From the NCBI GenBank assembly GCA_016195085.1, contig JACQAG010000018.1, positions 1 to 64,000 of the forward strand: a stretch of 64,000 nucleotides of DNA. The letters are read 5' to 3'. A model generated the notes under the pieces. That model saw nothing but the letters and a program-made list of their open reading frames with translations, did not search any database and was not told the DNA's origin. The translations under genes were made by a program, and so were the position numbers. The first letter of the stretch is position 1. Every line of letters starts with the position of its first letter. This DNA is from Pseudomonadota bacterium (GTDB lineage: Bacteria > Pseudomonadota > Alphaproteobacteria > SHVZ01). Shown piece by piece: positions 1-64,000 of the stretch.

Positions 1-26
1 AGACCCGCAAAGATGCTATCGAGGTG

Positions 27-102
27 GCGCATGCCCGGCTTCCCTTCTGAGTCTCGACAACCAGAAGGTACCCGGCAATCGCAGGGTTTGCCGGGCATGC
101 GC
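27..102. repeat. 13-bp perfect inverted repeat, intergenic
   Basis: The arms at 27-39 (GCGCATGCCCGGC) and 90-102 are perfect reverse complements separated by 50 nt. No gene is visible in 1-232. The arms could form a cruciform or a transcript hairpin, but no T-tract follows either arm, so a simple intrinsic terminator is not supported. Confidence 0.6.
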
Positions 103-144
103 CTGCGACCAATCGACTCATTCCCCGGACACCCGTGCGCGTTG

Positions 145-219
145 CGGGGGAGGGCGTGATACGACGACCTCGTATCCCCTCCCCCGCGCATAAGCGTGGG
201 GGAGGGCTGGGGTGGGGGC
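145..219. repeat. Dispersed GC-rich palindromic repeat, copy 1
   Basis: This is a run of G-rich and C-rich blocks, with GCGGGGGAGGG at the left, CCCCTCCCCCGCGC in the middle and GTGGGGGAGGGCTGGGG at the right. The central and right blocks pair as a stem around CATAAGC. The right half is almost identical to the copy at 4301-4404. It lies just downstream of the kinase gene that ends at 233. Confidence 0.75.
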
Positions 220-232
220 ACGGACGCGGGCC

Positions 233-1678
233 TCAGCGCCAGGAGCGCGCCCGCTCGACCGCCTGAGCGAAGCGTTCCTTGAGGCTTCTTTCCAGGCATT
301 GCTCCGGCTCGATGACCGCCCCCGATGGGGCTTGCGGCAGCTCTGAGATCCGTGGCACCAGGCCGGCGCCGAGCAAGGCGCAAAGGCCGACGCCGTAGGC
401 CGTGAGGTCGGCGATCATCGGGACCTTGACCGCGAGCCCGGTGGCGGCGGCGAGGGTCTCGAGGAAGAACCGGTTCCGGCTCAAGCCGCCATCGATCGAG
501 AGCGGGCCGGCGAGCGATGCCGAGGATGCCATTCGCTCCAGCACCTGGGCGGCGCGGAGCGCAATGCCTTCGAGCGCCGAACGCAGGAGATCGGCGCGGC
601 TGGTCTCGAGCCCGAGCCCGAGCCAGAGCCCGGCGGCGCTGCGATCCCAATAGGGAGCGCCCAGCCCGGAGAGCGCGGGCACGAAGACGAGACCGCGCGC
701 GAGCATGGAGGGACCGCTAAAGCCGTCGAGCTCGCCATAATCCTTGAAGAGGCCGAGCGATTTCAGCCAGTCGATGGCCGAGCCGGCGTTGTACACCCCG
801 CCATCGAGCGCGTAGCTGACCTCCCGGCCGATCTGCCAAGCGACCGTCGGCAACAGGCCGCTCGACGGATCGCCCTTGGGCCCACCGCCGGTCAGCATGA
901 GGGCGAAGGCGCCGGTGCCGAAGGTGATCTTGGCGTCGCCCGCGCGGCGGCAGCCATGACCGAAAAGGGCAGCCTGCTGATCGACGATCGAGGCCACCAC
1001 CGCCGTCCCGCTGCCGCCGATCCGGCCGAATTCGCCGACCGTCGGACGGATCGGCGGCAAGGCCGAGAGCGGCACGCCGAAGAGGCGGCAGAGCTCCGGA
1101 TCCCAGTCGCGGGTGGCGAGGTTCATGAGGCTGGTGCGCGACGCGGTGGTGACGTCGGTCGCGAAGCATCCGCACAGCCGATCGAGGAAAAACGCATCGC
1201 TGGTGCCAAGACGCAGCCGGCCCGCCGCCAGCAGCGAGCCCGCGCCCTCGGCGTGATCCAGGAGCCAGCGGAGCTTGCTGGCGGAGAAATACGGATCCAG
1301 CGGCAATCCGGCCCTGGCCAAGGTCAGGGCCTCCGACCCATCGGCCTTCAGCCGGTCGATGAAGGCTCGCGTGCGCGCGTCCTGCCAGACGATGGCGTTG
1401 TAAAGCGGACGGCCGGTCTCGCCATCCCAGGCGACGACGGTCTCGCCTTGATTGGCAAGGCCGATGGCGCGTCCCTCCCCGGCGGCTGCGAGACCGGCAA
1501 CGATGCCGGCGACGAGCTCCTCCGGGTCGTGCTCGACCCATTCCGGGTGGGGCCGATGCTGACGATGGGGCCGCGCCATGATCGAGGTGAAACCGCCTTC
1601 GGCATCCAAGGTGAACACCTTGGTCGCGGTGGTCCCTTGATCGATGGCAATGACGCGTTCTAAGTCAGTCCGGCGCAA
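233..1678 (-). CDS. FGGY-family carbohydrate kinase, glycerol kinase-like
   Basis: ATP-dependent kinase of the FGGY family, 481 aa, near the usual 490-500 aa of glycerol kinases. The N-terminal phosphate-binding segment IDQGTTATK, the block NQGETVVAWD followed by PLYNAIVWQD, and the C-terminal LSIDGGLSRNRFF segment all follow GlpK. I chose the TTG at 1678 because GGAGG lies 6 nt upstream and no ATG or GTG precedes IDQGTT. The start overlaps the end of the upstream oxidoreductase by 14 nt, so the two are probably translationally coupled. Together with a GlpA-like dehydrogenase in the same operon it most likely phosphorylates glycerol or a related polyol, but the substrate is inferred. Confidence 0.85.
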   Translation of the reverse strand: MRRTDLERVIAIDQGTTATKVFTLDAEGGFTSIMARPHRQHRPHPEWVEHDPEELVAGIVAGLAAAGEGRAIGLANQGETVVAWDGETGRPLYNAIVWQDARTRAFIDRLKADGSEALTLARAGLPLDPYFSASKLRWLLDHAEGAGSLLAAGRLRLGTSDAFFLDRLCGCFATDVTTASRTSLMNLATRDWDPELCRLFGVPLSALPPIRPTVGEFGRIGGSGTAVVASIVDQQAALFGHGCRRAGDAKITFGTGAFALMLTGGGPKGDPSSGLLPTVAWQIGREVSYALDGGVYNAGSAIDWLKSLGLFKDYGELDGFSGPSMLARGLVFVPALSGLGAPYWDRSAAGLWLGLGLETSRADLLRSALEGIALRAAQVLERMASSASLAGPLSIDGGLSRNRFFLETLAAATGLAVKVPMIADLTAYGVGLCALLGAGLVPRISELPQAPSGAVIEPEQCLERSLKERFAQAVERARSWR

Positions 1679-2894
1679 GCGCCACCTCCAGGCTCCGGAG
1701 CCCCTCCACCGAAACGAGATGTCCGGGCAGGCGCAGCCGCCGCTCGGGCAGCGCATGCAGGCGCCGGCTCCAGACCACGCTTCCATTGACGCTGAGGGCG
1801 AGGCGGCCGCGAAGCTCGGATTTGACCCGGGCGCGCAGCAGCAGGGGACCCAGGCTTCCTCCGGGCACGGCGATGCGCTGGGGATAGACGAAGGCGAGCG
1901 GCCCGGCGATGCGCACCTCGATGAAGCGCCTCGGCTCCGGCAGCGCGCCCCTGAGGCTGGCGGCGACCGCCTCGGCCGCCGCCGCTCCCTCCGCCGCCGC
2001 GGTGCCGGCGGTCTCGATGCCGCGCAGCAGGTTGCCGGCGGCGAAGGTGCAAGGATCCGAGCAGCGCCAGTGCTGGTCGATCGCCGGGCCGCCGGTTCCC
2101 GGGTCGAGGTCGATGGGCCCGCCCGGCAGCAGTGCCGCCTCCGGGACGAAGCGGCCGGTGAACACCACACCGTCGCAGGAAAGATGCTGCCGGGTTCCGT
2201 CCCGTTCGATCTCGACCGACTCCACCCGCTCGCCTCCGTGGATGGCGAGGAGCCGCGTTCGCGTCATCACCTTCACTCCCATGAGCCGCTCGGCGATCCA
2301 ATCCCCCGGGCGTCGCGCGGTGATGCGCCCGCCCTCCTCCAGCATGGCGATGGCGGCGATCCCCGCATGGCGGAGCGTCAGCAAGGCCGAAAACGACACC
2401 AGCTCGGAGCCGACGACGACGGCGCGTTCGAAGGGCTTGGCTTTCATCCGGTAGACGAATTGCTGGAGCGCGCCGGTGGTGAGCACGCCCCAGGGCCGGC
2501 TGCCGGAGACGAGGCGCGGGCCGCGCGGCGTCTCCCGAGCCCCGGTCGCCAGCAGCACGCGCTTGGCCTCGATCCGGCGCAACCCCGCTTCGGTCGCAAC
2601 CTCGATGCGACCGCCCGCCTCGAGCCGGGTGACGGCGCACCCGGTATATGGCGCAACGCCGGCGGCGGCGATGAGACGCTGTGCGTAGGCGGGCCCCGAG
2701 AGCGGCCGCCAATACTGCGCCAGTCCAAAGCTGGCATGCCCGCAATGGATGGGAACGCCGCCCGCCTCTCGGGCACGGTCGAGGAGGGCGATGTCGGTGA
2801 TGCCTTGCTCTCTCAGCACTTTGGCTGCGCTCAAGCCCGCGGGTCCGGCGCCGACGATGACCACGTCGTAGCGTGCGGCGAGACTGGTGCTCAC
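1665..2894 (-). CDS. FAD/NAD(P)-dependent oxidoreductase, GlpB/HcnB-like partner subunit
   Basis: 409-aa flavoprotein with an N-terminal FAD-binding Rossmann motif (VVIVGAGPAGLSAA, about residues 10-24), a second nucleotide-binding region around ERAVVVGSELVSF, and a C-terminal GXXXAAGNLLRG-type segment that contacts FAD in pyridine-nucleotide oxidoreductases. It begins at GTG 2894, inside a GTGA overlap with the GlpA-like gene. It has no BFD cysteines; those are in its partner. By analogy with GlpAB and HcnBC pairs the two probably form one dehydrogenase complex. The last 90 residues are less conserved and may be a small extra domain. The substrate is not evident. Confidence 0.75.
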   Translation of the reverse strand: MSTSLAARYDVVIVGAGPAGLSAAKVLREQGITDIALLDRAREAGGVPIHCGHASFGLAQYWRPLSGPAYAQRLIAAAGVAPYTGCAVTRLEAGGRIEVATEAGLRRIEAKRVLLATGARETPRGPRLVSGSRPWGVLTTGALQQFVYRMKAKPFERAVVVGSELVSFSALLTLRHAGIAAIAMLEEGGRITARRPGDWIAERLMGVKVMTRTRLLAIHGGERVESVEIERDGTRQHLSCDGVVFTGRFVPEAALLPGGPIDLDPGTGGPAIDQHWRCSDPCTFAAGNLLRGIETAGTAAAEGAAAAEAVAASLRGALPEPRRFIEVRIAGPLAFVYPQRIAVPGGSLGPLLLRARVKSELRGRLALSVNGSVVWSRRLHALPERRLRLPGHLVSVEGLRSLEVALAPD

Positions 2895-4282
2895 GGGAGG
2901 ACTCGGGCGAGGGGTTTCGCCAGATGCGGGTCGGCGAGCTCGGCCACGCGGGCGCTGCAATAGAATCCCTGGCACCGACCCAGCATCGCCCGTGTGCGTC
3001 GCTTGAGCCCGCCCCAATCTCTGGCCGGCAGCGGACCGGCGAATGCTGCTTCGATCTCGCTTCGCGTCACCAGCTCGCAATGGCAGACGATCTCGCCGCA
3101 CTCCTTGCTTTGCCAGGGCCGCGGACGCTCCTCCGCCAGATTGGGCACCGGCGTCCAGATCGGCTGGGAGTGTGAGACCTTGCCGCCGAGCTGCCGCTCG
3201 TAGAGGCCGAGCACGTGCTGGGCGATCCCGAGGGAGCCGGTGAGCCCGGTCGACCGGATGCCGGCAACCGTGATCCAGGCCCGATCGGGCAAGGCCTCGA
3301 TCTGGTAGTCGGCGAATTGCGTTGCCGGCCGCAACCCGGCAAAGGCGGTGGTGACGGGAATCCGCGCCAGGCCCGGCAGGCGGCGCTGCCCCAGCTCCAT
3401 GAGCTCACCCAGACGCGCCTGGTCGACGCCGGCATCATCCCGGCTCCCCTGATCTTCGGCGGTCGGACCCACGAGCAGATTGCCGTAGGCGGTGCGCACC
3501 AGCACGATGCCCTTGGTCCGTTCGGTCGGCACCGGGAGAATGATTCTATTGATGAGCCGACTTGCCGGCTTGTCGTAGACGAGGAATTGGCCCTTGCGCG
3601 GCCGAATGACGAAAGGGCTCGGTCGCGCGATCGCCTCGACGAGGTCGCCATGGAGCCCGGCCGCGTTCACCACCACCCGAGCCGTGATCGGGCCGCCGGT
3701 GGTCTCCAAGCGCCATCCCCGCTCCTCCCGTACGCCCGCGGTCACGGCGATGCCGCGACGCACCCAGCCGCCATGGGCGAGCCCCTGGGAGACATAGGCA
3801 AGCGGTGCCGACCAGGGATCGATCACCGACTCCCCGGGCACGACCACAGCACCCAGAGCACCCTCGGCAAGCCCGGGCTCGAGGGCGCGGAGCTCGCCGG
3901 CACCGATGAGGCTCGTATCGGCGATCCCATTGGCCGCGGCCTTGTCGCGAATTTTCGCCAAGCGCTCCAGCTCCGCCTCGCTCCACGCCACCACCAAGGC
4001 GCCGGTCTTGAGGAGAGGCAGGTTCAGGCGCTCATGGACCCTGAGATACTCGGCATAGCCCCGGCGCATGCAGGCGAGCTCGAGACTGCCCTCGGGCGCA
4101 TCGAAGCCGGTGTGCAGGATGGCGCTGTTGGCCTTGCTGGCGCCCGACAGAATATCGGGGCCGCGCTCGATCAGGACCGTGGCGGCGCCGGCGAGACCGA
4201 AGGCGCGAAACAAGGCGCAGCCCACCACACCGCCGCCGATCACGGCGACGTCGAAATCCCGGCGAAGGGCCCGCTGGGTCAT
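2891..4282 (-). CDS. GlpA-like FAD dehydrogenase with C-terminal BFD [2Fe-2S] domain
   Basis: 463 aa. An N-terminal DAO-type FAD domain (VAVIGGGVVGCALFRAF, then ERGPDILSGAS and a NSAILHTGFD block) resembles anaerobic glycerol-3-phosphate dehydrogenase subunit A. The C-terminus has the cysteine pattern of a BFD-like [2Fe-2S] domain, CHC near the start of the domain and CQGFYC about 35 residues later. ATG 4282 is preferred: GGAG lies 9 nt upstream, whereas a TTG 15 nt earlier has no better site. It overlaps the next oxidoreductase by 4 nt. The likely role is oxidation of glycerol-3-phosphate or a related hydroxy acid, with electrons passed through the iron-sulfur cluster. Substrate identity is inference. 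Confidence 0.8.
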   Translation of the reverse strand: MTQRALRRDFDVAVIGGGVVGCALFRAFGLAGAATVLIERGPDILSGASKANSAILHTGFDAPEGSLELACMRRGYAEYLRVHERLNLPLLKTGALVVAWSEAELERLAKIRDKAAANGIADTSLIGAGELRALEPGLAEGALGAVVVPGESVIDPWSAPLAYVSQGLAHGGWVRRGIAVTAGVREERGWRLETTGGPITARVVVNAAGLHGDLVEAIARPSPFVIRPRKGQFLVYDKPASRLINRIILPVPTERTKGIVLVRTAYGNLLVGPTAEDQGSRDDAGVDQARLGELMELGQRRLPGLARIPVTTAFAGLRPATQFADYQIEALPDRAWITVAGIRSTGLTGSLGIAQHVLGLYERQLGGKVSHSQPIWTPVPNLAEERPRPWQSKECGEIVCHCELVTRSEIEAAFAGPLPARDWGGLKRRTRAMLGRCQGFYCSARVAELADPHLAKPLARVLP

Positions 4283-4300
4283 GCGCCTCGACTCCAATCG

Positions 4301-4404
4301 CCCCCACCCCAGCCCTCCCCCAGCAAAGCTGGGAGAGGGAGTGAGGTCGTCGCCTCATACTCCCTCCCCCGCGCGCAAGCGTGGGGGAGGGCTGGGGTGG
4401 GGGC
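4301..4404. repeat. Dispersed GC-rich palindromic repeat, copy 2
   Basis: A full-length copy: CCCCCACCCCAGCCCTCCCC at the left edge and its near-exact reverse complement at the right edge flank two inner hairpins, one around AGCAAAGCT and one around CGCGCAAGCGTG. It fills the gap between the dehydrogenase gene ending at 4430 and the GlpA-like gene starting at 4282, inside an apparent operon. Confidence 0.8.
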
Positions 4405-4429
4405 GGCGCGCATCAGGCGATGCCTGGGC

Positions 4430-5503
4430 TCAGAGGTTGCTCGCCTGGATCGCCTCGCAGACCGCCTTGGTCACCTCGCGCGTCGTCGCGCTTCCGCCGA
4501 GATCGGGCGTCCAGCAGCCACTCCGGGTCACGTGCTCGACCGCGCGCATCAGCCGCTGCGAGGCGTCGGCTTCGCCCAGATGCTCCAGCAACATCGCGCC
4601 CGTCCAGAATGTCGCGATCGGATTGGCGATGCCCTTGCCGGTGATGTCGAAGGCCGAGCCATGGATCGGCTCGAACATCGAAGGGAACCGCCGCTCGGGG
4701 TTGAGGTTGGCGGTCGGCGCCACGCCCAGGCTGCCGGCGAGCGCGCCCGCAAGGTCGCTCAGAATGTCGGCGTGCAGATTGGTCGCCACCACCGTATCGA
4801 TGCTCGCCGGCCGCTTGACCATGCGCACGGTCATGGCGTCGACCAGCTCCTTGTCCACGCTGACATCGGGAAAGCTTCGACCGACTTCGGCCGCGATCTC
4901 ATCCCAGAGCACCAGACCGAAGCGCTGCGCGTTCGACTTGGTGACGACGGTCAAGTGCTTGCGCGGCCGCGATCGGGCTAAGGCGAAGGCAAAGCGCATC
5001 ACCCGCTCGACCCCGGCCCGGGTGAAGATGGCGGTCTCGGTTGCGACCTCTTCGGGGAAGCCGCGATGGGTGCGTCCGCCATTGCCCGCATACTCGCCCT
5101 CGCTGTTCTCGCGCACGATGACCCAGTCGAGATCCTCGGGGCGGCAGTCGCGCAACGCCCCCTTGAGGCCGGGCAGGATCCGCGTCGGCCGGACATTGGC
5201 GTACTGGTCGAAGCCTTGGCAGATCGGCAGCCGCAATCCCCAGAGCGTCACGTGATCGGGAAGATCCGGCGCGCCGACGGCGCCGAAGAAGATCGCATCG
5301 AACGGCCTCAGGCGATCGAGGCCGTCCTCCGGCATCATCCGCCCGTGCTGGCGAAAATAGGCGGATCCCCATGGAAACTCCTCGACCACCAGGCGAAAAT
5401 CCCCGGCGCGCGCCGCCAGCGCCCGCAGCACCTCGATGCCGGCGGCGATGACCTCGGGGCCGATGCCATCGGCGGGAATGGCGGCGATCTTGTGCTCACG
5501 CAT
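4430..5503 (-). CDS. Tartrate dehydrogenase/decarboxylase-type isopropylmalate dehydrogenase family enzyme
   Basis: 357 aa, the size of TtuC/YeaU enzymes. It has the isocitrate/isopropylmalate dehydrogenase fold markers: IPADGIGPEV at the N-terminus, GAVGAPDLPDHVTLWGLRLP as in TtuC, the substrate loop VRENSEGEYAG, a Lys in VTKSNA, the metal-binding Asp in TNLHADILSDLAG, and the NAD loop MFEPIHGSAFDI. The family oxidises D-malate, tartrate or 3-isopropylmalate with NAD and Mn/Mg. The sequence around VTLWGLRLPICQ favours the tartrate/D-malate branch over LeuB. GAGGA lies 8 nt before ATG 5503. It is the first gene of the minus-strand operon that runs to the kinase. Confidence 0.85.
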   Translation of the reverse strand: MREHKIAAIPADGIGPEVIAAGIEVLRALAARAGDFRLVVEEFPWGSAYFRQHGRMMPEDGLDRLRPFDAIFFGAVGAPDLPDHVTLWGLRLPICQGFDQYANVRPTRILPGLKGALRDCRPEDLDWVIVRENSEGEYAGNGGRTHRGFPEEVATETAIFTRAGVERVMRFAFALARSRPRKHLTVVTKSNAQRFGLVLWDEIAAEVGRSFPDVSVDKELVDAMTVRMVKRPASIDTVVATNLHADILSDLAGALAGSLGVAPTANLNPERRFPSMFEPIHGSAFDITGKGIANPIATFWTGAMLLEHLGEADASQRLMRAVEHVTRSGCWTPDLGGSATTREVTKAVCEAIQASNL

Positions 5504-5901
5504 GGGCGGGATCCTCGGGCGGAAGGGGGCAGTCGGCGATTGTTCAGCTATATTAATAGGGTGCGCCGTTGCAAGGCCGGCGCCGAGTTCGGCCTTGCCG
5601 AGCCCTCAACCCTGGCCTAAATTGCCGCAGTTGCGCCAGCGGACCCCGGCTGAGTACGCGCCGGGATGAACGCGATCCATGTCGCGCCTTCCAGAATGCG
5701 GAGGTCTACCAAGGCGATCAAACCGTCGGCCTCGCCACCCGAACCAGCAAATTCCAAGACGATCGAGGCGCCGGCTCCTTCTCTGAGGACGCGGCGGTTG
5801 CCATCGATTTGGGGCCTAGCAGAAGATCTGGGCCCGTTCCACGGTGCCAGCGCTGACCCAGAAGGGAGCACCGCTGCCCGGCCTGGATTGGCAGGGTAGA
5901 G
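5504..5901. other. Intergenic region without a confident gene
   Basis: 398 nt between divergent genes. It holds the AT-rich candidate promoter for the minus operon at its left side. Short frames exist on both strands, including one on the minus strand that reads a plausible 60-residue segment and then runs through the antisense of the next gene, but none has a credible start or codon use, so no gene is called. Confidence 0.5.
5547..5574 (-). promoter_or_regulatory. Candidate sigma-70 promoter of the dehydrogenase-kinase operon
   Basis: Read on the minus strand, TTGCAA (5569-5574) and TATAGC (5547-5552) are separated by 16 nt in the only AT-rich patch upstream of ATG 5503. The spacing is slightly short of the optimum. 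This is motif-based only. Confidence 0.4.
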
Positions 5902-6576
5902 ATGAGCGTATTCGGAATACCGACGAGCTTCCTGGCTTTCCAAAGCCGGGTCCAGCAAGCCACCTCGCTGCTGAGCCTGTTTCAGCCGAGCGGCACCTCG
6001 TCCACGCCGCAATCGCTGTTTCCAACCGCGCAGGCACAATTCGCGCTGAGCGCCCCCACCTCGCCCCAACAGATCCTCAACTCCCAAATCAGCCAGCTCG
6101 CCAATAACGAGCTCACCACTCTCGTCACGCAGAACACCAACGAGATCAACACCCTCAGCCAGAACCAGACGCCGTCGGTGGCGAATCCGAATGCCAACGT
6201 CATCCAGTTTTTCAACAGCCAAAACGCGCTGCTTACCGGCCAGCTGACGCAGAACACGCTCAACTCCTCCAACCCATTCAGCCTGCTGAGCAGCACGACG
6301 AGCGCGCTCCTGCAGCAGCTCAGCTTGAACCTGCGCGAGATCACCACGCTCAACGCCAAGCTCGATCCGTCGCTGCCGAACGGCAATCCGGCGGCGGTGA
6401 ACGTGCTCAATCAGCAGAACGTAACGATCACCAGCGCCATCAACAGCAATCTGACCGCGCTCGCGCAGCTGCCGTCCTTCATCCAGGCATCGCCGCCGCC
6501 GGCGCCGCCGAGCCAGTCCGTGCCGTTCTATTTCTTCCCGCCGAGAAACGGGAACCTGCTGAGCCTATCGATCTAG
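5902..6576 (+). CDS. Orphan N/Q/S/T-rich hypothetical protein
   Basis: 224 aa, not recognised. It has no evident signal peptide or membrane segment. The composition is strongly skewed to Asn, Gln, Ser, Thr and Leu with very few charged residues. It is divided into helical-looking stretches (residues 20-120 with repeated Q/N-L spacing) and ends with a Pro-rich stretch (PPPAPPSQS) before YFFPPR. The DNA is visibly less GC-rich than the flanking genes. AGAG lies close upstream of the ATG. The even coding character and clean stop argue that it is real. Structural, fibre-like or surface-associated roles are possible, but nothing in the neighbourhood tells which. Confidence 0.65.
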   Translation: MSVFGIPTSFLAFQSRVQQATSLLSLFQPSGTSSTPQSLFPTAQAQFALSAPTSPQQILNSQISQLANNELTTLVTQNTNEINTLSQNQTPSVANPNANVIQFFNSQNALLTGQLTQNTLNSSNPFSLLSSTTSALLQQLSLNLREITTLNAKLDPSLPNGNPAAVNVLNQQNVTITSAINSNLTALAQLPSFIQASPPPAPPSQSVPFYFFPPRNGNLLSLSI

Positions 6577-6623
6577 ACCGGCTCCCCGGCGCCCGCAGGC
6601 GCACATCGCACCACCGGAGGCCC

Positions 6624-7565
6624 ATGGGCTTCTATGTCGCAAGCGCAGAGCTGGGGCGCGTCGGCGAGACCGTGGTCGCGTCGACGCTTGCCGAATTTCG
6701 ATCCCAGGGGCTCGAGCCCGATCGCTTTGCCATGAGCTTGCTCCTGCACCCGGGGAAGCTGACCCTCGGGGATCCGCCGCTGGAGGCGCCGGTCGGATTC
6801 GGTTATCGCTCGGCGGAGCCCTTCTATCCCTGCAGCGTGGTCAAGCTGTTCTATCTCGTCGCCGCGCAAGCGCGGCTCGCCGAGGGCGCCATCCAATTCC
6901 ACGAGGCGCTCGATCTCGCCATGCGCGACATGATGCTCTACTCCAGCAACACGGCGACGAACTATGTCATCGACCTGGTGACCGGCACCACCGGCGACAC
7001 GCTCCTGGACGAGGCCGCGCTCGGCGATTGGAGCCATCGGCGCCAATGGGTCAATCGCTACTTCGCCGGGCTCGGCTGGCCGGAGCTGTCGTCGATCAAC
7101 GTCTCCCAGAAGCTGATGGACGACGTCCGCTACGGCCGGGAACGGCAGTTGCTCGGGCCCGCCGGCCAAAACCACAACCGGCTCACGACCGATGCGACGG
7201 CCCGCCTCATCTACGAGCTGTTCCGGGGCCGCGTCGTCGATCCCGAGCACTCCTGGGCCGTCCTCGACTATTTGCGCCGGCCCTTGGACCCCGAATGGGT
7301 GGCGGCCGAGCCCCTGGCGCAGGTCACGGGCTTCTTCGGCGAGCCCATGCCGACAGGCACCAGGCTCTGGTCGAAGTCCGGCTGGAGCGGCTGGCTCAGG
7401 GATCCGATCTCGAGCTGGGGCCGCCACGATGCGGCCTATTGCGAGCCGCCTTCGGGTCCGGCCTTCACGCTCGTCGCCTTCACCCAGGGCAAGACCATCA
7501 GCCAGAATTTCCGCTGCCTTCCCTTCATCGCCGCTTCGGTCCTGCAGGAGCTGGCGCGGCTGTAG
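6624..7565 (+). CDS. Serine hydrolase, class A beta-lactamase-like fold
   Basis: 313 aa with the three active-site elements of the penicillin-binding/class A family in order and at sensible spacing: SVVK at 71-74 (nucleophile Ser and general-base Lys), SSN at 107-109, and KSG at 251-253 in place of KTG. No signal peptide is visible, so it seems cytoplasmic, unlike true beta-lactamases. GGAGG lies 4 nt before the ATG. Such cytoplasmic family members are usually esterases, amidases or peptidases of unknown substrate. It stands alone between an orphan gene and a convergent Rieske operon. Confidence 0.8.
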   Translation: MGFYVASAELGRVGETVVASTLAEFRSQGLEPDRFAMSLLLHPGKLTLGDPPLEAPVGFGYRSAEPFYPCSVVKLFYLVAAQARLAEGAIQFHEALDLAMRDMMLYSSNTATNYVIDLVTGTTGDTLLDEAALGDWSHRRQWVNRYFAGLGWPELSSINVSQKLMDDVRYGRERQLLGPAGQNHNRLTTDATARLIYELFRGRVVDPEHSWAVLDYLRRPLDPEWVAAEPLAQVTGFFGEPMPTGTRLWSKSGWSGWLRDPISSWGRHDAAYCEPPSGPAFTLVAFTQGKTISQNFRCLPFIAASVLQELARL

Positions 7566-7588
7566 CCTGGCGGCTTCGCCCGTCAGGC
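7565..7588. terminator. Hairpin between convergent genes, possible bidirectional terminator
   Basis: GCCTGGCGG (7565-7573) pairs with CCGTCAGGC (7580-7588) through nine pairs, one of them G-T, around a CTTCGC loop. It overlaps the ends of both convergent genes. It lacks a T-tract on either side, so intrinsic termination is only possible, not shown. Confidence 0.4.
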
Positions 7589-7912
7589 GAGATCGATGAA
7601 GATTCGGCCCGCCTCGATCTTGACCGGATAGATCTTGAGGTTGACGCAGACCGGGGCGCCCTTGGCCTCGCCGGTCCGGTAGTCGAAGCGGCCGTTGTGC
7701 TTCGGGCACTCGATGATGGTTCCGCTGACGAAGCCCTCGGCGAGATGCGCTTCCTCGTGGGTACACAAGCCGTCCGTCGCGTAATAGGCATCGTCGGGCG
7801 AATGATAGATCGCGTAAGTTCGGCCGTCATGGTCGAAGCGGACGACGTCCTCCCTCTCGACATCATCGGCGGCGCAGGCGGCGACCCAGATCGCCGCGGG
7901 TGCCCCGCTCAT
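7583..7912 (-). CDS. Rieske-type [2Fe-2S] ferredoxin
   Basis: 109 aa. The two cluster-binding motifs are CTHEEAHL (C-x-H) and CPKHNGRFD (C-x2-H), as in soluble Rieske ferredoxins of bacterial dioxygenases, and it ends in a short beta-rich tail. It starts at the ATG of an ATGA overlap with the upstream desaturase gene. It most likely supplies electrons to the two membrane desaturases encoded just upstream. No reductase gene is seen nearby, so that component would come from elsewhere. Confidence 0.85.
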   Translation of the reverse strand: MSGAPAAIWVAACAADDVEREDVVRFDHDGRTYAIYHSPDDAYYATDGLCTHEEAHLAEGFVSGTIIECPKHNGRFDYRTGEAKGAPVCVNLKIYPVKIEAGRIFIDLA

Positions 7913-8958
7913 CGACTCCCCGCAACGGCGCCGGGCATGCGTCTTACGCAATAGCTCGGATCCTTCGATTGGCGCAGCAGCGCCGGAACGATCTCGGCGT
8001 AGGCCGCCCACAAGCTCGGATAGGGCGGCGGACAGTCGCTTTTGACCACGGCGTGCAGCCTCGGCAGCGCGTGATAAGGCACCGCCGGGAACATGTGATG
8101 CTCGACGTGATAGTTCATGTTCCAGTAGAGGAAGCGCAGCAGCGGGTTCATGGTGACCGTGCGGCTGTTGAGCCGGTGGTCGAGGATGTCCTCGGCGAGA
8201 CCGGCATGCTGGGTCACGCCGAAGACGACGGCGAGCCAGCCGCCGTAGAAGGTCGGCAGACCGATCAGCATGGCGGGCAGGATGCTGGCGACAGCAGCGC
8301 AGGCGGCGGCGACCGCGGCGAAGATCGCCAGATAGATACGGGCAACCACATAGACTCTACCGTGCTCGGCTTCCGGGATGAAGGTCTCTTCCTCCGGCGC
8401 GAGCCGGCCGGCGGCATGGATGAAGAGGAGCCGCACCGCTTTCGCGCCCGACTTCAGCGCGAAGAGGTTGAGCAGGATGCCGGGGATATACGCCGGCCTC
8501 GGCACGGCGATCTCCGGATCGCGGCCGACGATGATCGTATCGGTGTGATGACGCGCATGGCTCCAGCGCCAAACAGTCGGTTCGCGCAAGATCATGAAGC
8601 AGGCAAGCTGGTAGACGACATCGTTCATCCAGCGCGTCTTGAAGGCGGTGCGATGGCCGCATTCATGCCAGCGCGAATCCGAGGAGGAGCCGTAGAGCAC
8701 GCCATAGACGAAGAAGGCCGGCACGCACCACCACGTGCCCCAGAGCCAGGCCGCGGCGGAGCCGGACAGCGCCAGGGCGGCGATCCAAATCGCGGTGTCG
8801 CGGAGGGCGGGCCCATCCGAGCGCTGCATCAGGTCCTTGAGCTGCTTGCGTGGGATCGGAGACTGGTACCAAGCAGCACCGGCCAGGCCCTTCTCTTGGG
8901 CCTTCGCCCCCTCCGGGCCGATGAGGCTGTAGTCGCGCGCCCTCGACTCGACTGCCAT
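7909..8958 (-). CDS. Membrane di-iron fatty acid desaturase family protein (second in pair)
   Basis: 349 aa integral membrane enzyme. Its three histidine boxes are HECGH (98-102), HARHH (134-138) and HVEHH (284-288), with QHAG before the last box, which is the standard eight-histidine set of di-iron desaturases/hydroxylases. Hydrophobic pairs lie at about 55-95 and 200-245. It belongs to the same family as the gene 3 nt upstream, and both share the WNMNYH(V/I)EHHMFP block. The substrate may be an acyl chain or another lipid; the operon context with a sulfatase and an ABC importer does not settle it. Confidence 0.85.
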   Translation of the reverse strand: MAVESRARDYSLIGPEGAKAQEKGLAGAAWYQSPIPRKQLKDLMQRSDGPALRDTAIWIAALALSGSAAAWLWGTWWCVPAFFVYGVLYGSSSDSRWHECGHRTAFKTRWMNDVVYQLACFMILREPTVWRWSHARHHTDTIIVGRDPEIAVPRPAYIPGILLNLFALKSGAKAVRLLFIHAAGRLAPEEETFIPEAEHGRVYVVARIYLAIFAAVAAACAAVASILPAMLIGLPTFYGGWLAVVFGVTQHAGLAEDILDHRLNSRTVTMNPLLRFLYWNMNYHVEHHMFPAVPYHALPRLHAVVKSDCPPPYPSLWAAYAEIVPALLRQSKDPSYCVRRMPGAVAGSR

Positions 8959-8961
8959 CCC

Positions 8962-9933
8962 TCAATGTTCCTGCAGCGGACCGCGGCGGATGAAGATGTT
9001 CGGGTCGCGCCGCTGGGCGATCAGAACCGGCACGATCTCGAGCCAGGCATCGGGAAAGCCACGATAGGGTGCGGGCAAATCGTCCTTGATGAGCCGGTGC
9101 AGCTTCGGCAGATGATAGAACGGCACCAGCGGGAACATGTGGTGCTCGATGTGATAGTTCATGTTCCAATAGAGGAAGCGCAGGATCGGATTCGAGATGA
9201 TGGTCCGCGTATTCACCCGGAAATCGTCGACATTCTCCGGCAGGCCGGCATGCTGGGTGTAGGCGGCGAGCATGTGCAGCCAAGCCCCCGACATCCGCGC
9301 ACCAAAGGTGTAGACGAGCGGCATCCAGCTCTGCAACGCCGCCGAGGCGAGGATGATGGCCGCATATCCCGCCAGCATGGCCCGCGCCGACCACACGATC
9401 GCCGGTCTTTCCGCTTCCGGCACCTCTGCCGCCAGAACCGGCTCGAAGCGCCCTGAGGCCAAGCTCACGATCCGGGAGAGCTTTGCCGGGAGCGATCTCA
9501 ACCGAAACAAATCGAGCGCGATCAGCACTAAGTTCGGCGGCCGCGGCGTTTGGATCTCCGGATCGATCCCGGTCCGGTAGGTGTGCGAGTGATGCTTGGT
9601 GTGAAGCCAACGGTCGCTGAGCGGCTCATTGACGCCCATGAAGCCGGCCAACCAATGGACCGCCGCATTGATGGCGGGCGAGCGAAAGGCGGTGCGGTGG
9701 TGAGTCTCGTGCCGAAGCGACTCGATGAATCCATAGATCGCGCCATAGACGATGAATGCCAGCGCGCCCGGCAGCGTGCCCCAATAGGCGTAGCTCACCC
9801 ACCCCGACGCCGCGAGCGCGCCAAGGAAACCCGCAAGCCGCGTCAGCGGGACCAGGTCGCTACGGCGCATGAGCTCCTTCAAGGTCTTGCGGTCGACCCC
9901 GGGGCGAAACCAATCGCCGACGATTTCCGCCAT
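8962..9933 (-). CDS. Membrane di-iron fatty acid desaturase family protein (first in pair)
   Basis: 323 aa with histidine boxes HETHH (75-79), HTKHH (111-115) and HIEHH (261-265), and membrane segments at about 35-70 and 175-215. It is clearly paralogous to the downstream gene, but the middle third differs, suggesting a different substrate or position of attack. It follows the ABC permease gene by 20 nt in the same direction. A carbon-chain desaturase or hydroxylase is the safe call. Electron supply is probably the Rieske ferredoxin two genes downstream. Confidence 0.85.
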   Translation of the reverse strand: MAEIVGDWFRPGVDRKTLKELMRRSDLVPLTRLAGFLGALAASGWVSYAYWGTLPGALAFIVYGAIYGFIESLRHETHHRTAFRSPAINAAVHWLAGFMGVNEPLSDRWLHTKHHSHTYRTGIDPEIQTPRPPNLVLIALDLFRLRSLPAKLSRIVSLASGRFEPVLAAEVPEAERPAIVWSARAMLAGYAAIILASAALQSWMPLVYTFGARMSGAWLHMLAAYTQHAGLPENVDDFRVNTRTIISNPILRFLYWNMNYHIEHHMFPLVPFYHLPKLHRLIKDDLPAPYRGFPDAWLEIVPVLIAQRRDPNIFIRRGPLQEH

Positions 9934-9953
9934 CGATCCCTACCCCACGAGGC

Positions 9954-10784
9954 TCATTTGACGGCGCCCAGGGTCAGACCCTGGATGACGAAACGCTGGC
10001 CGAAGAACATGAGGAGAATTGCAGGAATCGTCGCCACGATCGAGGCGGCCGCCATCTGGCTGTGCTGCACCTCATATTGCTGCGCGAACAAGGCGATGCC
10101 AACCGGCACCGTCGCGGTCGCTCGCGAGGTCAAGTTGAGGGCGATCGCGAACTCGTTCCAGCTAAAGACGAAGGCGAGAACGCCGGCGGCGATGAGCCCA
10201 GGGACGACCAGAGGCAAGGCCACCAGCCGGAAGGCCTGGGCCCGCCGGCAACCGTCGATCTCGGCGGCCTCCTCCAACTCCTTCGGGATCTCGCGGAAGA
10301 ACGCCAGCAACAGCCAGATCGTCATCGGCAAGTTGATGGTGACATGGGTCAGGATCAATGCTGCGCGCGTGTCGTAGAGACCGAGCTCGCGGAAGACCAG
10401 ATACCAGGGCCCGACCAAGGTCATCACCGGAATCATGTGGAAGACGAGCAGCCAGCCGAGGAGGCCGACCGAGAACCATTTGGCCCAGACGAAGCGATGG
10501 AGCGAATAGGCGGCGAGCGCGCCTAGGGTGAGCACCGACACGGTGCTGGCGCCGGCGACGACGAGGCTGTTCCAAACATTGCTGAGGAAATCGGAGCGGC
10601 GCGACAGGAACACGTCGATGTAGTTGCTCAAGGTCGGGGCAAACACCCAGGAACCCTGGTAGATGTCGATCTGGTATTTGAACGAGCTCATCAGGATCCA
10701 GAGGAACGGCAGCACGATCGCAAGCACGATCGTCGGCAGCAGCACGTATTGCAGCGGGCCATGGGAGGCGAGCGGTCTAGCCAT
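9954..10784 (-). CDS. Carbohydrate-type ABC transporter permease (MalG-like)
   Basis: 276 aa inner-membrane permease with six predicted helices. The cytoplasmic EAA loop is present (EELEEAAEIDGCRRAQAF, about residue 185), and the C-terminus GLTLGAVK is typical of CUT1 MalG-like subunits. It overlaps the partner permease by 8 nt. It would form the channel with the upstream gene. No ATPase gene lies in this operon. Confidence 0.9.
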   Translation of the reverse strand: MARPLASHGPLQYVLLPTIVLAIVLPFLWILMSSFKYQIDIYQGSWVFAPTLSNYIDVFLSRRSDFLSNVWNSLVVAGASTVSVLTLGALAAYSLHRFVWAKWFSVGLLGWLLVFHMIPVMTLVGPWYLVFRELGLYDTRAALILTHVTINLPMTIWLLLAFFREIPKELEEAAEIDGCRRAQAFRLVALPLVVPGLIAAGVLAFVFSWNEFAIALNLTSRATATVPVGIALFAQQYEVQHSQMAAASIVATIPAILLMFFGQRFVIQGLTLGAVK

Positions 10785-11739
10785 GGCGAACCTGCACCCG
10801 GAGCGCCGCGCGTCGGCCGACCAATAGGAGCGAGACGATCATCAAGATGAGCGAGATCGACAGCATCGCACCATAGCCCAGTTGGTTCTGGACGAAGAAG
10901 ACGTTGTAGATATGCAGGCTGATGAGGTCGGTCGCGGTGCCGGGACCGCCGGCGGTCAGCAGGAAGACCTCATCGAAGGTCTTGAAGGCGAGCACGGCAC
11001 GGAAGACGAAGGCGACCGCGGTCGCCGGCATCAGCAAAGGCAGGATGACGTGGCGGGTGATCTGTCCGCGGCTGGCGCCGTCGAGATGGGCGGCCTCGAT
11101 CACGTCGACCGGCAGCGCCTCGACCGCGGCAAACAGGATGAGAAAGATGAACGGGACCCAATGCCAGACATCGACGATGATGACCGAGACCAGCGCCAGG
11201 CTGGGCTGGCCCAGCCAATCCACGCGCTCGATCCCGAGCACCCCGATCGCCTGGTTGATGACGCCGAAATCGTAGTTGTAGATGAGCCTCCACATGCTGC
11301 CGATGGCGACCGGCGGCACCAGGATCGGCAGGATCATGACGGTGCGCATCGGGCCTTTGCCGCGCCGGACCCTGGAGACGAAAATCGCAAGCGCGAGCCC
11401 GATGATCATCTCGGCAGCGACCGAGACCGCGACGAAGACGAGCGTGTTCACGATCGCCGGGCGGAGCACGGGATCGTTCAGCAAGAGAGCGACATTGGCC
11501 ATAGGCGCGAAGGCGACGCGCTCGACGCCGCCTTCGAAGCTGATGGTCGACAGGCTCATGTGCAGAAGGCGCAGTATCGGGTAGACCGAGAGGCCGAGGA
11601 ACAAGAGGATGGCCGGAAGCAGGCTCCAATAGGGAAAGGCCGCGTCCAGCTTCTTGCCCAAGCGTCGGCGCAAGGGCCGGGCAGCGTCACCCATGCGCGA
11701 AGCCGGCCCGGCCGCCTGCCCCGAAAGCACCCCCATCAC
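10777..11739 (-). CDS. Carbohydrate-type ABC transporter permease (MalF-like)
   Basis: 320 aa. A charged N-terminus of about 35 residues is followed by a first helix (YWSLLPAILLFLGLS), further helices and the EAA loop DVIEAAHLDGASRGQ. It is the MalF-like partner of the gene downstream. Its ATG lies in an ATGA overlap with the solute-binding protein gene. A later ATG 45 nt in would also be possible and would shorten the cytoplasmic tail. Confidence 0.9.
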   Translation of the reverse strand: MMGVLSGQAAGPASRMGDAARPLRRRLGKKLDAAFPYWSLLPAILLFLGLSVYPILRLLHMSLSTISFEGGVERVAFAPMANVALLLNDPVLRPAIVNTLVFVAVSVAAEMIIGLALAIFVSRVRRGKGPMRTVMILPILVPPVAIGSMWRLIYNYDFGVINQAIGVLGIERVDWLGQPSLALVSVIIVDVWHWVPFIFLILFAAVEALPVDVIEAAHLDGASRGQITRHVILPLLMPATAVAFVFRAVLAFKTFDEVFLLTAGGPGTATDLISLHIYNVFFVQNQLGYGAMLSISLILMIVSLLLVGRRAALRVQVRHG

Positions 11740-13076
11740 TCGGAGAGCGGCGCCAGCATCCCCGTCTTGCGTCCGGTGCGCGTGAAGATGGCGCTGATCT
11801 CCTTGGCGGCGTTGTTGAGCGCGGCAGCGGGGGTAAGCTCGCCGATGAGCGCCTGATTGAGGCGCAGGCCCAGCACCTGCTCGACCTCCGCACCCTCGGC
11901 ATAGCCCAGCACCTGCTGGGCGGTTTTCATGCCTTCGTTATAGGCGGCCATCCAGCGGTATTTGGGATTCTGCGCCAGGTCGGAGGCGAGCACGTCGGCG
12001 CGGACCGGGATGGCGCCGGCCTCGGCATAGGCGCGCTGCGCCTCCTTGCCGACGAACCACTTAAGGAACGTCATCGCCGCCTTCTGCCGGTCGGCCGGGA
12101 CATTCTTCGGTACCGCCAGATTCCAGTTGCCGATGACGACGCCGGGCTTGCCACCCACCGGCGCCGGGTCGACGGCGGCCGCCGCCTTGCCGACAATGGC
12201 GGACTTGGTCGGATCCTCGAGGTTCGACCAGGCGGCGATGACGGACTGCATGGTCAAGGCCTTGCCGCTCGCCATCAACTGGATCATGTCGGCCTGGCCG
12301 ATCGAAGCGTAATTGGCCGGGCCGCACTCCACCATCAGCTTCTTGAAGGTGTCGAGCGCCTGCAGCGCCTTCGGGCTGTTCACGGTGACCGTGTAGTCGC
12401 CGTTCTCCGCGTCTGCCACGATCTCGGCGCCGTAACCCAGCATGAACGGCATCCAGTCGAAGCGGATGCCGTTGCCGCGCTCGCCGCGGGTGATGAAGCC
12501 GTAGAGGTCCGGCTTCTTCTGCAGCTTCCGGCAGGCGGCGAAGAGATCGTCATAGGTCTTCGGTGCCGCCAAGCCCGCCTGGTCGAACAGGTCCTTGCGG
12601 TAGACCAGGACATGGGTATTGCAATTCGGCACCACCGCCATGAGCTGGCCGCCATTTGGCGTGCGGAAGCGCTTCTGCGGATTCCAGTAATGCGAGTTGC
12701 CGCAGGTCAGCACCTCCGGCGGCAGAGCATAACCGGGCTCGATCTCGGTGAGCGGCTTGAGGAAGCCGCCCTCGTAGAACTCGATCGTCCATTGGGTGTC
12801 GAGATTGACCAGATCATAGGGGCTGGTGCTGCCCCGGACCGCGTTCCGCGCCTTCTCCAACATGCCGTTATAGGGCGTCACATCGAGGGTGACCTTGTTG
12901 CCGGTTTCCTTCTCGTACCGGCCCACCACCGCCTCGAAGCCGGCGTACCAGGGCGAGGAGTTGATCTCGATGGTGATCGGCGCCTGCTTGCCGATTTGGG
13001 CCGTTGCCGGCCCGTGCATGAAGAGGGCGAGCGCGATCGCCAAGATCGCTGCGGCGTATGGTTTTCTTAAGGCCAT
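11736..13076 (-). CDS. ABC transporter extracellular solute-binding protein, family 1
   Basis: 446 aa. The signal peptide is clear: MALRKPY, hydrophobic stretch to about 22, cleavage near ATA-Q. The mature part has the cluster B lobes of sugar-binding proteins (EINSSPWYAGFEAVVGRYEKETGNKVTLDV). GGAGG lies 5 nt before ATG 13076. It sits between the sulfatase and the two permeases, so it likely binds a sulfated or otherwise decorated carbohydrate or polyol. That ligand is inferred from context only. Confidence 0.9.
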   Translation of the reverse strand: MALRKPYAAAILAIALALFMHGPATAQIGKQAPITIEINSSPWYAGFEAVVGRYEKETGNKVTLDVTPYNGMLEKARNAVRGSTSPYDLVNLDTQWTIEFYEGGFLKPLTEIEPGYALPPEVLTCGNSHYWNPQKRFRTPNGGQLMAVVPNCNTHVLVYRKDLFDQAGLAAPKTYDDLFAACRKLQKKPDLYGFITRGERGNGIRFDWMPFMLGYGAEIVADAENGDYTVTVNSPKALQALDTFKKLMVECGPANYASIGQADMIQLMASGKALTMQSVIAAWSNLEDPTKSAIVGKAAAAVDPAPVGGKPGVVIGNWNLAVPKNVPADRQKAAMTFLKWFVGKEAQRAYAEAGAIPVRADVLASDLAQNPKYRWMAAYNEGMKTAQQVLGYAEGAEVEQVLGLRLNQALIGELTPAAALNNAAKEISAIFTRTGRKTGMLAPLSE

Positions 13077-13134
13077 CTGTTCCTCCCAGTGCTCGGTCGG
13101 TGGCGGGGAAGACTGCGTTTGCGTCCCGGACATC

Positions 13135-14664
13135 CTATGCGGCCAGCTCGAGCTCGACTCCGTAGCGCGCGAACATTTCCACCGGCGCATCGTGGGCGCG
13201 CATTGCCGCGGCGATGCCGGCGAGGATGCGGCGCTCGATCGCCGGGTCACGGAACGGCCTGAGCTGCTTGGGATCGGTCTGGATGTCGTAGAGGGTCGTG
13301 CCGACGCCGGGATCGAACAGCTTGCCGTCATGCATCGGGATACGGCGCGAATCCTTGAGCGCATCGACGCGCAAGATCGGCATGCCCTTGGTGAAATCGA
13401 ACGGCTCGCGCAAGATCGCCGTGCGCATCTCCGCTGCGCTGAAGAGCGTGTGCAGGTGTGTGGGCATCAGCGTGTATTCGTGCAGTCCCGGCGCATAGAG
13501 GTCGCCGGGGTAGAGGTAGTAGGTGTAGCGGCCGTCGGTGGCGCCGATCGGTCCGCCGAACATGCCGAAGATGCCGACTGCGCGGGTCTCTTGATCCTGC
13601 GTCAAGAGCGGCAGAAGCGAGCGCCCGCGCGTCTCCGCCGGCGCCTCGATCCCGAAGATGTCGAGGAACGTCGGCATCAGATCCATGGTCTGGGTCAGCG
13701 ACCGCCGCCGACCGCCCGCGTGAGCGGCCGCGCCGGGATGGTGGATCATCAACGGAATGTGGGAGATCTCGGTGTAGTAGGGCATCAGGTTCTTGCCCCA
13801 CCAATCGTGCTCGGCCAAGAGGAAGCCGTGGTCCGTGGACAGGATGAGCGCCGTATCCTTCCACAAATCATGCGCGTCGAAATAGTCGAGCAGGCGGCCG
13901 AAATAATGGTCGCACGCGGTCATGAGAGCGGCGTAGTTGGCGCGGATCTCGGCGATCTCCTCGGCGCTGTCGGTCACCTTCTCGTAATGCGGCCAGTCGA
14001 GCACGCCGCCATTCCATCCGGTGCGGTAGCGGTCCTTGAAGCGGTCGGGCGCATGGAACGGCTCATGCGGGTCGAAGCACTCCAGATGCAGGAACCAATC
14101 GTCCGCGCCGCGGTTGAGGTCGAGGAACTCGAAGGCGCCGTCGAAGCAGCGCGGCAGGCAAAAGTCCTTTTCCTCGACCATGTATTCGCGATTGATCGCG
14201 TGCTGGAGCCGCTTCCAGCTCGCCGCGAAATCGTAGTGCTTGGCGTTGTATTTCTCGCGGAAGCGCTCGACGGGCGGCTGCACCATCGCCTTCCATGGGT
14301 CGTATTCCTGGCCGCGCACGAAATCCCAGGTCCGGAACCGCCCGTGATAGGTAGCACCGCCATCCTCGAAGTAGTGCATGTGGTCGGTGACCAGGTGCGA
14401 ATGGATTCGCGCCTCGCGCAGCATCTCGGGGAAGGAATTGTCGAACGGCTCCAGGGGCCCCCAGCTGCGATGCAGGAAGTTGAGCCGTCCGGTATGGAGA
14501 TCGCGGCGCGCCGGCATGCAGGGCAAGCTGCCGACGAAATGGCTGTCGAAGGTGACCGCCCGTTCGGCAAAGCGCGCGAAATTCGGCGTATGAACGTGGG
14601 TCTTGCTGTAGCAGCTCATCGCCGTCCGATTCAGCGAATCGAACAGCACGAAAACGGCCCGCAT
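13135..14664 (-). CDS. Type I sulfatase (formylglycine-dependent)
   Basis: 509 aa alkaline-phosphatase-superfamily enzyme. The maturation motif CMPAR is at 49-53, so Cys49 would be converted to formylglycine. Metal-binding residues are suggested by FDSLN near the N-terminus and STDHGF in the middle. No signal peptide is visible, which implies cytoplasmic action on an imported sulfate ester, or on another ester, since phosphonate monoester hydrolases share the motif. AGGAGG precedes ATG 14664. It is the first gene of the operon and diverges from the LysR gene. Confidence 0.88.
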   Translation of the reverse strand: MRAVFVLFDSLNRTAMSCYSKTHVHTPNFARFAERAVTFDSHFVGSLPCMPARRDLHTGRLNFLHRSWGPLEPFDNSFPEMLREARIHSHLVTDHMHYFEDGGATYHGRFRTWDFVRGQEYDPWKAMVQPPVERFREKYNAKHYDFAASWKRLQHAINREYMVEEKDFCLPRCFDGAFEFLDLNRGADDWFLHLECFDPHEPFHAPDRFKDRYRTGWNGGVLDWPHYEKVTDSAEEIAEIRANYAALMTACDHYFGRLLDYFDAHDLWKDTALILSTDHGFLLAEHDWWGKNLMPYYTEISHIPLMIHHPGAAAHAGGRRRSLTQTMDLMPTFLDIFGIEAPAETRGRSLLPLLTQDQETRAVGIFGMFGGPIGATDGRYTYYLYPGDLYAPGLHEYTLMPTHLHTLFSAAEMRTAILREPFDFTKGMPILRVDALKDSRRIPMHDGKLFDPGVGTTLYDIQTDPKQLRPFRDPAIERRILAGIAAAMRAHDAPVEMFARYGVELELAA

Positions 14665-14743
14665 CGCGGCAGTTCCTCCTTAGGACGGCGCGGCTCCTGC
14701 GCGCTTGCCGTCAAGCTTCCCACCGGATCCAGAGATAGGTAAA

Positions 14744-14779
14744 ATTCTTTTTATCGCTTGACCCATAACCAGAAAGAAT
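14744..14779. promoter_or_regulatory. Inverted repeat in the LysR/sulfatase divergent promoter
   Basis: ATTCTTTTT (14744-14752) and AGAAAGAAT (14771-14779) match as an inverted repeat at 8 of 9 positions with an 18-nt spacer, in the only AT-rich patch of this 118-nt divergent region. The right arm ends 3 nt before the LysR start codon. It is a candidate LysR operator for autorepression and control of the sulfatase operon. Confidence 0.5.
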
Positions 14780-14782
14780 AGC

Positions 14783-15700
14783 TTGCCCCAGAATATCGCG
14801 TTGCTGCGGCAGTTCCTGGCGGTGGCGAAGGCCGGCAGCGTCAGCGCCGGGGCGCAAGCCCTGGCCATGAGCCAGCCGGCGGTGAGCAAGGCCATCCACC
14901 GGCTCGAGGACGAGCTCGGCGTCGTGCTGTTCGAGCGGCGAGCCCGCGGCGTCCTGCCGACGCGCTTCGGCAAGGCGCTCTTGCGCCACGCGAAGCTGAT
15001 CGAGACCGAATGGAGCTTCGCCCAGGCGGAGATCACCGCCTTCCGCAAGGGCCATGTCGGCCAGCTCCGCATCGGCGGCGGGCCGTTCTTCGGGGTGGCG
15101 CTCTTGCCGCTGGCGATCGCCAAGCTGCACCAGCGTTATCCGAAGCTGCGGATCGATCTTCGCATCGGAGTCAATACCAACATGCTGCCGCGCTTGCTGG
15201 ACGGCGATGTCGACATCCTGGTCGGCCGCTTGATGGAGCCCGACGATCTGCCAAGCTACGTCGTGCGCCGGCACATCGCGGATCTGCGTCTGGCCTTGAT
15301 CGCTTCCCGCGATCATCCGCTGGCCGGCCGGCGCCGGATCGACGGACGCGCGCTCGCAAACTACCCGTTCGTCGTCTATCAGGAGGACCGCGAAGGCATC
15401 GCCGCCATGATCGCCGCCATGGCTCGCCTTGGCGCCAAGCCGCCGCGCATTCTGGTCGAGTCGACCTCGCTCCTGGCCGTGTTCCAGCTTCTCAGGTCCG
15501 GACCTTACCTCTCCTATCTCGCTCCGGGCCTGCTGCGGGCAGCGTTCACCTCCGACCTCGTCGAGATCAAGATTTCCGAGAGCGTATCGCAGTTCTCCGC
15601 TGGCGCGATGTTTCCGCGGACGCTCGCCAATGTCGAGCCGGTGGAGATGCTGGTCGACCTGCTCCGCCAAGGCGCCCAGCCGATCGAGGCTTGGGGCTAG
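14783..15700 (+). CDS. LysR-family transcriptional regulator
   Basis: 305 aa, the usual LysR length. An N-terminal winged HTH (LLRQFLAVAKAGSVSAGAQALAMSQPAVSKAI, roughly residues 7-37) is followed by a linker helix and a LysR substrate-binding domain of two alpha/beta lobes from about residue 93. The start is a TTG with a weak AGAAAG site upstream. Its divergence from the sulfatase-ABC-desaturase operon makes it the obvious local regulator. The co-inducer is unknown. Confidence 0.92.
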   Translation: MPQNIALLRQFLAVAKAGSVSAGAQALAMSQPAVSKAIHRLEDELGVVLFERRARGVLPTRFGKALLRHAKLIETEWSFAQAEITAFRKGHVGQLRIGGGPFFGVALLPLAIAKLHQRYPKLRIDLRIGVNTNMLPRLLDGDVDILVGRLMEPDDLPSYVVRRHIADLRLALIASRDHPLAGRRRIDGRALANYPFVVYQEDREGIAAMIAAMARLGAKPPRILVESTSLLAVFQLLRSGPYLSYLAPGLLRAAFTSDLVEIKISESVSQFSAGAMFPRTLANVEPVEMLVDLLRQGAQPIEAWG

Positions 15701-15869
15701 GAGCCCGTCCTCGATCACGGCTTCGGTGACGAGGCAAGCCGGTGCGCCTTACGCGGGTGCGCTTGACCCGACACGGCACGGCCGATAGCGTCGCGGTCAA
15801 TGGGTGCGGACCTGGTTCCGCGCCTGCACCCTAAAGACCCGGCAGCGGGCAAGCGTCTCTGGGGACGAA

Positions 15870-16670
15870 ATGCCATCGGTCGCGACCGCAAAGGCCAGCG
15901 AAGGAAATGTTGCCCTCGTCACCGGCGGCGGCCAAGGGCTCGGGCGCGCCGTCGCGATCGCCTTCGCGCGGCGCCGCTGGCGGGTAATCGTCACCGACAT
16001 CAACGCGACGACAGCGGAGGAGGCTGCGGCGGCGTGCCGGGCGCTTGGCGCCGAAGCGCGGTCGATCGCGATCGACCTCGCCACCGCGGAAGGTCCGGCG
16101 AGGCTGGTGGAGCTGGCGATTGCCGCCTTCGGGCGCGTGGATGCGCTCGTCAACAACGCCGGCTACGGCACCGGCGAAGCCTTCCTCGAGATGACGGCGG
16201 CCACCTGGGACCGCACGCTTGATCTCAACCTCCGCGCCGTGGCCCTCGCCACCGCAGCCGCCGGCAAGCACATGGCGGCGCGCAAATCGGGGCGCATCGT
16301 CAACGTGACCTCGCCCGCTTCGCGCATGGCGCTGCCCAACTACACCGCCTATGCCGCCAGCAAGGCCGGCGTCGATGCGCTCACCCGTGCCGCCGCGCTG
16401 GCGCTGGCGCCGCACGGCGTCTTGGTGAACAGCGTGGCGCCGGGGATGATGGACACGCCCTTGCAGCGCGCGACCGAGACGATCTTCGCCAAGCTCGAAG
16501 GCCGCAATGACGTCGAGCAGTTCCTGGCCGAGCGCACAAGGCGGATTCCCTTGGGCCATCGCACCGATTGCGAGACGGTGGCCGAGGCCGTCATCTGGCT
16601 CGCCGCCGATGCACCCGCCTACATCACCGCCGAGCGGCTCAACGTCTCCGGCGGCCTGGATCGGGACTAG
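15870..16670 (+). CDS. Short-chain dehydrogenase/reductase
   Basis: 266 aa classical SDR. The cofactor motif TGGGQGLG is at 18-25, with an acidic residue after beta-2 (VTDINA) favouring NAD. NNAG is at 95-98, catalytic Ser at about 148, and YAASK at 161-165. ATG 15870, preceded by GGGGACGAA, gives a normal N-terminus; an earlier in-frame start would add 22 atypical residues. It is the first gene of a run with transketolase halves and a sugar-acid dehydratase, so it probably oxidises a sugar, polyol or aldonate. Confidence 0.88.
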   Translation: MPSVATAKASEGNVALVTGGGQGLGRAVAIAFARRRWRVIVTDINATTAEEAAAACRALGAEARSIAIDLATAEGPARLVELAIAAFGRVDALVNNAGYGTGEAFLEMTAATWDRTLDLNLRAVALATAAAGKHMAARKSGRIVNVTSPASRMALPNYTAYAASKAGVDALTRAAALALAPHGVLVNSVAPGMMDTPLQRATETIFAKLEGRNDVEQFLAERTRRIPLGHRTDCETVAEAVIWLAADAPAYITAERLNVSGGLDRD

Positions 16671-16673
16671 CCC

Positions 16674-17516
16674 ATGGCGGTGAAGAATCTTCCGGCGGAC
16701 GACGATCCCATCGGCTTCCTCGAGGAGAAGGCCTGGCGGCTGCGCCGGCACATGCTGGGCATGGCCGCCGGCAAGGGCCAGGGTTACATCGCCCAGGGGC
16801 TCGGCATCGCCGATGCGTTGGCGGCCCTCTATTTCCATGAGCTCCGCCACGATCCGGAGAATCCGCGCTGGCCCGGCCGCGACCGCTTCATCCTGTCGAC
16901 CGGCCATTATTCGATCGCCCTCTGGGCAACCCTCGCCGAGGCCGGGGTCATACCCGCCGACGAGCTCGCGACCTACGGCGCCGATGGCAGCCGGCTCGAG
17001 ATGAGCACGCTCGACTCCACGCCCGGCGTCGAGGTGATCGGCGGCTCCCTCGGTCACGGGCTCGGCCAGGCCGTCGGCATGGCGCTGGGACTCCGGTACC
17101 GGCGCGGCGACCAGCGGGTGTTCGTCGAGCTGTCGGACGGCGAGATGCAGGAGGGCTCCACCTGGGAGGCCGCCATGTCGGCCGCGCATTTCGGGCTCGA
17201 CAATCTGGTGGCGCTCATCGACTGCAACGGCATTCAAGCCGATGGCGCCATCGTCATGAATCTGGAGCCGGTGGCGGCCAAGTGGCGCGCCTTCGGCTGG
17301 GAGACGAGCGAGATCGACGGCAATGCCATGCGCGAGATCGTCAATGCGCTCCACGGCGCCCGCAGCCGCAACCAGCGGCCGAAGGCGATCGTGCTGCGCA
17401 CGCTTCCCGGCAAGGGTGTCGCGACCCTGGAGGCCCGCGAGAAGGCGCATTTCGTCCAGGTCGGCAATGATGAATGGGAAAGGCTCATCGCCGAGCTGGA
17501 GGCCGCCCATGGCTAA
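16674..17516 (+). CDS. Transketolase-like, N-terminal (ThDP-binding) subunit
   Basis: 280 aa, the half-size TktN found in split transketolases. It carries GHGLGQAVGMALG (about 127-139) and the ThDP/Mg motif SDGEMQEGSTWEA followed by IDCNG. The usual GDGE is SDGE here (154-157). It starts 3 nt after the SDR stop and overlaps the C-terminal subunit gene by 8 nt. It forms the active enzyme with the next gene. In this setting it may act on a ketose phosphate or a pathway-specific alpha-keto intermediate. Confidence 0.9.
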   Translation: MAVKNLPADDDPIGFLEEKAWRLRRHMLGMAAGKGQGYIAQGLGIADALAALYFHELRHDPENPRWPGRDRFILSTGHYSIALWATLAEAGVIPADELATYGADGSRLEMSTLDSTPGVEVIGGSLGHGLGQAVGMALGLRYRRGDQRVFVELSDGEMQEGSTWEAAMSAAHFGLDNLVALIDCNGIQADGAIVMNLEPVAAKWRAFGWETSEIDGNAMREIVNALHGARSRNQRPKAIVLRTLPGKGVATLEAREKAHFVQVGNDEWERLIAELEAAHG

Positions 17517-18483
17517 AGCCGGCCGCACGCTCGCCATGGGCGAGAACGAGACGCTCGCAGGCCGCGCCGCCGTCGAGGCGCCCTTCGGCAAGGCGCTGGC
17601 GGAGCTGGGGCGCGAGCGCTCCGACGTGGTGGGTCTCACCGCCGATCTCGGCAAATACACCGACATCCTGCCGTTTCGCGACGCCTTTCCCGACCGCTTC
17701 TTCAATCTCGGCATGGCCGAGCAGAATCTGATCGCGGTCGCCGCCGGCATGGCGAAGACCGGCTGCATGCCCTACTGCACCACCTACGGCGTCTTCGCCA
17801 CCAGGCGGGCCTACGATTTCATCGCCATCGCCTGCGCCCACAGCCGCGCGCCCGTTAGGATCGTGGCCGGGCTGCCGGGCCTGACCACGGGCTATGGCGG
17901 CACGCATCAGGCGATCGAGGATCTGGCGCTGATGCGCATGGTGCCGGGCCTGACGGTGATCGATCCCTGCGATGCGACCGAGATCGGCCAAGCGACCCGG
18001 GCCATCGCCGATGTCGATGGCCCGGTCTATATGCGGCTCCTGCGCGGCCAGGTGCCGGTCGTGCTGGATCCAAGCGCCTATCGCTTCCAGGTCGGCCGCG
18101 CCAGCCTGCTGAGGGATGGCCGCGATATCGGCATCGTCTCGACCGGGTTCATGACCGAGCGCGCGCTGGCAGCGGCAAAGCGCCTCGAAGCCCACGGCAT
18201 TGGTGCCGCCGTGCTGCATGCCTCCACCCTGAAGCCCTTCGACGGCGATGCGGTCGCCGAGCTCGCCCGCCGCGTCGACCGGCTGGTCAGCATCGAGAAC
18301 CACGTCGCCACCGGCGGTCTCGGCAGCCTGGTGGCGGAGCTCGTCGCCGACCGGCGGATCCCGACCAAGCTCACACGGCTCGGGCTCCCCGACCGTTTCA
18401 TCGAATGCGGCTCGGTGCCCTTCCTGCAGGATAAGTACGGCCTCACCGCCGACAGATTGGTCGAGACGATCCGACAGCTTTGA
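17509..18483 (+). CDS. Transketolase-like, C-terminal (pyrimidine-binding) subunit
   Basis: 324 aa. It contains the pyrimidine-binding domain of ThDP enzymes (NLGMAEQNLIAVAAGMAKTG, including the catalytic Glu) and the transketolase C-terminal domain (LHASTLKPFDG, ENHVATGGLGS). ATG 17509 lies in the 8-nt overlap with the N-terminal subunit gene. The split arrangement with short half-proteins is common in catabolic clusters and differs from the single-chain housekeeping enzyme. Confidence 0.9.
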   Translation: MAKAGRTLAMGENETLAGRAAVEAPFGKALAELGRERSDVVGLTADLGKYTDILPFRDAFPDRFFNLGMAEQNLIAVAAGMAKTGCMPYCTTYGVFATRRAYDFIAIACAHSRAPVRIVAGLPGLTTGYGGTHQAIEDLALMRMVPGLTVIDPCDATEIGQATRAIADVDGPVYMRLLRGQVPVVLDPSAYRFQVGRASLLRDGRDIGIVSTGFMTERALAAAKRLEAHGIGAAVLHASTLKPFDGDAVAELARRVDRLVSIENHVATGGLGSLVAELVADRRIPTKLTRLGLPDRFIECGSVPFLQDKYGLTADRLVETIRQL

Positions 18484-18513
18484 CATTGAGCAAGCATCGA
18501 TGATCAACGGGGG

Positions 18514-18616
18514 CCCCCACCCCAACCCTCCCCCGCGGTCGCGGGGGAGGGAGTAAAACGGACGCCACTCCTACCCCCTCCCCCACCGCTTAGGTGGGGG
18601 AGGGTTGGGGTGGGGG
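18514..18616. repeat. Dispersed GC-rich palindromic repeat, copy 3
   Basis: The outer arms CCCCCACCCCAACCCTCCCC and its reverse complement are near-perfect, with two inner hairpins (around CGCGGTCGCG and CCACCGCTTAGGTGG). It lies between the transketolase and the dehydratase genes, within what is probably one transcription unit. Confidence 0.8.
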
Positions 18617-18657
18617 CACCGCGCGAGACCGACATCAGCTCCAAGGGGAATAGCACC

Positions 18658-19869
18658 ATGCCAAGACGCGCTGCCGCGCCGAGACTCGAACCGCCCGCCG
18701 ACATGCCGAAGCGCCGGCTGGCGAAGATCCGGCGCATCGAGACGCATGTCGTCGGCACGAAATGGTGCAACTGGGTGTTTGCGCAGGTCTTTACCAATGA
18801 CGGCCTCGAGGGAATCGGCGAAGGCACCTGCGAATTCCAGCCGAAGGCGGTGGAAGCCGCGATCCGGCAGCTGGCAACGCGCGCGGTCATCGGCAACTCG
18901 GCCTTCGACATCGAGCGCCTGTGGCAGGACATGTTCCGCGGCGAGTTCGCCCGCGGCGGGCCGATCCTGAACAGTGCCATCGGCGCCATCGAGATGGCGA
19001 TGTGGGACATCGTCGGCAAGGCGCTGGGCCGGCCGGTCTACGACCTCTTGGGCGGCCGCGTGCATGAGCGGCTCTCGGCCTATGCCAATGCCTGGTACGG
19101 CACCGGTGCCGGTATCAAGGACATCGCCAAGGCCGCCGCCGCAGTGAAGGGCCGGGGCTATCGCGGGCTCAAATTCGACCCCTTCCTCGATGCCGGCCGC
19201 GATCCCGACTACACGACGATGAAGTACGCGGTCGACGTGGTTGCCGCCGTCCGCGACGCGGTCGGACCGGAGATGGAGCTGATGGTGGACTGCCATGGCC
19301 GCTTCAGCCCGGCTTCCGCCATCCAGATCGCCCAGGCGCTCGAGCCCTATCGCCTCTACTGGTACGAAGAGCCCACCGATCCGGAAAACGTCGCGGCCTT
19401 GGCCAAAATCGGCCGCAGCATCAAGACCCGGCTCGCCACCGGCGAGCGCTGCTACACCAAGTATCATCTGCAGGCGCTGTTGAGAGACTGCGAGGTGGGC
19501 GTGCTGCAGCCCGACATCATCCATGTCGGCGGCATCCTGGAGGCGAAGAAGATCGCCGCCATTGCGGACGCCAGCTACACGCCGGTCTCCTACCACAACC
19601 CGTTCGGGCCGGTGGCGACGGCGGCGGCGATCCAGCTCGACGCCTGCACCACCAACATCATCATGCAGGAGTCGTTCTGCGAATACAGCGCGCACTGGCG
19701 CTTCGATCTGCTCGAGCACGCGCCCAGGCCCCGGGGCGGCCATTACGACATCCCCGATCGACCGGGCCTCGGCGTCGGCCGGTTCAACGTCGAGGCGGCG
19801 CAGGCGCATCCCTTCGACGCCGACGCCTTCCTGCCGATGTGGCGGAAGGGCTGGACACGGAACTTCTGA
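18658..19869 (+). CDS. Mandelate racemase/muconate-lactonizing family sugar-acid dehydratase
   Basis: 403-aa enolase-superfamily enzyme. Metal ligands are D211, E237 and E263. D-C-H at 211-213 and the HNPFGP histidine at 313 match the galactonate/mannonate dehydratase branch rather than mandelate racemase. KFD at 172-174 stands where KxK occurs in racemases. The predicted reaction is dehydration of an aldonate to a 2-keto-3-deoxy acid. ATG 18658 has AAGGGGA upstream, and an earlier in-frame ATG lies at the repeat edge. The TRAP transporter downstream is a plausible uptake route for the acid sugar. Confidence 0.87.
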   Translation: MPRRAAAPRLEPPADMPKRRLAKIRRIETHVVGTKWCNWVFAQVFTNDGLEGIGEGTCEFQPKAVEAAIRQLATRAVIGNSAFDIERLWQDMFRGEFARGGPILNSAIGAIEMAMWDIVGKALGRPVYDLLGGRVHERLSAYANAWYGTGAGIKDIAKAAAAVKGRGYRGLKFDPFLDAGRDPDYTTMKYAVDVVAAVRDAVGPEMELMVDCHGRFSPASAIQIAQALEPYRLYWYEEPTDPENVAALAKIGRSIKTRLATGERCYTKYHLQALLRDCEVGVLQPDIIHVGGILEAKKIAAIADASYTPVSYHNPFGPVATAAAIQLDACTTNIIMQESFCEYSAHWRFDLLEHAPRPRGGHYDIPDRPGLGVGRFNVEAAQAHPFDADAFLPMWRKGWTRNF

Positions 19870-19889
19870 GCGCCCCTTGCCACCCGGCG

Positions 19890-19919
19890 TTGACCCTGTT
19901 TTCCCGGCCCTGATAGAGT
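19890..19919 (+). promoter_or_regulatory. Candidate sigma-70 promoter of the TRAP transporter
   Basis: TTGACC (19890-19895) and TAGAGT (19914-19919) are separated by 18 nt, about 60 nt before the DctP start. This would allow the transporter to be transcribed apart from the upstream enzymes. Confidence 0.5.
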
Positions 19920-19979
19920 GGCGCGCAAGCGTCCTCGAAAGGGCGCATCGATAATCAACACCGCTCCGGGAGGATTCAC

Positions 19980-21011
19980 ATGCTCGCCTCACGCATCATC
20001 CGCGGTCTCGCCATGGCTGTCGGGCTCTTTGCCTTTGGCATGGCGCTCCCCGCCTCGGCCCAGAAGGTCACCATCAAGTTCGCGACCGTGGTGCCCGACG
20101 GGCCGGCCGCCGAGATCCTGGCGATGAAGGCCTTCAAGAGCTACGTCGAGTTCCATTCCGACAAGGCGATCGAGGTGCGCCTGTTCCTGGGCTCGGTCGG
20201 CGGCGAGCGCGAGATCACCGAGCAGGTGAAGCAGGGCACTCTCGAGATGGGCCTCTCCGCCGACGGCGCGGTCGCCGGCTTCTACAAGGAGATCCAGGTC
20301 TTCTCCATCCCCTATCTGTTTCCCTCCGCACCGGTCGCCTGGGCCTTTTTCGATCATCCCTTCGCGCAGAAGCTGGCCGAGGACATGCGGCAGAAGACCG
20401 GCATCCGTACCTTGAGCTTCTCCGAGAACGGCTTCCGCAACCTGACCAACAATGTGCGCCCGATCAAAACGCCGGACGACATGAAGGGCATCAAGATGCG
20501 GACCATGGAAAGCCCGGTGTTCATGACCTTCATGCGCTCGCTGGGTGCAGCACCGACGCCGATCAGCGCCGCCGAGATGGTGCTCGCCTTGAAGCAGGGC
20601 GTGGTCGACGGTCAGGAGAACCCGACCTTGATCATCCACGATTTCGGCATCGCCGACGTGCAGAAATACATGTCGATGGACGAGCACATCTACAGCCTGC
20701 ACCTCGTCATGATCAACGACGAGTTCTACGCCAAGCTGCCCACCGGCTATAGGCAGATCGTCCAGGACGGCGCCCGCGTGCTGCGCGGCGTCTCGGGCAC
20801 GCGCAAGGCGGCCCTCCAAGAGGAGTATGTCGGCAAGATCAAGGCCAAGGGCGTGCAGGTCTACATCACCAGCCCGGAAGAGAAGGAAGCCTTCCGCAAG
20901 GCGAGCCAAGAGCCGGTCCGCAAGTTCATCGAAGAGCAGGTGGGCAAGGAGCTGACCGCCGGCCTCCTGTCGGCGGTCGCCGACGCCAGCAAATCCGTCT
21001 ACGGCTTCTGA
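19980..21011 (+). CDS. TRAP transporter solute-binding protein, DctP family
   Basis: 343 aa. The signal peptide ends near ASA-Q (about residue 28). The mature protein has DctP features: KFATVVPDGPA at the start, and the ligand-contact segment KTPDDMKGIKMRTM with its conserved Arg (about 164-178). GGGAGG lies 7 nt before the ATG. It delivers an organic or sugar acid to the DctQM pair encoded downstream. The nearby dehydratase suggests an aldonate or uronate, which is inferred. Confidence 0.92.
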   Translation: MLASRIIRGLAMAVGLFAFGMALPASAQKVTIKFATVVPDGPAAEILAMKAFKSYVEFHSDKAIEVRLFLGSVGGEREITEQVKQGTLEMGLSADGAVAGFYKEIQVFSIPYLFPSAPVAWAFFDHPFAQKLAEDMRQKTGIRTLSFSENGFRNLTNNVRPIKTPDDMKGIKMRTMESPVFMTFMRSLGAAPTPISAAEMVLALKQGVVDGQENPTLIIHDFGIADVQKYMSMDEHIYSLHLVMINDEFYAKLPTGYRQIVQDGARVLRGVSGTRKAALQEEYVGKIKAKGVQVYITSPEEKEAFRKASQEPVRKFIEEQVGKELTAGLLSAVADASKSVYGF

Positions 21012-21052
21012 GGACGCTGTCGACCCTCGATCACACGTTTTGCTGATCGAAG

Positions 21053-21122
21053 GACCCTCACCCCAACCCTCTCCCGCATTGCGGGAGAGGAAGGGACCCG
21101 CGTCTTCGCGGGAGGGTGAGGG
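21053..21122. repeat. Dispersed GC-rich palindromic repeat, copy 4 (short type)
   Basis: The outer arms GGACCCTCACC and GGGTGAGGG enclose hairpins CTCTCCCGC/GCGGGAGAG and CCCGCG/CGCGGG. The right half is identical over about 31 nt to the right end of the composite copy at 26921-27058. It separates dctP from dctQ. Confidence 0.8.
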
Positions 21123-21140
21123 CCGTCACTGCCATCCGCG

Positions 21141-21656
21141 ATGACCGGAACCGCCTATCGCTTCGCCCTTTGGCTGACCCGCGCCTGCGAGACGATTGCC
21201 GCCGTGCTCGTGCTGCTGGTGGTCGTCTTCAACACCGCGCAGGTGTTCTTCCGCTACGTCGTCGGCGATCCGCTCGGCTGGACCGAGGAGGCGATGCGCT
21301 ACAGCATGGTCTGGGTCGCCTTTCTCGGCTCGAGCGCGCTGGTCTTCCGCGGCGAGCACCCCGCGATCCAGATCGGCCGCGTGGTCAAGTCCCGCGTCCT
21401 TGCCGCTTCCATTCATTACCTCGGGCTCGCCGCCATCGCGAGCTTCAGCGCGATCCTCGTCTGGAAGGGCCTGCCGGTGGCGATCGGCAACCGCAGCCAG
21501 ACCTCGCCAGCAGCGCAAATCCCGATGATCTATCCCTATCTCGCCGTCGGCGTCGGCGGCTCGCTTATGCTGATCAAGGTCGCCTGCCTTCTGGTCTTGC
21601 CGCCCGGCACGTTTGCGGCCTCGGAGAGCGATGTCAGGGCCGGTGACGTGGCATGA
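21141..21656 (+). CDS. TRAP transporter small membrane subunit, DctQ family
   Basis: 171 aa with four hydrophobic helices (about 15-37, 55-70, 88-107 and 128-150). The DctQ signature is present: NTAQVFFRYVVGDPLGWTEE and the following WVAFLGSS. It overlaps dctM by ATGA, as usual for this family. It bridges the binding protein and the large permease. Confidence 0.92.
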   Translation: MTGTAYRFALWLTRACETIAAVLVLLVVVFNTAQVFFRYVVGDPLGWTEEAMRYSMVWVAFLGSSALVFRGEHPAIQIGRVVKSRVLAASIHYLGLAAIASFSAILVWKGLPVAIGNRSQTSPAAQIPMIYPYLAVGVGGSLMLIKVACLLVLPPGTFAASESDVRAGDVA

Positions 21657-22927
21657 TGGCGCTCGGCTTCGCCTTCGCCTCGCTCATGCTCATCGGCGTT
21701 CCCATCGCCTTTGCCATGGGCCTCGCCGGCGCCATCAGCCTCATCGCCCAGGATCTCCGGCTGGTGGCGGTGCCAACCAGGATGTTCACCGGCATCGACA
21801 GCTTCGTGCTGTTGGCGGCCCCCTTCTACATTCTGGCCGGCGAGCTCATGGGCCGCAGCGGCATCACCCAGCGGCTGGTCAAGCTCTCCATGCTGATCAC
21901 CGGCCGGGTCTCCGGCGGTACCGCCTATGGCTGCGTGGTGGCCTCGATCTTCTTCTCCGGCATTTCCGGGACCGCCGTCGGCGATGCGGCAGCACTGGGG
22001 CAAATCTTCATCAAGGAGATGCCGAAGGAAGGCTACACCGTCGAGTATTCCTCGGCCTTGGTGGTGGCGGGCTCGATGATCGGGCCGATCATCCCGCCAT
22101 CGGTGATCATGGTCATCTTCAGCGCCGTCTCCCAAGTCTCCATCATCAGCCTGTTCATCGCCGGCGTGGTGCCCGGACTGCTCCTGGGTCTGGCTCTTGC
22201 CGTCGTCATCTTCCTCCAGAGCCGGTTGGGCAAGGGCTTGCCGCGGTCGAGCTTCTCCATGGAGGGGGAGAAGATCGGCACGGTGATCGTCGAAGGCGCC
22301 ATGGTCCTGACCCTACCGGTGTTCATCGTCGGCGGCTCGGTCTCCGGCGTGTTCACGCCGACCGAGGCGGGCGGCACCGCCGTCCTCTACACCCTCTTGA
22401 TCGGCTGGCTCGCCTTCCGCAAGCTCGATCGCCGGCAGATCTGGGACTCGCTCGTGGTGGCGGCCCGGGTCAGCGCGTCGATCTACCTGATCCTGGCGGC
22501 CTCCGAGGTCATGTCCTACGCGATGACCTTTGCCGGTATCGATATCTGGGTGCGCGGCGTCTCCGACGGGTTCCAAAGCCATCCGGTCGTCTTCCTGCTG
22601 CTGGTGGCGGTGTTTCTCGTCGTCGTCGGCACCTTCCTCGAGCCGGGACCGGCGATCGTCATCTTCGTGCCGCTGTTCATGCCGATCGCCAAGTCGCTCG
22701 GCATCGATCCCATCCAGTTCGCCATGGTGTTCATCCTGACCTTGACCCTCGGCCTGTCGACGCCGCCGGTCGGCCTCTGCCTGTTCGTGGCCGGCAAGAT
22801 CGGCAACGTGCCCATGGGCAGGCTGTTCAAGGCGCTCTTGCCCTTCTTCTTCGCGGAGAAGGCGGTGGTGATCCTGTTATGCCTGGTGCCGGAGCTGTCT
22901 TCGGGCCTGGAGCGGCTGTTCAAGTAG
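21653..22927 (+). CDS. TRAP transporter large permease, DctM family
   Basis: 424 aa, about 11-12 membrane helices. Family segments include PFFILAGELM-like PFYILAGELM, SGISGTAVGDAA, and IGPIIPPSVIM followed by a second PPVG helix near the C-terminus. This completes the DctPQM set, a sodium- or proton-coupled secondary importer. It ends 13 nt before a convergent ABC ATPase gene. Confidence 0.93.
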   Translation: MMALGFAFASLMLIGVPIAFAMGLAGAISLIAQDLRLVAVPTRMFTGIDSFVLLAAPFYILAGELMGRSGITQRLVKLSMLITGRVSGGTAYGCVVASIFFSGISGTAVGDAAALGQIFIKEMPKEGYTVEYSSALVVAGSMIGPIIPPSVIMVIFSAVSQVSIISLFIAGVVPGLLLGLALAVVIFLQSRLGKGLPRSSFSMEGEKIGTVIVEGAMVLTLPVFIVGGSVSGVFTPTEAGGTAVLYTLLIGWLAFRKLDRRQIWDSLVVAARVSASIYLILAASEVMSYAMTFAGIDIWVRGVSDGFQSHPVVFLLLVAVFLVVVGTFLEPGPAIVIFVPLFMPIAKSLGIDPIQFAMVFILTLTLGLSTPPVGLCLFVAGKIGNVPMGRLFKALLPFFFAEKAVVILLCLVPELSSGLERLFK

Positions 22928-22940
22928 CCGGTCGACCGCC

Positions 22941-23912
22941 TCAGCTTCCGTGCAGATGGCAGGCGACGCCGCGCCCCTCGCCCATAGGAGTCCAGGGGGG
23001 ATAGACGCTGCGGCAGATCTCCATCGCCTTGGGACAGCGGGTGTGGAAATGGCAGCCCGAAGGCGGGTTGACGGCGGAGGGCACCTCGCCTTCCAGCGCG
23101 CGCATGGCGACCTTCGCCTTCGGATCGGGGACCGGCGAGGAGTCGCGCAAGAGCTGGGTATAGGGGTGCAGCGGCTCATCGAAGATGCTGGGAATCGGCC
23201 CCTCCTCGACGATGCGGCCGAGATACATGACCGCCATGCGCTGGCAGAAATAGCGCACCACGCCCAGATCGTGCGAGATGAAGAGATAGCTCAAGCCATG
23301 GTCGCGCTGGAGGCGCTGCAGCAAGATGAGGATCTGCGACTGGATGGAGACGTCGAGGGCGGAGACCGGCTCATCGGCCACCACCAGCTCGGGCCCTAAC
23401 GCCAGCGCGCGGGCGATGCCGATGCGCTGGCGCTGGCCTCCGGAGAACTCATGGGGATAGCGCCAGCGCGACTCCGGTGCCAGGCCGACCTCGGCCAGGA
23501 GCGCTTCGACCCGCTCCTCGATCTCCTTGGGCGTGCCGAGCCCATGGACGCGCATGGGCTCGGCCAAGGCTTTGCCGATCATTCGCCTGGGGTTGAGCGA
23601 GGAGTACGGATCCTGGAAGACGATCTGCAGCTTCTGGCGGAGGTAATCGAGCCGGCGCCGCGGTGCCGCCAGCACGTCCTCGCCGTGGAACCTGACGCCG
23701 CCGGAATCCGGCTCGACCAGGCGCAAGACGGCGCGGCCCACCGTCGATTTGCCGCAGCCGGATTCGCCGACGAGCCCGAAGGCCTCCCCGGCGGCAACCG
23801 TGAACGACACCTCGTCCACGGCGCGCACGATGGTCGTCTCGGGATTGGGAAAGCCGCGCTTGCTGGTGAAGAATTTGCGCAGCCGCTCGACTTCGAGCAC
23901 CAGCTCAGGCAT
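22941..23912 (-). CDS. Peptide-type ABC transporter ATPase (OppF/DppF-like)
   Basis: 323 aa. It has Walker A GESGCGKST (about 45-53), signature FSGGQRQRIGIARAL, Walker B VVADEPVSALD, and the C-terminal oligopeptide extension with cysteines in HFHTRCPKAMEICR that typically binds an Fe-S cluster or structural metal. It is the last gene of the minus operon and overlaps OppD by 8 nt. It pairs with the upstream ATPase to drive import of peptides or a similar ligand. Confidence 0.93.
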   Translation of the reverse strand: MPELVLEVERLRKFFTSKRGFPNPETTIVRAVDEVSFTVAAGEAFGLVGESGCGKSTVGRAVLRLVEPDSGGVRFHGEDVLAAPRRRLDYLRQKLQIVFQDPYSSLNPRRMIGKALAEPMRVHGLGTPKEIEERVEALLAEVGLAPESRWRYPHEFSGGQRQRIGIARALALGPELVVADEPVSALDVSIQSQILILLQRLQRDHGLSYLFISHDLGVVRYFCQRMAVMYLGRIVEEGPIPSIFDEPLHPYTQLLRDSSPVPDPKAKVAMRALEGEVPSAVNPPSGCHFHTRCPKAMEICRSVYPPWTPMGEGRGVACHLHGS

Positions 23913-24912
23913 GCGCCGCCTCCGGCACCAACGGTGCCCGCACCCAGCAGCGCGCCGAATGGGCGGCATCGCCGCCGACCGGCGCCAAGACCGGCTCCTC
24001 TCGCGTGCAGATCGGCTGCTTCATGGGGCAGCGGTCCTGGAAGCGGCAGCCCGACGGCATCCGGCTGATCGACGGCACCTGGCCGGGGATCGTCTCGAGG
24101 CCGCCCATGTCGCGGTCGACCCGCGGGATCGAGCGCAAGAGCAGCTCGGTATAGGGATGCGTCGGGCTCTCGAACAAGCTCTCGACGGTGGCCGTCTCCA
24201 CGATCTCGCCCGCATACATGACCGCAACCCGGTCGGCGATGGAGGCGACCACGCCCAAATTGTGGGTGATGAAGATCATCGCCATGCCATAGGCGGATTT
24301 GAGCTCCGCCAGGAGCGAGAGGACCTGCGCCTGGATGGTGACGTCGAGGGCCGTCGTCGGCTCGTCGGCCAAAAGGATCGAGGGTCGGCAGGCAAGCGCA
24401 ATGGCGATCATCACCCGCTGGCGCATGCCGCCGGAGAACTGGTGGGGATATTCATGGAAGCGCCGCTTCGCCGAGGGGATCTTCACCTGCTCCAGGAGAT
24501 CGAGCGCCACCCGGTCGGCCTGCTGGCGGCCCATGTCGCGGTGGTAGCGGAGCGCCTCGGCGATCTGAAAGCCCACATTCAGCACCGGATTGAGCGAGGT
24601 CATCGGCTCCTGGAAGATCATCGCCAACCGATCGCCGCGCAGGCGACGCATCGCCTCATCGGGCATGCCGACCAGCTCTTGCTCCTCGAAGCGGATGCTG
24701 CCCTCGATCCGCCCGGATTCTTCCGGAACCAAGCCCATGATCGACAGCGCCGTCATGCTCTTGCCGCAGCCGGACTCGCCAACGAGGGCCAAGGTCTCGT
24801 CGCGGCCAAGGGTAAAGCTCAGCTGCCGCACGGCCGGGTACCAGCGCCCACCGAGGCGGAAGGAGGTGGTGAGATTCTCGACCGCGAGGATCGGTTGGTT
24901 CACGCCGGACAT
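23905..24912 (-). CDS. Peptide-type ABC transporter ATPase (OppD/DppD-like)
   Basis: 335 aa with Walker A GESGCGKSM, signature FSGGMRQRVMIAIAL, Walker B LLADEPTTALD and the C-terminal CRFQDRCPMKQPIC extension. ATG 24912 was chosen; a longer frame would start inside the GC-rich repeat immediately upstream. It is the OppD-type partner of the next gene. Confidence 0.93.
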   Translation of the reverse strand: MSGVNQPILAVENLTTSFRLGGRWYPAVRQLSFTLGRDETLALVGESGCGKSMTALSIMGLVPEESGRIEGSIRFEEQELVGMPDEAMRRLRGDRLAMIFQEPMTSLNPVLNVGFQIAEALRYHRDMGRQQADRVALDLLEQVKIPSAKRRFHEYPHQFSGGMRQRVMIAIALACRPSILLADEPTTALDVTIQAQVLSLLAELKSAYGMAMIFITHNLGVVASIADRVAVMYAGEIVETATVESLFESPTHPYTELLLRSIPRVDRDMGGLETIPGQVPSISRMPSGCRFQDRCPMKQPICTREEPVLAPVGGDAAHSARCWVRAPLVPEAAHA

Positions 24913-24946
24913 CGGCAATACCCGCTGTCGGCTTTCGGAGCGAATG

Positions 24947-25045
24947 CCCCCACCCCGTCCCTCCCCCGACAGGTCGGGGGAGGGAGCATGAGGACGTTCT
25001 CGCACTCCCTCCTCCAGCTCGACTGGGGGAGGGTCGGGGTGGGGG
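24947..25045. repeat. Dispersed GC-rich palindromic repeat, copy 5 (inside operon)
   Basis: The arms CCCCCACCCCGTCCCTCCCC and the mirrored GGGGAGGGTCGGGGTGGGGG flank inner hairpins CGACAGGTCG and CTCCAGCTCGACTGGGG. It separates oppC from oppD within a same-strand gene set, so it would be part of the polycistronic mRNA. Confidence 0.8.
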
Positions 25046-25071
25046 CATCGATGCGCGAGACTCGCACGGCC

Positions 25072-25947
25072 TCAGACCGCGTCGCGGAGCTTAGGATCGA
25101 TCGCGTCCCGGAGACCGTCGCCAAGCATGTTGAGGGCAAAGACCACGATGAGGATGGCAAGTCCGGGAAACACCGAGAGCCAGGGCGCATCGAGGATGAG
25201 CTCGAATCCTTCGCGGATCATCCCGCCCCAGGTGGCGGTCGGCGGCTTGACGCCAAGCCCGATGAAGCTGAGCGAAGCCTCGATGCGGATGGCGGTGGCG
25301 AGCCAGAGCGAGCCCAAGACCAGGATCTCGGCCATCACGTTGGGAAGGATATGCACGACCATGATGCGCAGATCGGAAAAGCCCAGCGCTCGACAGGCCT
25401 CCACGAAGTCCCGATTCTTGATCACGATCGTGGGTGCCCGCGCCACCCGGGCGAAGGGGGCGATGGCGGTCAAGGCGATGGCGACGATGAGGTTGGTGAC
25501 CGAAGCCCCGAGCATGGCCACCACCATCAGCCCCATGATCAGCGTCGGAAACGACAGGAGCACGTCCATCACCTGCATCACCGCCGCATCGAAGCGCCCG
25601 CCGACATAGCCGGCGAGAATGCCGATGGCGCCGCCGATGAGCATTGCGGCAAGGATGGACACGGTGCCGATGAGCAGCGAGATCCGCGCTCCCCACAGGA
25701 GACGCGAGAGGGTGTCGCGGCCATAGCCATCGGTGCCGAACCAATAGTCGGCGGACGGCCCCTGAATGCGGTCGAGGATGTTCTGGTCGAGCGGGTCGTA
25801 GGGCGAAATCCAGGGCGCCAGGAGTGCGAGCAGAACCACCGCCATGAACACGACGAAGCCGACCCAGGAGGTCTTGTTGACGTTGAAGGCGCGGACGAAT
25901 TCGCCGAAGAGACCGCTCCGAGGGCGTGCGATCGCGGGCGCGGTCAT
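25072..25947 (-). CDS. Peptide-type ABC transporter permease (OppC/DppC-like)
   Basis: 291 aa. The N-terminal segment and first helix are of OppC type, followed by HFGTDGYGRD-like WFGTDGYGRDTLSRLLWGAR and the EAA loop (EACRALGFSDLRIMVVHILPN). About six membrane helices are visible. It starts at ATG 25947 in an ATGA overlap with oppB. It forms the channel with that protein. Confidence 0.93.
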   Translation of the reverse strand: MTAPAIARPRSGLFGEFVRAFNVNKTSWVGFVVFMAVVLLALLAPWISPYDPLDQNILDRIQGPSADYWFGTDGYGRDTLSRLLWGARISLLIGTVSILAAMLIGGAIGILAGYVGGRFDAAVMQVMDVLLSFPTLIMGLMVVAMLGASVTNLIVAIALTAIAPFARVARAPTIVIKNRDFVEACRALGFSDLRIMVVHILPNVMAEILVLGSLWLATAIRIEASLSFIGLGVKPPTATWGGMIREGFELILDAPWLSVFPGLAILIVVFALNMLGDGLRDAIDPKLRDAV

Positions 25948-26885
25948 TGGTATTTGACCCTGGGGTCGACCAGCCCGTAGGTGAGGTCGGTGGCGAGGTT
26001 CACCAGCACGATGATGAAGGCGTAGATCACCATCAGACCCTGCAGCATGGTGTAGTCGCGCTGGTTGAGCGCGCCGACGATGAGCTTGCCGAGGCCGGGC
26101 CGGTTGAAGACGATCTCGGTCAGGACCGAATTGCCGATGAGGATGCCGAGATAGAGGCCGACCACGGTGATCACCGGGATGAGCGCGTTGCGGAGCGCAT
26201 GGCGCCAGATGAGGGCCCGGCGCGGCACCCCCTTGGCGCGGGCCGTGCGCATGAAATCCTCGCCCAGCACCTGCAGCATCGAAGAGCGCGTCACCCTGGT
26301 GATGTAGGCCGCCATGATGAGGGCGAGATTGATCGAGGGCAGCACCAGGCTGTTGATGCGGCTCGGCCAATCGTCGAGCCGGCCGCCGCCGATGACCGGA
26401 AACCAGCGGAAATGGATGGCAAAGGCCAAGAGCAGCATGATGCCCGAGACAAAGGCCGGAAACGACAGACCCAAGAGCGAGCCGATGCGGGTCACGTAGT
26501 CGGCCCAGGTATTGCGGCGGAGCGCCGACCAGGCGCCGAGCGGCATGCCGATGGCGACGCCGAGCACCAGCGCCGACACCGTCAGATCGATGGTGTAGGG
26601 CAGCACATTCGCCACCTCCACCATGACCGGCTTGCCGCTCACCATGGAATTGCCCCAATCGCCGAGCACGGCGCTCTTGAGGAAGTCGACATATTGCTCA
26701 TGGATCGGCTTGTCGAGGCCGAGGCGGTGGCGGAGCGACTCCAGCGCCTGCTGGCTCGCCTGATCGCCGAGGATGGTCTGCGCCGGATCGCCGGGCACGA
26801 TCCTGACCAGCACGAACACCACCGTCAGCACCGCAAGCAAGGTCGGCACCGAAAAGAGCAGCCGCCGCACGAGGTAGCGGATCAT
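25944..26885 (-). CDS. Peptide-type ABC transporter permease (OppB/DppB-like)
   Basis: 313 aa. The canonical start MIRYLVRRLLFSVPTLLAV is present, then VRIVPGDPAQ, a periplasmic loop, and the EAA-type loop RTARAKGVPRRALIWRHALRN before NPVITVVG-like LIPVITVVG. Six helices are evident. It follows the binding-protein gene, from which it is separated by the composite repeat. Confidence 0.93.
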   Translation of the reverse strand: MIRYLVRRLLFSVPTLLAVLTVVFVLVRIVPGDPAQTILGDQASQQALESLRHRLGLDKPIHEQYVDFLKSAVLGDWGNSMVSGKPVMVEVANVLPYTIDLTVSALVLGVAIGMPLGAWSALRRNTWADYVTRIGSLLGLSFPAFVSGIMLLLAFAIHFRWFPVIGGGRLDDWPSRINSLVLPSINLALIMAAYITRVTRSSMLQVLGEDFMRTARAKGVPRRALIWRHALRNALIPVITVVGLYLGILIGNSVLTEIVFNRPGLGKLIVGALNQRDYTMLQGLMVIYAFIIVLVNLATDLTYGLVDPRVKYQ

Positions 26886-26920
26886 GCGCTAAGCGCGGAC
26901 AAATTGAAGCCTATCACGCA

Positions 26921-27058
26921 GACCCTCACCCGCCTCGCTTACGCTCGGCACCCTCTCCCGCCTGGGGTGGGCTTTGGGAGGGGGTGCGGCGCACCCCCTC
27001 CCCGACCCTCCCTGGGCGGGAGAGGGAGGGACCCGCGTCTTCGCGGGAGGGTGAGGGT
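26921..27058. repeat. Composite (nested) GC-rich repeat
   Basis: The outer parts match the short-type copy at 21053-21122: GACCCTCACC at the left, GGGAGAGGGAGGGACCCGCG and GGGTGAGGG at the right. Inserted in the hairpin loop is a 49-nt element (26964-27012) that matches 56987-57035 at 41 of 49 positions, aligned by eye without gaps. The repeat has therefore been interrupted by another repeat. It lies between the binding-protein and OppB genes. Confidence 0.75.
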
Positions 27059-27073
27059 AGACGCGAAACCAGC

Positions 27074-28624
27074 TCACCGGAACTGGGTCGTCTCGATGAC
27101 CGGGGGGCCCAGGCTCAGGGCGCCTTCGAGCTTGTAGCCGAGGTCGAGGTTCGAGCGTCGCGCCCAGACGAGCAGGCCCTCGTGCATCGGCACGGCGCAC
27201 ACCGCGGCCACCAGCTTCTGCTGCGCGGTCTTCCACAGCGCCTTCTGCTTGGCGGGGTCCGGCTCGCTGCGCGCCGCCACGATCTCCGCATCGGCCATGT
27301 CGCAATGGCTGAAATTGGTGACCGCGGTCGGGGTCATGACGATCGAGGCGGAATGGAAGAATTGCGTGAGGTAGGTGTCGGCCACCGGAAAGCGCGCGGC
27401 GGCGTATTGAACCAGCGGGCTCAGATCCTTGCGGATGTTGGCGTGGAAGGTCGCGTGCTCGACCACGTCGAAATCGAGGGTGATCCCGGCGCGCCTGAGC
27501 TCCGCCTGAACCACTTCCATGGAGCGCAGCATTCCCGGCAGGTTGGTCTGCACCGACTTGATGGTGACGCCATTGGGGAAGCCGGCCTCCTTCAAGAGCT
27601 GCTTCGCCTTATTGAGATCGTAGGGCAACAACGGCACGTCGTCGGTGTAGCCGAGATAGCCGATGGGGATGATCGACTTGCCGGCGCGCGCCACCGCCTC
27701 GCCGTTGAACTTGACGATCTCCTCGCGGTTGATCGCATGGGCGATCGCCTGGCGAACCTTGAGATTGTCGAGGGGCGGCTTGGTGATGTTGAGGCTGAGC
27801 AAGGTCAGCTCCGCCGGCTCGAATACCATCACCTCGGTATTGGGCAGCGCCTTCATGCGCTCGACCCAGGTCTGGGACTGGGTGCCATAGATCATGTCGA
27901 TCTCGCCCGATTGGTAGGCAAGGTCGCGGCTGGCATCGGAGGGAATGTAGCGGTAGACGATCCGCTCGAGCTTGGGGGGCCCACGGAAATACTGCTTGTT
28001 GGCCACGAGGATGGTGGCCTCCTTCGACTTCAGCTCCCCGAACATGAAGGGACCGGTGCCGGTCGGCTTGGTGGCGAAATTCTCGCCCAGCGCCTCCGCC
28101 GGCTTCTTACAGACGATGTTGCCGCCGTGATAGTTGGTGACCAGGCCCAGGAGGCTCGGCACGGCATTCTTCAAGGTGATCTTGACGGTGTAGGGATCGG
28201 TCGCCTCGACCGCGGCGAAATCCTTGTAGTCGCTGGAGAAGGCGGAGCGCTTCGGGTCGGCCGAGCGGTTGAGGGAATAAACCACGTCGGCGGCCGTCAG
28301 CTCGCCATAGCCGTGCTGGCACTGCACGCCATGGCGGAGCGCGAAGACCCAGCTCTTGCGGTCGGAGGATGCCTCCCAGCTCTCCGCCAGATCCGGCTCG
28401 ATCGCCTCCAGGCTCATGCTGCCCGGCTTGATCCTGACCAGCCCGTTGAACATCCATTGGAACAGCGCCTTGTCGGGCGTCGTCGCCGACAGATGCGGAT
28501 CGAGCTTGCCGGCATCGCCGGATGCCATGCCGACATTGAGCACGGTCTTCTGCGCCGCAGCCGGCATCGCCGCAAGCCCGATGCCTGCCGCCAGCGCCGC
28601 CGCCATCATCCCTGTCCGTCGCAT
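27074..28624 (-). CDS. Peptide-type ABC transporter substrate-binding protein (OppA/DppA-like)
   Basis: 516 aa, SBP family 5 length. The signal peptide runs MRRTGMMAAALAAGIGLAAMPAAAQ with cleavage after AAA. The mature region has LDPHLSATTPDKALFQWMFNGLVRI and a typical LAESWEASSD..W.F.LR segment, followed by YRYIPSDASRDLAYQSGEIDM. GGGGAG lies upstream of the ATG. It heads the operon and selects the ligand, probably a peptide or another small amphiphilic compound. Confidence 0.93.
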   Translation of the reverse strand: MRRTGMMAAALAAGIGLAAMPAAAQKTVLNVGMASGDAGKLDPHLSATTPDKALFQWMFNGLVRIKPGSMSLEAIEPDLAESWEASSDRKSWVFALRHGVQCQHGYGELTAADVVYSLNRSADPKRSAFSSDYKDFAAVEATDPYTVKITLKNAVPSLLGLVTNYHGGNIVCKKPAEALGENFATKPTGTGPFMFGELKSKEATILVANKQYFRGPPKLERIVYRYIPSDASRDLAYQSGEIDMIYGTQSQTWVERMKALPNTEVMVFEPAELTLLSLNITKPPLDNLKVRQAIAHAINREEIVKFNGEAVARAGKSIIPIGYLGYTDDVPLLPYDLNKAKQLLKEAGFPNGVTIKSVQTNLPGMLRSMEVVQAELRRAGITLDFDVVEHATFHANIRKDLSPLVQYAAARFPVADTYLTQFFHSASIVMTPTAVTNFSHCDMADAEIVAARSEPDPAKQKALWKTAQQKLVAAVCAVPMHEGLLVWARRSNLDLGYKLEGALSLGPPVIETTQFR

Positions 28625-28661
28625 GCGGGTTGCTCCCCTGTCCCACGTTGATCCAGGACGC

Positions 28662-28690
28662 ATGTTATGACGCTTCGGTGACGGCGCCAA
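28662..28690 (-). promoter_or_regulatory. Candidate promoter of the peptide ABC operon
   Basis: On the minus strand TTGGCG (28685-28690) and TAACAT (28662-28667) are separated by exactly 17 nt, 38 nt upstream of the binding-protein start. Motif-based only. Confidence 0.4.
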
Positions 28691-28781
28691 CCCGCGGCAG
28701 CAGCCGCGAAAATGCGCGCGGGGCCGGGAACGGGCTGCTAGGCTCGCTCCGGCGGCTGGGATTGCGGGACATGGGGCAGGG

Positions 28782-30077
28782 ATGGGGGCCGAGAGCGGAG
28801 CAGCCGAGACCGTCGATCGGGCGATGCTGGCGACCATCATCGGCCGCGCCGACGAGGCCCTGGCGGAGAAGGATCTGAGCCAGGTCAATCGGCTCCTGCG
28901 AGCCCTGGTCCAGGTGGGCGTCGAGGATGCCGCCCTGCATCGCCGTCTGGCGGAGGTTTGCCGCCGGCTCGGCCTCGATGCCCACGCGGCTTACCACGAA
29001 GGGCTGGCTGGCTCGCCCGTATCGCCGACCACCGCCGGCGGTGCTTCCGCGCCGGCCGATCCGGCGGCGGCGGCGCCGCGCTACCTCCTCATTCGCGCCT
29101 GGGGTGCCGGATTTTGGGGCGACGTCGCCCATGTCGGCCACCAGCTTCTCTTGGCCGAGATCACGGGACGGATTCCGGTGGTCTATTGGGGCCGCGAGTC
29201 GCGCTACCGGCGGAGCCGCATGGACAATGCCTGGGAGGCGTATTTCCAGCCGGTCTCACCCGTGCGCATCGCCGATCTCGAACGCGACGACTACGACTTC
29301 TTTCCGCCGAAATGGACCCACGCCAATCTCCGCACGCCCAGGATCAACAAGGACTCCGGTCCGTGGTCGCGCATCTCCGGCCTGTATCTTCAAAACCGAC
29401 CGGAGCGGGTCGTGGTCAGCGACTATTTCACCGAGCTTGACGACATCCTGCCCTTTGCCGCGGTCGGGCCGGCGCCGGATGCGGCGGCGAGCGAGGCCCT
29501 GCTGGCCGCCTGCTACCGCCGGCACATCAAGCTCATGCCGCACCTCAAGATCGCCATCGAGCGCTTCGCCGCCGAGCTCTTGGCCGAGCGCCCGGTGCTG
29601 GGGGTGCATTATCGTGCACCCGCCTTCGTGAAGACGCTCGAATCCGCCGGCAAGGACACGATCGGCGTCGAGACGTATTTCGCCGAGATCGACCGTTTCC
29701 TTGAGCACCATCCTTCCGGCTCGGTCTTTCTCATGACCGACTTCGTGCCGGCGCTGGCGGAATTCCAGGCCCGCTACGGCCAACGGCTGAAGACCCGCAC
29801 CGTGCTTCGGCTGGTCCACGCGGAAGATCAGTCGCTGGAGTACAACACCGCGCTCGACGGCCGCACGCTCGCTACCGAGGTCATCATCGACGTCTATCTG
29901 GCGCTGGCATCGGACCGCTTCCTGGGCGACCAGGTCTCGGGTGTCACCCAAGCGGTCGCGCGCCTGAAGGAATGGCCCGCCGACAAGATCACCCTCTTCC
30001 GCCGCGCGGGCGCCTGGCCCTTGGGCTTCGTGCGCCAGCACAGCGATCCCACACCCTGGTGGAACCCGCCCGACTAG
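28782..30077 (+). CDS. O-fucosyltransferase/NodZ-like glycosyltransferase with N-terminal helical region
   Basis: 431 aa. Residues 1-75 look like one or two TPR-like helical pairs, followed by an Ala/Pro linker. The main domain begins with RAWGAGFWGDVAHVGHQLLLAE and TGRIPVVYWG, a layout seen in GT-B fucosyltransferases of the NodZ/FUT8/O-FucT type. GVHYRAP (about 283) occupies the position of the H-x-R GDP-fucose motif, and LGDQVSGVTQAV near the C-terminus fits the S-x-x-S/A motif. No signal peptide or membrane helix is visible. Family assignment rests on pattern resemblance, so substrate and donor are uncertain. Confidence 0.6.
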   Translation: MGAESGAAETVDRAMLATIIGRADEALAEKDLSQVNRLLRALVQVGVEDAALHRRLAEVCRRLGLDAHAAYHEGLAGSPVSPTTAGGASAPADPAAAAPRYLLIRAWGAGFWGDVAHVGHQLLLAEITGRIPVVYWGRESRYRRSRMDNAWEAYFQPVSPVRIADLERDDYDFFPPKWTHANLRTPRINKDSGPWSRISGLYLQNRPERVVVSDYFTELDDILPFAAVGPAPDAAASEALLAACYRRHIKLMPHLKIAIERFAAELLAERPVLGVHYRAPAFVKTLESAGKDTIGVETYFAEIDRFLEHHPSGSVFLMTDFVPALAEFQARYGQRLKTRTVLRLVHAEDQSLEYNTALDGRTLATEVIIDVYLALASDRFLGDQVSGVTQAVARLKEWPADKITLFRRAGAWPLGFVRQHSDPTPWWNPPD

Positions 30078-30487
30078 AAGATGGCATGCGGCCTTTCGCC
30101 CGGTCCCGCGCCAAGCAGCAAACGGCCGGTCGCAAACGCGGTCCGCAGCATGGCATTGATGGTTTCGATGCCGAGCGGCGATGCCGGAAAGTGCAGCATG
30201 GTCACGTCGGACACATAGTCCGCACGCTGCCACCATATTTCGCCGACCCAGGCCTCGACCTCGGCCCGGGCGCCGTGCCTCAGAACGACGCCATGGTTGC
30301 GGTCCAAGACCAGGGCGAGCGGGCCTTCGAGCCGGATCGGTACCCGCAATTCGCGCCGGGCGGTTGGCGACGGCAACCCCGCCTGCGCCCGCATCGTGCC
30401 GCCCGGCGAGGGATTGAGCATCCGTGCCGCGTGGTATTCGAGAATTTCTCCCTTGAGCGCGTAGTGAGGCGTGGTGTCGGGCGCCAT
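30074..30487 (-). CDS. Small hypothetical protein
   Basis: 137 aa from ATG 30487 (another ATG lies 9 nt earlier). Not recognised. It has a mixed alpha/beta pattern with a beta-rich middle (RVPIRLEGPLALVLDR, then VEAWVGEIWW) and a C-terminal helix (GIETINAMLRTAF). No signal peptide. It overlaps the end of the fucosyltransferase-like gene by 4 nt, convergently. No strong Shine-Dalgarno is seen. The codon pattern looks real in the C-terminal part. It may share the operator region at 30551-30587 with the divergent regulator gene. Confidence 0.5.
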   Translation of the reverse strand: MAPDTTPHYALKGEILEYHAARMLNPSPGGTMRAQAGLPSPTARRELRVPIRLEGPLALVLDRNHGVVLRHGARAEVEAWVGEIWWQRADYVSDVTMLHFPASPLGIETINAMLRTAFATGRLLLGAGPGERPHAIF

Positions 30488-30550
30488 GGACGGCATCGGC
30501 GAGGTCTCGCTGAGGGGGGATTTCCCCAGATTCAGCCTATGGATCCTCCC

Positions 30551-30587
30551 TTCCGTGTCGGCGGAATTTCGTTCCGTGGCGGCGGAA
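30551..30587. promoter_or_regulatory. Tandem 16-bp palindromes, candidate operator
   Basis: TTCCGTGTCGGCGGAA (30551-30566) and TTCCGTGGCGGCGGAA (30572-30587) differ at one base. Each is an inverted repeat TTCCG-N6-CGGAA, and they are offset by exactly 21 bp, two helical turns. They lie just upstream of a promoter-like TTGACA and between two divergent genes, the classic position for paired repressor or activator dimers. Confidence 0.6.
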
Positions 30588-30605
30588 CGCCGCTCCCGGT
30601 GCCCC

Positions 30606-30633
30606 TTGACAGGGTCCCGCGCGGGGCTACCCT
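30606..30633 (+). promoter_or_regulatory. Candidate promoter of the HTH/PAS-like gene
   Basis: TTGACA (30606-30611) is a perfect -35 hexamer, and TACCCT (30628-30633) follows after 16 nt, 32 nt before the chosen ATG at 30666. The tandem palindromes end 18 nt upstream of the -35 box, which would suit an activator. Confidence 0.45.
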
Positions 30634-30665
30634 CGGATATCTCCGGTTGCAGGATGCAGGCAGAA

Positions 30666-31787
30666 ATGGCCAGCAGCGCCATGGACATCGAGTCCTTGCG
30701 TGACGAGATGCGGCAGTTGGTTCGGGCCGCAGCGACGCCGGCCGCTCCCGGAGAGCGGACCAAGGAGACCATCGCCCGCGCCTCTCGGCGCCTGGGGTTC
30801 ACCTTCGGGCGGACGAAGCGCTATTGGTATCGGGAGATCGCCTACCCATTCGCCCTCGACGTCGAACGGGCGCGATCAATCGGCCGAAAACCGTCCGACG
30901 ACAGTACGGCCCACAGGCGCGGTGGCGCCCGACCGGCGCAGCACGGAGCCTTCATCCACGACGACCAAGGCGTCGCCTGGAGGCTCGGGTCGCCCGAACT
31001 GAAGGAGATTATCGGCCGCAGCGACGGAGAACTTAGCGTCGATCTCGGCGAATACGCGGTCAGATGCCTCGGCTGGATCGAAGCTTGGCACCAGCCGAAG
31101 CGGATGTACCTGCGCCTGGCGCCCGATATCGCGCATCCGCGGGCCCTGCTTTCGGTCTTCGAGGTGCTGTGCCTGTCGCAAGAAGTGGCGGTTTCGGTGA
31201 CGAGCTGGTGCGGGGATCGCTGGATCAAGACGAAGTTCTCGGATGCCGGCAGCGCCGCCCGCTCCTTCGCCGGAGCTCTGGAACGCGCTCAGAAAAGGCG
31301 GGCGACGCACTTCACTGCGCACCGCCAATCAGTCGGAACGCTCATTCGCGATCACGATCTGAAGCTCCTGGAGGTCCTTCGGGAGATCGGATCGGCGGGC
31401 GCCGAAGTGAGCTTGGCCAGCGCAATCAGCCTGGCCAAATTCAGTAGCGCTGCAGTCTGCATCGCTCATCGCGGAAGCACCGAACCGCATTGGTCGTTCG
31501 AGTACCAGCCGCCATCACACCGCGTATTTTCTCCGGAGGAATACAAGTCACTCACGCGCTTTCAAGCTGTCAGTTCTCCCGATCCGGAATACTTTGGATG
31601 GTGTGCGTCGTTCTACGACAAGGCTGCTGGCCTAGCCGAGCCGATTGTCGACGATGTGCGCGCGACGGTGAAACGGCGCTACCTTCCACCAATATCGTTT
31701 GCCTACCGACGCCTCTTGATCCCGACCAAGGCCTCCGAAGGTGGCGCGATCATGATTGTCGCCTCCCGCCGAGCTGCAAATGCTTGA
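30666..31787 (+). CDS. HTH-like protein with unknown middle domain and PAS_5-like C-terminal domain
   Basis: 373 aa. Residues 5-60 are helical with an HTH-like stretch (TKETIARASRRLGFTFGRTK), basic and plausible for DNA binding. Residues about 95-215 form a domain whose landmarks GWI..., R-x3-P and W-x3-W-x5-F recur in the protein at 32190-33056. The last 65 residues contain PDPEY, EP-x2-DDV-x-A and YRRL-x2-P, typical of PAS_5-like domains, and align without gaps to the same protein (19 of 63 identical by eye). Upstream in-frame ATGs exist; ATG 30666 is chosen for the GCAGGCAGA before it and because the earlier residues look non-coding. The likely role is regulatory, ligand or signal unknown. 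Confidence 0.6.
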   Translation: MASSAMDIESLRDEMRQLVRAAATPAAPGERTKETIARASRRLGFTFGRTKRYWYREIAYPFALDVERARSIGRKPSDDSTAHRRGGARPAQHGAFIHDDQGVAWRLGSPELKEIIGRSDGELSVDLGEYAVRCLGWIEAWHQPKRMYLRLAPDIAHPRALLSVFEVLCLSQEVAVSVTSWCGDRWIKTKFSDAGSAARSFAGALERAQKRRATHFTAHRQSVGTLIRDHDLKLLEVLREIGSAGAEVSLASAISLAKFSSAAVCIAHRGSTEPHWSFEYQPPSHRVFSPEEYKSLTRFQAVSSPDPEYFGWCASFYDKAAGLAEPIVDDVRATVKRRYLPPISFAYRRLLIPTKASEGGAIMIVASRRAANA

Positions 31788-31848
31788 TCCGAGGTTCGGA
31801 CGCGGTCGTAGGCTCCATAGTGACGGAGAGACCGGCATCCCATGACGC

Positions 31849-31878
31849 TTGCTCGCGCAGCGGGAATTCATGTAAAGA
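31849..31878 (+). promoter_or_regulatory. Candidate promoter before the small 85-aa gene
   Basis: TTGCTC (31849-31854) is followed after 17-18 nt by GTAAAG/TAAAGA (31872-31878) in an AT-rich patch, about 60 nt before the TTG start. Weak -10 match. Confidence 0.3.
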
Positions 31879-31935
31879 TATTAAACTTAGGCCTTTCATA
31901 CGCCGCTTGATGCAGGCCCTTCAGGAGTCAACGTC

Positions 31936-32193
31936 TTGAGCGTGAGGCTAAAAACCACCAACAACTTGGCGCAGGTAGCCGAGTCGCTTCAGACATTGAC
32001 CCAGACCCATGGCTCGCACCCATCGGTCCCGGACGGCGATGTCGAGCAGGTCTTCGCGCTGAAATGGGCAGTTGCCTGCGAGGAGATGGCGCGAGCGCTC
32101 TTGCGGCTATCGGTCGAGCTCGAGGACCAATCGCGCCAACTCAAGGCCGATGCCTTGGCCTGGCGTGACAAGGCGATCGGTCGCCGGCGATGA
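31936..32193 (+). CDS. Small hypothetical protein, helical
   Basis: 85 aa, unrecognised. It appears to be almost all helix after residue 35 (FALKWAVACEEMARALLRLSVELEDQ), which suits a small dimer or partner-binding protein. The TTG start has AGGAG 8 nt upstream, a better spacing than the GTG two codons later. It overlaps the next gene by ATGA, so the two are probably co-translated and may interact. Confidence 0.65.
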   Translation: MSVRLKTTNNLAQVAESLQTLTQTHGSHPSVPDGDVEQVFALKWAVACEEMARALLRLSVELEDQSRQLKADALAWRDKAIGRRR

Positions 32194-33056
32194 GCGTTTT
32201 CCTGCTGATCGACGAGACGGGCGCACTGTTCGACGCAAGTCGCTGGGAGGTGCGCCTCCGTCTCGGCTGCCAAGGCACGACCTCCGAGGTCATCGCCTCA
32301 GCCGTCAAGCAACGTGGCTGGATCGGACTCGCCCATCACGCCACGAGTGTCGAGATCCATATGCGGCGAACGGATCCGGCGCCACGGACGGTCCAGCTTG
32401 CGATCGACCTCGTCATGGGAACGCTCGCCAGCAAGATCGTACTCGTGCATTGGGGCAATGAATGGCGTCGAGAGACCTTTGCCTCCCCGGCCGCGGCGAT
32501 CCTGCGCATCGAGGAGCTGATGGCGGCCGTCTCCTCGTCTGCGCAGGCTGTTCCTTTCCGCTCAACGTCCCGGACTATCCAAGATCTTTGGCGCGACGGG
32601 AATCGCACCTTGATCATGGCACTACAACAGTTCCAAAACCGCATCGGCATCATCGACGCTGGCGACGCATGTGCCCTGAGTCATCTACCGGGAATGGGCA
32701 CGACCTCTGTGTTCGAGCGGCCGAAGCTGAGCACCAGCCTGATTATTCGCGCCGTTTCGCCGTTTGTCCGCTTCTATGATCAACGGCGGCGACCTGCCTT
32801 CGAAGGCAAAGATCTCCGTCAGCAACCCAATCCGGATTACAACCGTTGGATCGTGGATACCTTCGATCGAATCATTGACGCAGGTGAACCGCTCCTCGAT
32901 GACGTCGATGCGGTGGTGCAGCAACCCGACGGTTTACCGCTGCAAATGTCCTACCGTCGAGTCGCCGCTCCCTATAGAACGCCGTCCGGCTCGCAGCTAA
33001 TCGTCACGACATCCGTGCTCATTCCGCTGCCACGCCGTGATGCGGTGAGTGCGTAG
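32190..33056 (+). CDS. Two-domain protein with PAS_5-like C-terminus, paralogous to 30666-31787
   Basis: 288 aa. Residues 1-115 match the middle domain of the protein at 30666-31787 in order and spacing (GWIGLA..., MRRTDPAP, VLVHWGNEWRRETF). Residues about 205-280 carry the PAS_5-like set PNPDY..W, EPLLDDV-x-A, LQMSYRRV-x2-P. It lacks the N-terminal HTH-like part, so it could be a sensor or a modulator of the longer paralogue. It ends convergently with the GNAT-like gene, overlapping it by 38 nt. No function is known to me. Confidence 0.6.
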   Translation: MSVFLLIDETGALFDASRWEVRLRLGCQGTTSEVIASAVKQRGWIGLAHHATSVEIHMRRTDPAPRTVQLAIDLVMGTLASKIVLVHWGNEWRRETFASPAAAILRIEELMAAVSSSAQAVPFRSTSRTIQDLWRDGNRTLIMALQQFQNRIGIIDAGDACALSHLPGMGTTSVFERPKLSTSLIIRAVSPFVRFYDQRRRPAFEGKDLRQQPNPDYNRWIVDTFDRIIDAGEPLLDDVDAVVQQPDGLPLQMSYRRVAAPYRTPSGSQLIVTTSVLIPLPRRDAVSA

Positions 33057-33828
33057 GCGCAGGGATCGGAAGCAACTTTCCTTCAGCGACTAGGCGAGCA
33101 TCGTGAATGAGCTCTCCGCGCGTCATCCATTCATGACGCACCGCCATTTGATAGGGCGGAGTATTGGGCGATAGCGAAGGCCGAATCCATTGGATACCGG
33201 TTTCTACACGCGGCCAACCGTAGACGTCACCCATGCCTTTTGCGTGCAAGACGTCTCTGATGCCGGAGATGTAGAAGTCAGGATCCCAGTCAGCGCAGCC
33301 CAGGAGCCGCACGAAGCGGCCTAGCACCTGCGATAGCCGGAAACCGTCCGCTCCCGCGCCGCGGAAGCGCGGATCGATCCAGATTCCACCCGAGAACGTT
33401 ACACGCCCCTTGATCTTCGGTCCCGAGGGGCAATTGACGACGTAGCTCTCGCCAGGGGGACACTGCGTAAGGGGATCGCCATAGAAAAGCCGCAAGCTCT
33501 CGCCGAACTGCTTCAAGTTCATGCCTTGCATGTCCAGCAGGCGGATCGCCGCCGTGGTAACGACGCGACCATCGCAGTCCTCACCTTTGAGCCAGATGAA
33601 ATTGCTGGAATCGAATTCGTGCAGCCGAAAGTCGAGGACGGGCATCAGCCGTGCTTGCGTCTTCTCGTTGGCAAGGCTCACCGCCCCAAACTCGGTCGGA
33701 TCCGTCTCGATCGAGAGACGCACGCCGCGCCTCACCGCGATGCGATCGAGCTCGAGCAACGCCTGCTGGATGGTGAGATCGAACGAGCGCGCGGCGGCGG
33801 CGGGGTGAGCGAGAGCTGCTTGGGACAT
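33019..33828 (-). CDS. GNAT-like acyltransferase, tentative
   Basis: 269 aa. The centre contains FSGGIWIDPRFRGAGADGFRLSQVLGRFVRLLG, which has the shape of GNAT motif A (a beta strand, then R-G-x-G and a helix), preceded by a VVTTAAIRLLD strand. The N-terminal 30 residues are Ala-rich and the C-terminal 60 are unassigned. ATG 33828 has AGGAGG 9 nt upstream, but that site lies in a long hairpin (33836-33895). DNA of this gene and of the two to its left looks lower in GC than the surroundings. Function unproven; a fold related to autoinducer synthases is possible but not supported by specific residues. Confidence 0.5.
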   Translation of the reverse strand: MSQAALAHPAAAARSFDLTIQQALLELDRIAVRRGVRLSIETDPTEFGAVSLANEKTQARLMPVLDFRLHEFDSSNFIWLKGEDCDGRVVTTAAIRLLDMQGMNLKQFGESLRLFYGDPLTQCPPGESYVVNCPSGPKIKGRVTFSGGIWIDPRFRGAGADGFRLSQVLGRFVRLLGCADWDPDFYISGIRDVLHAKGMGDVYGWPRVETGIQWIRPSLSPNTPPYQMAVRHEWMTRGELIHDARLVAEGKLLPIPAPTHSPHHGVAAE

Positions 33829-33835
33829 GAGAATG

Positions 33836-33895
33836 GACCTCCTGGGATCGTGAAGCCGACCGAGAACCGGTCGGCGCCCGAAGATCCCAGAGGTC
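33836..33895 (-). promoter_or_regulatory. 5'-UTR hairpin sequestering the Shine-Dalgarno
   Basis: Outer arms GACCTCCTGGGATC (33836-33849) and GATCCCAGAGGTC (33883-33895) pair over 13 bp with one bulged base. Inner arms GCCGACCG (33855-33862) and CGGTCGGC (33868-33875) pair perfectly around AGAAC. In the minus-strand mRNA the downstream outer arm contains AGGAGG (33838-33843), 9 nt before the ATG, so the ribosome site is paired. This looks like a translational switch, thermosensor or protein-binding operator. The trigger is unknown. Confidence 0.6.
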
Positions 33896-34006
33896 GCGGA
33901 GGAATCCGACTCGACAACCAAGAGCCGTAACGACGCGGGTGCGGGAGGCTCGCTGCAGCGCCCGCGCCGCCTCGCATTCAACGAAAATGCGCTGCTAATC
34001 GCGCCT

Positions 34007-34033
34007 ATTCGAATCGGCGCCCGAATCGATTCG
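34007..34033. promoter_or_regulatory. Clustered CGAATCG palindromes upstream of the GNAT-like gene
   Basis: ATTCGAATCG (34007-34016) contains the 8-bp palindrome ATTCGAAT, and CGAATCGATTCG (34022-34033) is a perfect 12-bp palindrome. Further GAATCG copies follow at about 34035 and 34061. They are in the intergenic region upstream of the minus-strand gene that starts at 33828. A transcription-factor operator array is likely, but no cognate factor can be named. Confidence 0.45.
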
Positions 34034-34094
34034 AGAATCGATCCCTGCGGTAATTTTCAGCGAATCGCCCGATGGCGGCTCCGTGCCTAGCGCC

Positions 34095-34487
34095 TCATTC
34101 GAGCGCGGTGCATTCGATCTCGATGTCGAACTCCATCGGCCAGCCGGCCACGGGCACGAAGGTGCGCGCCGGCGGATCCTTCTGGAAGTAGCGGCCATAG
34201 ACCTTGTTGATGACACTGTAATAGGCGGCGTTGGCGGCGTAGATGTTGACCTTCACCACCTTGTCGAGGGAGGAGCCGGCGGCCTCGAGCGCACGCTTCA
34301 GATTGCGCATGACCGCGTCGGTCTGGGTCTCGATGTCGCCGCGCACGATGGCACCGGTCTCGAGATCCAAGGGCGGCGTGCCGGAGACGAAGACGAAGCC
34401 ATTCGCCTTCACTACCGGCGACAAGGGCACGCCCAGCTTCTTGATCGCATCCGACATGACGGGGACGTTGACGATGATCTTGCTCAT
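34095..34487 (-). CDS. RidA-family protein
   Basis: 130 aa, the usual Rid length. It has the family pattern VKANGFVFVSGTPPLD near the N-terminus and VVKVNIYAANAAYYSVINKVYGRYF later. The conserved C-terminal Arg-centred motif of RidA is represented by PARTFVPVAGWP with Arg in the expected place. Such trimers hydrolyse reactive enamines/imines or act on pathway-specific acyl amides. It is the last gene of the minus cluster that includes a PLP enzyme, whose imines it might clear. Confidence 0.88.
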   Translation of the reverse strand: MSKIIVNVPVMSDAIKKLGVPLSPVVKANGFVFVSGTPPLDLETGAIVRGDIETQTDAVMRNLKRALEAAGSSLDKVVKVNIYAANAAYYSVINKVYGRYFQKDPPARTFVPVAGWPMEFDIEIECTALE

Positions 34488-34572
34488 GGCGTGAATTCTC
34501 CCAAGGTCGCAGGTGTCGTTGCGAGGGCTGAGGCAGCATCGCCCAGGCCCAAGAGATCCTGGGACACAGACG

Positions 34573-36165
34573 TCATCCTTTCCTGTCCAAGAAGTTCCGC
34601 AGCACATTGGCGGTGATGCGCGAGACGGCATCGTCGACCAGGATCGAACTCGGCCAGGTGATGGAGCCCACGGAAAACACCCGGCCGCCGCTCGCCGTCT
34701 CGTGGATGACCATGTCGGCCCCGCCCCCCTCGGGATTGAGCCCCTTGGCCAATACCTGCACGCCCTTGGGCGCGTGCTTGGAGATCTTGTCGGTCTCGTG
34801 GCCCGAGGCCCCGCCCGGCACGCGGCGATGCAGGCTCGCCTCGCCGAACGACTGGCCTGCTTGCAAGCCCGTGCCCGCGAACACCCAATGGGCTTCGTCC
34901 AAGACCCGGTAGGGCGCGCTGGTCATGATGCCGGCATAGCTGAACACCACGCCGAGAAGGTTGGCTTCGGATTCGACCCGGGCATGAAAGCGGCTTTCGG
35001 TGTCCCCACGGTGCAAGCGCTCGCGCTCGTTGCCGTTCTGGTAGATGACCGCGTTCTCGCCCACGAACTCCGCCTCGCAATTGAGCCCGTTGCCGCCGAG
35101 ATAGAGCAGCCGCCCGCCGCGCTCGAACACCCAGCGCTTGACCCGCCAATACATCTCCCTGGACCAGTATTCCGGATGCGTGCTCAAGACCAGGACGCGG
35201 TAACGGTCGAGGTCGACGATGCCGTGATGGAACTGCGTCTCGGCCCAGAGATCGTAGTCGAAGCCTTCCCGTTCCATCCAGCCCAGCAGCCGCCATTCCG
35301 CCGGCGCCAGATGGCAGGCGGTACGACCTTCGATGGGATTGGTTACTGCTTCGTCCGCGGGCACGAGGTTGATCGGCTCCGGGCGCTCGAAGGAGAGCGG
35401 GGCGTAGTCGAGGCTGGTATAGGCCATGTGATCGGGATCGGTATAGCGCGCCAGTTCCTGGCGGGCGTTCACCGTCGGCGTCGGCGGCAACCGATCGGGG
35501 TTGATGTAGTTGCTGCGGCCGCCGAAGGGGTTGTAGGCGTTCCAGTTGATATCGCAGGCCAGCACCGCGATCGGGGCTTGCGGGACCTTGGGCGCCACCA
35601 CCCAGGGAAACGAGAAGAACAACCCCGACTTGGTGCGGGCGTGAAAATAGTAGAGACCGGAGCGCTCCGGCGCCGATACCCATTGCTTGTGCGCCGGGCT
35701 CGCATAGCCGAACTTGTTCCACTGGACGCCGGTCTGCGAATAGTCGCCGTCGGGGGTGATCTGCACGGTGGCGCGCGGCCCGTGCTCGTCGTGCCAGCCG
35801 AGGCGGCGCACCAGCTCCTTCTTCCAGCCATAGCGCCAGAGCTCGAGCTCATAGGCCTCCGGCGAATGCACCCGGAACTCCGATGAATTGCCGTGCTGCA
35901 CCGCCTTCGGCCAGGCATAGCCGAGAAGGCAATCGGAGAGCAGACGAAACTGGTAGGGCTCGCCGGCTTTCACCGTGATGTCGACGCGCTTGGCGCCGTA
36001 GCCGGCTTTGTTGAGCACGACCGTGCAAGGTCCAGGCGCCAGCTCGGCATGGACCGCGCCCGAGGCGCGCGAGCGTGCCGCGATCGATCCCGCGCCGCTC
36101 AAGAATTCCAGCTGCACGTCGGGCAAGCCCACGTAGCGCTCGTCGCTGACATAGCCGATCAGCAC
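34573..36165 (-). CDS. N,N-dimethylformamidase beta-subunit-like protein
   Basis: 530 aa from GTG 36165, which has GAGGG 8 nt upstream and follows the preceding stop by 5 nt; an earlier in-frame start at 36204 would overlap the upstream gene. Family resemblance to the large subunit of dimethylformamidase: a beta-rich N-terminal part, then a catalytic-like domain with ACDINWNAYNPFGGRSNY, VLVLSTHPEYWSREMY, and RLLYLGGNGLNCE with VIHETASGGRVFSVGS at the end. Known members hydrolyse N-substituted amides using an Fe or glutamate-type centre. No small alpha subunit is seen next to it. The substrate is unknown. Confidence 0.7.
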   Translation of the reverse strand: MLIGYVSDERYVGLPDVQLEFLSGAGSIAARSRASGAVHAELAPGPCTVVLNKAGYGAKRVDITVKAGEPYQFRLLSDCLLGYAWPKAVQHGNSSEFRVHSPEAYELELWRYGWKKELVRRLGWHDEHGPRATVQITPDGDYSQTGVQWNKFGYASPAHKQWVSAPERSGLYYFHARTKSGLFFSFPWVVAPKVPQAPIAVLACDINWNAYNPFGGRSNYINPDRLPPTPTVNARQELARYTDPDHMAYTSLDYAPLSFERPEPINLVPADEAVTNPIEGRTACHLAPAEWRLLGWMEREGFDYDLWAETQFHHGIVDLDRYRVLVLSTHPEYWSREMYWRVKRWVFERGGRLLYLGGNGLNCEAEFVGENAVIYQNGNERERLHRGDTESRFHARVESEANLLGVVFSYAGIMTSAPYRVLDEAHWVFAGTGLQAGQSFGEASLHRRVPGGASGHETDKISKHAPKGVQVLAKGLNPEGGGADMVIHETASGGRVFSVGSITWPSSILVDDAVSRITANVLRNFLDRKG

Positions 36166-36170
36166 GAGGG

Positions 36171-38201
36171 CTACCCTCGGAGCTCGGCCAACCGGTGCCA
36201 CCACGATATCGCCGTGGCGACGGCGCGCGGCACGTCCTCCTCGAGCATGAACCCATCGCCGACCAGACGCCGCGCGGCTGCCTCGACCGCCTTCGCATAG
36301 CCCTCGCGATCGCCGTAGCGCCGCTCGAGAGACTGCCTGGGATCGCCGGTGGTCGCGGTCTCGGTGCGGGTGCGCGGCAAGGGGAGCGTGCTGCCGACAT
36401 AGGTGTGCATCGCGCCCTGGCTGAATCCGCGCGCCCGCAAGTTCCAGCCGACATAGGTAGCAAGCGGCGCCTCGACCATGGGCACGCGGATGCCGGCGAT
36501 GTCATTGCCGTCGGCATCGACCGCCGGCACCAGGACCGCGTATTCGCGGCCAGGTGCCGCATCGCGGGGCGGCTCGATGGTGAAGATGCCGGCATCGGCC
36601 TCGGCGCCATAGTCCAGGAGCGGCAGCCGGTTGGGCTCGCGGGGGATGCCGACGCCGGGAATGCGCGGAAACTGCGTTCGCCACTCCTCCATCGTCGCCA
36701 GCGTCTTCGCCGCCCGGGTGGGAATGCGGCTTGCCGGCGGCGCCACGCCGTCCGTCGCCCAGCGATCGAGCGCATCGAGGAGTGCGCGGAACAGCATCGA
36801 GGTGTGCACGATGTTGCTCCAGTTCTGGCAGACCCCACGGCTCGGCTTCTCCAGGAGCGGGTCGGCGAAATGCTGGGAGCTCGCCCAAAGGTAAACCCGG
36901 GCCGTGTCCGGCTGCTCGAGGTCGTTGCCTTGGGTGTCGGTGTGCACCAACGAGCCGCGGCGCTGCCAATACTCGGTCCCGGTCTGGGTGTGAACGACGA
37001 GGGGATCCGTCTTGGGACGCTTCAGGATCGCGTCGGTCTCTCCGGTCAGATGGTCGGTCGAGCGCGCATAGGAGAAGGGAAAACGATCGGCATAGTTCAG
37101 ATGGCCTTCGTGCTGCTCGCTCGGGTGGGTGACGGGCTGGGAGAAGCGATGGTTGAGCCGCATGCGGCCGCCGCCGGAAACATGGGGGAAGGCGCCGTCG
37201 AACACAGGGCGCCCGGCTGCGTCCTCGTTGAAGCCGCGATAGATGAAATCGCGGATACCCCGGCCGGTCTGGGAGCGGCCCCAGCAATAGGCCTTCGCCA
37301 TGCGCGCGCCGCTCTCGGCGAGCGGGTTGGCGTTCCCGGCCGTGTCGCGATCGCCATGCTTCAGGAAGGCGATGAGATCGCGCACGACCAGATGCCCGAG
37401 GCCGAGCACCAGGGGATCCTTGCCGGCATAGACCAGCTCATAGATCCAGCCCGGCTCGAAACCGCCCGGCAGATAGATGTGGCTGTCGGAGGGAATGACG
37501 GCGCTTTCCGTGCCGGCGCCGTCGAGGCCGCCGCCGCGTTCCAATCGCGCGAACCGCCAGCGATCGGGCGGGACCGGGCTCGGCTCGTCCCAGGCATATT
37601 GCCGGCGGGAGAGCGTCGCCTGGCTGGTATCGAGCGAGACTGTCGGATGCGAGCGCGTCGAGGCCACGCCGCTCAACGGGAATGAACAGACCCCCGCCTG
37701 GTCGGCGATGAATTCGGCGCGGACCGGTCCGGTGAGCGGCCGCTCGCCGTCCCGAGCCACCGGCACGTCCATGACCATGCGCCCGTCGCCCGGCCAGAGA
37801 TCGCCTTGCCAGGCCGCCCAGACGATGGCGTAGCCACGGCGCATGAGGAACCCATTGCCGGCATCCCCGGGGCTGGCGGGATCGTTGCTGCCTGGCGCGT
37901 CGTTGAAGAACTGCAGGGCGCGCTTGTTGCCCCGGTTGCCGTAGTCGAAGAAGATCCGCCGGTTGCCTTTGGCGAGATCGACCGGCTTCAAGATAAAGAG
38001 ATCGGTCGCCAGCTCGACCAGACCTTGCCGATTCCGGGATGCGCGCTCCAGATCGACGATGCCGCGCTCGGCCCGGCCCTTGGGATCGACCGCCAGATGC
38101 GCCCGGCCGACGAGGCGCTCATAGGCGCCGACCAGGCCGAAGGCCGCACCCCCGGCGAACGGCGCGCGTTCGGCCAGGCGAATATCCAGCGTGTTGTCCA
38201 A
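36171..38201 (-). CDS. Alpha/beta hydrolase domain (Abhydrolase_10) family protein
   Basis: 676 aa. I chose TTG 38201 because GGGAGG lies 6 nt upstream and no ATG or GTG gives a better start after the MFS gene ends. The family pattern includes GNRGNKRALQFFN, MRRGYAIVWAAWQGDL, YCWGRSQTGRGIRDFIYRGFN (nucleophile-elbow-like G-R-S-Q-T-G), and HVSGGGRMRLNHRFSQP. No signal peptide in this start. It follows an MFS gene by 53 nt and precedes the dimethylformamidase-like gene by 5 nt, so the three are probably one operon. Esterase or lactonase activity is the family's usual annotation, seldom proven. Confidence 0.75.
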   Translation of the reverse strand: MDNTLDIRLAERAPFAGGAAFGLVGAYERLVGRAHLAVDPKGRAERGIVDLERASRNRQGLVELATDLFILKPVDLAKGNRRIFFDYGNRGNKRALQFFNDAPGSNDPASPGDAGNGFLMRRGYAIVWAAWQGDLWPGDGRMVMDVPVARDGERPLTGPVRAEFIADQAGVCSFPLSGVASTRSHPTVSLDTSQATLSRRQYAWDEPSPVPPDRWRFARLERGGGLDGAGTESAVIPSDSHIYLPGGFEPGWIYELVYAGKDPLVLGLGHLVVRDLIAFLKHGDRDTAGNANPLAESGARMAKAYCWGRSQTGRGIRDFIYRGFNEDAAGRPVFDGAFPHVSGGGRMRLNHRFSQPVTHPSEQHEGHLNYADRFPFSYARSTDHLTGETDAILKRPKTDPLVVHTQTGTEYWQRRGSLVHTDTQGNDLEQPDTARVYLWASSQHFADPLLEKPSRGVCQNWSNIVHTSMLFRALLDALDRWATDGVAPPASRIPTRAAKTLATMEEWRTQFPRIPGVGIPREPNRLPLLDYGAEADAGIFTIEPPRDAAPGREYAVLVPAVDADGNDIAGIRVPMVEAPLATYVGWNLRARGFSQGAMHTYVGSTLPLPRTRTETATTGDPRQSLERRYGDREGYAKAVEAAARRLVGDGFMLEEDVPRAVATAISWWHRLAELRG

Positions 38202-38254
38202 GGGGTCCCTCCCGAACACCGGAGTATGGCCAGTTGCCGCGTCCCGGGCAACGC

Positions 38255-39505
38255 TCAGCGCTGGCGCAACGCTGGCCAGATGAGCGCGGCGAGGATCGCT
38301 AAGAGGAAGCCTTCGCTGGTGGCGACCGAGACGGCGTTGCTGGCGCCGAGCCAGTTTGCCATCAGGCCCACATGCAGCATGCCGAACGGGCCGGCGCCGA
38401 TGAACATGGTGAGCACGCCCATGACCCGCGAGCGCAGCTCCGCCGGAGTCTGGGTGAAGATGATGGTCGCCTGCATCGCGCCGAAGCCGGCGCTGCCGAC
38501 GCCACCGACGAGCAGCATGGCGAATGCCAGGGAAAACCACGGGCTGCGGGAAAACAGAAAGGTCGCGAAGAGACACAGCATGGAGCCGATGAGGAAGGTC
38601 CGCGCGTAGGGCCAGGCCTCGCGATTGACGGCGATGACGATCGAGCCCAAGAGAGCGCCGGTCCCTTCCGCCGAGGCGAGGAGCCCGATGGCGATGGCGC
38701 TCAAGCCCAGCTCGTCGCGGCCGATCGCCGGCACCAGCGAGGAATAGGGAAATCCGAAGAAATTCATCAGCACGGTGATGGCGAGCGTGCCGGCGATCAG
38801 CGGCTTGGTGCGGGCATAGCGCAAGCCTTCCAGAACATTGGCCAGCACATTGCGATCGCGGGGCGGACGCGGCGTCTCGGCATGGGTGAGCGAAACCGCC
38901 AGAAGGCCGGCCAGCGCGTAGAGCGTGGCGGCGATGAGATAGGCTCCGGCGAGGCCAACCGTCTCAAAGAGGAGGCCGCCCATGATCGGCCCCACCATGC
39001 GGGTGCCGTTCGCGGTGGCGGAATCGAGACCCATGGCGGCGCTGATGCGCTCGATGCCGGCGATCTCGCCAAGCATGGTGCGCCGAACCGCCATCTCGCC
39101 CGACCAATAGAGCCCGTTCGCGAGCGCCCCCAAGGCGATATGCCAGATGGCGATCCGTCCGGTGAAGGCGAGAAGCGCCAGCACGCCGGCGATCGCGGCC
39201 ATGCCGAAGAGGCCCGCGATGAGAAGAAGACGGCGATCGGAGCGCTCGGCGAGCGCGCCGGCGAAGGCGCCCAGACACAGCATCGGCAAGGATCTGAGCG
39301 CCGTCACCGCGGCGGCGAGGAAGGCCGAGTCGGTGGCATCGAACACGAAGATGCCGACCGCCAGCAGCTCCAGCCAGCGCATGGTGTTGGCGACGCCGCC
39401 GACGATCCAGATTCTAAGGAAGCGTCCGTCCTTCAGCAGCGGCACCTGCGCATGGGGCGCGGCAACGCGTTCCGCCGGCGTGGACGCGATAGCGGCTTTG
39501 CTCAT
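38255..39505 (-). CDS. MFS transporter (EntS-like)
   Basis: 416 aa, about 12 membrane helices. It has the MFS motif A equivalent GALAERSDRR after helix 2, and the order of segments resembles the EntS/Bcr-like exporters (FRIWIVGG... then LANGLYWSGEMAVRRTMLGEIAG). A cytoplasmic N-terminal tail of about 25 residues precedes helix 1. It is the second gene of the catabolic cluster and may export or import its substrate. Direction of transport cannot be told from sequence. Confidence 0.88.
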   Translation of the reverse strand: MSKAAIASTPAERVAAPHAQVPLLKDGRFLRIWIVGGVANTMRWLELLAVGIFVFDATDSAFLAAAVTALRSLPMLCLGAFAGALAERSDRRLLLIAGLFGMAAIAGVLALLAFTGRIAIWHIALGALANGLYWSGEMAVRRTMLGEIAGIERISAAMGLDSATANGTRMVGPIMGGLLFETVGLAGAYLIAATLYALAGLLAVSLTHAETPRPPRDRNVLANVLEGLRYARTKPLIAGTLAITVLMNFFGFPYSSLVPAIGRDELGLSAIAIGLLASAEGTGALLGSIVIAVNREAWPYARTFLIGSMLCLFATFLFSRSPWFSLAFAMLLVGGVGSAGFGAMQATIIFTQTPAELRSRVMGVLTMFIGAGPFGMLHVGLMANWLGASNAVSVATSEGFLLAILAALIWPALRQR

Positions 39506-39672
39506 CGACGAGGACGCGCGAGCCCCCGGATCAGGCCGACCTCCCTAAGACTTTATTCTTCGTTCGGAGCCTTTGTCCGGCTCCGTTGCCGCAAATCAAT
39601 GACGCGACTGCTCGCTTCTCTCCTCAAGCCCGGAATGCCGTGCCCCGTACCGCCGGCCTTCTGCTCCCTCGA

Positions 39673-41172
39673 TCAGCGGGCGCGCGTCGCCGACCAGCTG
39701 GCGGAGCCGAATTGGCCGAGATTGACCGGGCCCGCATGCGTGCCCGAGGTGCCGAGCGTGACCGTGCCGGCGAGCGCATCGCCCCTGACCTCGCCCTCGA
39801 AGCGGAAGGAAAGCCGGGTTCCCTCGTAGGGATGCGCGCTGCGGAGCTCGACACGATCGCCGGACACGCTGCCCTCGATCGAGCTCTCGGAATATTGGGT
39901 GCGATGGCTGCCGGAGAGCGATTGGCCGTTCTGGCCGAGCTTCACATGATGGGTGGCCTCGCCATTGAGGAACTTGATCCGGATCTCCCAGTCGCCGGCA
40001 AGCTGCAGCTTGCTCGGGCTCGCCTTGATGGCATCGGCGGCCTTCGGCGGGGCGGCCAGAACCTCGGCGATCCTGGTTCCCACCGCCTTCGCCTCGCCCG
40101 GCTGCAGGCCGAAGGGATCGATCTGGACCGAGGCCTCGGTCGCCTCCATGTCGTCCAGCATGACGCGCGGCTCGCCTTCGAGCAGCGCCTGGCGCAGGCC
40201 TACGCCAGCGAGCTTGATCTTCGCCTTGTCCCAGGCCACCACCAAGCGCGGCACGCGCACGACGTCCTGGGGCTCGATCACCTTGGTGGTCACCGCCGGA
40301 TTGCGCGTGATCAGGGCGGCGATAATGGCGAGATCGTCCCGCCACTTCTTCTCTTCGCCTTGGTGGTCGCGCTCGCCGAACCAGATCTCGACCGCGGTCA
40401 AGATGCCGATGACGTCTTCCTTGCTCACCTTCATCGGCCGGCCGAACGCTTGATGCGGCGAGGCATTCGCCCAGGCGGCGCGCACGATATCCTTGTCGCC
40501 GAGCAGGAGCCCGGTCGTCTGCGGTCCGCGCAGGAACTTGCCGCCGCTATAGATCACCATGTTGGCGCCGCGGGTGAGCCAGGGGTCCGGCCGCGAGATG
40601 TGCTCGGAGGCGGCGTCGACCAGAACCGGGATGCCCCGGGGGCGCGCCAGCTTGACGATCTCCTCCAGCCGCAGGCGGGAGCCGGCTTCGTTGACGCCGA
40701 GCACGCAGACCATGGCGACCTTGCCGCCGTCGAACTCCGTCTCCAGGTCCGTGACGTTGTCGACCTCGATGATGCTGGCGCCGACCATGCGGATCGCGTG
40801 GTCGTAGGCGAAGCGCTGGCCTTTGGGGATAATGACCCGGTTCTTCATGCCTTCGGTGTTGGGCATCCGCAGCATCTTCTCCGGATCGTTGCCGGCAACG
40901 GAGCCGGCGGCCGCCAGGCACACGGCGGCAGCGCTGCCGCAGGTGACCACACCCCACTCGGCGCCGGTGAGCTCCGACAGGCGCTCGCCGGCGTGCTCCA
41001 TCAGCTCATAAATGTTCACATAGCGCTTGGCGGCCTCGGCCATCGCCGCCTTGACTTCGGGCAGCATCAGGCTGCCGCCATGGATGGTGCGCACGCTGCA
41101 GCAATTGATGAACGGCCTGACCCCGAGGCGAAGATAGGGGTCGTCGTTTCTGCGAGAGCCGTTTGCGTCCAT
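39673..41172 (-). CDS. SelA/DgaE-like PLP enzyme with C-terminal beta domain
   Basis: 499 aa. Residues 1-390 follow the fold-type I family of L-seryl-tRNA(Sec) selenium transferase/D-glucosaminate-6-phosphate ammonia-lyase: RPFINCCSVRTIHGGSLM at the start, VLVDAASEHISRPDPW, and VIYSGGKFLRGPQTTGLLLG with the PLP Lys. About 110 extra residues follow (LAGDWEIRIKFLNG to the end) as a beta-rich, lipocalin-like tail. ATG 41172 is chosen because GGAG lies 8 nt upstream; ATG 41178 is too near it. SelB- or tRNA-Sec-related genes are absent, so a selenium role is unlikely; an amino-acid or amino-sugar lyase is more plausible. Confidence 0.75.
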   Translation of the reverse strand: MDANGSRRNDDPYLRLGVRPFINCCSVRTIHGGSLMLPEVKAAMAEAAKRYVNIYELMEHAGERLSELTGAEWGVVTCGSAAAVCLAAAGSVAGNDPEKMLRMPNTEGMKNRVIIPKGQRFAYDHAIRMVGASIIEVDNVTDLETEFDGGKVAMVCVLGVNEAGSRLRLEEIVKLARPRGIPVLVDAASEHISRPDPWLTRGANMVIYSGGKFLRGPQTTGLLLGDKDIVRAAWANASPHQAFGRPMKVSKEDVIGILTAVEIWFGERDHQGEEKKWRDDLAIIAALITRNPAVTTKVIEPQDVVRVPRLVVAWDKAKIKLAGVGLRQALLEGEPRVMLDDMEATEASVQIDPFGLQPGEAKAVGTRIAEVLAAPPKAADAIKASPSKLQLAGDWEIRIKFLNGEATHHVKLGQNGQSLSGSHRTQYSESSIEGSVSGDRVELRSAHPYEGTRLSFRFEGEVRGDALAGTVTLGTSGTHAGPVNLGQFGSASWSATRAR

Positions 41173-41280
41173 CCTCATGTCTCCTGGGCGCACCCGGCGA
41201 ACGCTCCCTTGAGCGGACCGGTGCGCAACCTCGGGCTAGGCTGAGCCGAGCCGCCGGAATGGCGGCCCGGGGGAGGCTCG

Positions 41281-41307
41281 AGGAGGGGGTGGGGACCACC
41301 CCCTCCT
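41281..41307. repeat. GC-rich hairpin repeat, copy 7 (short)
   Basis: AGGAGGGGGT (41281-41290) and ACCCCCTCCT (41298-41307) form a perfect 10-bp stem with a 7-nt loop, followed by AAAAAACCCC. The inner part is like the G/C blocks of the dispersed repeat. It lies between two minus-strand genes. A-tract rather than T-tract position on the plus strand argues against a plus-strand terminator. Confidence 0.6.
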
Positions 41308-41401
41308 AAAAAACCCCGGCGGAATATAGCGGAGGCGAGCGGGTCATCGCACCTGATTTTCTTCTTGGAAAATCTGCGGCAAATGCGCCGGGTTGGCCAA
41401 A

Positions 41402-42328
41402 TCAGCGCTGGCGGGCGAATTCCCGGCCGAAGGCGCGGAGCACCTCGTCCAGCTCGGCCGACCAGAAAGCCCAGTTGTGGTTGCCTTCGGCGCGGGTGAG
41501 CCGCGCCGGCACCCCGGCGGCGGCCAGCATGTCGCGGAAGGCTTCGGTATCGGCCGGCGAGAAGGTCTCGGCAGTGCCGATGGCGAGCATGATGCTGGGC
41601 CGCTCCGCATCGCCCGCAAGCGTCTTGATCTCGTTCACGGGACTTGCCTGAAGGAACCGCTCGACGCTGAAGGGCTGGCCGAAGGAGCCGCGAAAGACGC
41701 GGGCCATGCGTTGCTCGTCGACGGCGAAGCCAGGCTTCACCCGGAGCCACAGCGCCGGGCTGAGCGCTGCCACCGCCGCGTAGCGATGCGGCTGCCGCAA
41801 GGCGAAGCGGAGCGCGCCATAGCCGCCCATCGACACGCCGGCGATGGCGCGACCCTGCTGCCGGGCGATCGTCGGCAGCGTGGCGTCGATCATGCCGACA
41901 AGATCGCGATCGATGGCGGTGTCGTAGTTCCCCGGACCGCCGACCTCGGCGCTGTCGACATACCAGCTCGTCTTGCCGTCGGGCATGACGATGATGCTGG
42001 CCGGCAGCGCCCCCTCGCCGATCAGGCGATCGGCGGTCTCCTGCACCTTGCCCTCAAGTGGCCATACCGAATCATCGTCTCCGACCCCGTGCAGCAGATA
42101 GACGACGGGATAGGGCCCGCCCTTGGGATCGAACCCGGGTGGCAGATAGAGGCAATACGCCATCTCCCGGCCCAGGGCCGGGCTCACGAATCTCTGACGC
42201 TCGCGGATGACCGAGCCGGTCCCGGCCGCTTGCGCCGCCGCCGGCTGCCCGGAGAAGACGAGCGCCAGCGCCAACAGCAGCGCCGGAAGCCTCTTCGGCA
42301 TGACGTGTTCGGCGGAGTCGGATTTCAT
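41402..42328 (-). CDS. Secreted putative esterase (PF00756-type)
   Basis: 308 aa. A signal peptide is evident (MPKRLPALLLALALVFSGQPAAAQ, from an internal ATG at 42301 or from 42328). The alpha/beta hydrolase core has LLHGVGDDD (oxyanion region), nucleophile elbow GVSMGGYGAL (Ser at about 176 of the longer form), catalytic Asp candidates in the C-terminal third, and a His in GNHNWAFW. It resembles S-formylglutathione hydrolase/feruloyl-esterase-like secreted enzymes. The upstream OpgC gene is on the same strand 67 nt away, but no functional link is obvious. Confidence 0.82.
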   Translation of the reverse strand: MKSDSAEHVMPKRLPALLLALALVFSGQPAAAQAAGTGSVIRERQRFVSPALGREMAYCLYLPPGFDPKGGPYPVVYLLHGVGDDDSVWPLEGKVQETADRLIGEGALPASIIVMPDGKTSWYVDSAEVGGPGNYDTAIDRDLVGMIDATLPTIARQQGRAIAGVSMGGYGALRFALRQPHRYAAVAALSPALWLRVKPGFAVDEQRMARVFRGSFGQPFSVERFLQASPVNEIKTLAGDAERPSIMLAIGTAETFSPADTEAFRDMLAAAGVPARLTRAEGNHNWAFWSAELDEVLRAFGREFARQR

Positions 42329-42395
42329 GGGCCGAGAGGCTAGCCTTGGCTCTCGAGCCTGTCAGCAAGGATTGCTGCAAGCTCGATGGCGACGG

Positions 42396-43577
42396 CTACT
42401 CGCCTGCCTCCGCCGGCACGCCCGGCCGAGCCATCGCCGGCGCCGGCGACGCCCCCACCCGCGCCGCCGGGCGCCGCCACGGGGTCGACTTGAACCATGC
42501 CACGAGGTAGGCGCCGCCGAGCTGGAGGGCAAGAGCGATGACGTTCACCGAGATTTGCACCGACCAATCATCGCCCAGCTGGTCGAACGCCATGCCGCCC
42601 AGATCGGAGAGCACGAGCCCGAACAGGAACATGGCAAGCGCCTGCTGGCCGCAGACCATGACCGGGTTGAAGATCGGATGCTTGAGCCAATGCAGGCGCG
42701 GCGCCAGCAGATAGTTCGTGGCATAGGCGAGAGCCAGGAAATGCCCGAAGGCGAATGGATCGAGGAAAGTCTTGTCGGTGTGCGCCGCCACGAAGTCGTG
42801 CAGTTGGGTGAGCGGCGCGAATGCCTCGTAGAAGATCTCGAGCTTGACGAGGAGCGAGACGACGAGCACGGCCACGCACGACCAGAAGAGCCAGCGCCTG
42901 AGCGGCGGCGGCTTCAGCCAACCGGAGACCAACGTGAATCCGGTGAAGAAGATGAGCTGCCAGGCCAAGGGGTCGAGGAACCAGCCGCGGCCGTCGCTCG
43001 GATCGGCGAGGAAGTTCCATTGGCGCCAGTTGGCGAGGAGATAGAGGAGCACCGATCCGGCGGGGGCGAGCCAGGGACGGACGCGCGCCAGCAGCACCGC
43101 GACCGGCACCATCGCCAGCACCACCATGTACATCGGCATGATGTCGAGATAGGGCGGCACATAGGACAGAGCGAAGAGCTGCACCAAGGTCATCGCCGGC
43201 TCGCTGAAGAAGAGCGGGATATACATGAGCTCGATGTAGTCGGGCCGGGCGAACAGCTCGTTGCCCAGGGCGGCCAGCGCCGCCACCACGAAGAAGACCA
43301 TCAGATGGGCGAGGTAGAGCTGCCAGCAGCGATAGACGATGCGGGCGGTGCCGAGGAACATGCCGGAGCGCCGGAAGACCCCGCCGAAGGCGATGGCCGC
43401 AGCACAGCCGGACATGAACACGAACATGTGAGCGGCGTCGCTGAAGCCGAACTGGGCGGGTATATACGCCTCGACCAGGCTCCAGCGCATATGGGCGTAG
43501 AGGATGATGCAGAGCGCGAAGCCGCGAAAGAAATCCAGCCGCGGATCGCGCCCGGCTTTGACCGTCGAGCCCGTCAT
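42396..43577 (-). CDS. opgC: OpgC-type acyltransferase, membrane protein
   Basis: 393 aa with about ten membrane helices. It has the acyltransferase-3/OpgC pattern: DPRLDFFRGFALCIILYAHM at the N-terminus (R, G and H as in the family), FVFMSGCAAAI, and RWQLYLAHL-like CWQLYLAHLMVFF. OpgC succinylates periplasmic glucans in alphaproteobacteria. ATG 43577 is preceded by GGGGGA; an upstream ATG would add 12 residues. Divergent from the DoxX-like gene. Confidence 0.8.
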   Translation of the reverse strand: MTGSTVKAGRDPRLDFFRGFALCIILYAHMRWSLVEAYIPAQFGFSDAAHMFVFMSGCAAAIAFGGVFRRSGMFLGTARIVYRCWQLYLAHLMVFFVVAALAALGNELFARPDYIELMYIPLFFSEPAMTLVQLFALSYVPPYLDIMPMYMVVLAMVPVAVLLARVRPWLAPAGSVLLYLLANWRQWNFLADPSDGRGWFLDPLAWQLIFFTGFTLVSGWLKPPPLRRWLFWSCVAVLVVSLLVKLEIFYEAFAPLTQLHDFVAAHTDKTFLDPFAFGHFLALAYATNYLLAPRLHWLKHPIFNPVMVCGQQALAMFLFGLVLSDLGGMAFDQLGDDWSVQISVNVIALALQLGGAYLVAWFKSTPWRRPAARVGASPAPAMARPGVPAEAGE

Positions 43578-43837
43578 CGCCACATCCCCCGGGAGCCGCG
43601 CCGCCGCGGCCATGGGTAGCTCCGGCGCCCGTTCCAGCCAAGTATTTCCCGCGGCATCACGGTGATTTGAACCCTTCGGTGCCTCATCCGGGCCCGATCA
43701 TCCTCCGGCTCGGCTGCTTGCGCCAATAGAGCGGCTGAATTGAATCGATAGACGAACGGCACTTCCGTCCTTGGCCTGAGGACCGCATAGTCGCTCCGGG
43801 TTCGCCTCGTCCCGGCGCGGCCCAAGGAGACACCGCC

Positions 43838-44284
43838 ATGAACCGTCTGACCAAGCTCGTTCCCTGGCTGCTCGCCGTCTATATCGCCTACATCTTCGTC
43901 TGGTACCTGCAATTCAAGTTCACCGGCGGCGAGGGCAGCATCTGGCTCTTTACCGTTCTGACGGACTGGCTCGGCGCCCATGGCTACGAGAAGGTCATGC
44001 GCATCGGCACCGGTACGGCCGAGCTCGTCGCCTCCATCCTCGTGCTCATCCCGGCCACGCAAATCATCGGCGCGGCGCTTTCCTGCGGGATCATGGCCGG
44101 AGCGATCTTCTTCCATGTGGTCTCGCCCCTGGGCATCGACCCGTATCAAGACGGCGGCGAGCTCTTCAAGGAGGCGGTCACCGTATTCCTTGCCGGCCTC
44201 GTCATCCTGGCACTTCGCCGCGAAGAGGTAGTCCGGCTCATCCGCCGGGTGCCGCCGCTGGCCCGGGTCACCGGCCTGGCATAG
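43838..44284 (+). CDS. DoxX-like membrane protein
   Basis: 148 aa with four hydrophobic helices (about 8-27, 53-72, 78-97, 112-132). The family-like GTGTAELVASILVLIP segment lies in helix 2. AAGGAG lies 8 nt before the ATG. DoxX-like proteins are of uncertain function and often sit in oxidoreductase contexts. It ends 6 nt before a convergent DUF1499-type gene. Confidence 0.75.
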   Translation: MNRLTKLVPWLLAVYIAYIFVWYLQFKFTGGEGSIWLFTVLTDWLGAHGYEKVMRIGTGTAELVASILVLIPATQIIGAALSCGIMAGAIFFHVVSPLGIDPYQDGGELFKEAVTVFLAGLVILALRREEVVRLIRRVPPLARVTGLA

Positions 44285-44290
44285 CCGCTC

Positions 44291-45037
44291 CTAACCGCGG
44301 AGCCTGGCCGAATAGGCACGGACTCGGGCGGCGTTTTGCCCCTGGTCGCCGCCGCCGATGCGGCTGAGAGAGCGGACGTCCACGCGGCTCTTACCGGGTG
44401 CCGCCTCGGTGACGCGGATCACCACGTCGTCCTTGAACTCGAACCAGGTCGTGGTCGCGGTCGCCTCGATACGGCCGCTGAGCTTGTCCGCAGCAGCAAT
44501 CGCCCAACCCATCGCCCGGGCCGCGGCCAGAGCCTGATCGAAGGCCGCCTCAAGCGGCCGGTCGATGAGGATCGGCTGGATGTCGGGATAGGTGCGCCGC
44601 TGCAGCGGCGCCACCGCGGGATTGTAGTCCGCCGGGTTGCGGGCACTCGCCTTTCGCTCGGCCAAGAGCGCCTCGAAAGCCGGCGGGCTGTCCGTGTCGG
44701 TGGTGATGTCGTGGATGCCGGGGGGCTGCGCGCGCGCCTGCTGAGCCCGCTCGACGAGCAAGACCAGCACTGAGAGCGAGACCAGAGAAGACACCGCGGC
44801 GGTGAGAAAGGGCCGCGACCGCCAACCATGGAACCGAGCGAGCCAAAGCGCCACGACGCCGAGGAGGACGCCCAAAGCCGCCGCACCCAGCGCCACGCGG
44901 AAACTCACGAACATCGCCGGGATCTGCGGGAAGATTCCCCAGTGCTGGCCGTAGGCCGCCACCGGAACGGCGAGCAGCGCCACCGCCACCGCTAGCCAGG
45001 CAACCGTCAGCGCGACCCGCATGGTCTTCGAAATCAT
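44291..45037 (-). CDS. DUF1499-family membrane protein
   Basis: 248 aa. Three hydrophobic helices are in the first 125 residues (about 7-28, 43-62, 73-95), then a soluble domain with GIHDITTDTDSPPAF, DIQPILIDRPLEAAFDQALAAARAMGW and RIEATATTTWFEFKDDVVIRV, which is the DUF1499 pattern. ATG 45037 is used; a longer frame starts in the intergenic region. Function unknown. Divergent from dctA by 290 nt. Confidence 0.8.
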   Translation of the reverse strand: MISKTMRVALTVAWLAVAVALLAVPVAAYGQHWGIFPQIPAMFVSFRVALGAAALGVLLGVVALWLARFHGWRSRPFLTAAVSSLVSLSVLVLLVERAQQARAQPPGIHDITTDTDSPPAFEALLAERKASARNPADYNPAVAPLQRRTYPDIQPILIDRPLEAAFDQALAAARAMGWAIAAADKLSGRIEATATTTWFEFKDDVVIRVTEAAPGKSRVDVRSLSRIGGGDQGQNAARVRAYSARLRG

Positions 45038-45327
45038 TGCGCCCCTCGCGCGGCCCTTACCTCCGATGCCGGAGCACGGGCCGGTTTGGATGACGCCCCC
45101 GGCCGCTATCCTAACCGATCGCCCGCTTGAGGCCAGGGGCATGCGGGCATGGGACCCGTGCCTCGGTTAACACCGGCAGACCCTCGCCTGCCCCGGAGCC
45201 GGTCATCATGACCGCCTGCCATCGAACCCGCACGACTTCGCGCGGCGAATCGGCCTAGCATGAACCCACGACAGGGCCACGCTTCGGTTGGCGCGGCCGC
45301 AATGAAAGACGAGAGGGAGAAGCGGCC

Positions 45328-46623
45328 ATGGCCGAAAGAAAGCTTTACCAAAGCCTGTATGCCCAGGTCTTGACCGCGATCGTCATCGGCATCCTGCTCG
45401 GCCACTTCTTTCCCGATTTCGGAACGGCGATGAAACCGTTCGGCGACGGCTTCATCAAGCTCATTCGCATGCTGATCGCCCCCATCATCTTTTGCACGGT
45501 GGTGGTGGGCATCGCCGGCATGGAGAACATGAAAGCGGTCGGCCGCACCGGCCTCTTGGCGATCATCTACTTCGAGATCGTGACCACCTTGGCTCTCCTG
45601 GTCGGCCTGGTGGTGATCAACCTAGCGCAGCCCGGCGCCGGCATGAACATCGACGCCTCCCGCCTCGATATCAAGAGCATCGCCAGCTATACCAGCGCCG
45701 CCAAGGAGCAGGGCGTCGTCGAGTTCCTCTTGAACGTCGTCCCGTCGAGCGTGGTCGACGCCTTCGCCAAGGGCGACATCATTCAGGTGCTCCTGTTCTC
45801 GGTCCTGTTCGGCTTTGCCTTGTTCGCCTTCGGCGATCGCGGCAAGCCGGTGCTGGATTTCATCGATCGGGTCTCCCACGTCTTCTTCGGGATCGTGCGG
45901 ATCATCATGTACGTGGCGCCCTTGGGTGCCTTCGGCGCGATGGCGTTCACCATCGGGCGATATGGCGTCGGCACCCTGCTGTCCTTGGGTGCGCTGATGG
46001 CGACGTTCTACGCCACCTGCCTCATCTTCATCTTCGGCGTGCTCGGCCTCATCGCGCGCTGGCACGGCTTCAGCGTCTGGAAGTTCATAAAATATATCAA
46101 AGAGGAGCTGTTCATCGTGCTCGGCACGTCGTCATCCGAGACGGTGCTGCCGCGGATGATGGCCAAGCTGGAGAATCTGGGCTGCCGGAAGACGGTGGTG
46201 GGATTGGTGATCCCTGCCGGTTATTCCTTCAATCTCGACGGCACGTGCATCTATCTGACCATGGCGGCGGTCTTCATTGCCCAGGCAACCAACACCGAGC
46301 TCACGGTTTGGCACCAGCTCACCCTCATGGTGGTGCTGCTGATCACCTCCAAGGGGGCGGCCGGGATCACCGGTAGCGGTTTCATCGTGCTGGCGGCCAC
46401 CCTGTCGTCCTTGAGCACGGTTCCGGTCGCGGGCCTGACCTTGATCCTCGGCATCGATCGCTTCATGTCGGAAGCCCGCGCCCTCACCAACCTCATCGGC
46501 AACGGTATCGCCACCGTGATCGTGGCGAAGTGGACAGGCGCCTTGGACGAGGCGCGGCTCCAACAGCATCTCGAGCATGAGAGCACCCTCGAGGCTGACG
46601 AACCGGAACGGGTGATGCCGTAG
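45328..46623 (+). CDS. dctA: Dicarboxylate/H+ (Na+) symporter, DctA-like
   Basis: 431 aa DAACS-family carrier. Helix pattern and motifs are complete: [10 protein letters not shown] (re-entrant loop 1 / HP1), [12 protein letters not shown] (TM7 NLDGT), [11 protein letters not shown] (HP2), and [19 protein letters not shown] (TM8 with the substrate Arg/Asn). It imports C4-dicarboxylates such as succinate, fumarate and malate. GAGAGGGAG lies before ATG 45328. No DctBD regulators lie nearby, and no clear -24/-12 sigma-54 site was seen. Confidence 0.9.
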
Positions 46624-46669
46624 CGGCAGGGCCGCGCGGGTCCGTCCCCGGGGGCGAGGCCTTTTCTTG

Positions 46670-48094
46670 CTATGCAATGGGCGGCCGCTCGGCCGCCCAG
46701 GGCCGCGCCGCTTCGATCTGGGCGGCCAGCCGGAACAAGGTCGCTTCGTCGCCGAAGCGCGTCGAGATTTGCACGGCAAGCGGCATCCCCGATGCCGTGC
46801 GGCCCATCGGCAAGGCCATCGCCGGCTGGCCCGTCAAGTTGAACCAGACCGTATAGGGCGTGAAGCGCCGGATCCGTGCCCAGTACTCCTCGACGTCGTC
46901 CATCATCATGTCGAGCCAGCCGAGCTTGACCGGGACGCTGCCCAGCCCGGGCGTCAAGAGCGCGTCCCAGCGCGCATGAAACGCCGCCATCTGCCGACCG
47001 AAGCGGTGCGCGGTCTGGGTCGCACGCACATAGTCCGCGGCGCCGACCTTCTCGCCGAGCTCAGCCGTAGCACGGGTGACGGCTTCGACCTCACCTGGCT
47101 CCGGGAAGCGTCGCTTGGTCGGATGCGACCACAGATTCACCAGCATGTTGGCCGAGACCAGGGTGAGGAAGGTCGACCAGGCCAAGGCATTGTCGAAGCC
47201 GGGATCGACCTCCTCCACGTCATGACCGAGATCGGCTGCGAGCTGCGCTGCCTGCCTGAGCGCCTTTATGCAGTCGGCATCGGCAACCGCCCCGCCCTTG
47301 GCGCCGGCGCTGAAGGCGATCCTGAGGCGCCCGGGCGCCAAGCGCGTTTCCGTAAGAAACGGCCGTTCCGGCTCGGTGGCCGCGTAAGGATCGCCCGGCG
47401 CCGGTCCGGCGGTCGCATCCAGCAGGGCCGCCGTGTCTCTGACCGAGCGGGTGACGGCATGCTCGGCCACGAGGCCGGCGACCGCCTCGCCTAGATACGG
47501 CGCCAGGCTGTTGCGTCCGCGCGTCGGCTTCAATCCGACGAGACCGCAGCAGGCGGCCGGCACCCGGATCGAGCCGAAGCCGTCGGCGCCATGCGCCATC
47601 GGCACCATGCGGGCGGCCACGGCGGCGGCGGCCCCGCCGCTGGACCCGCCCGGGGTGCGCTCCGGGTCCCAAGGGTTGCGGGTCGGACCGTAGAGCTGCG
47701 GCTCGCAGGTGACGCTGAGGCCCATCTCGCAGGTGTTGGTCTTGCCGAAGATCACCAGTCCAGCCCGCTTCAGCCGCTTAACCAGCACGCCATCCTCAGG
47801 GGGAGCCACATCGGCAAAAAACCGGGATCCGCGGGTGGTCCTGACACCTCCCAGCGACCCGTTGAGATCCTTGAGCAAATAGGGAACGCCGCGAAACGGG
47901 CCGGCGGGCAGACCCGAGCGGATCGCCTCGCGGCCGTGGTCGTAGAGCGTCATGACCACGGCGTTCAATGCGGGATTGCGCCGCTCGACCCGCTCGATCG
48001 CCGCTTCCAGGAGCTCCTCCGGCGAGACCTGGCGACGGGCGACGAGCTCGGCCAAGCCCAGCCCGTCGAGCTCGTCATACTCGGCAAGAGACAT
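46670..48094 (-). CDS. Amidase signature family enzyme
   Basis: 474 aa. The Ser-cisSer-Lys triad is visible: Lys at about 75 in LLKDLNG, cis-Ser in GGSSGG (about 151), and nucleophile Ser at about 175 in [11 protein letters not shown]. Length fits aryl-acylamidase/indoleacetamide hydrolase-like members. AAGGA lies 8 nt upstream of ATG 48094. The C-terminus codes an exact GGGCGGCCG-type palindrome near 46680, which may be chance. Substrate is some carboxamide. Confidence 0.9.
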
Positions 48095-48191
48095 GGACGA
48101 TCCTTCCCGGGCGGCGACGCCGTGGTGCGATTGAGAGCCCGCAGGAACTAGCATACAGTGAGGCCCGCTCATCTTCGCCAGGGGGGCCCCG

Positions 48192-49484
48192 ATGCTTCTC
48201 GAACGCTTCCAGCGCTTCGTCGGTTGGGTGCTTTGCGGCGCTTTTCTCGGCTTCTCGAGCATCTCCGCCGCTCTCGCCCAGGACAAGGAGGTGACGATCT
48301 GGACCATGGGCGGCGACCAGCCCGGCTGGGTCAAATTCCTGGAGGCCGTCAGCGCCAACTACGAAAAGAGCAACCCCGGCGGCAAGGTGAAGGTCACCTA
48401 TTACGAGAAGAACGCGCTGGGCGTGGCGCTGCGCACGGCATTGCGCGGAGGCCAGGGGCCGGACCTCATCTACACCGAGCCCGACCAGACGGAATATGCG
48501 GAGAACGGCTATCTCAAGCCGCTCGACGACATCGTCAACTGGAACAATATCGAGCCCTGGGCGCGCGGCGCCTGGTCGAGCAACGGGCATGTCTGGGGAG
48601 CGCCGCTTTCGGCCTACACCAACGAGGTCTACTATAACAAGGACCTGATGAAGGAGCTGGGCGTCGCCCTGCCGGCGAACGGGCAGGTGAGCCAGGCGGA
48701 GTTCATCCAGATCCTCAAGAAGGCGAAGGCTGCGGGCATGGAGCCGATGGTCGTCGGCGCCGGCGACCGGCCGTTCACCGGTGCCTATCTCTCCTTCGAG
48801 CCGATGCTCAGGAAGCTCGGCCCCGAGGACTATCAGAAGCTCCTCGATGGCAAGCTGTCCTATGCCGATCCGCGCGTCGTCGCGGTCTTGAAGTTCACCA
48901 AGGAGATCGCCGATCTGGGCGTGCTCCCGAAGTCCTTCGCCAGCCTGTCCTTGACCGACTCCTACGCCTATTTCTATCAGCGCCGCGGCCTCATGTTCCC
49001 GCAAGGCACCTGGTACTCCCAGCGCGCCTTCGCGCCGCCCGACAAGGGCGGCCAGCCCGATGGGTTCAATATCGGCATCATGAGCTTTCCGGCGATGGAC
49101 GGCGGCAAGTGCAACAACTGCCGGACGCTCGCCATCGGCGGCGGCTATTCGGTCAACGCCGACACCAAGAAGCTGCCGCTCGCGGTCGCGTTCCTGAAGG
49201 AGATGGCGACACCCGACATGGGCACGCTGTGGGTGGTCAACAATAACAGCGTGAGCGGCATCAAGGCCGACACCAGCAAGCTCACCGGCAAATACGCCGC
49301 CTATTTCCGGGAGCTGGAGGAGGCGAAGAAGGGCTCCACCTACTTCATCGGCATTCCCCTCAACTTCGTCAGCGGCGGATGCCGCGAGACCTTCGTGCAA
49401 GTCATCAATGTCGGGCTTCCTGCGGGCCTCGTCAGCGTGGACGAGACCGTGAAGCGGATGAATGCGGCCTGCTACAAAGGCTAG
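48192..49484 (+). CDS. ABC sugar transporter extracellular solute-binding protein, family 1
   Basis: 430 aa. Signal peptide with LCGAFLGFSSISAALAQ (cleavage about residue 30). Mature part: EVTIWTMGGDQPGWVKFLEAVSANYEK, with a C-terminal pair of cysteines in GGKCNNC that is unusual, though not rare, for the family. The Shine-Dalgarno is a G-rich CAGGGGGG. It is followed at 56 nt by two permeases, and this set has no ATPase of its own. Confidence 0.9.
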   Translation: MLLERFQRFVGWVLCGAFLGFSSISAALAQDKEVTIWTMGGDQPGWVKFLEAVSANYEKSNPGGKVKVTYYEKNALGVALRTALRGGQGPDLIYTEPDQTEYAENGYLKPLDDIVNWNNIEPWARGAWSSNGHVWGAPLSAYTNEVYYNKDLMKELGVALPANGQVSQAEFIQILKKAKAAGMEPMVVGAGDRPFTGAYLSFEPMLRKLGPEDYQKLLDGKLSYADPRVVAVLKFTKEIADLGVLPKSFASLSLTDSYAYFYQRRGLMFPQGTWYSQRAFAPPDKGGQPDGFNIGIMSFPAMDGGKCNNCRTLAIGGGYSVNADTKKLPLAVAFLKEMATPDMGTLWVVNNNSVSGIKADTSKLTGKYAAYFRELEEAKKGSTYFIGIPLNFVSGGCRETFVQVINVGLPAGLVSVDETVKRMNAACYKG

Positions 49485-49539
49485 AAGCAGGGGTCCGGCG
49501 CTGCCGCAGCGCCACGCCGGACCCGATTGACGCCTGCTG

Positions 49540-50442
49540 ATGCGGTGGCGTCGCTCCGCTTCTGCCGCTCCCTGGGGGACGATCGCCTGCTTTCTGGCGC
49601 CGGCGCTGACCATCTATGTCGCGCTCACGATCTATCCGATCCTCCGCACGATCTATAACAGCTTCCTGCAGATCCGGCCGCGCGGGCGCGAGGCCTTTGT
49701 CGGCTGGGAGAACTATGCCGTCCTCTTCGCCGACCCGACCTTCTGGCGCAGCGCCGCGCACACCGTGCTTTGGGCGATCGTGGCGCCGGTCGTCGATGTC
49801 GCGGTGGGGCTGTTGTTGGCACTTTGTCTCTACGCCGCGATCCCCTTCAGCCGTTTCTTCCGGGTTGCTTGGTTCGCCCCGGTGCTGATCTCCTACGTCG
49901 TCGTCGCGATCATGTGGAGCTGGATCTACAACTTCGATTGGGGCCTGGTGAATTTGGGCTTGGCGGCATTCGGCCTCGAGGATTGGCGGCGGACCTGGCT
50001 GGGTGATCCCAATTTCGCGTTGGCGGCGCTCATCGTCGTCGACGTTTGGAAGTGGACCGGCTTCAACATGATCGTCTGCCTGGCCGCCTTGCATGCGCTG
50101 CCCAGGGAGGTGATGGAAGCCGCCGAGCTCGACAATTGCGGTTGGATGGCGAAGCTGTACTACGTCGCGGTGCCGATGATCGGATCGACGCTCATCGGCC
50201 TCCTGGTCCTGGGCTTCATCGGCAAGATGAAGGTCTTCGACCTCGTCTGGATCATGACGAGAGGCGGACCGCTGTGGTCGACGGAGACCGTGTCGACCTA
50301 CGTCTACAAGCGTGCCTTCGACTGGAACACCTTCGACCTCGGCTATCCCTCGGCGATCGCCACCGTCTGGTTCGCCGTCATCCTCGCCTGCGTCATCGCC
50401 GCGACCGCCTATGGGCGCCGGCGCCCGCAGCTCGAATACTGA
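49540..50442 (+). CDS. ABC sugar transporter permease (MalF-like)
   Basis: 300 aa, six helices. The first segment TIACFLAPALTIYVALTIYPILRTIYNSF is MalF-like, and the EAA loop EVMEAAELDNCGWMAK lies at about 190. No strong Shine-Dalgarno is seen before the ATG. It is followed almost directly (ATG at 50444, 1 nt after the stop) by its partner. Confidence 0.92.
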   Translation: MRWRRSASAAPWGTIACFLAPALTIYVALTIYPILRTIYNSFLQIRPRGREAFVGWENYAVLFADPTFWRSAAHTVLWAIVAPVVDVAVGLLLALCLYAAIPFSRFFRVAWFAPVLISYVVVAIMWSWIYNFDWGLVNLGLAAFGLEDWRRTWLGDPNFALAALIVVDVWKWTGFNMIVCLAALHALPREVMEAAELDNCGWMAKLYYVAVPMIGSTLIGLLVLGFIGKMKVFDLVWIMTRGGPLWSTETVSTYVYKRAFDWNTFDLGYPSAIATVWFAVILACVIAATAYGRRRPQLEY

Positions 50443-50443
50443 C

Positions 50444-51271
50444 ATGCCGGCACCTGGCATCGCCGGGCGTGGGGCGCTTACTGTCGCTCTCAGCTTCTAT
50501 ACCGTCTATGCCGTCGGGCCGATGATTTGGTTGGCGATGATGTCGCTGAGGACGACGCAGGAGATCAACCTCGATCACTACGGCCTGCCGCAAGTGCTGC
50601 ATTGGTGGAAGTTCCAGGCGGCGTGGGTCAATTCCAACTACGGCACCTATTTCTGGAACAGCGTCTGGGTGGTCGTCGCCTCGGTGACGGCAGTCACCCT
50701 CATCGGCGCCATGGCGGCGTATTGCCTGGCACGCTACCGGTTTCCAGGGAACCGGGCCGTCCTTCTGGCGATCTTCAGCAGCATTATCCTGCCGCCGCAG
50801 ATCACCATCATTTCGCTGTTCCAGGTCATGGTTGAGTACCGGCTGTTCAACACTCTCACCGGACTGATCCTCGTCTATATCGGAACCCAACTGCCGCTGA
50901 CGGTCTACCTGCTGGAGAGCTTCTTCAGCCGAATCCCCCAGGACCTGTTCGACGCGGCGAAGATCGATGGCTGTTCCGATCTCGAGATGTTCCGGCGCAT
51001 CGGCGTTCCGATCGGCGCGCCTGCGATCGTGACGACGGTCATTCTGAATTTCATTCTGCTATGGAACGAGTTCCTCTACGCGGTCGTGCTGATCACCGAT
51101 GACGGCAACCGCACGCTGCCGCTCGGCATCCAGAAATTCATCGGCGACCAGTTCTCCGACATCGGCATGGTGGCCACCGGCGCGATGATCTCCATCGTGC
51201 CGGTCATTCTCCTCTACTTCGTGTTCTCGGAGAGGATCATCCAGGGCATGACCGCAGGGGCGATCAAGTAG
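50444..51271 (+). CDS. ABC sugar transporter permease (MalG-like)
   Basis: 275 aa, six helices. The EAA loop is QDLFDAAKIDGCSDLEMFRRI, and the C-terminus ERIIQGMTAGAIK is typical of MalG partners. ATG 50444 follows the previous stop by a single base, so translation is likely coupled. It closes the second CUT1 set; downstream is a 360-nt region and a lone receiver gene. Confidence 0.92.
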   Translation: MPAPGIAGRGALTVALSFYTVYAVGPMIWLAMMSLRTTQEINLDHYGLPQVLHWWKFQAAWVNSNYGTYFWNSVWVVVASVTAVTLIGAMAAYCLARYRFPGNRAVLLAIFSSIILPPQITIISLFQVMVEYRLFNTLTGLILVYIGTQLPLTVYLLESFFSRIPQDLFDAAKIDGCSDLEMFRRIGVPIGAPAIVTTVILNFILLWNEFLYAVVLITDDGNRTLPLGIQKFIGDQFSDIGMVATGAMISIVPVILLYFVFSERIIQGMTAGAIK

Positions 51272-51630
51272 CCGGACCGAAACCCGACCAAGACGGTTTG
51301 GGTCTCGAGGCGCGCGTGAATCTCCCCTTGGAGAGAGTCCAGCGCCGGCCTCTGGCCTTACAACCTAGCAATCCCGGAAGTCACGGGTGGGGAATAGACC
51401 GGCAAGGAACAAAACCTGAACGACCTCGTAACCCCTTCCAGGATATCGCAGCTCGCCCCTGGCCAAGCGCGTGCCGTCGCGGTGAAATGACCGAGATCGG
51501 ACAGGGAAATCGCCGAGGCTGCGGCCGCCCTCTTGTGTTGGCTTGAAGTTTATGCGACTTCGCCACAACTTCTTGAGATCGCCGGTGTGCGATGTTCCTC
51601 TCCGCACCGGCCCTGGGCATGGGCTGGACG
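51272..51630. other. Intergenic region between permease and receiver genes
   Basis: About 360 nt with no gene I would call. One 80-codon minus-strand frame (51365-51607) has the feel of a protein in its last half but lacks a Shine-Dalgarno. The stretch near 51545 (TTGAAGTTTATGCGACTTCG) is AT-rich and may hold the receiver promoter. Confidence 0.4.
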
Positions 51631-51999
51631 ATGGCTGTTGTGCTGCTGATCGAGGACGATCCGCGCTATCGCATGATGATGCGGAGCATGCTCGAGGTCG
51701 AAGGCCACATCGTGCGCAGCACGACCAATGGCGAAGAGGGCATCGAGAGCTTCGGCCAAAACCGTCCCGATGTCGTCATCACCGACATGATCATGCCCCG
51801 GCGTGACGGCATCGAAACCATCGGCCTGCTGCGACAGCTGGATTCCTCCGTGCCCATCGTCGCGGTATCGGGCGCCAGCGAGGACGTATTGATGGTGGCG
51901 CGCACCATCGGCGCGGTCGCGACCTTGGCGAAGCCGTTCAGCGCGCCGGCCCTCTTGAAGGCGGTCGCAGACGCGGTCGGCACACCGTCAATTCAATAG
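51631..51999 (+). CDS. Single-domain response regulator (receiver, CheY-like)
   Basis: 122 aa from ATG 51631, with longer starts possible at 51592 or 51619. It has a receiver domain only. Acidic pocket EDD near the N-terminus, phospho-acceptor Asp in VVITDMIMP (about residue 54 from this start), Ser/Thr switch in VSGAS, and Lys in LAKPF. It lacks an output domain and has no histidine kinase beside it. It may act in a phosphorelay or control the adjacent sugar import genes, which is inference. Confidence 0.82.
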   Translation: MAVVLLIEDDPRYRMMMRSMLEVEGHIVRSTTNGEEGIESFGQNRPDVVITDMIMPRRDGIETIGLLRQLDSSVPIVAVSGASEDVLMVARTIGAVATLAKPFSAPALLKAVADAVGTPSIQ

Positions 52000-52221
52000 G
52001 CTCTTCTTTCCGTTCGACGGGCATTCATCTACGAATCCCCGGTGACGCGACACCCCATGTTCCTGATACGGGGAGGCGCGGCCGGCCATGGCCGCATGGT
52101 TGACGCTGCAAGAAGCCGAGGCTAGTTCTTCCTCAGCCGTTGTCCGCCCAGGGCTCGCGCGACCGTCATGGGGTATGGCGTCGAGAGTGCCCAAGAGCCG
52201 GTCCGACGGCGGGGAGCGCTC

Positions 52222-53316
52222 ATGGCGAGTCTGGTCTTGCGGCAGGTTTCCAAGGCGTTTGGACCGCATGAGGTGATCCACGGCGTCGATCTCGAGGTCG
52301 CCAACGGCGAGCTCGTGGTATTCGTCGGGCCATCCGGCTGCGGCAAGTCGACGTTGCTGCGCATCATCGCCGGGCTTACCGATGCCACATCGGGCGACGT
52401 CCTGCTCGACGGCACCCGCGTCAATGCCACCTCCGCGGCCGATCGCGGCTTGGCGATGGTGTTCCAGTCCTATGCGCTCTATCCGCACATGTCGGTGAAG
52501 CAGAACCTCTCCTTCGGCCTGGAGAATCTGAAGGTGCCGAAGACGGAGCGGGAGCGGCGCATCGCCGAGGCGGCGCACCTGCTGCAGATCGATTCGCTGC
52601 TGGGCCGCACGCCCAGACAGCTTTCCGGCGGCCAGCGCCAGCGCGTCGCCATCGGCCGCGCCATCGTACGCGAGCCGCGCATCTTTCTCTTCGACGAGCC
52701 GCTCTCCAATCTCGACGCCGAGCTCAGGGTGCAGATGCGCGTCGAGATCGCCGGTCTGCATGCGCGCCTGAATGCAACGATGATCTATGTGACCCACGAT
52801 CAGGTGGAGGCGATGACGCTCGCCAGCAAGATCGTCGTGCTGCGCGCGGGGCGCGTCGAGCAGGTTGGCGCGCCGCTCGAGCTCTACAATCGCCCCGCCA
52901 ACAAATTCGTCGCCGGCTTCATCGGCTCGCCGCGCATGAACCTCTTGGAGGGGCACGCGACCGCGCTATCGGAAGCCGGGGTGACCGTCGCCGTGCCCGG
53001 CTTGGCGCCGATGTTCCTGCCCTTCATGGCGGCAGGGCTTGCGCCAGGCGAGCCGCTCGTTCTCGGCATCAGGCCGGAGCATGTCGCCGAGATACAGGAC
53101 GGCGACGGCGCCTGTACGCCGGTGGTCGATCTCTCCGAGCAGCTCGGCGGCCAGAGCCATGTCCACGTGACGCTGCCGGCCGGACAAAAGCTGACGCTGC
53201 ATCGCCAAGGGCAGACCGAGCTGCGTCGCGGCGAGCGGCTCGCCATCGCGTTTCCGCCGGGGCTCTGTCATTTGTTTCGAAGGAGCGACGAACGCGCTCT
53301 GATGCGGTGCCCGTGA
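52222..53316 (+). CDS. Sugar ABC transporter ATPase (MsmK/UgpC-type)
   Basis: 364 aa. Walker [10 protein letters not shown] (36-44), Q-loop [11 protein letters not shown], signature [14 protein letters not shown], Walker B IFLFDEP, switch His in YVTHDQ, and a C-terminal TOBE/MalK-type domain with GIRPEHV. GGGGAG lies close to ATG 52222. This is the only CUT1-type ATPase in the window and leads the operon with the GH31 gene. Because two other CUT1 sets here have no ATPase, it may serve them too. Confidence 0.93.
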
Positions 53317-53414
53317 ACGAACCCACGGCACGACCTCGCGCGGCGGCCGCTATCGGCGTAGGTTGGCGCCAAGGGAAAGCTACGGCATCGAATTCTTCAA
53401 ACGGGAGGACGACA

Positions 53415-54698
53415 ATGAGAACGACGTGGCGAAACCCGATCCTGGCTGCCATCGGCCTCATCGCGCTCATGGTGCCGGCGTCGGCATACGCCCAGGTCGA
53501 GCTGCGCCTGACCTGGTACTCCGACGGCGGCGAAGGCGATGTGATGCGGGACCTGCTCAATCGCTTCGAGCAGAAGAACGCCGACGTGAAGGTGATCATG
53601 GACGTCGTCGCCTTCCGCGCCATCAACGAAAACCTGCCGGTCATGGTGCAGTCGGGGCAAGGCCCGGACATGGCGCGCGTCGTCGATCTCGGAGGACTCT
53701 CCAAATTCTATCTCGACCTCACGCCACATCTGCCGGATCCGGCTTATTGGCATGCGAATTTCGAGCCGTTTCTAGCCTGGATGCGGCGTCCGGGAGACGC
53801 AGCGGGCATCAGCGGCGTGATGACGCAGCTTACCGTCACCGGCGGCTTCATCAACAAGACCTTGTTCGACCAAGCCAAGATCCCCGTCCCCGGCGCCACC
53901 GCAAGCTGGGAGGATTGGGCCAAGGCGGCCAGCGCGGTCGCGAAGGCGGCCAAGATCCCGATGGCGCTCGCCATGGATCGTTCGGGCCACCGGTTCGCCC
54001 CGCTCGCCATCGACCAGGGGGCGAAGTATTTCGATGCCCAGGGCAATCCGGCGATCGCCGATGCCGGCTTTCGCAAGGCGGCCGAGATGCTGGTCGACTG
54101 GCACAAGCAAGGGATCATGCCGAAGGAGATTTGGGCTGGTGCCTCGGGGACCGCCTACAAGGGAGCGAACGAGGAATTCGCCAACAGCCAGCTCGCCTAC
54201 TATTACAGCGGCAATTGGCAGATCGGCCAATTCGCCAAGCAGATCGGCGACACCTTCGACTGGACCGTGGTGCCGGAGCCCTGCGGACCGGCGGCGTGCA
54301 CGGGCATGCCGGGGGGTGCCGCCCTGGTGGCGTTCGCTGGGACCAAGCACCCCAAGGAGGTCGCCCGCGTGATGGACTATTTCGCGAGCGAGGCGGTGCT
54401 GAAGGAATTTTCCGAGCGCTCGCTGTTCATCCCGGCGCATCTCGGACTGGCGAAGAAACCGCTCGAGTTCCGCACGGATTCGCGCCCCGCGCGTGACGCG
54501 CTCAACGCCTACGCCCAGCAGGTGGCCAAGATCGACAAGGTGGCCTTCCAGTATCAGGGCTATGCGAACAACCGGCTGATGTTCAATGCCACCGTGACCC
54601 GCCTCACCCAAGCCATCACCGGCGAGCTGACCTTGGATCAGGCCCTCCAGCGGATCGAGGCCGACGTGGCCGAGGGCCTGAAAGAAAAGGCAAAATGA
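53415..54698 (+). CDS. ABC sugar transporter solute-binding protein, family 1
   Basis: 427 aa. Signal peptide MRTTWRNPILAAIGLIALMVPASAYAQ. Mature protein starts VELRLTWYSDGGEGDVMRDLLNRFEQKN and ends with a helical TLDQALQRIEADVAEGLKEKAK. GGGAGG lies 8 nt before the ATG. It overlaps the first permease by ATGA. Next to a GH31 alpha-xylosidase-like gene, it likely binds an oligosaccharide with alpha-linked xylose or glucose. Confidence 0.92.
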   Translation: MRTTWRNPILAAIGLIALMVPASAYAQVELRLTWYSDGGEGDVMRDLLNRFEQKNADVKVIMDVVAFRAINENLPVMVQSGQGPDMARVVDLGGLSKFYLDLTPHLPDPAYWHANFEPFLAWMRRPGDAAGISGVMTQLTVTGGFINKTLFDQAKIPVPGATASWEDWAKAASAVAKAAKIPMALAMDRSGHRFAPLAIDQGAKYFDAQGNPAIADAGFRKAAEMLVDWHKQGIMPKEIWAGASGTAYKGANEEFANSQLAYYYSGNWQIGQFAKQIGDTFDWTVVPEPCGPAACTGMPGGAALVAFAGTKHPKEVARVMDYFASEAVLKEFSERSLFIPAHLGLAKKPLEFRTDSRPARDALNAYAQQVAKIDKVAFQYQGYANNRLMFNATVTRLTQAITGELTLDQALQRIEADVAEGLKEKAK

Positions 54699-55717
54699 AT
54701 CCGGGCGGGGTGGACCTAAACCGCCCCAGAGAAGGTGCCGCAGCGGCCGCTCTGAGCGCGGTCTATGGCGGGCTCATGCGGGCGGTCGAGCCGCCGATCA
54801 ACCGTCTGCAGCGGGCGATCGGCGCCGCGCGCATGCCTTATTTCTTCATCGCGCCCAATCTCGCGATCTTCGGCATCTTTGTCATCACGCCTATGCTGCT
54901 CAACATCTGGTACGGGTTCACCGGCGGCACCAGCATCGAGCTGGCGAGCCGCCCTTTCGTCGGCGGCGAGAATTTCGCGAGCCTGCTCCGATGCGCCGAC
55001 TATCTCGATCCTGCCAGCTGCGAGCGCGATCGATTTTGGCGAGGCCTCTACAACACCGGCTTCTTCGTTGCCCTGCAGGTCTCGCTGATGGTGCTCTTGT
55101 CGCTGGCGACGGCACTCGTGCTGAATCGCCGGATCATCGGGCGCGGCTTCTTCCGGGCCGTCTACTTCTACCCGGTCTTGCTGTCGCCGGTGGTCGTGGC
55201 GCTCATTTGGAAGTGGGTGCTGCAGCGCTCGGGCGCGCTCAATGCCGGCCTCGAAGCCGTCGGCACCACGCCGGTGCAATGGCTGCTCGAGCCTGGATGG
55301 GCACGCTTCTGGGCGATCTTCGTCAGCATTTGGGCGCATATGGGCTTCTACACCTTGATCCTGCTCGCCGGTCTGCAGTCGATCCCGGCGGAACTGTACG
55401 AGGCCGCCCAAATGGACGGCACGCCTGGGTGGCGCGTGTTCTGGCGCATCACGCTGCCCTTGCTGATGCCCACCATGCTGGTCGTGCTCGTGCTGGGCTT
55501 GATCCGCGCCGTGCAGGTCTTCGACGAGGTCTACGTGCTCACCGGCGGCGGCCCCGGCTCGGCAACGCTGTTCATGGTGCAGTTCATCTATGAGACCGGC
55601 TTCTCGAACCAGCTGCATATCCTGGGCCTGGCTGCTGCGGCATCCATGATCCTCGGGCTGACGCTCCTGGTGCTGACGCTCCTCCAGCTTCGCCTCGGCC
55701 AAGGGACCCCCGCCTGA
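54695..55717 (+). CDS. ABC sugar transporter permease (MalF-like)
   Basis: 340 aa, with a long cytoplasmic N-terminus of about 45 residues before the first helix (YFFIAPNLAIFGIFVITPMLLNIW). The EAA loop ELYEAAQMDGTPGWRVFWRITLPLL lies at about 235. It overlaps the partner permease by TGATG. Typical CUT1 channel subunit. Confidence 0.92.
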   Translation: MNPGGVDLNRPREGAAAAALSAVYGGLMRAVEPPINRLQRAIGAARMPYFFIAPNLAIFGIFVITPMLLNIWYGFTGGTSIELASRPFVGGENFASLLRCADYLDPASCERDRFWRGLYNTGFFVALQVSLMVLLSLATALVLNRRIIGRGFFRAVYFYPVLLSPVVVALIWKWVLQRSGALNAGLEAVGTTPVQWLLEPGWARFWAIFVSIWAHMGFYTLILLAGLQSIPAELYEAAQMDGTPGWRVFWRITLPLLMPTMLVVLVLGLIRAVQVFDEVYVLTGGGPGSATLFMVQFIYETGFSNQLHILGLAAAASMILGLTLLVLTLLQLRLGQGTPA

Positions 55718-56769
55718 TGCGGCCGCTTCTCGCCTTCCTTGCTCGCACCCGCGATGGGCGTCGGGTCGGCTGGGTCGACGCCTTTTCCTATCTCTACCTG
55801 GCGCTGGGCGTGTTCTTGATGTTCGGGCCGGTCGCCTGGCTCGTCCTCTCCTCGTTCAAATCCCAGGCGGACCTCGTCCGCTTTCCCCCGAGCCTGCTGC
55901 CGCACGCGCAAGAGACCGTGACCCTGGCCGGGTTCGACCAGAAGCTGCCGCTGTTTCGCGTGACGCTGCCGGATGGATCGGAGAAGACCATGGCGCAGCT
56001 GCGCCGGATCGGATTGCGGGCAGAGATGGTCGATCCGGAGAACCCGAAGGACATCGTCAGGGTCGACATCGACCAGCGCCGGGAGATCAGCCGGCTGCAT
56101 TTCGAGATCGACAACTATCTGACGCCGCTCGAGCGGTTCAATTTCCTCACATACTTCAAGAACAGCGTCGTGGTGACCGTGGTTGCCACCTTGCTCACGC
56201 TCCTCGTCAACTCGATGGCGGCGTTCGCCTTGTCGAAATACCGGTTCCGCGGGGCGAAGACATTCTTCGTCGTCATGATCGGGACGCTGATGATCCCGAT
56301 CACCGTGGTCCTGGTCCCGGTCTACCTGGTGGTCGCCAAGCTCGGCCTCATCAACAATCTGTGGGGCGTGATATTGCCGGGAGCGGCAACGCCGACCGGC
56401 GTCTTCCTGCTGCGCCAGTACATGCTGACGATTCCCGACGAGCTCATCGAGGCGGCAAGGATGGATGCGGCCAGCGAATGGCGCATCTATTGGCGCATCA
56501 TGCTGCCCTTGAGCGCTCCAGCACTGGCGGTGCTGGCGATCTTCTCCGTCGTTTGGCGCTGGAACGACTTCCTTTGGCCGCTGGTCGTGCTCAGCCGCAG
56601 CGAGGTCTTCACGCTGCAGGTGGGGCTCAATGCCTTCCAGGGAGAGCTGAACACGCAATGGCACTATCTGCTCGCCATGACCGTCGTGACGTTGTTGCCG
56701 ATCACCGCGGTGTTCGCGTTCCTGCAGCGTTACATCACGACCGGGATCGCCGCCACCGGGATGAAATAG
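55717..56769 (+). CDS. ABC sugar transporter permease (MalG-like) with enlarged periplasmic loop
   Basis: 350 aa, longer than the usual 275-300. After SSFKSQADLVRFPPS an extra stretch of about 70 residues (QETVTLAGFD... LHFEIDNYL) precedes FNFLTYFKNS, placing a soluble insertion in the first periplasmic loop. The EAA loop ELIEAARMDAASEWRIYWRIMLPL is normal. The inserted part may contact the binding protein. It starts within the TGATG of the previous stop. Confidence 0.9.
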   Translation: MRPLLAFLARTRDGRRVGWVDAFSYLYLALGVFLMFGPVAWLVLSSFKSQADLVRFPPSLLPHAQETVTLAGFDQKLPLFRVTLPDGSEKTMAQLRRIGLRAEMVDPENPKDIVRVDIDQRREISRLHFEIDNYLTPLERFNFLTYFKNSVVVTVVATLLTLLVNSMAAFALSKYRFRGAKTFFVVMIGTLMIPITVVLVPVYLVVAKLGLINNLWGVILPGAATPTGVFLLRQYMLTIPDELIEAARMDAASEWRIYWRIMLPLSAPALAVLAIFSVVWRWNDFLWPLVVLSRSEVFTLQVGLNAFQGELNTQWHYLLAMTVVTLLPITAVFAFLQRYITTGIAATGMK

Positions 56770-56779
56770 GCGCAAGGCC

Positions 56780-59047
56780 GTGACGAACACGGCCAGGAGC
56801 TTCGATCCGAGCCGGTGGACGGCCGCCCGCGTCCAGGCGCCGATCGAGACTTCCGGGACGAGCCTGGGTTTCGGCACCAATCTCGGCCCGCTCGACGTGG
56901 CGGCGCACGCTCCGGGAGTGCTCAGGCTCCGCATCGGTGCCGCGGGCGGAGCCGATTACGGGCTCCTCGCTCGGGAGGAGTCTTCGGGGGTGGACTTTGG
57001 GCGGGGGTGGGGACGCCCCCCTCCCCAACCCTCCCCCGGATCGATCCGCCTGGAGACGGAAGCCGGATCCTGGCGCATGACGGCCGGCGATCTTCGGCTC
57101 ACCCTCGAAGCCGATCCCTTGCGGTTCACGCTCGCCCGCGGCGATGCGTTCCTGGTCGAGAGCATCACCGACCGGCATTTTCGCGGGCAGACGCGTCTGC
57201 CGGCATTGGCAAGGTCCGATGCTGGCTGGCTCTTGAGCCTGGCGCTCCGCACCGGCGAGCCGATCTATGGGCTTGGCGAGAAGTTCGGGCCGCTCGACCG
57301 CCGCGGCCAGCTCCTGGTCTCGCGCAACGAGGATGCGCTCGGCGTCAACACCGAACACTCTTACAAGAACATCCCCTTCGCCTGGTCGCCCAGCGGCTGG
57401 GGAGTCTTCGTCAACACCCCGGCCAAGGTCACGCATGGGATCGGGCATGGGCCGTGGTCGCACCGGAGCTACGCGCTCCTCGTCGAGGAGCCGCTCCTCG
57501 ACCTGTTCCTGATCAGCGGCTCCAGCCCGGCGGAGATTCTGGATCGCTTCACGCAATTGACCGGCCGGCCGGTGGTGCCGCCACGCTGGAGCCTCGGCAT
57601 CTGGGCGTCCCGCGCCTACTACCGCACCGCCGATGAAGCGCTCGAAGCGGCACGCACGCTGCGCCAACGGCGCTTTCCTTGCGAGGTTCTCACCCTCGAT
57701 GGCCGCGCCTGGCAGGAAACCAACACTCGCTTTCTCTTCGAGTGGGATGCCGCGCGCTACCCCGATCCCAAGGCCGTCATTGCCGGCATCAAAGCGCTCG
57801 GGTTCCGGGTCTGCTGCTGGGAATACCCTTGCGTCTCGGTGCATAATCCGCGCTTCGCGGAGCTGGCGGAGAAGGGCTACTTCCTCAAGGACGAGACCGG
57901 GGCGCCCTATCGCTACGAATGGGACCCGGGGCCGTTCGGCTCGGTGTTGACGCCGCTGCCGCCGAGCGGCCTCATCGATTTCACCAATCCGGAAGCCTAT
58001 GCCTTCTGGCGCGACGCGCATCGTCCGTTGTTCGAGGCCGGCGTCGACGTCATGAAGTCCGATTTCGGCGAGCAGATCCCCGACGGCGTGGTGGCCGCCA
58101 ATGGCGACCGCGGGCCCCGTCTGCACAACGTCTACCCGCTCATCTACAACCGCTGCGTCTTCGAGGCGACCGAACGGTACGGCAGCGGCGCGCCGGTCGT
58201 CTGGGGACGCTCCGGCTGGACTGGCAGCCAACGCTATCCCGTGCAATGGGGGGGCGACCCGCAGTCCGATTGGGAGGGAATGGCGGCGAGCCTGCGCGGC
58301 GCGCTTGGCTGGGGCATGAGCGGGGTTCCTTGCTATGCGACCGACATCGGCGGCTTCTACGGCCCACAGCCCGACGCCGAGCTGTATCTGCGCTGGGTCG
58401 AGGTCGGGGTCTTCGCCTCGCATTTCCGCTTTCACGGCGTGGGTGCCCGCGAGCCTTGGGCCTTCGGCGAGGCAGCGGCCGCGATCGCCCGGCGCTGGTT
58501 CGAGTTCCGCTATCGGCTGATCCCCTATCTCGAGGCCTGCCTCATCGAGGCAGCCGACACCGGCTTGCCGGTCATGCGGGCGATGCCGCTTGCCTTCCCG
58601 GACGATCCCGCTTCCTGGCGCTTCGAGCTGCAGTTCCTCTGCGGCCCGAGCCTGCTGGTGGTGCCGGTCGTCGAGCCGGGCGGGCGGGTGAGCGCCTATT
58701 TGCCCGCCGGAACCTGGCATGCGCTGTGGAGCGGCGAGAGCATCCAAGGCGGCCGGGCGGTCGCCTTGGAGGTACCGCTCGATCACATCCCGGTCTTCGG
58801 GCGCGAGGGCCACCTGTTGCCGCTGGGCCCCGTCGTCCAGCACACGGGCGAGCTGCCGCAGCCGAGCCCGATCACCGAGCTATGGGCGTTCGGCCGCCCG
58901 CAGCCACGCCGCGGCGCCGGCGGCCTGGCTCTGGAAGAGGATGGCCGCAGCGTCCGCATTGCCGGACTCGCCGCCGGGGCGACGGTCCGCTCTTGGGCCG
59001 AAGCGAATGCGGTCGTTTCGAACGGTGTGGCGACCTTCGCCGGATAG
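56780..59047 (+). CDS. GH31 alpha-xylosidase/alpha-glucosidase, YicI-like, with in-frame repeat
   Basis: 755 aa. Catalytic nucleophile D428 in KSDFGEQIP and acid/base D493 in WGGDPQSDW, 65 residues apart as in YicI (66). The FTNPEAYAFWRDAH and DIGGFYG segments also match. No signal peptide, so it acts on imported oligosaccharide. It starts at GTG 56780. Residues about 69-86 (GVDFGRGWGRPPPQPSPG) are encoded by a copy of the dispersed GC-rich repeat (56987-57035) that keeps the frame open. It follows the permease by 10 nt and completes the transport operon. Confidence 0.9.
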   Translation: MTNTARSFDPSRWTAARVQAPIETSGTSLGFGTNLGPLDVAAHAPGVLRLRIGAAGGADYGLLAREESSGVDFGRGWGRPPPQPSPGSIRLETEAGSWRMTAGDLRLTLEADPLRFTLARGDAFLVESITDRHFRGQTRLPALARSDAGWLLSLALRTGEPIYGLGEKFGPLDRRGQLLVSRNEDALGVNTEHSYKNIPFAWSPSGWGVFVNTPAKVTHGIGHGPWSHRSYALLVEEPLLDLFLISGSSPAEILDRFTQLTGRPVVPPRWSLGIWASRAYYRTADEALEAARTLRQRRFPCEVLTLDGRAWQETNTRFLFEWDAARYPDPKAVIAGIKALGFRVCCWEYPCVSVHNPRFAELAEKGYFLKDETGAPYRYEWDPGPFGSVLTPLPPSGLIDFTNPEAYAFWRDAHRPLFEAGVDVMKSDFGEQIPDGVVAANGDRGPRLHNVYPLIYNRCVFEATERYGSGAPVVWGRSGWTGSQRYPVQWGGDPQSDWEGMAASLRGALGWGMSGVPCYATDIGGFYGPQPDAELYLRWVEVGVFASHFRFHGVGAREPWAFGEAAAAIARRWFEFRYRLIPYLEACLIEAADTGLPVMRAMPLAFPDDPASWRFELQFLCGPSLLVVPVVEPGGRVSAYLPAGTWHALWSGESIQGGRAVALEVPLDHIPVFGREGHLLPLGPVVQHTGELPQPSPITELWAFGRPQPRRGAGGLALEEDGRSVRIAGLAAGATVRSWAEANAVVSNGVATFAG
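56987..57035. repeat. Dispersed GC-rich repeat copy inside a coding sequence
   Basis: This 49-nt segment matches the element at 26964-27012 (intergenic, nested in another repeat) at 41 of 49 positions, without gaps. Here it lies in frame in the GH31 gene. Read on the opposite strand the two copies give PPPKVHPRR and PPPKAHPRR, which underlines their common origin. Confidence 0.75.
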
Positions 59048-59050
59048 CCG

Positions 59051-60652
59051 CTACTTCCTCGCCAGGAAGGCCCTCGTCATCGTGTCGTAGAAGCTGTAGA
59101 GCGCATCGCCCGCAATCGCGCCGGCGGCGAAGACCTCCATGTCGGATTGGCGCGCCCCGCTCGTCGCCCGCGTCCAAATGGTGCGCAAGGCGACACCCAC
59201 CAGCACCGCCCAGCCGGCGGTCGGGTTGAGCAAGAGGAGGCCGGTGGCGAACAGCACGCCCAGCTGCCGCTTGGGTCCGCCCAGGAACTGCACGATCGCC
59301 CCCGGGATCGCCCAGATCGCCAGCTGCTGCGCCACCTCCCAGGAAGCGCCGGCCTTGATGGTCGCCACATAGACCCGGTCGACCGGGGCCACCTTGTTGG
59401 CGGCGAAATATCCCTGGTAGGAAATGAACACCACGATGCCGGCGATGACGAAGGCGAACATGGCGGCATAGAGCTGCTGGCGTCGCCCTTCCCGCTCGAA
59501 GGCGGGATCGGTGCCATAGCCGCGCAGCATGTGGCCGGCCTTGAGGTCATAGCCCATGTCGGCGAAGGCGGGGCCGGTCGCGGCCGAGAAGCCGACGAGG
59601 AGGCAGAGTGCGGGTGCCGGGAAACCGATCAGCATGCCGATCACCAAGGTAATGAGCGCCACGGCGAAAGCCGGGAACCAGCCCGCATGCATCGCCGCCA
59701 AGCCGACGATGAGCTCATGGGTCAAGGCGGCAAAGGCCGCGTAGACGATGAACAGCACCAGCATGCCGAAGGACATCTCCGAGATCATGCCGCCCAAAAG
59801 CGCGATGATGACCGCGATGAGGACGTAGGCGCCGCTGCCGAATGCGATGGTGCGGCGCACCTCCTCGGCGCTGGTGCCGGTGCGGCTGGAGGCGGGCTTG
59901 GCGGAGTCCCGCTGCAGCATCAGCATCACCACCTGGATGAGGGCCACCAGCCCGGCGCCGACCATGACGCCGTGGGGAATGTAGGCCTTCATGAGATCGC
60001 CCCCCGGCGCCAGCCAAGGGAGCAGCGTGGAAGAATAGCCGCGGGTCAAGAGGCCGATGCCGAACATGGTGAGCGCCCAGATGTTGCCGATGAAGGCGAC
60101 ACCGAAGGCGGACATCGGGATGGCGAAGATCGATCCTAGAATTCCCACGCCGATGCCGCCCAGGAGCACCAGGCCCTTGCGCCCGCCCTCATCGCCGGCG
60201 CGGATCGCTTCGGCGGCCGCCACACCGGGCGGCCAGGCGCCCTCGGCCGGGAAGACCTCGCTGTCGAACATGCGGTAGAGCATGTAGCCGTCGAGCAGCA
60301 TCGCCAGAAACACGCCGAGCAGCATGGGACCCACCAGATCCATCCGGCCCAGCACGAAGGGGATGCCGACCGGCAGCAGGAGCGCGTTGCCGGCGCCGAA
60401 GGTGGCCGCCGAGATGGCGCTCTGCGCCAGGTTCTGCACATGGATCGACTTGTAGCGCCTGAGCAGCGCCAGCGGCACCCGTGCCAGCGCCATGCCGGCG
60501 AGCGCGCCGATCAGCGAGGTGTTGGTGGTGATGCCGAGCGTGGTGATGAGCTCGGTGCCGATGATGGCGCCCACGACGCACAAGGGCGCGATCAGCGCCA
60601 GGCTTTCGAAGCTGAAGAAGCGCGGATGCTCTGCGCCGGTCGACTGTTGCAT
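59051..60652 (-). CDS. OPT-family oligopeptide/metal-chelate transporter
   Basis: 533 aa, many hydrophobic helices (about 14-15). OPT-like pattern: TNTSLIGALAGM, NLAQSAISAATFGAGNALL, GPMLLGVFLAMLLDGYMLYRMFDSEVFPA, and a C-terminal EVFAAGAIAGDALYSF that recurs in OPT members. ATG 60652 follows a G-rich site, and an earlier ATG 12 nt upstream is possible. It ends 3 nt from the GH31 stop, convergently, and lies 53 nt downstream of the hydantoinase-like gene; the pair may handle an imported amide or peptide-like compound. Confidence 0.8.
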   Translation of the reverse strand: MQQSTGAEHPRFFSFESLALIAPLCVVGAIIGTELITTLGITTNTSLIGALAGMALARVPLALLRRYKSIHVQNLAQSAISAATFGAGNALLLPVGIPFVLGRMDLVGPMLLGVFLAMLLDGYMLYRMFDSEVFPAEGAWPPGVAAAEAIRAGDEGGRKGLVLLGGIGVGILGSIFAIPMSAFGVAFIGNIWALTMFGIGLLTRGYSSTLLPWLAPGGDLMKAYIPHGVMVGAGLVALIQVVMLMLQRDSAKPASSRTGTSAEEVRRTIAFGSGAYVLIAVIIALLGGMISEMSFGMLVLFIVYAAFAALTHELIVGLAAMHAGWFPAFAVALITLVIGMLIGFPAPALCLLVGFSAATGPAFADMGYDLKAGHMLRGYGTDPAFEREGRRQQLYAAMFAFVIAGIVVFISYQGYFAANKVAPVDRVYVATIKAGASWEVAQQLAIWAIPGAIVQFLGGPKRQLGVLFATGLLLLNPTAGWAVLVGVALRTIWTRATSGARQSDMEVFAAGAIAGDALYSFYDTMTRAFLARK

Positions 60653-60705
60653 GGGGCCCCCCATGGATATTGCCGCGGTCGGCGACCGGGTCCTTCGAGG
60701 TTAGC

Positions 60706-63700
60706 TCATTCCGCCGCGCTCGCGGAAGCCTGCCCGCCATAGTCCTTGAGCGCGGAGGCCGGCGAGACGTAGCCGTCGGCCACGTCGTCCTCGAGCCGGG
60801 CGCGGTCGCGCTCGGCCGGCGGGCCATAGCCCGAGCCGCCGGCCAGCTGCACCTCGACGATACGATCGGCCGTGGTGAGCGTCACCAGCTCGCCGGTGCC
60901 GCAGTCATGCACCAGCGTGCCGTCGCGGTCGAGCACGAGCCCGTGCACGCTGCCGCCCGGCTTGCCCTCGAACAGACCTTCGGTTGCCACCCCAACGCCT
61001 TCGGGATAGATCGAGAACAGGGTCGGCAGGCCATCATCGAAGAGCTTCCTAAGACGCGTGCGAACGCCGAGCCCGCCCCGCAACCGGCCGGGACCGCCGG
61101 AATCGGCCACCAAAGTCTTCTCCAAGACCAAGACCGGAGCCCGCGTCTCCATGAGCTCGATCGAGGTATTGGCCGCCGAGGTCGGATAAAGCAGCGCCGA
61201 CTTGCCGTCGCTCTGCTGGGAGCCGCCCTGCCCGCCGCCCATGAAATAATGGTCGGAATAGATCCGGCCTGCCTCGTCGCGGCCGTAGATGCTGATGGCA
61301 TGCGGCAGCCCGGTGGCGGCCTGCACCTGGCCCGGTGCGGCTTGGGCGAGTGCTCTGAAGATGTTGGGCGCGATATACCAGCCGGTGCGCGTCCTGAGAT
61401 TGACCGCGACCGGCTTCGAGGCGTTCAGGACCGATCCCGCCGGCGCCTTGACGGTGAACGGCCGATAGCAGCCGGCATTGCTGCGGATCTGCGGCGTGAG
61501 AATGCATTTCAAGGGGTAGGTCGAGTGCGCCGCCGTATAGGTAAAGGTGCAGTTGAGACCGCCCTGCGCCAGCTCGGCCGGGGCGCCGGCGAAATCCACC
61601 TCGATCGCGTCGCCCTTCACCGTCACCTTGACCGGATAGCGGAGCTTGGTGCCGAGCGGATTGTTCCAGACCTCCGAGCGGTATTCGCCGTCCGGCAGGC
61701 GCCTGATCGCATCGCGCACCGCGCGCTCGGCGCGGTCGTGCACGACGGAAGCGAGCGCTCTCAGATCGTGCATGCCATAGTCGTCCATGAAGGCGACGAG
61801 CCGGTCGGCGCCGAGCTGGTTGGCGGCGACGAAGGAGTGGATGTCGCCCAGCACCTCCTCGGGCTTGCGCACATTCTCGGCCAAGAGCGTCAGCAGATCC
61901 TCGTTCGGCACGCCTTCGCGGCAGAGCTTCATCGGCGGGATCTGGAAGCCCTCGTCGTAGATCTCGCGGGCGCGGAGCGAATCCTTGGTGCCGCCGATGT
62001 CGCCGACATGGCCCACGGTCGCGGTCAGCGCCACCAGGCGGCCGGCGCGGAAGACCGGCGTCACCACCGCGATGTCGAAAAGATGCCCGGCGCAGAGCCA
62101 GGGATCGTTGGTGATGAGCACGTCGCCGGGCTTGAGCGTGTCGGGCGGGAACTTCTTGATGAGCGCCTTCACCGCGATCGGCAGGGTCAGGTTGAAGACC
62201 GGCATGGCCCTAGGCGAATGGGCCAGGCTCTCGCCGTCGGGATCCAAGAGGTCGGTGGCGAAATCCTGCGCCTCGGAAATGATGAGGGAGAAGGCCGTTC
62301 GCACGATGGTGTGCCACATCTCCTCGACCACGGTGACCAGGCGCGCCCACATGATCTCGAGGGAGACGGAATCGGACTCGATCAGGCCGCGCGCCTCGTC
62401 AAGCGGCGTCATGGGCGTGATGCGGGCGGCCGCGGCCGGTGCGACCGCGATCTCGATGCGGAGGGTTCCCGCGGCATCGACCATCAGCCGATCGCCGGGG
62501 GCGAGGATGGTGGTGGCCTCGCGTTCCTCGATGATGGCGGGGCCGAGGATCGCGGTACCCGCCGGCAGCGCATAGCGATCGTAGACCGGAGTCAGGACGA
62601 AGCCCCCCTCGCCCTGGGCTGGGCCGAAATAGGCGCGCCGCTTGCCCTTCAAGGCCTGCCCCGAGGACCGGGCATCGGCCTCGGCCAAGCTCAAGGCCGG
62701 CAGCGGGCCGCGGCAGCGGACCCGGAGCGAGACCACCTGCACCGCGACCCCCTCATAGACCGAGGTGTAGCGGTGGGCGTAGGCGGTGGCGAAGGCGGCA
62801 CGGATCGCCGGCAGCGCCGCCGCACCGATCCGGCCGGAAGGGAGATCGACGTTGATCTCATGGATCTGCCCCATGAGGCGCATATCGGCCGAGCGCTCGG
62901 TCACGATGTCGCCAGCGGCAACGCCGGCGGCGGTCAGCCTTGCTTCGGTCTCGCGCTCGAGCTCGCCCAAGACCGCATCCATGCGGAGGGCGGCGCCGGG
63001 ATCATCGAGGCGGAGAGGATGGCTCCGCACCTGCTCGAAGGACAAGGGAGCGGCGAGGAAGCCCAAGGCCGAGGCGGCACCGGAAGCCGGCGGGATCAAG
63101 ACCTCGCGCACCCCCAGAATGCGCGCCACGCCCGCCGCGTGCGCGGGGCCGGCGCCGCCGAATCCGACCATGGCATAGCGCCTGGGATCCTTGCCCTTCT
63201 CCACGATGTGGATGCGCGCGGCGGCCGCCATGCTCTCGGTCACCAGGCGATGGATGCCCCAGGCGGTCTCCACGGCCGACAGGCCGAGCTTGGCGCCGAT
63301 GCCGGCGAGCGCCCGTTCCGCGGCTTGGCGGTCGAGGGCCATGCGCCCGCCCAGGAAAAATCCGGGATCGTAATATCCCAGCAGGAGATTGGCGTCGGTC
63401 ACCGTGGGCTCGCTGCCGCCGCGGCCATAGCAGGCGGGCCCGGGATCCGCACCGGCGGAGTGCGGACCGACGCGCAGGAGCCCGAGCTCGTCGAGGGCGG
63501 CGACCGAGCCGCCGCCGGCACCGATCTCGATCATGTCGATGACCGGCGCCTTGATCGGCAGGCCGGAGCCCTTCTTGAAGCGATGGACGCGGGCCGCTTC
63601 CATCTCGGCCGCGGTGGCGGCATGGCCGTTTTCGATCAGGCACGCCTTGGCGGTGGTGCCGCCCATGTCGAAGCTGATCACGTCCGCCTTGCCGGCGACC

Positions 63701-64000
63701 CGGCCGAAGAACGCCGTGGCCAGCGCGCCGCCGGCGGGACCGGACTCCAACAGCCGGATCGGAAAGGCCCGTGCCGTCTCCGGCGAGACCAGGCCGCCGG
63801 CGGAGTGCATGAGATAGAGCGCGCCGCGGAAGCCCCGCTGCCACAGCTCGCGCTCCATGCGCCGGACATAACGGTCCATCAGCGGCTGCACGAAGGCGTT
63901 GGCGCAGGTGGTGGTTATGCGCTGGTACTCCCAGAGCTCGGCCACCACGTCGGAGGAGAGCGAGACCGCAACCTGGGGAAAGTGCTGGCGGATCGCGGCA
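60706..64000 (-). CDS. Fused hydantoinase/5-oxoprolinase (HyuA-HyuB-like), partial at 5' end
   Basis: At least 1097 codons; the reading frame is open to the window edge, with residues QHFPQVAVSLSSDVVAELWEYQR reading through to the HyuA core, so the start is outside. The HyuA part (to about 500 visible residues) has VISFDMGGTTAKACLI (sugar-kinase-like ATPase fold), GAGGGSVA and DANLLLG. The HyuB part begins near MTPLDEARGL, with SFSLIISEAQD-like FSLIISEAQDFATDLLD, VLITNDPWLCAGHLFD and GGGQGGSQQSDG. ATP-dependent hydrolysis of a cyclic imide/lactam such as 5-oxoproline or hydantoin is the family reaction. Natural A-B fusion is as in eukaryotic 5-oxoprolinase. Confidence 0.88.
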   Translation of the reverse strand, partial: AAIRQHFPQVAVSLSSDVVAELWEYQRITTTCANAFVQPLMDRYVRRMERELWQRGFRGALYLMHSAGGLVSPETARAFPIRLLESGPAGGALATAFFGRVAGKADVISFDMGGTTAKACLIENGHAATAAEMEAARVHRFKKGSGLPIKAPVIDMIEIGAGGGSVAALDELGLLRVGPHSAGADPGPACYGRGGSEPTVTDANLLLGYYDPGFFLGGRMALDRQAAERALAGIGAKLGLSAVETAWGIHRLVTESMAAAARIHIVEKGKDPRRYAMVGFGGAGPAHAAGVARILGVREVLIPPASGAASALGFLAAPLSFEQVRSHPLRLDDPGAALRMDAVLGELERETEARLTAAGVAAGDIVTERSADMRLMGQIHEINVDLPSGRIGAAALPAIRAAFATAYAHRYTSVYEGVAVQVVSLRVRCRGPLPALSLAEADARSSGQALKGKRRAYFGPAQGEGGFVLTPVYDRYALPAGTAILGPAIIEEREATTILAPGDRLMVDAAGTLRIEIAVAPAAAARITPMTPLDEARGLIESDSVSLEIMWARLVTVVEEMWHTIVRTAFSLIISEAQDFATDLLDPDGESLAHSPRAMPVFNLTLPIAVKALIKKFPPDTLKPGDVLITNDPWLCAGHLFDIAVVTPVFRAGRLVALTATVGHVGDIGGTKDSLRAREIYDEGFQIPPMKLCREGVPNEDLLTLLAENVRKPEEVLGDIHSFVAANQLGADRLVAFMDDYGMHDLRALASVVHDRAERAVRDAIRRLPDGEYRSEVWNNPLGTKLRYPVKVTVKGDAIEVDFAGAPAELAQGGLNCTFTYTAAHSTYPLKCILTPQIRSNAGCYRPFTVKAPAGSVLNASKPVAVNLRTRTGWYIAPNIFRALAQAAPGQVQAATGLPHAISIYGRDEAGRIYSDHYFMGGGQGGSQQSDGKSALLYPTSAANTSIELMETRAPVLVLEKTLVADSGGPGRLRGGLGVRTRLRKLFDDGLPTLFSIYPEGVGVATEGLFEGKPGGSVHGLVLDRDGTLVHDCGTGELVTLTTADRIVEVQLAGGSGYGPPAERDRARLEDDVADGYVSPASALKDYGGQASASAAE

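Follow-up and report, generated by a model that had tools for sequence, protein, structure and literature searches.

Does the hairpin in front of a GNAT-fold gene in an alphaproteobacterial genome mask the gene's Shine-Dalgarno (SD) sequence as a selected trait and, if so, what would set the SD free? The stretch of DNA analysed here, referred to as the window, comprises 64,000 nucleotides of contig JACQAG010000018.1 of a Pseudomonadota bacterium. An earlier note on this DNA had called the gene GNAT-like, placed its SD within a long leader hairpin and seen in that arrangement the design of an RNA thermometer, a small riboswitch or an autoregulatory protein site. A literature search found no description of either the gene family or the leader.

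A GNAT-fold protein and its neighbours

Neither Pfam nor NCBIfam matched the protein encoded by the gene (Table 1). Its predicted structure, built from 52 relatives, has a pLDDT of 90 and displays the GNAT fold, in keeping with the name first given to the gene. Structural matches of the protein include N-terminal acetyltransferases, SpeG and the acyl-homoserine lactone synthases EsaI and RpaI; the substrate can therefore not be read from the fold by itself. The protein shares the GNAT fold with the LuxI-type synthases EsaI and RpaI. Unlike that group, however, it has no sequence family match (identity 12-15%), many other GNAT enzymes score equally well or better, and autoinducer-synthase models gave no match at E ≤ 0.1 for any member of our homologue alignment (A1). 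Relatives of the protein are less than 40% identical to it, and two paralogues encoded elsewhere in the genome show 37% identity. A scan of genome contigs with the window protein itself found no relative; a narrower alignment, used as the query for genome contigs, gave 24 loci. Homologues are present in roughly 5-10% of the sampled genomes of the class Alphaproteobacteria, with Rhodospirillales, Pelagibius, Ferrovibrio, Bradyrhizobium and Mesorhizobium among the named carriers.

The partner gene at 32190-33056 has relatives adjoining the GNAT gene, usually in convergent orientation, in 42 of 73 homologous loci. The second PAS-like gene in the window, in tandem with it, aligns with it by BLASTP (E 1e-12, 18% identity), and Pfam matched neither. 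Together, the GNAT-fold gene and the PAS-like gene look like an undescribed synthase/sensor pair. In Bradyrhizobium and its relatives (L081-L085, L088 and L090), the gene immediately upstream of the GNAT gene is divergent and encodes an XRE-type helix-turn-helix regulator. The RidA-GNAT intergenic region of the window contains, at 34001-34049, a cluster of overlapping palindromes of the types ATTCGAAT and GAATCGATTC, which are possible regulator sites.

The Shine-Dalgarno sequence is paired in a stable stem

Folding of positions 33810-33910 gave exactly the architecture claimed earlier, an outer stem of 13 bp with one bulge and an inner stem of 8 bp, and AGGAGG indeed lies in the downstream outer arm. 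On the minus strand, 33895-33883 pairs with 33849-33843 and 33841-33836, while 33875-33868 pairs with 33862-33855 around a 5-nt loop; two extra pairs (33878-33877 with 33853-33852) also form in the hairpin. Ahead of the start codon, the SD is therefore paired within a local stem that is stable, the defining arrangement of an SD-sequestering 5'-UTR hairpin. Upstream TTG starts, which would render the hairpin coding, were rejected because both the homology and the predicted fold start close to the ATG, which has a good SD.

Table 1 Features of the GNAT-fold locus in the window
Feature	Positions	Strand	Basis
GNAT-fold protein, 269 aa; without Pfam or NCBIfam family	33019-33828	-	profile searches, predicted model
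SD, AGGAGG, within outer 3' arm; 9 nt before ATG at 33828	33838-33843	-	sequence
Outer stem, 5' arm, GACCTCTGGGATC; masks SD	33883-33895	-	fold
Inner stem, 5' arm, GCCGACCG	33868-33875	-	fold
Inner stem, 3' arm, CGGTCGGC	33855-33862	-	fold
Outer stem, 3' arm; bulged G at 33842	33836-33849	-	fold
Convergent partner gene; predicted PAS fold in C-terminal half	32190-33056	+	predicted model
Second PAS-like gene, distantly related, same direction as 32190-33056	30471-31787	+	BLASTP
RidA/L-PSP family gene, upstream, same strand as GNAT gene	34095-34487	-	profile match

The minimum free energy (MFE) of this 101-nt segment is -43.8 kcal/mol, compared to -32.4 ± 3.3 kcal/mol for dinucleotide shuffles (z -3.43), and 2 of 200 shuffles were as stable. 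Within the GC-rich window, the stability of the bare hairpin is unusual but not extreme, falling in the top 1.1% of 71-nt stretches (142 of 12,786). We also calculated SD burial, defined as the free-energy cost of unpairing the SD region, and compared it with that of versions shuffled only upstream of the SD. By this measure, the SD of the window gene is buried beyond its shuffled versions (z 3.1-3.4, p ≤ 0.01), as had been proposed.

The hairpin occurs once in its genome and is therefore no dispersed repeat. Elsewhere in the window, a very stable inverted repeat at positions 26900-27040 (about -60 kcal/mol for 71 nt), of the type CCCTCTCCC...GGGAGAGGG, precedes an ABC permease gene closely and looks like a dispersed intergenic repeat.

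Masking recurs in the gene family at the ribosome-binding site

SD burial was measured in 55 non-redundant homologues, in 184 control genes taken from the homologue loci and from the window, and at 58 starts of the PAS-like partner. The SD was significantly buried (p ≤ 0.05) in 19 of the 55 homologues, with a mean z of 1.24; z reached 2 in 16 and 3 in 10. Among controls, 9 of 184 SDs were buried (mean z -0.03), and among partner starts 3 of 58 (mean z -0.10). Homologues differ from controls with a Mann-Whitney p of 2e-7 and from the partner starts with a p of 6e-6, starts having been chosen by rule in all sets, so that some control starts are probably wrong. The sole control start with z ≥ 3 lies inside an ABC permease gene and was wrongly picked. 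Across Alphaproteobacteria, relatives of the GNAT gene carry such hairpins about seven times as often as other genes.

A second measure of masking, the MFE of the 60 nt ending at -3, gave the same picture, with 18 of 54 homologues positive compared to 8 of 184 controls. When the segment was moved 35 nt upstream, the counts became 4/54 and 12/184, respectively. Because the excess is confined to the GNAT family and lost 35 nt upstream, the trait is tied to both the family and the position of the SD. Positional pairing-probability profiles revealed only a modest excess, at both arms. The SD-masking leader is real, is of a known structural kind and is significantly over-represented in an undescribed GNAT-fold family.

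About two-thirds of the homologues lack significant masking. On the protein tree, the trait requires at least 14 changes, four of them forced by well-supported branches, so that it either arose and disappeared repeatedly or is an old trait with many losses. Among the nearest relatives of the window gene there is no clear hairpin, save for a borderline case in one paralogue (z ~1.6). This absence, together with the 1.1% of window stretches that are equally stable, would fit a chance structure in the GC-rich leader of this particular gene, despite a real trend in the family. We consider this quite unlikely given the gene's own burial score, as z 3 was reached by only one of the 184 control starts; for the family as a whole, chance is an unlikely cause. 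SD masking is very likely a selected function in the GNAT family, and it is likely, a little less firmly, to be one in the window gene.

Masking recurs without a shared sequence

The hairpins of different clades share no sequence and cannot be aligned, nor do they have a loop or arm motif in common by which one factor could recognise them all. An aptamer or a protein-binding motif shared by the family is therefore disfavoured. Within clades, some substitutions preserve pairs (C-G to U-G in L020; A-U to G-U and C-G to U-G in L037) and others disrupt stems (L022, L034 and L086). Because changes among close relatives thus partly preserve and partly break pairs, covariation is neither shown nor excluded. 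The best reading of these data is that selection acts on masking itself and not on a particular sequence.

The inverted repeat could instead be a protein-binding site in DNA, placed around the promoter and overlapping the SD incidentally. An XRE-type regulator gene is near the GNAT homologue in up to 13 of 73 loci, and the 5' arm is often at a -10-like element, both of which would suit such an operator. However, arm spacing and sequence vary widely while the overlap with the SD is constant, and several stems (L020, L032, L033 and L037) keep G-U pairs, which a DNA palindrome would not favour and which fit RNA better than a DNA operator. An operator is therefore improbable.

The hairpin is probably too stable for a thermometer and matches no known riboswitch

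Thermometers mask the SD with poorly conserved sequence, and as in ROSE and fourU elements, the leader hairpin studied here does so with weakly conserved sequence. If it were a thermometer, rising temperature would melt the stem and free the SD. Unlike ROSE and fourU, however, the window hairpin is far too stable by our energy model to melt in the physiological range: opening the SD is calculated to require 13.3 kcal/mol at 37 °C and 12.4 at 42 °C, and even at 60 °C the figure is 9.2; the hairpins of relatives respond to temperature alike. The SD is thus predicted to stay inaccessible at physiological temperatures, and the suggested thermometer design is very improbable.

SD masking is also common among riboswitch expression platforms, and the hairpin might be the platform of a ligand-binding riboswitch. 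This too is very improbable, since Rfam gave no match in the window, nor in 33800-34100 even at E ≤ 10, and found only tRNAs in 20 homologous hairpin-bearing loci. Nor are any nucleotides conserved between clades, and the short, simple hairpin offers little room for an aptamer. The earlier remark that no described family with this shape is known upstream of a GNAT-like gene is therefore supported, whereas the small-riboswitch design is not borne out as a conserved aptamer. Taken together, the hairpin probably acts as a translational lock, and not as a thermometer or a riboswitch of conserved sequence.

-10-like elements lie at the 5' arm in several clades

Four clades have a conserved -10-like hexamer that overlaps the 5' arm of the hairpin or lies directly before it. 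This element is TATAGT/TATAAC in a Ferrovibrio-like clade, TCTAAT in a four-species genus, TATGAT/TACGAT in another family and GGATTATT in Bradyrhizobium. The Ferrovibrio-like hexamer lies ~34 nt before the ATG, and in the hairpin-free Pelagibius clade a clear TATAAT is equally far from the start codon. Coincidence with the 5' arm was found in 14 of 26 cases, compared to 9.2 expected, a marginal excess by permutation (p 0.03) that loses significance when each clade is represented by a single sequence (p 0.31). A start ~7 nt downstream of such an element would leave the native mRNA with little or none of the 5' arm, and the positions of these elements suggest that in several related clades transcription may begin downstream of the 5' arm, a condition that the earlier note had named as refuting its reading. 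L031 and L088 contradict this pattern, since their strongest -10-like site precedes the whole hairpin. For the window GNAT gene itself, no promoter was recognised. If its transcript lacked the first half of the 5' arm, exposing the SD would, according to the energy model, cost ~4 instead of ~12.7 kcal/mol.

Exact CtrA-like sites (TTAA-N7-TTAA) are located about -140 to -10 before the GNAT homologue in L030, L108, L110 and L112, that is, in 4 of 73 homologue upstream regions, compared to 0.3 expected from shuffles and 0 of 178 controls. These sites fall in clades without the hairpin and suggest cell-cycle-type transcriptional control there.

Our preferred reading, to which we assign a probability of about 0.5, is that the hairpin is a cis-acting, SD-masking translational lock whose structure is selected and which recurs in the GNAT-fold family, read-through transcripts most likely being the ones locked. 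When both arms are present in the mRNA, the outer stem would hold the SD and ribosomes could not load. This would apply to transcripts entering from upstream, in the window from the RidA-like gene, which ends 266 nt before the GNAT start; a simple scan found no terminator-like site between the two. The gene's own transcript would start at or beyond the 5' arm and carry a free SD. We infer both that the hairpin blocks translation and that the transcription start decides between lock and no lock. That the lock acts only on read-through transcripts is plausible, at somewhat less than even odds.

This arrangement has a parallel in the read-through protection hairpins of IS10/Tn10-type insertion sequences, which lock transcripts entering from upstream. 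The SD is likewise in the 3' arm, and the 5' arm, as in IS10/Tn10, would belong to outside transcripts. Unlike in IS10/Tn10, the gene is chromosomal and encodes a GNAT-fold protein, not a transposase, and the start-site logic is here one that we infer. The leader of the ISPpu9 transposase also hides its ribosome-binding site in a 5'-UTR structure that lowers translation, and its opening is reported to be aided by an antisense sRNA (PMC8450116); no such RNA is known for the window leader.

The ISPpu9 precedent bears on another reading, a regulated switch in which both arms are transcribed and a signal frees the SD through an sRNA, an RNA-binding protein or the gene's own product. By the energy model, a transcribed hairpin with both arms would block effectively. 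Moreover, the strongest -10-like site of L031 and L088 lies upstream of the hairpin, which would therefore be transcribed there. The usual PAS-fold, sensor-like neighbour, sometimes joined by an XRE regulator, suggests a signalling module. However, the hairpins have no common loop or arm motif for a shared factor, and we regard a regulated switch as unlikely.

Implications

Returning to the lock on read-through transcripts, a more far-reaching version is that it represents a new, widespread and sequence-free device of translational control, serving an undescribed alphaproteobacterial signalling module made of a GNAT-fold signal synthase and a convergent PAS-fold receptor, sometimes with an XRE regulator. 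The synthase would be silenced by the hairpin and the silencing bypassed only from its own regulated promoter. This version is speculative and, on balance, rather unlikely. If the lock reading as such is true, masking of the ribosome site in itself, independent of sequence, would have been selected and repeatedly kept in one gene family, and alignment-based RNA searches would miss such masking. It would also point to an unnamed GNAT/PAS pair that resembles a signal synthase and its sensor and that seemingly needs tight silencing.
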